The notes: generated from the sequence alone by a model not told the origin. 39,644 nt of DNA from Verrucomicrobiales bacterium (GCA_014239335.1 JAAZZC010000268.1:1-39644); one strand, 5' to 3'; shown: positions 1-39,644, numbered from the stretch's first letter. Translations and numbers: made by a program.

Positions 1-699
1 CGGAAGGGTAAATCTGACAATGTTTTTGATGGTGGCGTTGGCTACGGATCGAGTTATTCTCATCCTGATCTTTCAAATACCTACCATGCTCTTGAGGCAT
101 TGCATTACACAAAAGATTTAATTAAAGATGTTGAGGGTGAGGTATTGGACCTTGATTGGGACGCTGCTATTACTTTTGTGACTAATTGTCAGCAAAGGCC
201 AGAATCAAACAAGGCCAAGTGGGTCAGTGAGGATAAGAAGGACCGTGGTGGCTTTGTTTATTTCCCCGGAAAGAGCATGGCGACCGAAGAAGGCAAAGAC
301 GGTAAGGTGGCTCTTCGTTCATACGGGAGCATGAGTTATGCGGGTCTACTCAGCTTTGTATATGCAGATATGGAAAAAAAAGATCCTAGAATAGTTGCTG
401 TCCTTGAATGGTTGAAGAAAAACTACTCAGTTACACAGAACCCTGGAATGGGTCAGCAGGGGCTCTTTTATTATTATAACACAATGTCAAAGGCCCTTAG
501 TATTCTTGACGTTGATCAGTTCGAGCTTGAAGGAGGAAAAAAAGTTCATTGGCGAGAAGAATTAACTAAGAGGTTATTTAATCTTCAGAAAGCAGACGGA
601 TCATGGATCAATGAGAATGGTCGTTGGTGGGAAAAGGATCCGGTCCTCAGTACGTGTTATTCACTCCTTTGTCTTGAGCGCATGTATTCCGGGCTATAG
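1..699 (+). CDS. Prenyltransferase/squalene-oxidase-repeat (terpene cyclase-like alpha/alpha) protein, C-terminal part; 5' end outside the window
   Basis: Frame 1 is open from base 1 (RKGKSDNVFDGGVGYGSSYSHPDLSNTYHALEALHYTKD...), so the ORF-track start at 100 is internal. Motifs such as NLQKADGSWINENGRWWEKDPVLSTCYSLLCLERM are typical of this repeat family. Confidence 0.8.
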   Translation, partial: RKGKSDNVFDGGVGYGSSYSHPDLSNTYHALEALHYTKDLIKDVEGEVLDLDWDAAITFVTNCQQRPESNKAKWVSEDKKDRGGFVYFPGKSMATEEGKDGKVALRSYGSMSYAGLLSFVYADMEKKDPRIVAVLEWLKKNYSVTQNPGMGQQGLFYYYNTMSKALSILDVDQFELEGGKKVHWREELTKRLFNLQKADGSWINENGRWWEKDPVLSTCYSLLCLERMYSGL

Positions 700-781
700 C
701 CCTATTTTTTCTATAAGTTTATTTCCTTTATATCATTAAGGGAACAGCTGGGAATTTTATTGATATTGCTATGGCGTTATT

Positions 782-3700
782 ATGATAATGTTTAGCATGA
801 TGAAACATCGCGCTCTTATTCTGCTTTTTACACTAGTATCGGTTTTTCTGATCAGATCCGAGGCCGTCGAAATTGCTAATTCAATTAATGATTTTAGTAT
901 CGATGGGACTCAGGGGGAGAATGGTTGGATTTCAGGATACCGTAACTACACACAAGACGGTGGAGGTGACGACTACAATGCAACTGAAGACTTCATCGCC
1001 TTTGACAAGGAAGCTGCTTGGAGAGGTGACTTCTGGAGGCTCGCACCATCCGGTGCACCTTGGACTTTAGTTAAATCTGATTCAGGTCATCCTAATGGCA
1101 CAAACAGCGCTCCTAATGAAGAGCACTGGGCCATAAGGAGATGGGAGTCTGACCGTGAGGGGCCCCTTGCATTTACCTGGAGCCTCAGAGAGCAGAATCA
1201 AGGCGGCTCAGGTGTCGGAGGCTCACTGCACCATAATGGAGTGCTGGTTGATTCCGGAGCAACAGACACTGGGGAAGGGTTTTCAAGGACCTACTTCATT
1301 AATATAGAGGTGGGTGACGTTGTCGATTTGGCGTTGACCCCAGTCGGTCCGGGCGGTGATCGTTCCGATGGATCTGACGGTTCATACTTTTCGATGATTG
1401 TCGATGATGAGGTCAATGATACTGAGACACAGCCTGACGGGTCTTCTTTCATTTCAGCGACTGCTGATGACGACGATGAGGATGGTTTATCAGATGCTTG
1501 GGAGGAAATCTATGCTCCCGGTGATTTGTCTGCTCTGAATGGGGATGGGGTAGCTGATTATGATGAGGACGGGCTCAGTGACCTTGAAGAATTTAATAAC
1601 AAGACAAATCCTGATGAATCTGACACGGATGAGGATGGGTTGGATGATTTCGCTGAAATTGACGAGCATTCCAGTGACCCAACGAATCCTGACACTGATG
1701 GGGATGGAATAACAGATGGTGATGAAGTTCGAGGAGACCCGCCGACTAGCCCTACTGATTCTGATACCGATGGAGACGGTTTTTCTGATGGTGATGAAAT
1801 ATCATTTAACAGTGATCCGACCCGTTCGGATGATACGCCTCTGAGTTTGGTTTTGGGTGATTCATCTTCTGAATGGTCAGGAGGAATGCAGGGACAAGAC
1901 AACTGGACTAATGGTTGGCGCAATGTCACAGCTGACGGGGCAGGAGATAATTATGATGCTAGGACAGATTTCATTCCTTACACTGGTGGTTCAAATGATG
2001 GAGGATGGGACGGGGTCCAGCAACAATGGAACGGTAATGCGTGGGACCTTAACACTGCAGGCGCACCCCCTTGGACATATCTGGCAAAGGAAGCGACTCA
2101 TCCTAACGGCACTAATAATGGGGATGAGCATCATACGATTCGTCGATGGGCCGCGAAGTCTGGAGAGGAGATCGATACGGTCACGTCAGTCGCTCTCATT
2201 TGGCATTTGCGAAAAGGTAATGCTAACGGTAACGGAGTGACCGGATCTGTTCATCACAATGGAATGCTCATAGATTCTCTTGCTATCGCGGGGAGTGATA
2301 CAGAAGGAGTGACACGTACAGTTTATGCTAATATTAGTCCGGGCGATTTCATTGATCTTGCGCATAGTCCGGTCGGAACGACTGGTACAAATGATGGTAG
2401 CGATTCTTCTATGAACTGGATCAGGATTGATGAGAGAATACCGACTAACCCGGTCCAACCTGATGGCAGTGCTTTTATTCCAGCGACAGGAGAGGACACT
2501 GACGCTGATGAGTTACCTGATGCATGGGAATTAGCAATTTTTCCTGGGGATTTGACGAAACTTAGCGGGCTTGGAGATGCTGATTTTGATGAGGATGGTC
2601 TTTCTGATCTGAGTGAATTTGGACTCGGGACCGAACCTGATAATGATGATACGGATGATGACGGGCTCAGTGATGGCGATGAAATCAGTGAGTATGAGAC
2701 GGACCCAAAAAGTAATGATACTGACAATGACGGGATCACTGATGGAAATGAGCTCAGCGATGATAATGGATTCGTTACCTCACCAAACAATGCTGACACT
2801 GACAGTGATGGGATCAAAGACGGTGAGGAAATAGAGACCCATTTAACCGATCCATTGAAGAAAGATACGGACGGAGATGGTGCGCTTGATGGGTACGAGG
2901 TTGCTAGGTTCTTTGATCCTCTCGATCCTGACATTAACCCTTCCACGCTTCTCGCTGATTCGTACGAAGAATATTCGGGCACTCAGGGACAAGATGACTG
3001 GAATTATGGGTATCGAAATCTCACTGCTGATGGTGGAGAAGTAGAAGAATATGACCCGGTCGAGGACTTCGTTGCTTTTGATGAGGCTGAGCACTGGAGG
3101 CCTAACTGGAGGCTTGCCCCGTCCGCTGCTCCGTGGACATTGTTCAGTGGCCCGGAAGGGAGTCATCCGAACGGAACGAACAGTGCCCCTAACGAGGAGC
3201 ACTGGACCATTCGCCGCTGGACCGCGTCTGAACTTACGGCCGAGACTCCAGTGGGTCTCACATGGCATACCCGAAAGACGAACCTCAATGGTGGAGGTGT
3301 GACTGGAAGCCTTTACGTGAATGGCTCGCTCGTTGATACGCTTTCATTTGCGGGTAATGATGGGACAGGGGAAATTCGGACTTGGTATGAGAATTTAAAT
3401 CCTGGAGACATTGTTGATATTGCACTTACCCCGGTAGGTCCTGATGGGAATGCTTCGGATGGCTCGGACGGTTCAGCGAACTGGTTACGTGTTGATACCC
3501 GCATTCCTCCTGGAGCGAGTCAGCCTGACGGGACACCGTTCCTTGCAGCGTTGGCTCAAGGTTTGCAAGTCACTGATATTTTATATGATCCTGAATTGCC
3601 GTCTCTTCTCGTTACCTGGCCGTCAGGGGCGGGTCGTAATTATGCCGTTGATATATCAACGGGCCTTTTGGGTGGCGTAGACGAAGGCAGTTGGGAAGAG

Positions 3701-3808
3701 TACGATGACAGTATTCCTGGAGAAGGGGAGGAGACAACGTATGAGGTCATTATTGAAGAGCCTTTACCTCCCAGGTTTTTTATTCGTGTCCGTGATGTTA
3801 CTGAATAA
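782..3808 (+). CDS. Secreted protein with three ~185-aa repeated modules separated by thrombospondin type-3/EF-hand-like calcium repeats (DTDGDGxxDGDE)
   Basis: N-terminal hydrophobic signal. GTQGxxxW..GYRN.T.DGG...WRLAPS.APWT....HPNGTNSAPNEEHW.IRRW recurs three times. Many DxDxDGxxD loops lie between modules, with a C-terminal LLVTWPSGAGRNYAVDIS...RFFIRV tail. Confidence 0.85.
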   Translation: MIMFSMMKHRALILLFTLVSVFLIRSEAVEIANSINDFSIDGTQGENGWISGYRNYTQDGGGDDYNATEDFIAFDKEAAWRGDFWRLAPSGAPWTLVKSDSGHPNGTNSAPNEEHWAIRRWESDREGPLAFTWSLREQNQGGSGVGGSLHHNGVLVDSGATDTGEGFSRTYFINIEVGDVVDLALTPVGPGGDRSDGSDGSYFSMIVDDEVNDTETQPDGSSFISATADDDDEDGLSDAWEEIYAPGDLSALNGDGVADYDEDGLSDLEEFNNKTNPDESDTDEDGLDDFAEIDEHSSDPTNPDTDGDGITDGDEVRGDPPTSPTDSDTDGDGFSDGDEISFNSDPTRSDDTPLSLVLGDSSSEWSGGMQGQDNWTNGWRNVTADGAGDNYDARTDFIPYTGGSNDGGWDGVQQQWNGNAWDLNTAGAPPWTYLAKEATHPNGTNNGDEHHTIRRWAAKSGEEIDTVTSVALIWHLRKGNANGNGVTGSVHHNGMLIDSLAIAGSDTEGVTRTVYANISPGDFIDLAHSPVGTTGTNDGSDSSMNWIRIDERIPTNPVQPDGSAFIPATGEDTDADELPDAWELAIFPGDLTKLSGLGDADFDEDGLSDLSEFGLGTEPDNDDTDDDGLSDGDEISEYETDPKSNDTDNDGITDGNELSDDNGFVTSPNNADTDSDGIKDGEEIETHLTDPLKKDTDGDGALDGYEVARFFDPLDPDINPSTLLADSYEEYSGTQGQDDWNYGYRNLTADGGEVEEYDPVEDFVAFDEAEHWRPNWRLAPSAAPWTLFSGPEGSHPNGTNSAPNEEHWTIRRWTASELTAETPVGLTWHTRKTNLNGGGVTGSLYVNGSLVDTLSFAGNDGTGEIRTWYENLNPGDIVDIALTPVGPDGNASDGSDGSANWLRVDTRIPPGASQPDGTPFLAALAQGLQVTDILYDPELPSLLVTWPSGAGRNYAVDISTGLLGGVDEGSWEEYDDSIPGEGEETTYEVIIEEPLPPRFFIRVRDVTE

Positions 3809-3826
3809 ATCGGTTTTAAATTAACA

Positions 3827-6800
3827 TTGATTGATTCCTGCTTTTGCAGGTGCTCTTTGTGGGATAAATTATATCCAGTGCTATTTCTTTTCAGATCTTT
3901 GGTAACAGTTTTACTGTTCTTATCTCTTTTTCTTATTTCATGTAAAAAGAAAGAAAGAAAAAGTTCAGGGTCTGAGGATTTGAAAATTAAAGAAGCCAAG
4001 GCTCCCGTAGTGCCTGGTACGGAGACGGAGGTTCCTACCTATGATCCGGGTGATGGGGGGTGGAAAATTGAGGAATGGAATAATGAAATTATTTCATCTC
4101 TTAAAAAGTTAAGTAAAAAGCTCATCAATAATGATGATTGGGAGATTTTCACGAATTCATTGTGTTCTTCGAATTTTGAAGGCGTGTCCTTCACTTATCC
4201 TAAAGTTCCAAAATCCTTTGAGCGAGGAAAGGTGCTTCTTTTTAGTCCTGAGAATGAGCCGAGAACCATGAATGTGTTTTCTGAATCAATTAGTGGGCTT
4301 CTCGATGAGCATTCACTGATAGGTAGAGTGGAGCGTTCAAGTTTTAAGGTCGTTGGAATTGAAGGTTCAGCAAAGAAGAAAGTGAGCTGTGAGGCGATTG
4401 TACATTTTGCTGGTAGGCATGATGAAGTTTTTCGTGAGTTAAAAGGAACTCTAAATTTAAAGTGGGATCTTGAATCGGGTGAGATGAAACTTCTCAGAGT
4501 GGACGGTTCTTTTCGTGCCGTTTATTCATCGATCGGACAGTTTGTTGATGTCACTCAGTCCTCATTAGGTGAAGTGCCTGAATTTGCTGAACAATTTTAT
4601 CGAGGACAGGATCATTGGACCGGGCGATTGGAAATGTTGACGGGGATTGATGTTGGAGGTTGGCAAGGAGTAGCCGTTGCGGACATTAATAACGATGGGA
4701 AGGATGATATGTATGTGGCCCAACCTGGTGGGTTGCCGAACCGACTTTATATCAGGAATAGTGACGGGACTTTCGAGGACCGATCAGTGGCATCAGGAAC
4801 AGATTTCCTAGACTCATGCCATGGTAATCTTTTCGTTGATCTGGATAATGATGGGGACCAGGATTTAATTTCAGGTGTCCTTGATGGTGTCGTTATCATG
4901 GATAATGACGGGGAAGGCAATTTTACTAGGCGCGCTTCTATGGTTCTTCCGGCGGCGGTTCCTTACTCAATATCAGCAGCTGATTATGACGTTGATGGAG
5001 ATCTCGATTTCTATGTTTGTTGCTATAATAAGAGACCCGGAGTCAATAGGCATCACCTCTTTGCAAGGCCAGTTCCTTACCACGATGCAAATAACGGGGG
5101 CAGGAATGCACTCTTTCGCAACGATGGTAATTGGGCATTTCGTAATGTGACCAAGAAAGAAGGTCTTGATGAAAATAACCGTAGATTTAGTTATGCATCG
5201 TCTTGGGAGGACTATGATAATGACGGAGACCTTGACCTTTATGTGGCGAATGATTTTGGGCGGAATAATCTTTATACGAATGAGGGATCAAGGATTCGTT
5301 TTAAGGACGTTGCCGAGGAGACGGGAGTCGTTGATGTGGGTCCAGGTATGTCCGTTTCATGGGGAGACTATGACAATGACGGCAAGCCTGATCTTTATGT
5401 AGGCAATATGTTTTCCTCTGCGGGGCACAGGATAAGTTCACAGGATCGTTTTCATAAGGGAGCTGATAAAATCACAAAGGACTATTACAGGAGACACGCG
5501 CGTGGGAATTCGTTATACAAAAATATAGGCAACGGTTCTTTCCGTGATGTTAGTCTCAGTGCTGGGGTCAGCGTCGGGCGCTGGGCATGGTCATCAAGGC
5601 TAGGGGATATGGACGGTGACGGTTATCAGGACATATATGTGGCAAATGGCTTTATTACGCAGCAGGACTCTGGAGATTTGTGAAGCTTTTACTGGCGACA
5701 GGTCGTGTCGAAATCACCCCTATCTCAGACAAGTTCTCCTGACAGTTCGTACTTGAATTCTTTCTCCCAACTCGCTGGACGCATTCGGTCAGGAAATTCT
5801 TTCAGTGGTAACGAACGTAACTCTGCATTTTACAACCTCAGTAATGGTAAGTTCACTGAAATTTCTTATTCGCTTGGTCTAGATTTTCTTGATGATGGCC
5901 GTGGCCTTGCTATTACCGATTTAGATGATGACGGTGATCCTGACTACTGTGTTACGAATCGGACGGCTCCTCGCCTTCGATTGTTAAGGAATGATCTTAG
6001 GACGGGTAACCGGTGGGTAACATTGCGGCTTTATGGTGATCCTGAAAAGAATTGTCCGAGGGATCCTGTGGGTGCCAGGGTTGAAATGAAGGTCGGATCC
6101 CGGACCCTCTTTCGTACTCTTTATGCTGGGGACAGTTTCTTGAGCCAATCAAGCAAGTGGCTTCACTTTGGCCTAGGTAATTCAGGTGAGATTAATTCAG
6201 TGAAGGTGCGGTGGCCTTCTGGTCAAACTGAGTCATTTGTCGGTATATCTCCGGGTGGAAAATTCATTATCAATCAAGGGGTAACGGATGCACTGCCTGT
6301 TACATTGACAGGCATTAAGAGTGCTTTAGCTCCTGCGACACAAACTATGCCTGACCCGGTTGAGACTGCTAGGATCCGGCTATCGCAGCCTTTAAAATTA
6401 CCTGATAAATTAAAATATAAGGACACGAATGGAAAAATTATTTTTATTGATGACTTAACGAGTGAGGGGCCGGTTCTAATCAATTTATGGGCTTCATGGT
6501 GTGCCCCTTGTATCTTGGAGCTTGGGGAATTTGGTGCTGCCAATAAACGTTTTAGTGAGGCAGGAATGAAAGTTTTGGCGCTTTCAGTGGATGGGCTATC
6601 GGATAGTCAAGATTTTCAACCCGAGCGGATCAAATCGATTGTGAAAGATTCAGGTTATGTTGGAATGGCTGGGTTCGCTGATGAGCGTATTGTTAGCGTA
6701 TTGAACGCATTAATTATGGAAACGATTTATCAACACCGTGACCTCCCGGTCCCAACAAGTTTTCTAATTGATAAGGGTTCCTGGATGACTGTGATTTACA

Positions 6801-7654
6801 AGGGACTTGTAGATGTGGACCAAGTGCTCCAAGACCAATCACAGATGGGCCTTGGGCCACAAGTGGCTCTGCGTGAATCGTCACCTTTCACTGGGATTTG
6901 GGTTGGCAATGGATTCAAGAAGGATCCGATTTCAGTGGCGTCAGTATATCGTAGATCTGGTTATGTTGATGAAGCCAGAGATTATCTTAAGGATTTTATT
7001 TCTTCTCACAAGATCATACCTGGAAGTGATCCAGGTTCTCGAAAGTCCTCCCAATTATCGGAAATTCATTTCCTTCTAGGTGAAATTCTCGCAGAAGAGA
7101 AAAAATTTAAAGATTCGCTCATTCAATTCAAAGCGGCTTTGCATCTTAATCCTAGTTCAAAGAGTATGCTTATGAGAAAGATCTATGCCCTTGCTCAGGC
7201 CAAAAATAATAAAGATGCGATTGAAGAGGCTCTCGGAATAGTTGATAAATTTCCTACTGATCCGAATGCTTTGACCCTGTTAGGTGATGTGTATTATGCT
7301 CTTGGTCAGTCCTCGCCGGCATCCGAGGCATTTATTAGAGCACTTAAGTTGAATTCAAAAACCATCCCTGCTCTTCGTGGACTTGCTCTGATAAGAGCGA
7401 CTGCTGAAGAGGAAGAGTTGAGAAATGGGAAGGAAGCGGTCAGACTTGCTGAGTTCCTCATGAGTTCTCCTGGAGCGAGTCAGAACCCTGATTTTATAAG
7501 AATCTTAGCGGCTGCGCACTTTGAGTCTGGTGATTCTATTAAATCCAAAACCTTGGCTGAAAATGCTCTCCGAATGGCCTATGACCGGAGCTTATTACTT
7601 TTAATTAATGAGATCGAATCTTTATTAATTTTGATAAGAGAAAAGCAAAAATAA
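3827..7654 (+). CDS. CRTAC1-like FG-GAP/VCBS + ASPIC/UnbV lipoprotein fused to a thioredoxin domain and TPR repeats; in-frame UGA at 5681-5683 read as possible selenocysteine (alternatives: nonsense mutation or two ORFs)
   Basis: ORF 3827-5683 (LFLISC lipobox; repeated DxDxDGxxDLYVAN FG-GAP motifs) ends in TGA. The next ORF is in the same frame with no other stop: ...DIYVANGFITQQDSGDL-UGA-SFYWRQVVSKSPL...GARVEMKVGSRTLFRTLYAGDSFLSQSS...VKVRWPSGQTESF (ASPIC/UnbV), then LINLWASWCAPC (thioredoxin), then TPRs. The true start may be GTG 3878. Confidence 0.75.
5681..5716 (+). promoter_or_regulatory. Candidate bacterial SECIS-like hairpin immediately downstream of the in-frame UGA
   Basis: UGA 5681-5683. 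Stem CGAC (5696-5699)/GUCG (5707-5710), loop AGGUCGU (5700-5706). Possible lower stem UGG (5693-5695)/UCA (5714-5716) across an AAA bulge. The loop begins 16 nt after UGA. The loop core AGGUC matches what I recall of the E. coli fdhF SECIS apical loop (AGGUCU). Not folded computationally. Confidence 0.45.
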
Positions 7655-7748
7655 TAGGGTACTGATTAATATTATTTTAATGAGCAAAGAAGAGTTTCAA
7701 GGCCTTGCTTATTTATTAAATACCGTCGAAGGTCTTTAACTATTTATA

Positions 7749-8657
7749 ATGCCAGTAGTTGATCGTTTAGAGCGTAAATTTGGTTGGATCGCGGTTCCCG
7801 GGATCGTGAAGATTATCATGGGTCTGCAGGCATTGGTATGGTTCCTTACTTCGGTCCGTAATGATCCGGCACTGCTATTAAAAATTTATCTTGATAGAGA
7901 TATGATTTTAAATGGGGAAGTGTGGAGGCTTGTCAGTTTTGTTATAATGCCTCCACCAGTAGGGGTTGGATTCAATGGAATTATCTTCATGTTATTTGCC
8001 GTTTTCTTTTCAATTTTTCTCGGCAGTATGCTGGAAAGTATATGGGGGAGTTTTAGGCTGACTCTTTATTTGATTGGTGGGGCCGTTTGTATGGTGATTG
8101 CGGAATTTTTAATTCCTGGCCAAATACAAGCTATGAGTAGTTTTCTTTTGATTGAGTCTATTCTATTTGCTTGTGCTGTATATAATCCGCATTACACGGT
8201 GAGGCTCTTTGGCATCATTCCAGTGAAGTTATTTTGGATTGCTCTTTTCTCAGGAGGCATACTTGTTGTGGATGGGATTAGTAGTATCTGGCTAGGACTA
8301 TCGATTATCATATCTCTTGGTAATTTTATTGTCGTTTTTGTGCCGGGAATGAAAAGGTCGATGCAAATGAGAGCCCAAGTCGCCGTCAGACGAAATAAAT
8401 TTGATGCGGCGAAGATTTCAGAAAATGAGGCTTTGCATCTTTGCGCCAGTTGCGGAAAGACTGAAAATGATGATAATGATCTTATTTTCAGGGTCGCAGA
8501 TAGTGGGGAGGAGTATTGCGAGAACTGCCGAGGCAAGAATGCCCAGCCAAGTCCATCTGTTAACGAGAAAGTCCCGACAGAGGATGTTTTTTTAAATGAT
8601 CGGCCTCCGAAGCGTGAGATTCCGAAGAAGAGGCGTCCTGGTCAATGGAAAGAGTGA
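7749..8657 (+). CDS. Rhomboid-like multi-pass membrane protein with C-terminal zinc-ribbon-like CxxC...CxxC, probably not a canonical rhomboid protease
   Basis: GEVWRLVSFVIMPP and GSMLESIWGSFRLTLYLIGG resemble rhomboid-fold segments. No GxSG catalytic motif seen. C-terminal CASCGK...EYCENC. Confidence 0.6.
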   Translation: MPVVDRLERKFGWIAVPGIVKIIMGLQALVWFLTSVRNDPALLLKIYLDRDMILNGEVWRLVSFVIMPPPVGVGFNGIIFMLFAVFFSIFLGSMLESIWGSFRLTLYLIGGAVCMVIAEFLIPGQIQAMSSFLLIESILFACAVYNPHYTVRLFGIIPVKLFWIALFSGGILVVDGISSIWLGLSIIISLGNFIVVFVPGMKRSMQMRAQVAVRRNKFDAAKISENEALHLCASCGKTENDDNDLIFRVADSGEEYCENCRGKNAQPSPSVNEKVPTEDVFLNDRPPKREIPKKRRPGQWKE

Positions 8658-8680
8658 GGCCTGACCTAGGCTCTTTATTT
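8656..8680. terminator. Possible terminator between convergent genes
   Basis: GAG(G)CCT-GACCT-AGGCTC followed by TTTATTTAATAA, between the ends of the 8657 (+) and 8696 (-) genes. Confidence 0.35.
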
Positions 8681-8695
8681 AATAAGTATTTATGC

Positions 8696-9736
8696 TCAAA
8701 TGCTGAAGTCTCTTAGTGCGTTAAGTTTTGATAACGCTTGACCGTCTTTAATGACTTTAAGTGCCGATTCAAAGCCATCAGCCATATTAGATGCTGAGCC
8801 GCAAACAACGAATCCAGCGGCTGCATTAAGAGCAACAATATCACGCTTTGGCCCGCAGTCTGTTCCGTCCAGAATGGAGGTTAGTATGGAAGCGTTTTCT
8901 TTTGGATCGCCTCCCTTAAGTTCAGAAATAGCACAAGACTCAAGGCCAAGGTCTTCAGGTGTGATTTCGGATTCGTTGACATCGGTTCCGTTCCATTCTG
9001 AAACTTTAGTTTTTCCGCAAAGAGATAATTCATCGAGCCCTTCTCCTTCCTGCCCCTTTCCGTGGACTGCCCAGGCTTTTTTTCTGCCTAACCGTCCGAG
9101 TATCTCAGCAAAAGGAGAAGTGAAGGCTGAGTCGAAAACTCCGACTAATTGATAGTCTGGGCGGACCGGGTTCAGGAGAGGCCCGATCAGATTGAACACG
9201 GTTCTTATTCCTTCCTCGGCCAGTGCTTTACGTACAGGGACCACTGCTTTGAAGGCGGGATGATAAAGAGGGGCAAATAAAAATCCTGCACCGTTTTTAA
9301 GAACACATTCACGCAGAGCAGGAACGGGCAGATTAATAGGGACTCCAAGTTCTTCTAGTACGTCTGCTCCTCCGCTCTTGGAAGTGATTCCTCGGTTCCC
9401 ATGTTTTAATACGCTTAATCCACCTGCTGCCAAGACAAAGACGGAGGCCGTGGAAATATTAAAAAGATCCAGTTTATCTCCCCCGGTCCCACAAACATCA
9501 ATCGTAGGGCCGTTACAGTCTTCCGGTCGAAAACCTGGATCAACTGCATGCTCTAAAAAAACTTCAACAAAAGCGGCTATTTCAGCCGGTGTTTCTCCCT
9601 TCGCTGAGAGGGCCTTGAGAAATTCAGTCTTAGTAGCTGTTTCATTATTTTCTTCTAGTAATGCCTCTGCGGCCATAGCAATTTGGCTCTGATTCAGATT
9701 ATTTCCGGAATTAAGTAATTCGGTCAGTTCAAGCAT
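8696..9736 (-). CDS. trpD: Anthranilate phosphoribosyltransferase
   Basis: DVCGTGGDKLDLFNISTASVFVLAAGG...KHGNRGITSKSGGADVLEELG...FLFAPLYHPAFKAVVPVRK...FNLIGPLLNP: canonical TrpD motifs. Confidence 0.95.
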   Translation of the reverse strand: MLELTELLNSGNNLNQSQIAMAAEALLEENNETATKTEFLKALSAKGETPAEIAAFVEVFLEHAVDPGFRPEDCNGPTIDVCGTGGDKLDLFNISTASVFVLAAGGLSVLKHGNRGITSKSGGADVLEELGVPINLPVPALRECVLKNGAGFLFAPLYHPAFKAVVPVRKALAEEGIRTVFNLIGPLLNPVRPDYQLVGVFDSAFTSPFAEILGRLGRKKAWAVHGKGQEGEGLDELSLCGKTKVSEWNGTDVNESEITPEDLGLESCAISELKGGDPKENASILTSILDGTDCGPKRDIVALNAAAGFVVCGSASNMADGFESALKVIKDGQALSKLNALRDFSI

Positions 9737-9852
9737 GATTTAATGATTACCTTATATTAGGATTACTCACAGTCTAAAATGAGACATTATTCATCAAATT
9801 TGGATTTGAATTATTCATGAAATTCAGATTTGGTAATTAAATACAAATAGAA

Positions 9853-10410
9853 GTGAGCTTTAAAGAACCTGAACAAATATGTTTAAAAGGATCATTGATT
9901 CTTGCGGATCCCTCATTAGCGGATCCTGGATTCGAGCGTAGTGTTCTCTTGCTCACGAACCACAAGCATGATGACGGGGCAGCTGGGTTTATCCTCAATA
10001 AACCAATGGGGAAAAAAGTTTCAGACCTAATCGAGATAGATGCGATGCGAGAGCTTGGTGACTTGCCTGTTTTCTTGGGAGGTCCTGTCAGTTCTGATCA
10101 GTTGACTTTTGCTTCTATTAATTGGGACGCTCAAGGTGAGGCGCTTGGTTTTGATACTCATCTATCATCTGAGGAAGCATTACATAGGTTGCGGGAAGGT
10201 TTTTTTATTAGGGCATTCGTTGGATATTCTGGCTGGTCTGAAGGACAGCTTGAGTATGAGCTTCAGCAACGTTCTTGGATAACTAGGAAGCCAGTTCCGA
10301 TTGCGGCCAGCTTAGATGCTGATGAAAGTTTGTGGAAGGAGCTTCTTTCTACGATGGGGCCTTATTATAAAATGTTATCCTCTTTTCCTGAAAAGCCAGA
10401 GCTCAACTAA
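9853..10410 (+). CDS. YqgE/AlgH family (UPF0301) protein
   Basis: GTG start; KGSLILADPSLADPGFERSVLLLTNHKHDDGAAGFILNKPMG...VFLGGPVSSDQL...FVGYSGWSEGQLEYELQQRSW. Confidence 0.93.
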   Translation: MSFKEPEQICLKGSLILADPSLADPGFERSVLLLTNHKHDDGAAGFILNKPMGKKVSDLIEIDAMRELGDLPVFLGGPVSSDQLTFASINWDAQGEALGFDTHLSSEEALHRLREGFFIRAFVGYSGWSEGQLEYELQQRSWITRKPVPIAASLDADESLWKELLSTMGPYYKMLSSFPEKPELN

Positions 10411-12272
10411 TTTTCTGAGGAAAGGTTCCTGACGGGGCGTGTAATGCGTCGCCATAGAAATTCAAGTTCAGGCGCGATTTCAGAGAATGTTTCTTCTTCA
10501 GAATTTGAAGCATTTATGATGGATTTTCCTGCGGCGATCGATGCTAATTCTTCGCGATCTAATTCAAGAACATCGAGATTTTTTCTTGCGCTTCCGTTCA
10601 ATGCATCAAATTCAAAATTTTCTTCTTCAGGAGATTTGAAAGCAATGACTTTGGAGCTTTCCATTGGGCTGTTTTCTGCCTGATCCACTAAGGCTCTCCA
10701 GTACGGGATCCGTTCTGCTGGCTCAAATCCGAAGATAATTTCCATTTCAGGTGAGAGCCAAGAGGATGCCGAAGAATCTCCATGAACATCAAATTCTCTA
10801 TATTCAATGATGGGAGATCTTCTGCCCGCCATTTCTAGGGTGTAGCGGATCGTTTCGGTGTCGAATAGGCTTTGCCCGCCCGAAAATAATTCATTTCTTT
10901 GATCGGCGAAATCCTTGACCGAGCTTGGAGCATTTTTATCAGGCTCCTTCCAAGGTGAATTGGATATGGATCCTACAGACTGAATGGCGCTGGATTCGGT
11001 TCTCTGATTGACCGAGCGCATCATTTTCTGAATTCGCAGTAAAGTTTCCGAGGGAGTCGAATGCTGAGTAACTTCCGGTCTTTTGGTAGTGGAAGGGTTG
11101 TTCAGTAGGACTTTGTCTGTTCTGCTCTTTAACCATTCCGATGATGCCATTCGTAGGATTTGGCGAGGTGAGGGAAGGTTCTTTTTGGGAGATGATTGAT
11201 AAAATTTTTCCAAATCTATCCTATCAATAAAATCATTGGCAGTATCAGGCTCTAAATTTGCGCATTCCATGCGGTGGCTGATCAGCTCTTTAGCGGCATG
11301 GACAGATATCCCTTTGAGCCGGATGTTTCTTTCGTTTACCCTGTCCTTGATAGCCGAAGGAATGGCAGTAGTGAATGTTGTCTCCCACAGATCATCATTG
11401 ATTGCCAGAATAACCAAAGGTACAACAGCTTGTTGAGTAATGTCTACTAACAGTTGTGTTACTTTTAGACTATTGTCAGTATTCTTATATATGAGATCAA
11501 GGTGGTCGAAGACTAGAATCAGAGGTTGGTCCTGAGTGATGGATGTGTTGAATTCTTCTATACGGACTTTTGCATCATTATCGGTCAGTGAATTGATTTC
11601 TTTTTTTATGAGTTCTGGGCTATCAAGTTCGCATCCATAGAGAACCTCAATCCAAAATTCACAGGATCCATTTGATAAACCTGTCTTATTGATGAGAGCA
11701 GTGACTAGATGAGGAAAGAGAGCCGTAATGTTTTGCTTGAACCATTCAGCGATGAGTGATGAGTGGTCTTTAAGATTGAGCATTTTATCATAATGCTGTT
11801 TCAAACCATTAATGGCCGTTGATTTGTTTTCGACCGGCACAATTTCATTGGTGACGAGATTGCATATAAGGTCAGCAAATAATGATCTAGTAATTGCTGC
11901 TAATGGCGAGAGGGACTTTTCAGAGGGTTTATCTGAAAGAAAGAATATTATTTGTTGGAGAATAAAAGAATAACTGCATTCAGATTCAGTCGATAGATTA
12001 ATTTGGACTGGTGTCGAGATGGTAGAGTGGCTTTTTAAGGCCTCAGCAATGAGGTAGGTTTTTCCTTGTCCTGCGTTTGGTGAACTTACCATTAAAATAT
12101 CGCCTCTCTGGTTATTTGATTGGCTGGAAGAAAGGATTTGGTCTTTAATTAAGTCAAGTTCCGTAGGGTAAAGTGAGATACTTTTACCTGACTGAAGTGA
12201 TGAGTCAGGGTCAAAAATGGAAGCCTCAAATGGGTTGTCTTGGGTCATCAAGGAAGAGTCAATTGCTGACAA
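10407..12272 (-). CDS. P-loop (AAA+/STAND-like) ATPase of unknown function
   Basis: Walker A SSPNAGQGKT; Walker B-like QPLILVFDHLDLI; sensor-like VPLVILAINDD. No recognised partner domain. Confidence 0.65.
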   Translation of the reverse strand: MSAIDSSLMTQDNPFEASIFDPDSSLQSGKSISLYPTELDLIKDQILSSSQSNNQRGDILMVSSPNAGQGKTYLIAEALKSHSTISTPVQINLSTESECSYSFILQQIIFFLSDKPSEKSLSPLAAITRSLFADLICNLVTNEIVPVENKSTAINGLKQHYDKMLNLKDHSSLIAEWFKQNITALFPHLVTALINKTGLSNGSCEFWIEVLYGCELDSPELIKKEINSLTDNDAKVRIEEFNTSITQDQPLILVFDHLDLIYKNTDNSLKVTQLLVDITQQAVVPLVILAINDDLWETTFTTAIPSAIKDRVNERNIRLKGISVHAAKELISHRMECANLEPDTANDFIDRIDLEKFYQSSPKKNLPSPRQILRMASSEWLKSRTDKVLLNNPSTTKRPEVTQHSTPSETLLRIQKMMRSVNQRTESSAIQSVGSISNSPWKEPDKNAPSSVKDFADQRNELFSGGQSLFDTETIRYTLEMAGRRSPIIEYREFDVHGDSSASSWLSPEMEIIFGFEPAERIPYWRALVDQAENSPMESSKVIAFKSPEEENFEFDALNGSARKNLDVLELDREELASIAAGKSIINASNSEEETFSEIAPELEFLWRRITRPVRNLSSEN

Positions 12273-12494
12273 TTCTTTTTAATTACGGAAATAATGATAA
12301 TGCCCTGATATTACTAAATATCTGAAAAAATAACATACAAAACAGAGCAAAATTTAGAATCTTATCATATTTCTTACTGGAAATTTATAATTCCTGCTAA
12401 TAAGGCATTTGGAACTATGGATTGCGGATAACTAGTAGTTAATGCTCTCCGATTGCTCGAGCCAATTATCGGCTGGATAAAAAGGAAAAAAATC

Positions 12495-12539
12495 CTTTCA
12501 TTGCATTAACTTTGTGATACAAAGTTAATGCAATGAAAG
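12495..12539. promoter_or_regulatory. Perfect inverted repeat (20-bp arms, 5-bp spacer) overlapping the start codon at 12533; candidate operator or mRNA hairpin
   Basis: CTTTCATTGCATTAACTTTG - TGATA - CAAAGTTAATGCAATGAAAG read directly from the sequence. Confidence 0.85.
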
Positions 12540-13180
12540 ATTCAGACCATGCGTTAGAGCATTTGAAGGTGATTCGAGGAATGATGGAAAAGGCCACCGT
12601 GTACAGAGCCCTTTCAGCACCGGCGGCGATTTTCGGTGGATTCTTGGCAATGTCGATAGGCTTTTATTTCTTTTATCAGGACCAGGTAGAGATTTATGTG
12701 AGCGGGTATAAGTTTTTTTGGACCTGGGCAATTGCTCTCATCATTGGTGATTCGTTCAATGGTTTTCTATTATTTAGGCGTGCCAGGAAGGAAGGTGTTA
12801 ATTTTTTATCTTCCGGACTAAAGCATACGTGTTTTGCATGTGCTCCGGCCGCTATCGCCGGTGGGATTATTTCTTATGAAGTAGTCGAACAGGAAATTGA
12901 GCTTTGTGCTCTGGTCTGGGTCCTTTGCTACGGTGTTGCCATTTTGTCAATGGGTGCTGCTGCACCGCGTTCATTGAGGCGATTAGGATGGGCGTTTTTA
13001 ATATCTGGATGTATCATATTTTTGGTTTGGATGAAATACGGTCCTGCCATATCTGCGCTTTTAGGAATTAACACGCTCGGTGCCGGTGCGATGATAATGA
13101 TGCTAACCTTTGGGCTTTTGCATTTGCTCCATGGGTTTGGTGTTCTTTTGCGCAAGGAGGAAAAAGATCCTGTTTCCTGA
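12533..13180 (+). CDS. Multi-pass membrane protein of unknown function, operon partner of the winged-helix regulator
   Basis: Several hydrophobic segments (AIFGGFLAMSIGFYFFY, AIALIIGDSFNGFLLF, etc.). Followed 12 bp later by an HTH gene on the same strand. Confidence 0.7.
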   Translation: MKDSDHALEHLKVIRGMMEKATVYRALSAPAAIFGGFLAMSIGFYFFYQDQVEIYVSGYKFFWTWAIALIIGDSFNGFLLFRRARKEGVNFLSSGLKHTCFACAPAAIAGGIISYEVVEQEIELCALVWVLCYGVAILSMGAAAPRSLRRLGWAFLISGCIIFLVWMKYGPAISALLGINTLGAGAMIMMLTFGLLHLLHGFGVLLRKEEKDPVS

Positions 13181-13192
13181 AGAGCATTTGAT

Positions 13193-13495
13193 ATGATTGA
13201 TTTCGATAAGCTAGATAAAACGATTCATGAAAAAGGCAGATTGTCTATAATGACAATGCTAGCCTCCAGAGGTGAATGGAAATTTCAAGAGCTCAAAGAT
13301 CAATTAAAGATGAGTGATGGGAATCTTATTACTCACCTAAGGTCCCTTCAGAAAGTGGGTTATGTATCTACGAAGAAGGAGATTAAAGGCCGTAAGATAA
13401 CAAAATATTTACTGACGCGCTCAGGGAAAAAGGCATTCAAGGAGTATCTAGGGCTACTTGAGCAAATTGTTACGCAAGGAAGTTCAGAAAGTTAA
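13193..13495 (+). CDS. Winged-helix (ArsR/MarR-like) transcriptional regulator
   Basis: RLSIMTMLASRGEWKFQELKDQLKMSDGNLITHLRSLQKVGYVSTKKEIKGRKITKYLLTRSGKKAF: wHTH with wing. Confidence 0.85.
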   Translation: MIDFDKLDKTIHEKGRLSIMTMLASRGEWKFQELKDQLKMSDGNLITHLRSLQKVGYVSTKKEIKGRKITKYLLTRSGKKAFKEYLGLLEQIVTQGSSES

Positions 13496-13509
13496 TTTTT
13501 TTTGTAAGA

Positions 13510-13530
13510 ATACTTTGTGGAGCAAAGTAT
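13510..13530. promoter_or_regulatory. Second copy of the ACTTTGTGnnnCAAAGT dyad, upstream of ispH
   Basis: ATACTTTG-TGGAG-CAAAGTAT. It shares the ACTTTG-TGnnn-CAAAGT core with the palindrome at 12508-12526. Confidence 0.65.
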
Positions 13531-13538
13531 ATAATTAA

Positions 13539-14462
13539 ATGCAGATAGAAAAAGAAATAATGAGTCGAGTAAATGTACATTTGGCATCTCATTACGGGAT
13601 GTGTTTTGGTGTGAGGGATGCTTTGGCGGCAACTCGAAGCACATATGATGAAAATGATGTTACGGTCCTGGGTCAGTTAGTTCATAATCCGGTGGTTAGT
13701 CAGGAATTAACTGAGAATGGGGTCAAGGAAGGTAATCTGAACAACCCCATAACAGATAATGAGGGAACTGTTATAATTACTGCGCATGGCGCCTCTGAAT
13801 CTGATCGATCCCGTTGGGCCTCGCCTCACAGGAAGGTGGTAGATACTACATGCCCCCTCGTTCACAAGGTGCATGAATCTCTTGCTTCTTTAATTGATTC
13901 TGGATTCTTTCCTATGGTTATAGGCAAGAAGGGGCACGCTGAAGTGAATGGGATTATTGGAGATTTTCCGCAAGCAATAGTAATTGAAAGGGAGGAGGAT
14001 ATATTTGATGTGCCGTATGAAGGAAAGATAGGCATTGTTTCGCAGACCACTCAACCCACCGACAGGGTTAATGAATTGGTTGAGAAGATACGATTTTTGA
14101 GGAACAACAGCGAAGTGAGGTTCATTGATACGGTATGCTCACCCACTAAGAACAGACAGAAGGCAGTAAAAGATTTGTGTCAGGTTTGTGATCTAATTGT
14201 AGTTGTTGGTGGTTCTAATAGTAATAATACTTCGCAATTGGTATCTACAGTGGAAGGGCTTGGATCTAGGGCCGTTCAGGTGGAACGGCCAGAAGATCTA
14301 ATTCTTGATTGGTTTATAGGTGTTAAGGACGTGGGTGTGACTGCGGGTACTTCTACATTAAACGAAACGGTAATAAGTGTTTCTGAGAGGATTAAAGCCA
14401 TATCTGAAGAATTGGCTGTAAAAGATCGGGGATATCTTGGAAAAGAGAGGATATTATGCTGA
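13539..14462 (+). CDS. ispH: 4-hydroxy-3-methylbut-2-enyl diphosphate reductase (LytB/IspH)
   Basis: HYGMCFGVRDALAATR, LGQLVHNPVV, DTTCPLVHKVH, VSQTTQPTDRV, DTVCSPTKNRQKAV, GGSNSNNTSQL: Fe-S cysteines and motifs of IspH. Start may be 13539 or 13560. Confidence 0.92.
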   Translation: MQIEKEIMSRVNVHLASHYGMCFGVRDALAATRSTYDENDVTVLGQLVHNPVVSQELTENGVKEGNLNNPITDNEGTVIITAHGASESDRSRWASPHRKVVDTTCPLVHKVHESLASLIDSGFFPMVIGKKGHAEVNGIIGDFPQAIVIEREEDIFDVPYEGKIGIVSQTTQPTDRVNELVEKIRFLRNNSEVRFIDTVCSPTKNRQKAVKDLCQVCDLIVVVGGSNSNNTSQLVSTVEGLGSRAVQVERPEDLILDWFIGVKDVGVTAGTSTLNETVISVSERIKAISEELAVKDRGYLGKERILC

Positions 14463-14561
14463 ATGATGGTTCCTAGATTCTATTATTAAAGGATTATAGG
14501 ATCATTATGTAAATTTTACGCGAGTATTGATTATTTTACCCCTTGCATCTATTTTATTTAT

Positions 14562-15677
14562 ATGAAGCCTATCAAACTCTTCACTTTGGGATTTTCTTTT
14601 CTTTTTTTATCGTCGCTTTTGCTTGCGCAGGACCAGCCCCTCACTCCTACGGAAAAGGCGCAGATGCTGAAAACAATTAAAGACATAAAAGGTAATGTAA
14701 AGAAGGGTCGCTTCGGAGTTCACGCTTCAGCGATATCAGCATTCCGAGCCGCATCCTCTTCCCCAATTTCCGCATATGAGTTTTATCTGAAGTGTTACAA
14801 GGAAATCAATTTTACTAGGAAGGGAGCTAAGGAATCAGAGTACCGTGATTGGAAGTCCAAGAATAAAGATAATCTCAGTTCACGGGAGCATTCAACGGCC
14901 AGACGGTTACAGTTACAGTTTCTTGTCCTCACTCTTAGGGCAGCGCAAATTCCTGAAGATAAGAGTAAGGAGTCACTCGTTCCTGAGCTAACTACTCTAA
15001 TGGATAATTGCTTATCAGCTTATCCTTACCTTGGTAAATCCAAGAGGATCTTATCTTCAGGGGCCACAGGTTCAACTTTTGCAGAAGTCTATGATTTGCA
15101 ATCTACACTAACCACTCTCAGAAATTGGCCTCGTGCACCTATGGATATCAGCGGCATTTACGAGTCTACGATTTTCCCTATTTATCGTAGACCTGAAAGA
15201 GTCAAGGAGTTGACTGCGGCATGGGATAAGAGGATTTCTCAGGAGATTACTTTAGTCGCAGCAACCGATAGCACGGAAGCTGAAATTAATTTTACAAATA
15301 AGACACTCCCAAAATTGAAGTGGGCCAAGTACCTTGATTTACTCAGAGCAGGAAAGAAAAGAGTTGCATTAACTGCAATGGTTTCCCTAGTCAAAAGTAA
15401 TCCCGATCATCAGGACATAGATGCATGGCTCGAAGAATTGGAAGGTTATCTTTCAGGTGAAGTCGAGCCTAGCTCCTTTGAGGATGCGGCGAAAGAGGCT
15501 GAAGCGCTTGCTGCTAGGAAAAAACAAAACGGGGGGACGAATTCTCCAGCACGTTCTAATCGTAATGATGCTCAAAAGGCTCTAGAGGGTTTAAATCTTG
15601 GTGGACGCCGGGGTAATAGAGAAATTCCAAAGGACGTTGACGTGGATAGGATCCGCGAGCTTTTTAATCGGCGCTAG
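14562..15677 (+). CDS. Secreted hypothetical protein
   Basis: N-terminal signal MKPIKLFTLGFSFLFLSSLLLAQ; no recognised domain. Confidence 0.7.
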   Translation: MKPIKLFTLGFSFLFLSSLLLAQDQPLTPTEKAQMLKTIKDIKGNVKKGRFGVHASAISAFRAASSSPISAYEFYLKCYKEINFTRKGAKESEYRDWKSKNKDNLSSREHSTARRLQLQFLVLTLRAAQIPEDKSKESLVPELTTLMDNCLSAYPYLGKSKRILSSGATGSTFAEVYDLQSTLTTLRNWPRAPMDISGIYESTIFPIYRRPERVKELTAAWDKRISQEITLVAATDSTEAEINFTNKTLPKLKWAKYLDLLRAGKKRVALTAMVSLVKSNPDHQDIDAWLEELEGYLSGEVEPSSFEDAAKEAEALAARKKQNGGTNSPARSNRNDAQKALEGLNLGGRRGNREIPKDVDVDRIRELFNRR

Positions 15678-15852
15678 AAGTAGTCCTAGTTTACTCTCTT
15701 AAATTGACGACATGGCCTTGGGGGCCTTTGTGTTTCTTGAATTATGCATTCAGGATCAAATAAATGATGTTTTTTCCTCCATTATAGGCTCGAAATTAGA
15801 ACGCGGCCTTGACATCTAGTTAGGATATGTAAAATATCAGCTCACACAAACA

Positions 15853-16290
15853 ATGTCTGTGACTATGAAGAAGATTACGACCCTTACATCAATTGCTTTA
15901 ATTCCCCTTTTGAGTATTTCCTGTACGCAGAACAAAACGGGGCCCCTTGTTTACAAGGGCAAGGGAGGGCAGCCTTACAGTGATCCTTATGCTTCAGCTG
16001 AGGAATACAATAATGTTTATGCTTCGCAGTCTGGGGGAGGGGATGATTTCTACAGTCAGCCAATAGGGGACCCTTACGTTCCTCCTGGCAGCGGTGACAT
16101 TGTTATTCAGCCGCCTTCGCCTCAGCCAAACAAAACTTATGCATCCAATCAAAGTGTTCATACTGTAAAGAAAGGTGATACTCTTTATAGTATTTCGCGC
16201 AACTACGGTACGTCGGTTGCGGCTCTGAGGCAGGTTAATGGTATTAGTGGTAGCCTTATCCGGATTGGAGAAAGGATCTCAATCCCTTAA
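15853..16290 (+). CDS. LysM-domain lipoprotein
   Basis: Lipobox LLSISC and C-terminal VHTVKKGDTLYSISRNYGTSVAALRQVNGISGSLIRIGERISIP. Confidence 0.88.
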   Translation: MSVTMKKITTLTSIALIPLLSISCTQNKTGPLVYKGKGGQPYSDPYASAEEYNNVYASQSGGGDDFYSQPIGDPYVPPGSGDIVIQPPSPQPNKTYASNQSVHTVKKGDTLYSISRNYGTSVAALRQVNGISGSLIRIGERISIP

Positions 16291-16313
16291 TTGGATTTTT
16301 GTAAATTATATTC

Positions 16314-16349
16314 AAGGGTTCACTTGCTTAGGGGTGAACCCTTTTCATT
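16314..16349. terminator. Rho-independent terminator, possibly bidirectional
   Basis: Perfect 10-bp stem AAGGGTTCAC/GTGAACCCTT with a 10-nt loop and a T-rich 3' flank, between convergent genes. Confidence 0.75.
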
Positions 16350-17160
16350 TACTAAAAGCTTCCTTGAGGAAGGTGATGCTTTCTTTTGCAATGGTTTCAG
16401 GATCCGGACTGTAATCGAAAACTTCGACCGAAACGTAGCCTTTATAATTTGCAGACCTGAGGGACTCAACGATGGGGCCGTATTGAACTTCTCCAGTTCC
16501 TGGTCCCCTTAGGTTGGGATCATTGGCATGGAAGTGCGCAATGTAGTCACGACTTTCTGTGATTATTTGAGGTATAGATTTTTGTTCATCACTCATTGCT
16601 TTAACATCGAGATGAAGTCTGCAGGCAGGGCTGTCGATTTTGTTGATGAGTTCAATTGTTTCCTTCGCCGTATTTAGGAAATTAGTCTCTACTTGTGCTA
16701 ATGGTTCCATTGCAATTGTGACGCCACATTCCGATGCAGTTTCACAAATCTTAGATAAAGTTTCAACGGAACGTTCAATTGCATCGGTCCTGTTCCACTC
16801 AGGAAGAATGTTCCTCTGTTTTGGACTTCCCCATACCATGACTTTACCATTCATGGCAGCGCAGGTGCGGACAAGGTGCTTTCCAAAATTAACTGTGTCC
16901 TTTTGCAAAAGAGGATCATCAGTTGTGAGATGAAGCCAAGACGGTTTGACAAGGAGCCAATGGAGTCCAACCACTTCGAGTCCTGCTGATTTGGCTTTTG
17001 CGCCAATCTTGGTAGCATCACTTTCGCTGATCTCTCTTGGATCTTCGTTGAGGGTGAATGGTGCAATTTCAACTCCATCATAACCACTACTAGCAATGTG
17101 CTCGCAAGTAGCATCGAAATCCCAGCCAACATAGGTTTCATTACATAGTGCAAATTTCAT
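16345..17160 (-). CDS. Sugar phosphate isomerase/epimerase (xylose isomerase-like TIM barrel)
   Basis: MKFALCNETYVGWDFDATCEHIASSGYDGVEIAPF...IAMEPLAQVETNFLNTAKETIELI...RLHLDVKAMS...IAHFHANDPNLRGPGTGEVQYGPIVESLRSANYKGYVSVEVFDY. Start placed at MKFALC (ORF extends to 17196). Confidence 0.85.
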   Translation of the reverse strand: MKFALCNETYVGWDFDATCEHIASSGYDGVEIAPFTLNEDPREISESDATKIGAKAKSAGLEVVGLHWLLVKPSWLHLTTDDPLLQKDTVNFGKHLVRTCAAMNGKVMVWGSPKQRNILPEWNRTDAIERSVETLSKICETASECGVTIAMEPLAQVETNFLNTAKETIELINKIDSPACRLHLDVKAMSDEQKSIPQIITESRDYIAHFHANDPNLRGPGTGEVQYGPIVESLRSANYKGYVSVEVFDYSPDPETIAKESITFLKEAFSK

Positions 17161-17234
17161 TATCTCAGAGATCTTCTTTGCTGCCCCTGATGTCAAGAGC
17201 TTGTCTGCCGAAGAGGTGAATTTTATTGGATTAT

Positions 17235-18251
17235 TCAGGTCTTACGGTGCCAAAGAACCTTGAAAGCCTCTCCTGCCCCGTGCGGATTGATTGATGGATC
17301 CCCAGGAGATGATTTAATGTCATGCTCTGCAATGAATTCGGCCTGGGTCTGATACTTGATTTCCTTTAACCCATCTATAAGTATGCGTTTTCTGATGTCC
17401 GTGAAGTCGATGTCCGAGGTAATGTCCTGGTGCCCGGGTCTTGAAAGAATTTCATGGATTTGCTCGAAACGATTTTGTGCAAAGTATGCCCGTAGAGTCC
17501 CGTTGGGGCGTCTTTTATAAAGAGTAGGGAAATCGTCGCCGTAATCAATAGTGAGCATATGTCCCTGTTCCCAGAATTCTATCCAGGAATGAAACCATCT
17601 AACGAAATCGTCGTGTCTTTCGATGCGTTGTCCGTCATTAAAAATATGTGATTCTAGTAGAGAGGACTTTTTTGGAATTTCGTAATCATCGCCGACACTG
17701 GTGGTCCATTCTTGATTATCTGAAAGAGCTATCACTCTTCGCCACTTTTCTTTTTGTTGTTCCCATTGAATTAATTCCACAGGGAATGCATCTATTAGTT
17801 CATTAGATATTATCAAGGCTTTGCCCGAGCAAGACTTCAGAGCAGATTCCGGATCTTTGTGCCATTGAAATAGTTTTCTTTTTCCGAGCCGCTTAGCTTG
17901 TAATTTAAGAAGTGGTTCTGATGTTTCAACGATATGATAATCAAGTTTTAGTCGTGACCAGAAACCGATCCTTTTAATTATTTGCTTAGCCAGGGATCCG
18001 TTGCCTGCACCGATTTCAATGATTGAGTGGGGAAGGTCTTTATCTTGCCTCCATATTCTTTCGATCCAGACAGTTATTGCATTTGCCAATGAGTTATTCA
18101 GTGTGGCTGAGGTTGAGAAGTCTCCAGTCCTGCCTACTTCTCGGATATTAGTACTATAGTAGCCGCTATGATCATCATAAAGAGCGCTTTCCATGAAGTC
18201 CCTGAACGGGATCGGCCCTGAATTAATTAACCGCTTGGAGAGAGGGTCCAC
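17235..18251 (-). CDS. MidA/NDUFAF7-like class I SAM-dependent methyltransferase
   Basis: IPFRDFMESALYDDHSGYYS...VGRTGDFSTSATLNNSLANAI...IIEIGAGNGSLAKQI...LIISNELIDAFPVELIQW...LTIDYGDDF. Confidence 0.88.
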   Translation of the reverse strand: MDPLSKRLINSGPIPFRDFMESALYDDHSGYYSTNIREVGRTGDFSTSATLNNSLANAITVWIERIWRQDKDLPHSIIEIGAGNGSLAKQIIKRIGFWSRLKLDYHIVETSEPLLKLQAKRLGKRKLFQWHKDPESALKSCSGKALIISNELIDAFPVELIQWEQQKEKWRRVIALSDNQEWTTSVGDDYEIPKKSSLLESHIFNDGQRIERHDDFVRWFHSWIEFWEQGHMLTIDYGDDFPTLYKRRPNGTLRAYFAQNRFEQIHEILSRPGHQDITSDIDFTDIRKRILIDGLKEIKYQTQAEFIAEHDIKSSPGDPSINPHGAGEAFKVLWHRKT

Positions 18252-18277
18252 GATGAAGGAGTTGCTTGAGATTTCTA

Positions 18278-20443
18278 TTAGACCTTTGCCAGTTCCTCAC
18301 ATCCCTTAATGTCGAGTTTACCAGAAGCTAGGGAAGGTATTTCTTCAACTTTCACTATTTTCTTAGGAATCCAAAGGGCAGCTACACCAGAATCTAAAAG
18401 TTTCTGTCGAAGTGCTTTTATCGAATCATTATCCATCTCGACTGAACTGAGCATTACTAGAGCCTCACCTTTGGCCTCGTCAGGGACTCCTAAGATGGCG
18501 ATTCTCTTTTCAGCATCAGAGTCATAACCGAGGGTCTTGTTAATATGTGCCTCTATCGTTTCATGAGGAACCATTTCACCGCCGATCTTTGAGAATCTTG
18601 ATAGCCTCCCTTCAATGAAGAGGAAGCCATCTTCATCGACCCTCCCAATGTCTCCGGTCCTGAACCATTTATCCTTAATGACTTCGTTAGTCTGATCTTG
18701 GAGATGCAGATATTCTTTGAAAATGTTGGATCCTTTTAGCCAAATCATCCCACTCCGATTGATAGGCATCGGAGTATCGTCATTAGTGTCGGTGATTCTT
18801 ACCGCAATTCCGGGTAAAAACTGACCGACTGAACCTAACCGTTCGCTAGGAATCAGTTGCTCATTATTTTCAGTATCGACATCGGGAATGTTCACATTTG
18901 AAACGGGTGAAGTTTCAGTTAGTCCGTATCCTTCCATTACTTTCTTGCCGAACTTCTTTGAAAAGGCTTCTGCTAGTTTTTGGGGTAGTTTTTCAGCGCC
19001 GGTCACTATATACTTAATGGTTTCAAGTTGTTCTGGAACTACTCTCCTCATGTAACCTCTTAGAAATGTCGGAGTTGCTAAGAGGAGAGTCGCTTTGTGT
19101 TTCTGAATAAGATCAGCGAGCTTAGGAGGATCCAAGGGGCTCGGGTAGGTGACAAGGTCAACTCCCTCAAGCATGGGGTACCAGAGCGTAACCGTTGATC
19201 CGAAACTATGAAAGAGCGGCAAGCATCCCAGGATCTTATCTTCGTTACTGAGATCGAGCCTGCTGCCGAACTGTGAAACATTGGCGAGAATATTGCGATG
19301 AGTGAGTACTACCCCTTTAGGGTTTCCCGAACTCCCGCTGGTAAACAGAAGGACAGCTTCCTTGTCACCGCCGTCTTTCGCTATGCCCAGCATTGAAGCT
19401 AGTCTTTTCGGAGAGAAAAATTTCAAAGCGATGAACCATAAAATGATTTTCTTCTTTTTCTTTAATGGAGGCAGAATTTTTTCAATGAACAGGACCTTAT
19501 TGTCGTCGGGCCAAGGGAACCCTGGATACTTTTCAACGAATGCTCCTGCCGTTATGATTTTGTCCAGATCAGCCTGTTCCATAGAAGAGGTGATGGCATC
19601 AGATCCTGCAGTGAAGTTTAGATTAACTGGGATTTTACCTGATAGCAGAACTGCTAGATTTGCAATCAGGCCTCCCTTGCCTGGTGTTAGTACAATGCCA
19701 ACACGATTTTTTTGGGTTTCTTTTTTGATTACGCGGCTCAGTGCTGCTGCAGCAGCAAAAACTGAAGTGAATACGAGTTCAGCGCCGTCATTCCCATCAA
19801 AGATAGTGGTCTTTGATCCATAACGTTTAAGGCCCTTGATGATCGAATAGGGTAGAGAATCTTTAAAGATATCGTGACTGCTGAATGCTTTTTCTCCGGC
19901 CACAAGGAGAGATTCCTGAAAGCTTGGAATTGTCAGATCGGCTTCTCTTAGGATTTCGCCATAGGAATGGATCGTTCTTTTTTTCTTATCAATGGATAGA
20001 GTGGTCTCTGATAGCCTTTCTATGAAAATGGGAATGCTCGGAATGTTGAGTCCAAGAATTTTTCTCAAATCATTGGAGGGAAAATGAAAATTAGCTCCTT
20101 TCTTAACTGAAGTTTTGGCTGGAATGAAAATGATAGTGTTTTCTTTATTTCTGAAAGGTTCAATAATGGATTTTAACTCATCATCGGATCCGGAGATGAA
20201 ATCGAATGAAGTAACGGTCGGATCATTTGAATCTATTTCTAGTTCATCATTTCTTGAATGAGATGAATCAAGTAGCAGGATCGGTTTTGATTCAGCGGCG
20301 GTAATGTCCGCGGTGAGTATCAGGAGGTCAGATTTACTGATGCGATTTGGTAACAGGATGAGGCATTCTTCTCCGAAATGAGGCTTTGTTCCCAATTGAG
20401 TAAAATCATTTATGATAACGTTATCGGTTTCTGTTCCTGACAT
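18278..20443 (-). CDS. AMP-dependent synthetase/ligase (long-chain acyl-CoA or acyl-ACP synthetase-like)
   Basis: LLFTSGSSGNPKGVVLTHRN (A3), EGYGLTETSPV (A5), WFRTGDIGRVDEDGFLFIEGRLSRFSKIGGEMV (A7/A8). Long divergent N-terminal region. Confidence 0.88.
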   Translation of the reverse strand: MSGTETDNVIINDFTQLGTKPHFGEECLILLPNRISKSDLLILTADITAAESKPILLLDSSHSRNDELEIDSNDPTVTSFDFISGSDDELKSIIEPFRNKENTIIFIPAKTSVKKGANFHFPSNDLRKILGLNIPSIPIFIERLSETTLSIDKKKRTIHSYGEILREADLTIPSFQESLLVAGEKAFSSHDIFKDSLPYSIIKGLKRYGSKTTIFDGNDGAELVFTSVFAAAAALSRVIKKETQKNRVGIVLTPGKGGLIANLAVLLSGKIPVNLNFTAGSDAITSSMEQADLDKIITAGAFVEKYPGFPWPDDNKVLFIEKILPPLKKKKKIILWFIALKFFSPKRLASMLGIAKDGGDKEAVLLFTSGSSGNPKGVVLTHRNILANVSQFGSRLDLSNEDKILGCLPLFHSFGSTVTLWYPMLEGVDLVTYPSPLDPPKLADLIQKHKATLLLATPTFLRGYMRRVVPEQLETIKYIVTGAEKLPQKLAEAFSKKFGKKVMEGYGLTETSPVSNVNIPDVDTENNEQLIPSERLGSVGQFLPGIAVRITDTNDDTPMPINRSGMIWLKGSNIFKEYLHLQDQTNEVIKDKWFRTGDIGRVDEDGFLFIEGRLSRFSKIGGEMVPHETIEAHINKTLGYDSDAEKRIAILGVPDEAKGEALVMLSSVEMDNDSIKALRQKLLDSGVAALWIPKKIVKVEEIPSLASGKLDIKGCEELAKV

Positions 20444-20479
20444 CTTTGCAGTAATATATTTTTATTCTCCTAACGTTTA

Positions 20480-20498
20480 CGTGTTAATGATTTACACG
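20480..20498. promoter_or_regulatory. Imperfect dyad upstream of the acyl-CoA synthetase start
   Basis: CGTGTTAA-TGA-TTTACACG: 8-nt arms with one mismatch, about 37-55 nt upstream of the minus-strand start at 20443. Confidence 0.4.
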
Positions 20499-20538
20499 GC
20501 AACATATTGGAATTAATGATAAGTTGTGATATTTACAC

Positions 20539-20551
20539 TGTAATAGCAGTA
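20539..20551 (+). repeat. Left copy of a 13-bp inverted repeat flanking the 20.5-24.8 kb island
   Basis: CTGTAATAGCAGT; exact reverse complement ACTGCTATTACAG at 24780-24792. Confidence 0.6.
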
Positions 20552-20738
20552 TTTATTGAAGGGTATTGATGCTATTTAAGAGCATTTCATCTCTAGTAAT
20601 GTATCAACTTTGTATCAAGTAGCCGATACAAAAATGGGGTCGTGTAGCAAAAGCCCTGAAGGAAGTGCAACACGTAAGCTACAAAAAGTACGATGGATTG
20701 GATTGATAATGTTCAGCGTCTTCTGCTATAAAGGCTCT

Positions 20739-21044
20739 ATGGAACTTCAGGAAATGCCCCTAGAGGAGATGAAGGAGGAGTATGCTTTTCTACAGGTGGA
20801 ATTGTGAAAGCATCGAAAATTAGCAGTTGGCTATTTTCTTGCATTCAGTATTTCATTAGCCCTTGGAATTTCTTGGGTAGTGCCCGATCCAGACGCGTTA
20901 GTTCCCGCGCTTTTATTTTTCCCGATCCTGCTCATACCTTTTGGTATAGGCATTTTCGTTTACGGGAAGCATTGGTATAGACTCAGCTATGCTGTAGCCG
21001 AGTACAGGGGAGCAATAGCGTCTAAGAATATTAGGGAACAGTGA
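20739..21044 (+). pseudogene. Small two-TM membrane protein interrupted by one in-frame UGA (20805-20807); nonsense-mutated gene or candidate UGA-recoded gene
   Basis: MELQEMPLEEMKEEYAFLQVEL-UGA-KHRKLAVGYFLAFSISLALGISWVVPDPDALVPALLFFPILLIPFGIGIFVYGKHWYRLSYAVAEYRGAIASKNIREQ-stop. Same frame, no other stop. 9-bp hairpin with U bulge after the UGA. Confidence 0.45.
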
Positions 21045-21134
21045 CGCCTAGGAACAGCTACTTCGAGGTTAGGAAATAAATAATTCCCACACAAAAATTA
21101 TCGATGATTTTGTAATTGGTTAGAAATTAATAGG

Positions 21135-22928
21135 GTGTTAGGGTTTGGCTGGATGAAGACAAATGCACCTACGGCGACCGTAGCGCAACGCTATCATTAT
21201 CTTGATGCCCTGCGTGCCTTCGCGATGCTGCTGGGCATCGTACTGCACGGGGCATTGTCGTTTTTCCCCATGCCCATTTGGCCAGCGCAGGATTTGCATC
21301 AACCGGCGTTTGATGTGCCGGCCTTGCTGGCTGCCTTCCTTGCGCAGGTCGGGCTGGAGGTGCCGGAGACATACAGTCCCTACGAGTTCATGCTGCATGC
21401 CATCCATGGGTTTCGTCTGCCGCTGTTTTTTTTGGTGAGCGGATTTTTCACGGCAATGCTTTGGAGGAAGCGCGGGCTCAGGCAGCTGGCCAAACACCGG
21501 ACCAAGAGGATTCTCCTGCCCCTTGCCATCTTTGTGCCCCTTACCTGGATATTCATGATAGTTGTGGGAATGGAGGCTTTCGTTGTTCCCTCGGGTCACT
21601 TTGGAGAAAACAAGAAGGGGGCGGCTACAACACCCCGGGATGAACCTGCTAGGCAAGCCCAACAGGAGAGAAAGCCACGGGCAAAGAATAATCCCGAGGC
21701 CGCGATTGATATCGGCAGGGCCGCGGGCATGGGAGACCTCCGGGCGCTTGAGTGGCACATCCAGGCCGGCACGGACCTGAACCAGCGCGGGGCTGATCAA
21801 TCCACGCCAGTCATGATCGCTACCGTCTTTGGCCGAGTGGAGGCCGCCAAGGTATTGATTGAGGCCGGCGCAGACCTGAACCTGAAGGAAAAGGACGGCT
21901 CGACAGCCCTGTTGAAGGCATCGTTCTTTGCCCATCCTGAAATTGTCGAGGCCCTGTTGGAAGCGGACGCAGATCCCAATATTAAAAATAATGATGGATC
22001 AACCGCCCTGGACATGGTACGGGGCCCTTGGAAGGAGATCAGGTGGGTTTACGACTATGTTGGCGAGCTCCTGGCCCCCATGGGGTTGATACTGGATTAC
22101 GAGCGCATCCGGGAAACCCGCCCGCAAATTGCGGAAACGCTCAGGGAAAATGGCGCGGAGGAGGGTCACGGAGTCGACCTTGATTTGCTGATCCTAATGG
22201 TATTTTTTGCTCCTGTATTCCATCATCTCTGGTTCCTTTATTACCTGATCTGGCTAGTGGTGGGGTTCATTCTGATCACGTGGTCGATAGGAAAATTGAA
22301 ATTAAAGGCATTGCCTGACAGGCTGGTTACTTCCCCAGTGTGCTGGCTTTGGCTACTGCCGGCTACGTTTCTGACACAGCTACTGATGAAGGAGAATTTT
22401 GGTCCTGCTACCGCGACCGGGGCTCTTCCTTGGCCGCCTATCCTTCTTTATTACGCGGTCTTCTTTTTCTTTGGGGCCCTTTGTTTTGGACGTGATTGGT
22501 TCAACACCAAGGCGGGCAAAGTCTGGCCGCTTAGCTTTGTGCTCGCAGTGCCCCCGCTCCTTACAGGCCTGTGTCTAGTCAAGAGCCAACAAAACGACGA
22601 ACTTTTGGCTGCTTGTTCCGTTGCCTACGCGTGGCTGATGGTCTTAGGATGTATTGGTTTCTTCCGCTATTTTTTCTCGGGTGAAAATCCGCGAATCCGT
22701 TACCTCTCCGATGCCTCTTACTGGCTTTATATCATGCACCTCTCGGTGATCATGTGCCTTCAGTCGATAGTCAGTACCTGGAACATGCCCAGCTTGCCGA
22801 AATTTCTGATTGTGTGTGTCGCTACAACGCTTCCTCTGCTTTTGATTTATGAGGTTGGTGTGCGCTACACCTTTATCGGCACCATGCTCAACGGTAGGCG
22901 GACACGGACAAAGTCTGCCGGATCCTAG
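21135..22928 (+). CDS. Acyltransferase family 3 (OpgC/OafA-like) membrane protein with an ankyrin-repeat insertion
   Basis: RYHYLDALRAFAMLLGIVLHGALSFFP...GFRLPLFFLVSGFFTAMLWRKRGLRQLAKHRTKRILLPL (acyltransferase_3), then GDLRALEWHIQAGTDLNQRGADQSTPVMIATVFGRVEAAKVLIEAGADLNLKEKDGSTALLKASFFAHPEIVEALLEADADPNIKNNDGSTALDM (ankyrin), then further TM helices with HHLWFLYYLIWLVV and YLSDASYWLYIMHL. Confidence 0.88.
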   Translation: MLGFGWMKTNAPTATVAQRYHYLDALRAFAMLLGIVLHGALSFFPMPIWPAQDLHQPAFDVPALLAAFLAQVGLEVPETYSPYEFMLHAIHGFRLPLFFLVSGFFTAMLWRKRGLRQLAKHRTKRILLPLAIFVPLTWIFMIVVGMEAFVVPSGHFGENKKGAATTPRDEPARQAQQERKPRAKNNPEAAIDIGRAAGMGDLRALEWHIQAGTDLNQRGADQSTPVMIATVFGRVEAAKVLIEAGADLNLKEKDGSTALLKASFFAHPEIVEALLEADADPNIKNNDGSTALDMVRGPWKEIRWVYDYVGELLAPMGLILDYERIRETRPQIAETLRENGAEEGHGVDLDLLILMVFFAPVFHHLWFLYYLIWLVVGFILITWSIGKLKLKALPDRLVTSPVCWLWLLPATFLTQLLMKENFGPATATGALPWPPILLYYAVFFFFGALCFGRDWFNTKAGKVWPLSFVLAVPPLLTGLCLVKSQQNDELLAACSVAYAWLMVLGCIGFFRYFFSGENPRIRYLSDASYWLYIMHLSVIMCLQSIVSTWNMPSLPKFLIVCVATTLPLLLIYEVGVRYTFIGTMLNGRRTRTKSAGS

Positions 22929-23127
22929 AGACAATTTTAGTGCGTCACCAGTATCGGCAAGGGTGCCTTCTCTTGGGGTTTCTTGTGTGCGGTTATGTTC
23001 ATTCGTGTGAATCGGATTTCTAGGCTTCATGGATACCTAAGATTTTTATAGCTGTTAATGGTTCATGGATCGCTTTACTTTATCTTTTGGCATTTGAGGA
23101 TCGGGCGGGATCTGTTAGCCTGCACTA

Positions 23128-24510
23128 ATGAACACGCTCTCTGATCACATTCTCAAAGACGCCTCCATCGGCTCGAGCCGCCGCCGGTTTTTGAAACGCA
23201 CAGGAGCGGCGACAGCGGCCTCTCTTTCCATTCCCGCCATTGCGGCGCCTCGAAGCCCGGGCGAGACGGTTCGCCTAGCTCTGATCGGCTGTGGCGGTCG
23301 TGGCACTGGGCTCGCTACTAGTTTTGCGGGCCGCGATGACACACAGATTACGCATGTGTGCGACCTGCTGGACAGTCGACTGGAAGGCTCGTCCCGAGCC
23401 ATCGCTAGGCACCAGCACGGGAAAGTGCCAAAGAAGCTGAAACGTGTCGAAGACTTACTCGAAGAAAAAGATCTCGATGCGGTCATCATCGGGACGCCTG
23501 ACCACTGGCATACCCCCCTCGCGATCATGGCCTGCCAGGCCGGCAAGGACGTCTATGTCGAAAAGCCTTTTTCTCACAATATGTTCGAGGGCCGCATGCT
23601 GGTGAAGGCCGCGCGCAAGCACAAGAGCATCGTGCAAGTGGGAACGCAAAACCGTAGCGCGCCCTACAATCTGGCTGCTTTGGAGTACATTCGCAGCGGC
23701 AAGCTCGGCGACATCCACCTTGCCAAGATCTACAACCTGAAGGCCGGCGGGCCGTATCGTTTAGGTAACTCGCAACCGCAGTCGAAGGGCTTCGACTGGG
23801 CGCGGTGGCTTGGTCCTGCGCCGGAGCGGCCCTACCATTCTGGGATCTTCCACGCCGGCTGGCACAAGTTCTGGGATTTCTCTGGTGGAGATCTGGCCGA
23901 CGACGGGATTCATCAGATCGATCTGGCTTGCCTGCTGCTAGGGGATCCCGGGATGCCTCGATCGGTTGCGGCAACGGGTGGTCGTCTACATTTTAAAGAC
24001 GACGACGCGGAGGTGCCTGATACCCAGGTCATCCAGTTCGAGTTTCCCGGGATGGTGATGACGGTGGAGAATACCAACTACCCCGCTTACATGAAAAAGA
24101 TAGTCAATCGCAACGCGGACGTCTTTCCTCACTGGCCGCATTGTGCAACGCGGATAGAACTCTACGGCTCGAAAGAGCAAATGATGATTGGCCGGCATGG
24201 CGGAGGATGGCAGGCTTTCACTACGGGTGGGAAAGTGTCCGCCGAAATGCACGGCCGCCATCCCGATCCGTTGCATCAAAAGAACTTCATCGACAGCATC
24301 AAGACGCGCGAATCTCCTAATTCAGACGTTGAAATTCTTCACGCCAGCACCGCTCTGGTGCACCTGGGAAACATCGCAACCCGAGTCGGTCATGCCAAAC
24401 TTGCTTTCGATGACAAGACCGAACAGTTTGCCGGTGAGGGTTCAGGACCCGCGAACAAGTTGCTCAAGAGGCAAAATAAGAACCAGTACTCCGTCCCCGA
24501 CGATGTCTGA
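23128..24510 (+). CDS. Gfo/Idh/MocA family oxidoreductase with Tat-type signal
   Basis: SSRRRFLKRTGAATAASLSIPAIAA (twin-arginine); VRLALIGCGGRGTGLA; DAVIIGTPDHWHTPLAIMACQAGKDVYVEKPFSHNMFEGRMLVKAARK. Confidence 0.93.
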   Translation: MNTLSDHILKDASIGSSRRRFLKRTGAATAASLSIPAIAAPRSPGETVRLALIGCGGRGTGLATSFAGRDDTQITHVCDLLDSRLEGSSRAIARHQHGKVPKKLKRVEDLLEEKDLDAVIIGTPDHWHTPLAIMACQAGKDVYVEKPFSHNMFEGRMLVKAARKHKSIVQVGTQNRSAPYNLAALEYIRSGKLGDIHLAKIYNLKAGGPYRLGNSQPQSKGFDWARWLGPAPERPYHSGIFHAGWHKFWDFSGGDLADDGIHQIDLACLLLGDPGMPRSVAATGGRLHFKDDDAEVPDTQVIQFEFPGMVMTVENTNYPAYMKKIVNRNADVFPHWPHCATRIELYGSKEQMMIGRHGGGWQAFTTGGKVSAEMHGRHPDPLHQKNFIDSIKTRESPNSDVEILHASTALVHLGNIATRVGHAKLAFDDKTEQFAGEGSGPANKLLKRQNKNQYSVPDDV

Positions 24511-24779
24511 AGTAGACGCAATAAACAGTGGGTCCAGCAGGACTCGAATCTGTTGATTCATTTCTTGAAGCTTTTTAAAAATAATTCATGAACCCCGTAC
24601 TCTTATTCTTTGTTGTTGTGTTCAGAGATTGAAAGGGGGGTGCAGGCATCTTGATTCACTGATCCCTGAACGGGATGCAGGATGCAGGAAACAATAAAAA
24701 GTGTATCAAGTTACTGTATCAACTTGCTTTGATTAGAGCTTCCATGTAAAATAATTGACGGTTACTGATGTAGTTAAAA

Positions 24780-24792
24780 ACTGCTATTACAG
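24780..24792 (-). repeat. Right copy of the 13-bp inverted repeat flanking the island
   Basis: ACTGCTATTACAG, reverse complement of 20539-20551. Confidence 0.6.
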
Positions 24793-24912
24793 GGTGCTGA
24801 GATCAGAAGACTTAAGGGCTTATAAAAGTCTGTATTAATAATAAGTTAGGATTAAGTGCTTTTTACCCCAAAGTGATTTAATAATTATTTAAATATTTTT
24901 ATACATAGCCCC

Positions 24913-25263
24913 ATGAATAATCAAAAAAGTGAACCTGAAATTTCTGAGGATTCCTCGAGCCCTTTAGGTTCAGGGATGACAAGGCAGGAATACTGGAAAA
25001 AAAATATCACCTGTGTATTGAGCTTATTGGTAGTCTGGTTTGTTGTTTCTTATGGTTGTGGGATTCTTTTTGTTGAACAAATGAATAAGATTTCAATTGG
25101 AGGAGCGCAGTTCGGATTTTGGATGGCTCAGCAAGGTTCCATTTACGTGTTTGTGGTTCTTATCTTTGTTTATGTTCGTTTGATGAATCGGCTCGATCGT
25201 GAGTTTACGGGTACTTGTCAGAACGAGGAGAAAGTTCAAACTAAAGGAGAGGAGCAGTCATAA
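24913..25263 (+). CDS. DUF4212 small subunit of sodium/substrate symporter
   Basis: REYWKKNITCVLSLLVVWFVVSYGCGILFVEQMNKISIGGAQFGFWMAQQGSIYVFVVLIFVYVRLMNRLDREF; overlaps the downstream symporter gene. Confidence 0.88.
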   Translation: MNNQKSEPEISEDSSSPLGSGMTRQEYWKKNITCVLSLLVVWFVVSYGCGILFVEQMNKISIGGAQFGFWMAQQGSIYVFVVLIFVYVRLMNRLDREFTGTCQNEEKVQTKGEEQS

Positions 25264-27029
25264 TGGATGTTCAAACCTGGACCTATCTTATCGTCGGTTT
25301 TACTTTTACCCTTTACATAGGCATTGCTATTTGGAGTAAGGCTAAGTCTACTAAGGAATTTTATGTTGCGGGTGGAAATATCAGCCCAATAGCCAACGGC
25401 ATGGCTACGGCTGCTGACTGGATGAGCGCCGCATCGTTCATTTCAATGGCAGGGCTCATTGCTTTTTCTGGTTACGGAGGATCAGTTTTCCTTATGGGAT
25501 GGACTGGAGGTTATGTGCTGCTGGCCTTTCTGGTGGCTCCGTATCTGCGTAAGTATGGAAAATTTACCGTGCCTGAATTTATTGGTGAGCGTTTTTATTC
25601 AAAAACAGCAAGATTAGTAGCTGTTCTTTGTCTTATCGTTGTCTCGGTTACCTATGTTATCGGGCAGATGAAGGGTGTTGGAGTTGCGTTTTCAAGGTTC
25701 CTTGAAACGGATTATAATACCGGATTATTTATTGGAATGGGAATCGTGTTTTTCTATGCGGTCCTTGGTGGGATGAAGGGTATTACCTATACCCAGATTG
25801 CTCAGTATGTTGTTCTTATCTTTGCATATACGGTCCCTGCTATTTTTATTTCACTGGAACTGACCGGTAATCCGATTCCTCAATTTGGCCTACTTGGAAA
25901 CGTTTCAGATGGCACGCCATTGTTGCAAAAACTGGATACAGTGATCACTGAGCTTGGGTTTGGCCAATACACTAACAGTGTAATGGGGAGTAAATTAAAT
26001 ATGTTTGCTTATACCCTTTCCCTCATGATTGGCACTGCGGGTCTCCCTCATGTTATTATTAGGTTCTTTACGGTAAAGAAGGTCAGTGACGCTCGCTTGT
26101 CAGCGGGATGGGCCTTGGTTTTTATTGCTATTCTTTATACCACGGCGCCGGCAGTCGCCGCCATGGCTCGATTGAAATTCACCAAGACGATTCAGGTCGA
26201 TAAGGTTGGAGAAGTTTCTGGGAACATTGAGTATGAGAAACGTCCTGAATGGTTTAAGAACTGGGAGAAGACCGGGCTCCTCAAGCATGAGGATAAGAAT
26301 GGTGATGGACGAATTCAGTATTATAATGATGCTGATAAATCATTTGCTTCTGTCGCCTCTGAGTACGGTTGGAAGGGCAATGAGATGACCAAGGTCGATA
26401 AGGATATCATGGTCTTGGCAAATCCTGAAATAGCAAAATTGCCAGGATGGGTCGTTGCGCTTGTCGTTGCCGGAGGATTGGCTGCGGCGCTTTCTACAGC
26501 TGCAGGGTTGTTACTTGCGATTTCCTCATCCATCTCGCATGACCTGCTTAAAGGGATATTTCGTCCGGAAATTAGTGAAAAGCAGGAACTGAATGCGAGC
26601 CGGATTGCCATGGTTGGAGCGATATTGCTCGCTGGCTATTTTGGTCTTAATCCGCCTGACTTTGCAGCGGGGACCGTGGCCATTGCTTTTGGTTTGGCGG
26701 CTTCATCAATATTTCCTGTCCTGATGATGGGGATTTTTGTAAAGAGAATGAATCGTGAGGGCGCCATTGCGGGAATGATTGCCGGCCTTGGTGTGACTTT
26801 ACTTTATGTGTTCCAGCACAAAGGAATTATGTTTATCCCCGGCACATCCTATATGGGAGGCATGGAGGATAACTGGTTCTTTGGCATTACACCAAATGCT
26901 TTTGGTGCAGTTGGGGCCATAGTGAATTTTGTTGTAGCTTTTATAGTATCTAAAATGGCAAAGGATCCTCCAGAGGAGGTTCAAAATCTGGTTGAAGATA
27001 TTCGTCTTCCACAGATCAACGAAAACTAG
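25263..27029 (+). CDS. Sodium:solute symporter (VC_2705-type, ActP-related)
   Basis: WTYLIVGFTFTLYIGIAIWSKAKSTKEFYVAGGNISPIANGMATAADWMSAASFISMAGLIAFSGYGG...; multi-pass; coupled to DUF4212. Confidence 0.92.
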   Translation: MDVQTWTYLIVGFTFTLYIGIAIWSKAKSTKEFYVAGGNISPIANGMATAADWMSAASFISMAGLIAFSGYGGSVFLMGWTGGYVLLAFLVAPYLRKYGKFTVPEFIGERFYSKTARLVAVLCLIVVSVTYVIGQMKGVGVAFSRFLETDYNTGLFIGMGIVFFYAVLGGMKGITYTQIAQYVVLIFAYTVPAIFISLELTGNPIPQFGLLGNVSDGTPLLQKLDTVITELGFGQYTNSVMGSKLNMFAYTLSLMIGTAGLPHVIIRFFTVKKVSDARLSAGWALVFIAILYTTAPAVAAMARLKFTKTIQVDKVGEVSGNIEYEKRPEWFKNWEKTGLLKHEDKNGDGRIQYYNDADKSFASVASEYGWKGNEMTKVDKDIMVLANPEIAKLPGWVVALVVAGGLAAALSTAAGLLLAISSSISHDLLKGIFRPEISEKQELNASRIAMVGAILLAGYFGLNPPDFAAGTVAIAFGLAASSIFPVLMMGIFVKRMNREGAIAGMIAGLGVTLLYVFQHKGIMFIPGTSYMGGMEDNWFFGITPNAFGAVGAIVNFVVAFIVSKMAKDPPEEVQNLVEDIRLPQINEN

Positions 27030-27814
27030 CCTGAGTCTTTCATTTGATCGAAATCTTCTGTGGAAATTGTAGTGATCGCCGCACAGCGGGGACATTCAAT
27101 GTTCACGCTTTCTTTATTACCCAAAACCTCATCCTTGGAGGTTGTTGCCAGAGCGTTGAGGATGCGTTCTTTTGTGCATCCGCATCTGTAACTATAATGC
27201 CGTTTTTCGAGCAAGCTTAACTCTTCGTCTTCATCTAGGCTTCTGATTGCTTCATCATTTAAAGACAGTAGCCAATCCTCATCGCACTCAGGTTGAGCTG
27301 AAATGAAAACAAATTCCTCTTCTGAATAATTAAAAAACCTAGCGAGCCTCTGTTCACTTTGTTTGTAATATTCCTGAATTATTTGAAAGATGCTTGCTGA
27401 GGGTTTGAAATCAATTGCGCTGCGCCTAGGTTCTTTCGGGAAATTATTGATCTGAGTAATGAAAAGGTTCGTTTTATCGTCTCTAATTCCTTCAGTAAAT
27501 AATCTGCCTATGATATTACCTTCGTTACTGTTGCCGGTAACGAACAGGTTCATTAGAGGTTCGCAAAAGTGAATGGTCCATGCGCTAACTTCGTCCCAAG
27601 GCCTAGAGGCCAGGTGCAGGGCAATTCCTGCCAATGCATCTTTTAACTTCTGGTCCTTGTCTGGGCTCGTGGCTATTTGGTGTTGCATTAGGTGAAGGTA
27701 ATGGTCCATATAAACAGGGCCAAAGTTCCCTCTCACCACGAGTGCATTTCGATGACGGACGAAGTAACAACGGACCTCTGCAGAGCTTTCGTCTTTAGCA
27801 TTATTATTTTCCAT
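27026..27814 (-). CDS. hslO: Hsp33-family redox-regulated molecular chaperone
   Basis: C-terminal CGCTKERILNALATTSKDEVLGNKESVNIECPRCAA (CxC...CxxC zinc/redox motif) and N-terminal Hsp33-like sequence. Confidence 0.85.
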   Translation of the reverse strand: MENNNAKDESSAEVRCYFVRHRNALVVRGNFGPVYMDHYLHLMQHQIATSPDKDQKLKDALAGIALHLASRPWDEVSAWTIHFCEPLMNLFVTGNSNEGNIIGRLFTEGIRDDKTNLFITQINNFPKEPRRSAIDFKPSASIFQIIQEYYKQSEQRLARFFNYSEEEFVFISAQPECDEDWLLSLNDEAIRSLDEDEELSLLEKRHYSYRCGCTKERILNALATTSKDEVLGNKESVNIECPRCAAITTISTEDFDQMKDSG

Positions 27815-27909
27815 TAAAAATTATTTGGTTATAGGCAACAGTTTATCTATTTTAATGCCATTGAAACACTTGCCTGACAAGGATCAGTGTTATTGTTTAA
27901 GTTTCTATT

Positions 27910-28485
27910 GTGTCTTCAATAAATCCAGAATTTTTACTTCAAGCTTACCGGATGGGAATTTTTCCCATGGCGATGGAGCAGGGTGAGATTGGCTGGTTTA
28001 GTCCTGATCCTAGGGGCGTTATCCCGCTCGATTCATTTCATGTTCCCAAGAGCTTGAAGAGAATCATGAGTTCGGGTCGTTTTGATGTTCGCATTAATTC
28101 ATCTTTCGGTGAAGTTATTGATGGGTGCGCGGAGCGCGAAGAGACTTGGATTGATGAAACGGTACGAGAGAGTTATTTAAACCTTAAGGGAAGAGGGTAT
28201 GCTCATTCGGTGGAATGCTGGTTCGAAGGTGAACTGGTCGGGGGCCTTTACGGGGTGGCGATCGGTGGAGCTTTTTTTGGAGAGTCCATGTTTTCAAGAA
28301 AACGTGACGCTTCCAAAGTGGCTCTCGTTTCCTTAGTTGAACATTTATTAAAACGAAATTTTATTTTACTCGATACTCAGTGGACCACGCCTCACCTTAG
28401 CCAGTTTGGGGCCATTGATATTCCTAAATCTAAATACATGGAGGTGCTCCATGAGGCTATTGGAATGGATGTTAGTTTTGTGTAA
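27910..28485 (+). CDS. aat: Leucyl/phenylalanyl-tRNA--protein transferase
   Basis: LLQAYRMGIFPMAMEQGEIGWFSPDPRGVIPLDSFHVPKSLKR...AHSVECWFEGELVGGLYGVAIGGAFFGESMFSRKRDASKVALVSLVEHL...LLDTQWTTPHLSQFGA. GTG start. Confidence 0.95.
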   Translation: MSSINPEFLLQAYRMGIFPMAMEQGEIGWFSPDPRGVIPLDSFHVPKSLKRIMSSGRFDVRINSSFGEVIDGCAEREETWIDETVRESYLNLKGRGYAHSVECWFEGELVGGLYGVAIGGAFFGESMFSRKRDASKVALVSLVEHLLKRNFILLDTQWTTPHLSQFGAIDIPKSKYMEVLHEAIGMDVSFV

Positions 28486-28506
28486 CCAATGAAATGGCGA
28501 GCTGTT

Positions 28507-29034
28507 TTATTTTGTGATAATTTTAAAGTTCTCACCTTTGCCCTTTTCCCAAGCTCGAGCCACGCTTTCATACAAGCCGTCAATGTTTGAGCGGACAGTT
28601 AGACGGAACTCCATTGTTTTTGCGTGTGTTGAGGAGGGATAGTTCTTTACTACTTGATCCCAGACGTCCCCAGCACCGACCCGATTAGTGGCTTCCTTTG
28701 AAGCGCTCTTGATTCTATCAATGACAACCTGACCAACGTTCAGAGGCGATTGATCAGTGACCGGTTCAATAAAGTAGAACCTTGCGATGGCTGAGCTCTT
28801 GTCCGCGACCGTGACTTCGTAAACTCTCGCTGCTCCGTCCACTATGTAAGTGTGTTTTGCGATTGAGGAAATACTGCTCAGCGATACCATGTATTCGCCA
28901 CCAGGCAACGAGGCTTTCCAGAACCTAGTCGGTATAGAACTGGAAGATGAGTCTGTTTTGTTTTCCGTTCCCTGCCCAAGTGCGTTAATGCATAGTAGAG
29001 TAGGTGCGAGGAGAGAGAGAATGGTTTTTTTCAT
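28507..29034 (-). CDS. Secreted hypothetical protein
   Basis: Signal peptide MKKTILSLLAPTLLCINALGQ; no recognised domain. Confidence 0.65.
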   Translation of the reverse strand: MKKTILSLLAPTLLCINALGQGTENKTDSSSSSIPTRFWKASLPGGEYMVSLSSISSIAKHTYIVDGAARVYEVTVADKSSAIARFYFIEPVTDQSPLNVGQVVIDRIKSASKEATNRVGAGDVWDQVVKNYPSSTHAKTMEFRLTVRSNIDGLYESVARAWEKGKGENFKIITK

Positions 29035-29094
29035 AATGATTTCTCCAATTAAATTGATATTTAATTATGCGGCGATGAGGTCTCTTTGTCAAAG

Positions 29095-29619
29095 TTACCA
29101 TTTAAGAGAAGATGATTGGTCTCCTGGCACATAGCCTGGAGGAACCTTTATGCTAGGATGTTTGATTTTTTCCAGTTTCCATGACCAGGGCATAATTCCT
29201 GATCGGGACCAGATAAAAGTGAAAGAATCAATTAGATAAGGTCTTGCTTCTTTAATTATATAATCAGCTGCCGGACTACCGGATCCTTCAATTCTCATGG
29301 CCCCTTTTATTGCGTGTGATCCTTTCATTTTTGTGGCGGACATCGTTTTCCAATCCACACTTAATGATATGTAGAAATGTCGTCCAAAGTCTCTCAATGC
29401 TAGGGAAATGTCATTACGATTAAATTTCCATTGGTCATCATATAGTTCAGAAATCATTCGGGAACATTTGCTCCAACGACGATCGGAAAGGTATTGGATG
29501 AAATGTTTATGCGCTTTCTTGGCTCCTTTCTCACCAGACCAGCGAACAGTTTGAATGCCAAAGAAAAGAACAACAATGATTCCCAATGCAGAAAGTTTCA
29601 AAAGTAAGGATCTATGCAC
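29095..29619 (-). CDS. Hypothetical membrane-anchored protein
   Basis: N-terminal TM LLLKLSALGIIVVLFFGIQTV; no recognised domain. Confidence 0.6.
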   Translation of the reverse strand: MHRSLLLKLSALGIIVVLFFGIQTVRWSGEKGAKKAHKHFIQYLSDRRWSKCSRMISELYDDQWKFNRNDISLALRDFGRHFYISLSVDWKTMSATKMKGSHAIKGAMRIEGSGSPAADYIIKEARPYLIDSFTFIWSRSGIMPWSWKLEKIKHPSIKVPPGYVPGDQSSSLKW

Positions 29620-29662
29620 TTGATTTTTCTTTATAAAACGATCAGTTTCCCAATCTTAATTT

Positions 29663-30157
29663 GTGTCAAATTCCTCCAAATTTTCTCAAAAGCAACATTC
29701 TGGAAAAGGGTATAGAAAAAACGTTGCTCTGATTCTCGAGAGAAAAAATGGTAAGATTCTTATTTGCCAAAGATCTGACTGTGAGGATTCTTGGCAATTT
29801 CCTCAAGGAGGAGTTGATGAGGACGAGGAGATTGTTGAGGCTCTTTACCGCGAAGTGAGGGAAGAAATAGGCCTTTCTGCGAAATTCTATAAAATCATAG
29901 AGGAGCGTGAAGGATATCGCTATAATTTTGACAAGAGACATGCCAAATGGAAACACTACCTCGGTCAGAAACAAACTTACTTTAGGTGCAGATTTAATGG
30001 CAAAAACAAGGACATTGATCTGGGCGAGGAAAAGCCGGAATTTACAAACTATTGCTGGATTTACCCAGAGGAATTCAATTTGGCGTGGGTCGCGGACTTC
30101 AAACGTCAGGTGTATTTGGAAGTGTTCCGGGACTTTTTTGATCTTGAAATTACTTAA
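29663..30157 (+). CDS. rppH: RppH-like Nudix hydrolase (RNA pyrophosphohydrolase)
   Basis: YRKNVALILERKNGKILICQRSDCEDSWQFPQGGVDEDEEIVEALYREVREEIGL (Nudix box); QKQTYFRCRFNG. GTG start. Confidence 0.8.
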   Translation: MSNSSKFSQKQHSGKGYRKNVALILERKNGKILICQRSDCEDSWQFPQGGVDEDEEIVEALYREVREEIGLSAKFYKIIEEREGYRYNFDKRHAKWKHYLGQKQTYFRCRFNGKNKDIDLGEEKPEFTNYCWIYPEEFNLAWVADFKRQVYLEVFRDFFDLEIT

Positions 30158-30221
30158 AATAAATAAAATGCCTTGCGGTATACCTAGGGTGAAAAGATAT
30201 TAACTACGCTCTGACCGCAAT

Positions 30222-32072
30222 ATGCGCTCTAAGAATTCTTTCCGGCATTATTTTTCTCGAAGGACGGTACGTGTCCTCCGATCTGCTATGCAATTGCTTA
30301 GGCGCATGTCGATAGCGACTGATGATGCTGGCTCTTTGAGGCCAGTATCAGATGGGGGAAAATTTTCAAATACGATTTCAAATGATTTGAGATCAGGCAT
30401 TAATGTCGCCTTATTGGCCTTTCCTCAAGGGATGGCCTATGCGTTGGTGGCGGGCCTTCCGATTCAATTTGGCATCACGTGTTCTATTGTGGCGGCTTTA
30501 CTTTCTCCGCTATTTTCTGGATCTAGGTATCCTATTCTCGGGCCCACGAATGCGACAGCATTTATGATTTTCAGTTACTTTCTTGCATATCCTGATCCTT
30601 CTTCGGCTGCCGATCATATGCCGTTAGTGATTATTATGGTGGCTGCTCTTCTAATCATAGGTTCGGTTTTAAAAGTTGGAGATCTTATTCAGTATGTGAG
30701 TAGGTCTGTCATTATCGGGTATGTTGCTGGCGCGGCACTGCTAATTATTGCTAATCAGTTTAGCTATGTTCTTGGCATTGATCCTGCGAGGGAAGGTAGA
30801 TCTTTCTTTACAATATTTGTTGGGACCGTATCGAGAATCAGTGAGTCTAATTTTGCTTCAGTGTTTCTTGGTCTTGGGACCTTTGTGTTTTATTTTGTTT
30901 TGCGCAGATCCTTCAGGACCTTACCGACCTTCGCGATTAGTCTTTTCGTAGCATCTTTGGTGAATTGGTTTTTGCCGAATTCATTATCCATTGATACTTT
31001 TAATGATCAGCAAGGAGGAGGGGGCCTCTTCCCTGACTTTTCGATTCTGACAGGTTCTGGATTCTTTGATAAAATTGCTGAATTATCAGGCATTGCCTTT
31101 GGCTTGGCCTTTCTAGTTGCTCTTGAGATATCAGTAGTTTCTAAATCTCTCGTTTCACGTAGTGGAGATGAGTTAAAAATGAACCATGATTTATTTGGAT
31201 CAGGCATTGCCAATGTGGGATGTGCTTTTTTGAGCGGGATGGTCGCATCTGGTTCGCTGACCCGTTCGGCTTTAAATTACTCTAGTGGTGCTGCCACGAA
31301 ATTCTCCAGTGTGTTTTCTGCATTATTTTGCGGGATGGGACTTTGGGTTTTCCTTAAAGTTGATTTTGTTAATTATATCCCGAAGAGTGCACTTGCTTCT
31401 CTAGTCATTGCCGTTGCCATCTCACTCATTAATTGGAAGCAGCTTTTGATTTGCCTTTTGTCTACTCGCTCGGACGCAGTCACTTTCTTAGTGACTTTTA
31501 TTTCTGCTCTCATTATGCCGCTACATGTAGCGATTTTTATTGGTGCAGGAACTGCAGTGGCTCTTTTCTTGAGACAGGCAGCCCGTCCGGAACTCGTTGA
31601 ATATGATTTTGGATCAAGTGGTCAACTTAATGAAATCAAGAGTGGGGATGTTCGTAGTTTTCCTGCAATTTCTATTGTCCACGTCGAAGGCGAGCTTTTC
31701 TTTGGTGCCGCTGAAATTTTCCGTAGTCAGATTCAGGCAACAGCAAGTGACTCTAATCTAAAAGTCATTATACTTCGCATGAAAAATGCTAGGCACTTGG
31801 ATGCAACGAGCGTCATTGCTCTAGAAGAGTTAGTGTGTTTTCTGAAGAGAAATGGTCGTGAGCTCATCATTAGTGGAGTAATGAAAGATGTTTCCAGGGT
31901 ATTAGAAAGTTCTGGAGCAGTTGATTTCATAGGAAAGGAAAATATTTTTCCTGGATCCTTTGGAAACCCTAATTTGGCGACGAAGAACGCACTCAAGAGG
32001 GCCCAAGAAATTATCGGATCTTCCGAAATTGACGTCAAAATCTATCATGACCCATCTCGCCCGGCAGAGTAA
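30222..32072 (+). CDS. SulP family anion transporter with C-terminal STAS domain
   Basis: GINVALLAFPQGMAYALVAGLPIQFGITCSIVAALLSPLFSGSRYPILGPTNATAFMIF; STAS: VHVEGELFFGAAEIFRSQIQ...VIILRMKNARHLDATSVIALEEL. Confidence 0.92.
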   Translation: MRSKNSFRHYFSRRTVRVLRSAMQLLRRMSIATDDAGSLRPVSDGGKFSNTISNDLRSGINVALLAFPQGMAYALVAGLPIQFGITCSIVAALLSPLFSGSRYPILGPTNATAFMIFSYFLAYPDPSSAADHMPLVIIMVAALLIIGSVLKVGDLIQYVSRSVIIGYVAGAALLIIANQFSYVLGIDPAREGRSFFTIFVGTVSRISESNFASVFLGLGTFVFYFVLRRSFRTLPTFAISLFVASLVNWFLPNSLSIDTFNDQQGGGGLFPDFSILTGSGFFDKIAELSGIAFGLAFLVALEISVVSKSLVSRSGDELKMNHDLFGSGIANVGCAFLSGMVASGSLTRSALNYSSGAATKFSSVFSALFCGMGLWVFLKVDFVNYIPKSALASLVIAVAISLINWKQLLICLLSTRSDAVTFLVTFISALIMPLHVAIFIGAGTAVALFLRQAARPELVEYDFGSSGQLNEIKSGDVRSFPAISIVHVEGELFFGAAEIFRSQIQATASDSNLKVIILRMKNARHLDATSVIALEELVCFLKRNGRELIISGVMKDVSRVLESSGAVDFIGKENIFPGSFGNPNLATKNALKRAQEIIGSSEIDVKIYHDPSRPAE

Positions 32073-32082
32073 TCAAAATCTA

Positions 32083-35000
32083 TTAGTTTGAAGTGTAAGC
32101 ACTGATGCCGAGATCACTTCGGAGGAGGAGGATCTTGTCAAACTTAGGGTTAGGATCAATGTGCTGGGGGGAAAGGTCCCTAATGGCCTCGGTCTGCTCT
32201 GCAACGATCGATTGCTGAATGTTACCTGTGTTCATATCTACAAAATACATTGGAGCTCCTTTGTCTCCTCCGTTGAAGAATTTCATAAGTTTATTTTGGG
32301 AGGTTCTAACAAAGAACCCATGTGCATCGATGGGGGATTTCTCAGCAGTCGGGCTCACTATAAATCTTTTTTGAGCCAGATTAGCTATGATCAGTTTGTG
32401 GCTTGGCAAACATAAGATATCATTTTCTATGATGATACGGTTCCTGTCGAAGGGGATGCCGGACCCAATCTCAAACCTATAGGAGGGATCTTCCGGCTTT
32501 AGGATAACAAATACTTCCTGATTTTTTTCGTTCCTTGTCAGTGCAAGCATGTATTTGCCATGGCAGCTGATCATTTCATGGTTAATCGCAAATGGAGTGG
32601 CTTTTTCCCCGTCCAACACATATCTGTAGAGGTTGCGCTTACCGTGTTTACGGTCCCTTGTTTCCAAAACAACGCCACCATCGAAGAATTGAGCCTTATC
32701 AATGAAGAGTTTCCTGACCATGATTCCTTTAGCTACTGGTTGTCCCCATTGGCTAGGATCATTGCTTGCGTAGAGTTCGTACTCACTGATCATGCCGTTA
32801 TTGTTAATAATCACTGCCGGGAGGTAACGGAGGGACTTAAAAATGGATTCTTTTCCAAGGTCAATTTGTATTTCGTGAGGATGAGGAGGAATCTTTCCTA
32901 TCCATTGGGTATGCCACCAGGTGCTGGGGTTCCCGTCAAAGACATTCTTTAGGTCAGTGTTCATCCTGGACTTTGGTTCGTAACTATCAGCGTAATGGGC
33001 CCTCCATTTAGATCGATCAATATTTCTATCATCTTCACCTCCGAGATGGATTTCAGCAGCTGAGGACCATCCCATTCCATTTACCTCTGAAAGCATTACT
33101 AACCTAAAGTACCTTGCCTTGACCTGATCAAATTTAATTTCGTAATAGCCTTTACCGATCAATTTTCCGTCAGAATATTTTTGCCCGTCGTTAGTGATGT
33201 TGACATCATAGTCATTAATTAAATGGCCACTCTTCGGATCTATTTCCAGGTGCCATGGGGCCCGTCCCATTGATGTCTGAAAAACGTGAATTTTTTTACC
33301 GTCCCATTGCGGTATAGTGTGATTACCGAAAGCTACCCGCCTTTCCCATAACCTTTTTCCGGTATTTGGATCAAAAGCGAATAGGACAGTTCTCTTGTCA
33401 TGCATGAGTCCTACATCTCCACACTTCATCATGGAATTAGCTTGGGCGGGAACCTTTGTTTCCCAGATGATCTTCCCACTCATTCCATCAAATGCGACAG
33501 CGTGTCTGTTCGCGCCTGCTCCTGTAAGAAGTAGTAGTTTATTATCAATCACTTGGAACGCCGGCTGAATTGCATTTATGAATCTTCTCCATTTCAAAGC
33601 GCCTTTTGATGATATTTCTACACATTCCAGTAATCCTTCACTCAGAATAAAAGCATGATTTGTCAATGGTGAATCGTGAGGGGATCTGATGATTCTGGCA
33701 TCATTGCGCATGAGCGTCCATTGCCGCTTTATATTTGAAGATAGGCTTTTATTGGCAGGGGTTGCATTTGGATTTAGCGGTTCTGAGACGGCGAGTCCTC
33801 CACCTTTGGAGGGGCTGTCGCTAATCACGTAAATAGAATTTTTATCTATTAGGTAAGAGAGTGGTTGCCCCACGTTTTGATTCCATTGCTTTGAATCCTT
33901 GACTGCTCCGGTGGTAGCATCAAATTCCGTAATTTCTCTTGTGCTAGCAAGATATATGGAGGAACCGATCATTTGAGACCGGCCAATCGATCTCTCGGGA
34001 ACTTTGGTATGCCAGCTTGTCTTTCCTGATTTTAGATCAATTGCAGCCAAAGAGAATTGGCCCCTGACGATGAGGTAATTTTCGTGTCTTCCTAGATATT
34101 CAATTCCTAAGGCCAAGGTATTTTCCCAAACAACTTTTCCAGTTTCAGATTGTAGAGCGAAGACCTTCCCTGAATCCTTTGTCATGCATATGGCTAGATC
34201 ATCAATGATGACCGGATGACTTCCTAGGGCCCCGGCCCCGGCGCCTGGGCTATTATTGTAATAGTGAATCCAGTCCGGTCTCCCATCTCTAGGGTCACAA
34301 CGGGCAATTAGGCCAGCGTTGCTGTTAATATAAATTGATCCTGAGTCCAGACTTACTCTGTTGCCGAAAGTCCTCGTCACATCACGAGCCTTTTCCAAAT
34401 TCCCAATAATGTCGCTGGACTTTCCTGCCTGAGCAATGGTGGTCATCCATACGAGGGATTGGGTGGCTTCTTCGATGCATGCGAGTTGAACTGTTTGTCC
34501 TCCGTGGGAACTCCAGATAAGAACATAGATGAGCCCATCAGATATGACTGGATCACTGATTGGTATAATGTTTGGGTTTTGTCCCGGGCCGAATCCAAAG
34601 TCGTCATAGAGCCATTTGGCTTTTCCTGATGCTAAATCGAAAGCTGCGATGCCCTGAGGTATGGCCTTGAATCCCCAACGTGTATAGATTGTCTGATTCT
34701 TAACTTCGGGAACGAAATAACCCGGCAAGATGTTACGTTTGGACCGGTCATCATTCATTGGTAACCTTGGCTGGGACCAGATTGATTTTGATGTGTCATT
34801 TATATTGTAAAGAGCCAAATGATTGCGGCTGGAGATTAGGAGGTTATTTTTAATGACTTGTACATCTAGTACCATTCCTCCGGTATGGCCTCCGCCGAAC
34901 CAGGGAGTCACTGCAGGGATTTGAATTACTTTTGGATTGAGTTCGCTCAGTGGTAGAGGTTCCGGATCAGCTTTCTTTTCTGGTATTGTGTTCAGTAGCT

Positions 35001-36195
35001 GGTTGCCCAGATCACTTGCCTTGAGAGTTTTATCCATCCAGACCATTTCTTGATCAGGATCAGAGCCTTTAATTTCCTTTTCTAAGGAATCACGATCTCC
35101 AACCATGGACAGAGCGATCCACTTTCCAGTTCTTGCAAATTTGATAATTTTAGGATCATCCGCGTGATCTATAAGATCTTCGAAACTTCGTAGAGCAGCA
35201 AGGGCATGTCCCGCAATGAGACTTCGATTAGCAGTTCTTAAAAGTGTCTTGTGAGCACTCGTAGACCATGGGTAACGTCTGAAAAGATCTAGAGCCCTTT
35301 GATTGGTGAAATCAGGTTCTAAGTTTTCACGATTGAATGAACGTTCTTGTATCTTTCGAAGGCTCGAGAGTTCCTTCTCGGGGAAGCTTTTCAGGTGTAA
35401 GTCAAGTGCTCTGGATGCATCAAGGATTCCTGTCATGTCTCGCCAGGGGACAATGGACTCTGGAAGTAGAGTGATTCCAATTAGCCGGTCAACTTGCCGA
35501 GCGACTCTTCCCGCAGGCTGTTCGATGACTTGTTGCCAACGACCGTCTGGATCATCGGGAGAAAGGTCTGGCATTGGGCTGCCTTCTAAGGGTTTTAGAA
35601 TCGGTTGAGGTAATTTTCTAAAATCACTTTCTAAGATTTCCTTGAGTCTGACCCATCTTTCTCTGATCCAAGGGTCAGGATGATTCATGTCTTTGTTTTT
35701 CTTTAATTCCTCATATTGGTCTCTAGTGCTTGAGAGGCCTAGGGAATTATGTGCGCTTGCTCTGGTTGACTTCCAGAAAAGATCATATGGGTTCCTTTCT
35801 GCTATATCATCATGTCTTTCCGCAGCGACGAATAGGTTTCTATCTGTAAGGTACTGAGTCAGCCCTTGTGCGATAATTTCACGGTACAATAGAGAGTTGG
35901 CTGAGATGTGTCCTAGTCTTTCGAGAGCTGCTATCCTTGTCGTTACGTATCTCATCCATCTGGACTGGGTGTTATTACGGTCTCCGCGCTCGTAGATTTT
36001 TTCTAAGCAACGGATTGTCAGGTCTACATTCCCTGGATCAGATTCAATGAGTTGCTTTAAATGACGATTTCCAGTTTCGCTATCATTGTTATTGTATGCT
36101 TCATCAGCTTTTTTCCATAGATCATCATTGGCAACTGATATGGTATTCGCCAATATCATTGCCAGAATGCAGAAAAATAAGCTTATAACCTTCAC
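32083..36195 (-). CDS. Secreted TPR + PQQ-like beta-propeller protein with an F5/8-type C (discoidin) domain
   Basis: Signal VKVISLFFCILAMILANTISVA; repeated GKxxWxxx propeller motifs (KWLYDDFGFG, GKVVWENTLALG, GKIIWETKVPAQ, GKRLWERRVAFG); discoidin-like KARYFRLVMLSEVNGMGWSSAAEIHLGG...FDGNPSTWWHTQW...IQIDLGKESIFKSLRYLP. Start revised to GTG 36195, 1 nt after the upstream stop (ORF track start 36264). Confidence 0.82.
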   Translation of the reverse strand: MKVISLFFCILAMILANTISVANDDLWKKADEAYNNNDSETGNRHLKQLIESDPGNVDLTIRCLEKIYERGDRNNTQSRWMRYVTTRIAALERLGHISANSLLYREIIAQGLTQYLTDRNLFVAAERHDDIAERNPYDLFWKSTRASAHNSLGLSSTRDQYEELKKNKDMNHPDPWIRERWVRLKEILESDFRKLPQPILKPLEGSPMPDLSPDDPDGRWQQVIEQPAGRVARQVDRLIGITLLPESIVPWRDMTGILDASRALDLHLKSFPEKELSSLRKIQERSFNRENLEPDFTNQRALDLFRRYPWSTSAHKTLLRTANRSLIAGHALAALRSFEDLIDHADDPKIIKFARTGKWIALSMVGDRDSLEKEIKGSDPDQEMVWMDKTLKASDLGNQLLNTIPEKKADPEPLPLSELNPKVIQIPAVTPWFGGGHTGGMVLDVQVIKNNLLISSRNHLALYNINDTSKSIWSQPRLPMNDDRSKRNILPGYFVPEVKNQTIYTRWGFKAIPQGIAAFDLASGKAKWLYDDFGFGPGQNPNIIPISDPVISDGLIYVLIWSSHGGQTVQLACIEEATQSLVWMTTIAQAGKSSDIIGNLEKARDVTRTFGNRVSLDSGSIYINSNAGLIARCDPRDGRPDWIHYYNNSPGAGAGALGSHPVIIDDLAICMTKDSGKVFALQSETGKVVWENTLALGIEYLGRHENYLIVRGQFSLAAIDLKSGKTSWHTKVPERSIGRSQMIGSSIYLASTREITEFDATTGAVKDSKQWNQNVGQPLSYLIDKNSIYVISDSPSKGGGLAVSEPLNPNATPANKSLSSNIKRQWTLMRNDARIIRSPHDSPLTNHAFILSEGLLECVEISSKGALKWRRFINAIQPAFQVIDNKLLLLTGAGANRHAVAFDGMSGKIIWETKVPAQANSMMKCGDVGLMHDKRTVLFAFDPNTGKRLWERRVAFGNHTIPQWDGKKIHVFQTSMGRAPWHLEIDPKSGHLINDYDVNITNDGQKYSDGKLIGKGYYEIKFDQVKARYFRLVMLSEVNGMGWSSAAEIHLGGEDDRNIDRSKWRAHYADSYEPKSRMNTDLKNVFDGNPSTWWHTQWIGKIPPHPHEIQIDLGKESIFKSLRYLPAVIINNNGMISEYELYASNDPSQWGQPVAKGIMVRKLFIDKAQFFDGGVVLETRDRKHGKRNLYRYVLDGEKATPFAINHEMISCHGKYMLALTRNEKNQEVFVILKPEDPSYRFEIGSGIPFDRNRIIIENDILCLPSHKLIIANLAQKRFIVSPTAEKSPIDAHGFFVRTSQNKLMKFFNGGDKGAPMYFVDMNTGNIQQSIVAEQTEAIRDLSPQHIDPNPKFDKILLLRSDLGISAYTSN

Positions 36196-36196
36196 C

Positions 36197-38158
36197 TCAG
36201 AATAATTCCACGGGCTTGTTGTTTGCATCGGTGATGCGGGCCCTGACCCACCACTCGTGTTCAATGTTGGCGCTCTTTACTAGGATCCTGTTCTTTCCTT
36301 TCTTGAGCTTGATTTTTATATTTCCTTGAGAGGCTACGCAACTTTGCCTGTGCAAGTAAGGAGCAACCTGTTCGGAAATCTTTTCTCCATTCAGCCAGAC
36401 CTTAAAGGCGTCATCTCCGTCCAAGCTAAGGAAAAGGTCTTGGTCCTTTTCTGAATTAAAGTCGGAAACAGCATAAGCAATAGAGAATGTTCCTGGGGGA
36501 GGAAGGAGGGGCCCCATCATAAGCATCCCGTTGGTTTTATTAACACTGGCTTCTGACCACCCAATTTCACGTTCTATGGGCTTTTCCCCATCTCTTCTTT
36601 GGTTTCCTTGCAAGGCCCAAACATACGTTGAAGGATAGGTCTTTTCGAAATCAATGCCATTTTCAGGTTCGAGTTCATTTGCAAACGCTTTATGTTCTTT
36701 ATCATTGAGAAACGTGCCAACGACCATCCAGTTTGAAACATATCCTTGCCTTCTGGCAACGTTTGCAATCCCATTGTCGGGAGCGATGCTGCCCAATGCT
36801 TGCGCTACGGCTTCTCTTCGTACCGTATCTGTGCCGCTTAGGGCTTCGCCGAGCATTGCTAGTGCGGGTTCGAAGTCATCAGCGTTGCCGGCATGTCCGA
36901 GTAATTCAAATGCGGCTTTGCGTATCACGTTGTCAGTACTGACAAGTACATCTTCAAGATAAGATACCAATGTTCCTGTCGGTGCATCTTCGAGCGGCGC
37001 TTCCATCAGAGCATTGATGGCGGCAATTGATACGCCGCTTTCATCATCCTTGATAGTTTCCTTTAGAAGGGTATAAAGATTGGCCTCGCGACAATGACTG
37101 AGGCAGAGGATTGATAGAATTTTTATTTCAGGCGTTTTATTTTTCAGGTGAGTAATAAAGAATTCTTTATTAGAATCAGGATTCATTTCTTTTGATCCGA
37201 GGGCAATCATCACTGCTTCGAGGGTTTCGGGAGCACTAGTGGTTGTTAGTGCAGATAGTAGTTCTTTGCCAAGGTCTGGATCCTGAAAGAGAATTGTAAT
37301 GATTCGGGCAGCAGCAAAGAGTGCACTGTCTCGTCCTGTTTTGATCAGGTCCTTTAAGGAACTTGAAAGGATTTCATTATTGTTCTTAGAAAGAGCTGAG
37401 ATGATATATGCGAAATTAGCGTCATCAGTGCTGGTTTTTTCAAGTATATTTAGAAGGACTGGTACGGTCTTAGGGCTTTTGCTCCTATCAAGAGACTCAA
37501 TCAATGCTCTCTTGTTTGTTGAAGACTTCGTTAATTCTTTTAGCCTTTCTAAGGCATCCTGATTCCCAATGAGGGCCAAGGATTCGACAGCCAATGGAAT
37601 TAATTCTTCGGTCATAGACTCGGTCATTTTTTGAGCTAAGGGCCATGCCTTTTCTCCCATGATTCTGGAATAGGAGGCCAGTGCTCTGAATTGAACGGGT
37701 TTCATTTTATCGGTGGTCAGTTTCAGTACAATATCCACTCCCTTATTTCCCTTGATTAATCCAGCCGATTCAGCGGCTCCTTCCCGAAGTACTTGATCAG
37801 AGGATGAGGCGAATGTGGATAATATCTGAGGGATGTCCTGACCATTTTGAATTTTGCAGTAAGCCACTAAGGCCCTGGACCGGATCCATGACCGTTCCTT
37901 CTCGTCTTTGGTTATCTTAAGGATGCTTTCTAGGGCCTCTGGGACTTTATTTTCAGAAAGATAATGAAGGGCTTCGGCTTTTAGTATCCAGTCTTCTTCG
38001 TTGAGTTGTTGAAGGTATCCGATTGTTCCTGATGGCCTCACGGGCGCTCCGGGGGCGCTGAGTTGAAAGAAGATCAGCGAAAAGATTATCACTGCCTGTG
38101 GCAAGACAGTCGGAATTTTTTGGAAGATTTGAAATGTGGAGGGATGGTTCACATTCAC
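36197..38158 (-). CDS. Secreted HEAT-repeat protein with C-terminal CBM/PA14-like beta domain
   Basis: HEAT-like repeats (LREGAAESAGLIKGNKGVDIVLKL, VIRKAAFELLGHAGNADDFEPALAMLGEAL, VRREAVAQALGSIA); C-terminal LFLSLDGDDAFKVWLNGEKI...IKIKLKKGKNRILVKSANIEHEWWVRARI. Confidence 0.82.
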   Translation of the reverse strand: MNVNHPSTFQIFQKIPTVLPQAVIIFSLIFFQLSAPGAPVRPSGTIGYLQQLNEEDWILKAEALHYLSENKVPEALESILKITKDEKERSWIRSRALVAYCKIQNGQDIPQILSTFASSSDQVLREGAAESAGLIKGNKGVDIVLKLTTDKMKPVQFRALASYSRIMGEKAWPLAQKMTESMTEELIPLAVESLALIGNQDALERLKELTKSSTNKRALIESLDRSKSPKTVPVLLNILEKTSTDDANFAYIISALSKNNNEILSSSLKDLIKTGRDSALFAAARIITILFQDPDLGKELLSALTTTSAPETLEAVMIALGSKEMNPDSNKEFFITHLKNKTPEIKILSILCLSHCREANLYTLLKETIKDDESGVSIAAINALMEAPLEDAPTGTLVSYLEDVLVSTDNVIRKAAFELLGHAGNADDFEPALAMLGEALSGTDTVRREAVAQALGSIAPDNGIANVARRQGYVSNWMVVGTFLNDKEHKAFANELEPENGIDFEKTYPSTYVWALQGNQRRDGEKPIEREIGWSEASVNKTNGMLMMGPLLPPPGTFSIAYAVSDFNSEKDQDLFLSLDGDDAFKVWLNGEKISEQVAPYLHRQSCVASQGNIKIKLKKGKNRILVKSANIEHEWWVRARITDANNKPVELF

Positions 38159-38160
38159 AT

Positions 38161-39186
38161 TTAACGCTGATAAATTGGTAAGTACCGATAGGGGACACCA
38201 AGGATCAGGATTGATAATGAAGTGCCATAGGCTTGGCCATACGATCCGCTCCAGCTTCCATCGTTTTTATTTTGCTTTCCAATAATTTCTGTTGAGATCT
38301 TTGGGTACCATGCTCTGAAGTCGGCGTCTCCTGACTGATACATGCTTTGTACTGCATAATAATGAGCATAATGAAAGTGATTAGTACTTTTGAACTTGGA
38401 TTCGGGAAAGGCTTTGAGAAAAGCGATGCCTCTTTGAGTCGCTTTTAAATCGCGTTGACCGCACATTATTAAGGACATGACTCCGGCAGCAGTTCTTGCA
38501 AAGTTTGGTTCTCCGCCCCCTGCTGTGTATTTAAATCCTCCACTGCCCTGATCCTGACACGAAAGAACATACTCAGCAGCTTTGTCTATTGTTGTTTGAG
38601 GAACTGCGATACCGGCCTCGCTGGCGGAGTTCAGTGCAACTATTTGCATAACAGTCATAGAAAGATCAGCGTCCCTAGGCTCTGGGCTGTAGCGCCATCC
38701 TCCTTCTTTATTCTGTGCTCGCAATATAACATCTACGGCGCGCGTCAGTGCGGACTTGATTCTTGGATTCTTGCTTTGTCCCCAAGCTTCGGAAAGGGCG
38801 AGGACAGCCAATCCATGTTCGTACATGCCGGCATGATTTCTTGGTGTCCCAAGATATCCTCTGCGCTCCTTTCCCTTATTAATGAGGTATTCGATCGCAT
38901 TTTCCATTTTTCTCCCATATTCACCTCGGCCAGGGACGTGTCCCTGAAGCATGAATGCCATTAGAGTGAGTGAAGTTTCAGCTACCCGGTTCTGGTCACC
39001 TCCCCAGCTCCCGTCGGCTCTTTGTGAACCTTCTTTTGAAAGGTATTGAAGGCCCTTTGTGATTGCAGTCCTTACTTCTGGAGTGAGCCTTGCAACGCCA
39101 ACGCTTTGTGATGGGGGATCTTGGGCATTAATGTTGCCCAAGGCCAGTACGCTGATAATAGTGAATGTAATGGTGATTAGTTTCAT
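38161..39186 (-). CDS. Prenyltransferase/squalene-oxidase-repeat protein (secreted)
   Basis: Signal MKLITITFTIISVLALGNINAQ; repeats GSQRADGSWGGDQNRVAETSLTLMAFML, AQNKEGGWRYSPEPRDADLSMTVMQIVAL, DQGSGGFKYTAGGGEPNFARTAAGVMSLIM. Confidence 0.88.
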   Translation of the reverse strand: MKLITITFTIISVLALGNINAQDPPSQSVGVARLTPEVRTAITKGLQYLSKEGSQRADGSWGGDQNRVAETSLTLMAFMLQGHVPGRGEYGRKMENAIEYLINKGKERRGYLGTPRNHAGMYEHGLAVLALSEAWGQSKNPRIKSALTRAVDVILRAQNKEGGWRYSPEPRDADLSMTVMQIVALNSASEAGIAVPQTTIDKAAEYVLSCQDQGSGGFKYTAGGGEPNFARTAAGVMSLIMCGQRDLKATQRGIAFLKAFPESKFKSTNHFHYAHYYAVQSMYQSGDADFRAWYPKISTEIIGKQNKNDGSWSGSYGQAYGTSLSILILGVPYRYLPIYQR

Positions 39187-39644
39187 TATTTTTGCTCAGC
39201 TATTGCTTCCAAGTAGGCTTTGACTTGTTTGCGAAATTCCGGAGGTAAACTTTTCTCGTAATTTTGAATGACTGCAGGTCTGCCGCGTCGTGAACCGCTG
39301 GGATTGAGTTGTCTGCTGCGAGCAACTTTATCACCCTTAGCAACTGTAGATGAAGTTCCTTCTGCTGACACTTCTTCACTTGGTCCCTCCGTTGCAAATG
39401 GAGAGGGTTGTCCTTTTCCTTTGCCCTTACCTTTGCCCTGGCCTTGGCCTTGACCTTGACCTTGGCCTTGACCTTGACCTTGACCTTGACCTTCGCCAGC
39501 GCCTTCGCCAGCGCCTTCGCCAGCGCCTTCGCCAGCACCTGCGTCACCGAAGCCATCGTCACCGAAGCCATCATCACCGAAACCATCATCGCCGAAACCA
39601 TCATCGCCGAATCCTTCGTCACCGAATCCTTCGTCACCGAATCC
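39186..39644 (-). CDS. Low-complexity protein, N-terminus outside the window: (GFGD[D/E/A])7-(GAGE)4-(GQ)9-(GK)4 followed by a non-repetitive C-terminal region
   Basis: In the frame ending at 39186 (TAATG overlap with the next gene) the minus strand is open to the window edge: GFGDEGFGDEGFGDDGFGDD...GAGEGAGE...GQGQGQ...GKGKGKGKGQPSPFATEGPSEEVSAEGTSSTVAKGDKVARSRQLNPSGSRRGRPAVIQNYEKSLPPEFRKQVKAYLEAIAEQK. Confidence 0.75.
   Translation of the reverse strand, partial: GFGDEGFGDEGFGDDGFGDDGFGDDGFGDDGFGDAGAGEGAGEGAGEGAGEGQGQGQGQGQGQGQGQGQGKGKGKGKGQPSPFATEGPSEEVSAEGTSSTVAKGDKVARSRQLNPSGSRRGRPAVIQNYEKSLPPEFRKQVKAYLEAIAEQK
39438..39644. repeat. Nested coding tandem repeats: 6-bp (CTTGAC/CTTGGC), 12-bp (CGCCTTCGCCAG) and 15-bp (ACCATCATCGCCGAA-like) units
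   Basis: Direct reading: 9x6 bp, 4x12 bp and 7x15 bp units, all in register with one reading frame. Confidence 0.9.

Follow-up and report, generated by a model that had tools for sequence, protein, structure and literature searches.

A probable new bacterial selenoprotein family combining a CRTAC1-type beta-propeller with a fused thioredoxin domain

Does the TGA codon at positions 5681-5683 of a Verrucomicrobiales genome fragment end a gene, or is it translated as an amino acid? In the stretch analysed here (39,644 nucleotides, GCA_014239335.1 JAAZZC010000268.1:1-39644, called the window below), two plus-strand open reading frames, 3827-5683 and 5705-7654, share one frame and are interrupted solely by this codon. 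A sequence-only reading had described this pair and had proposed selenocysteine (Sec) at the TGA. The coordinates and the frame are borne out, and no further in-frame stop is found: read through the TGA, 3827-7654 comprises 1275 codons followed by TAA. From the comparisons described below, we consider it very probable that 3827-7654 is a single selenoprotein gene of a new family, with UGA read as Sec.

The homologs align with the 1275-residue product over its whole length, with the TGA retained. All features of the gene lie on the plus strand. A lipoprotein signal peptide is predicted at 3884-3943, where the sequence LFLISC contains a lipobox (L-I-S-C, Cys39); on this basis, export and a lipid anchor are predicted for the mature protein. 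The FG-GAP/VCBS blades of a beta-propeller (residues ~239-619, 4541-5683) precede the Sec codon, as assigned by Pfam, AlphaFold and the Foldseek and HMMER matches to CRTAC1 (9etn). The remaining part of the propeller, with the invariant W623, E663 and R692, and the UnbV_ASPIC domain follow at 5684-6310, with UnbV_ASPIC itself at residues 748-809 (6068-6253). The FG-GAP repeats and UnbV_ASPIC exceed the Pfam cut-offs (139.1, 66.9 and 60.5 bits), and the earlier placement of the join between the propeller and ASPIC blocks agrees with these assignments (FG-GAP_3 and FG-GAP before residue 619, UnbV_ASPIC after it). The thioredoxin motif WCAPC, also anticipated on the same polypeptide, is present in the read-through product as Cys892 and Cys895, within a TlpA/ResA-like domain (residues 862-996, 6410-6814; Pfam AhpC-TSA/Redoxin, Foldseek ResA/TlpA). 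The C-terminal part consists of TPR repeats (Pfam, residues ~1064-1252, 7016-7582). The starts given in the ORF track are doubtful, because GTG 5705 lies inside the hairpin described below and TTG 3827 lies upstream of the LISC signal; the latter is the furthest upstream start, and the real one is probably elsewhere. A gene for a large protein with bacterial TSP3 repeats (782-3808, same strand) ends 18 bp upstream of the selenoprotein frame and is possibly co-transcribed with it.

The TGA is found at the Sec site in 85/85 homologs (less than 85% identical, sites located by the motif D-L-U-x(2,3)-W), and among all BLAST matches spanning the site the only non-TGA sequences are distant ones lacking the inserted motif. 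The alignment across the join, suggested earlier as a check, shows the UGA in every member of the UGA clade. In 37 related genomes, many full-length homologs are present, paralogs from the window's own genome included, each with exactly one in-frame TGA. The site profile used for these genomes treats TGA as Cys, so that a TGA is not required for a match; it gave 105 matches, 102 with one TGA and three belonging to a Cys clade. The 102 TGA matches fall in 19 related Verrucomicrobiales genomes, with 12 UGA copies in G018, 10 in G008, 9 in both G012 and G020, and 8 in the window's own genome. Family matches were obtained in 59 of 294 Planctomycetota genomes, which add 30 further TGA matches, and across 84,980 species genomes the scan yielded 79 loci in Verrucomicrobiota, Planctomycetota, Lentisphaeria and Acidobacteriota. 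What had been put forward as one gene is instead a large paralogous family spread across several phyla. A distant UGA subfamily with the motif VDLUSxLWRTVVR (L184/L259, L026, L027, L083, L261-L266) has a fused WCxxC thioredoxin in some members, while in others it is absent.

Downstream of the UGA, the RNA can form a SECIS-like hairpin, CGACA-GGUCG-UGUCG (5696-5710), in which CGACA (5696-5700) pairs with TGTCG (5706-5710) and the loop GGTCG (5701-5705) begins 17 nt after the UGA. The hairpin noticed in the sequence-only reading is real and is better described by this 5-bp stem than by the 4-bp stem given there, whose loop AGGUCGU begins at 16 nt. Among homologs with less than 75% nucleotide identity, 59/68 have the full stem. 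When codons were resampled for the same peptide, 2.4 ± 1.4 full stems out of 68 were expected (maximum 7 in 300 simulations); the peptide constraint is therefore rejected as the cause of the hairpin, against the earlier caveat that the codons of WRQVVS force the AGGUC string. In the 68 sequences (less than 75% identical), 92.6% of the stem cells are paired, compared with at most 62% for slid versions of the stem. The covariation score of the stem (0.196 vs 0.113) is above 500/500 shuffles, and the stem occurs in haplotypes with compensatory changes, among them CGACA/UGUCG, CGCCA/UGGCG, CGGCA/UGCCG and CGACG/CGUCG. In Planctomycetota, the full stem is present in 24/26 UGA homologs vs 0/17 sense-codon homologs (Fisher 4e-10, kinship ignored). 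Some members of the distant UGA subfamily have a shifted hairpin, CGCAC-GGUC-GUGCG.

The codons around the UGA are similarly biased. In the window, the recoding context is TTG-TGA-AGC (5678-5686). TTG precedes the UGA in 74/85 homologs and AGY follows it in 81/85, while the same-gene backgrounds are 17% and 36%, respectively. At codons +7 to +9, GTC, GTG and TCG encode the matching residue in 75/84, 77/78 and 68/70 cases, vs backgrounds of 37%, 35% and 23%. The UGAA context and the short stem, both raised earlier as caveats, are real in this gene but are traits of the family, in which UUG-UGA-AGY is nearly fixed. Judging from these alignments, the hairpin is maintained by selection at the RNA level.

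Bacterial SECIS (bSECIS) elements have a loop of 3-9 nt, a stem of 4-16 bp, a G in the first two loop positions and a loop placed 16-37 nt from the UGA (PMC13188914). Geometry rules i-iii agree with the hairpin described here (5-bp stem, 5-nt loop GGUCG with G-U, 17 nt). The folding check proposed earlier is thus positive with regard to geometry but not energy: the isolated hairpin has -5.8 kcal/mol against the bSECISearch threshold of ≤ -7.5, and the minimum free energy of the 50-nt stretch (-8.6 kcal/mol) belongs to a fold other than the hairpin. The mean energy of the homologs over a 23-nt stretch is -9.2. The RNAalifold consensus was another 4-bp hairpin, located on near-invariant bases and showing no covariation, and it was dropped for the covarying stem. 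A search of the window against Rfam at the gathering thresholds gave no match.

As for the decoding machinery, selB is present in the window's own genome (G000:C175, 328.5 bits vs a cut-off of 242.25). In this assembly, which is 59% complete, selA and tRNA-Sec were not found; none of the eight loci examined in the tRNA-Sec search reaches the cut-off, and they represent Ser, Trp, Cys, Leu, Arg and Tyr tRNAs. Both selA and tRNA-Sec are present in genomes of the same genus (G002, G005, G007 and G008). G007 and G008 have selA near tRNA-SeC(UCA), as well as selB, and their orthologs of the window's protein are 78% and 91% identical to it, respectively. The search for selA, selB and selC, suggested in the sequence-only reading, is thus positive for these three at the level of the genus, and for selB only in the incomplete own assembly. 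In G008, a sulfatase-like gene lies between tRNA-Sec and selA (L195, G008:C20), and genes for glucuronate isomerase and mannose-6-phosphate isomerase flank the locus. Among the 37 relatives, selA is over the cut-off in 15/19 family-positive genomes; the other four are three MAGs less than 60% complete and one genome with a selA fragment. The family is found in 0/14 relatives that lack selA altogether (each with a completeness of 80% or more), and in more distant family-positive genomes selA is over the cut-off in 12/16 (kinship was ignored in all these counts).

Redox-active Cys or Sec residues are typically placed at the start of a helix. In the AlphaFold model of residues 205-1010 (80 homologs, pLDDT 92.8, pTM 0.91), Sec619, which was modelled as Cys (model residue 415), is located at the start of helix 414-425, inserted between the propeller strands. 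The top match for the propeller is murine CRTAC1 (9etn; Foldseek 1e-27, hmmsearch 4e-33), and the thioredoxin domain matches ResA/TlpA in Foldseek with E of about 1e-8. Throughout the family, D617, L618, W623, E663, R692, M508 and M528 are among the invariant residues; around the Sec site, D617, L618, S620, W623 and R624 are nearly invariant.

The residues that replace Sec differ between clades. Cys is found at this position in 11 sister-clade proteins (DYC/DHC) and in 4 from Planctomycetota, the distant sister clade ('DYC' clade) carrying the motif KDYCTRFWCHDLY. The thioredoxin domain was not found in the examined members of the Cys clade, some of them covered by a short stretch. In planctomycete homologs closer to the family, the residue is E, Q, A, R or N; these sense-codon homologs are single open reading frames across the Sec site. 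The expectation that homologs would have either Cys or UGA is thus correct for the distant DYC clade but not for the near homologs.

The replacement of Sec is associated with a change in the thioredoxin domain. Both C892 and C895 are present in 76/76 non-redundant members having this domain. The CxxC motif is lost in all five sense-codon homologs with an alignable thioredoxin motif (WDAPS, EDRNS, RDAAS, WDDPS and ADPET) and kept in 110/111 other homologs (rows not de-duplicated), which corresponds to a hypergeometric chance of ~4e-8 (hand calculation, kinship ignored). The sole exception is a paralog from the window's own genome (L192, G000:C167), in which the UGA is kept and the thioredoxin fold has FWDSSIQKS. 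The loss of Sec together with CxxC is the strongest pointer to the mechanism and suggests a cooperation between Sec and the thioredoxin domain fused to it. The loci L228-L245 are planctomycete homologs with E, Q, A, R or N, several of them with degenerate thioredoxin motifs and some from genomes that also have UGA forms; they are likely non-redox derivatives.

What the computation shows is a single polypeptide with a conserved UGA, a hairpin under selection, the presence of the Sec machinery in the genus, and the joint conservation of Sec and CxxC; that Sec is inserted, that residue 619 is redox-active and that electrons pass between Sec and thioredoxin is what we infer. SelB and tRNA-Sec(UCA) would decode the UGA at 5681-5683 as selenocysteine, with the hairpin at 5696-5710 directing the insertion. 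The CRTAC1-type propeller would bear Sec619 at the start of the inserted helix, in the motif D-L-U-S-F-Y-W-R-Q-V-V, where it is probably a redox centre. The fused TlpA/ResA-like domain, with its WCAPC motif, would reduce or resolve the oxidised Sec; we hold this recycling step to be somewhat better than an even bet. As a first guess, the protein most likely acts in the periplasm or at the surface, as a peroxidase, a reductase or an enzyme of thiol-disulfide exchange. On balance, the proteins may well represent a new class of exported seleno-oxidoreductases with an active site in the propeller and a built-in thioredoxin reductant; in marine Verrucomicrobiota this class would have expanded to ~10 paralogs per genome, and it would extend over Planctomycetota, Lentisphaeria and Acidobacteriota.

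The UGA could instead serve regulation and not catalysis, with Sec inserted only when selenium is plentiful and the product being either truncated (residues 1-618) or complete. Such a switch would suit the many copies per genome and a position that tolerates other residues, as the variation among close sense-codon homologs indicates. It is nevertheless unlikely: truncation would break the propeller in the middle of the domain, according to the model, and the near-invariant site and the concerted loss of Sec and CxxC favour chemistry over a regulatory switch. Even less probable is a selenium-independent readthrough, in which a near-cognate tRNA would decode the UGA with the aid of the hairpin. 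The conservation on both sides of the UGA requires a full-length product, and a hairpin could stimulate readthrough of this kind, but the UGA is never exchanged for UAA or UAG among the family sites, the position of the hairpin and its G-U loop fit the bSECIS model, the family is associated with selA, and the hairpin is gone where the codon is sense.

We give very little credence to two coupled genes, with termination at the UGA and a restart at GTG 5705, the start that the ORF track places a few codons past the UGA. The SFYWRQ codons between the two are among the most conserved in the family, the GTG overlaps the conserved loop of the hairpin, and the fold is modelled as one propeller; for the family, this arrangement is refuted by the fused sense-codon homologs. 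A pseudogene, a sequencing or assembly error, or a genome-wide reassignment of UGA, to which a single metagenome assembly (59% complete) might lend some weight, is discarded, since the same UGA is present in well over 100 sequences from many independent assemblies, including the apparent single-cell genomes L039 and L040, which settles the base-call check in favour of the UGA, and TGA is an ordinary stop codon in 8/26 window genes, so the code is not reassigned.

The preferred reading, a selenoprotein gene, can be compared with known systems. SelB/bSECIS selenoproteins (FdhA, Sec-peroxiredoxin, TlpA-like) likewise have an in-frame UGA and a downstream hairpin with a loop G in the first two positions, 16-37 nt away, as well as selA, selB and tRNA-Sec in the lineage and Cys homologs in a sister clade. 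The new family differs from them in its host fold, which is a CRTAC1-type beta-propeller and not a thioredoxin fold, in the number of UGA paralogs, which reaches 12 in one genome, and in its close non-Sec homologs, where the position is taken by E, Q, A, R or N rather than Cys. With CRTAC1/ASPIC-UnbV proteins (PF13517, PF01839, PF07593; 9etn, the best structural match) it shares the FG-GAP propeller and UnbV_ASPIC, to which it adds the Sec helix after an FG-GAP repeat, the fused thioredoxin and the TPRs, in what is predicted to be a bacterial lipoprotein. Its thioredoxin domain has the fold and the WCxPC motif of the TlpA/ResA oxidoreductases (1jfu, 1st9) but is fused to a selenoprotein propeller and scores 44.2 bits against the cut-off of 230 bits for the NCBIfam TlpA equivalog. 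A TlpA-type domain is also part of the UGC-containing TlpA disulfide reductase selenoprotein (cd02966), in which Sec is listed in the UGC motif of the TlpA domain (PMC13188914); in the new family, the TlpA domain has a Cys-Cys motif, with Sec in a different domain, ~270 residues away.

An inventory of May 2026 comprises 119 prokaryotic selenoprotein families, and in its full table none of them has FG-GAP, ASPIC or the motif DLUSFxWRQVV (PMC13188914). No model of NCBIfam 20.0 reaches its cut-off with the 1275-residue protein. In the literature searched, without preprints or supplementary tables (such as those of PMC4807772, which list candidate selenoproteins of two planctomycetes), selenoprotein or selenocysteine was not found joined with UnbV, FG-GAP or CRTAC1. 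The family thus appears to be new, in the sense of previously uncatalogued; an earlier unnoticed report is possible, because most subscription papers also lay outside this search.

Other genes of the window include an unusual fusion of Acyltransferase_3 and ankyrin repeats in one open reading frame (21135-22928). Two minus-strand frames, 32083-36264 and 36197-38158, overlap in different frames; this pair comprises a PQQ/BamB-like propeller with an F5/8 type C domain and a HEAT-repeat protein.

Since ORF callers split each of these proteins of 1000-1300 residues in two, the family is mis-annotated in many marine bacteria and its selenium dependence goes unseen. The fold in which it has Sec is not on the list for known prokaryotic selenoproteins, and the partnership of Sec and CxxC within one chain is directly testable. 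In Verrucomicrobiota and Planctomycetota, a demand for selenium from many genes at once is implied. If this reading is true, the paralogs without Sec and the thioredoxin cysteines would be non-redox derivatives, and the family would be a major component of the marine microbial selenoproteome that annotation has missed until now.
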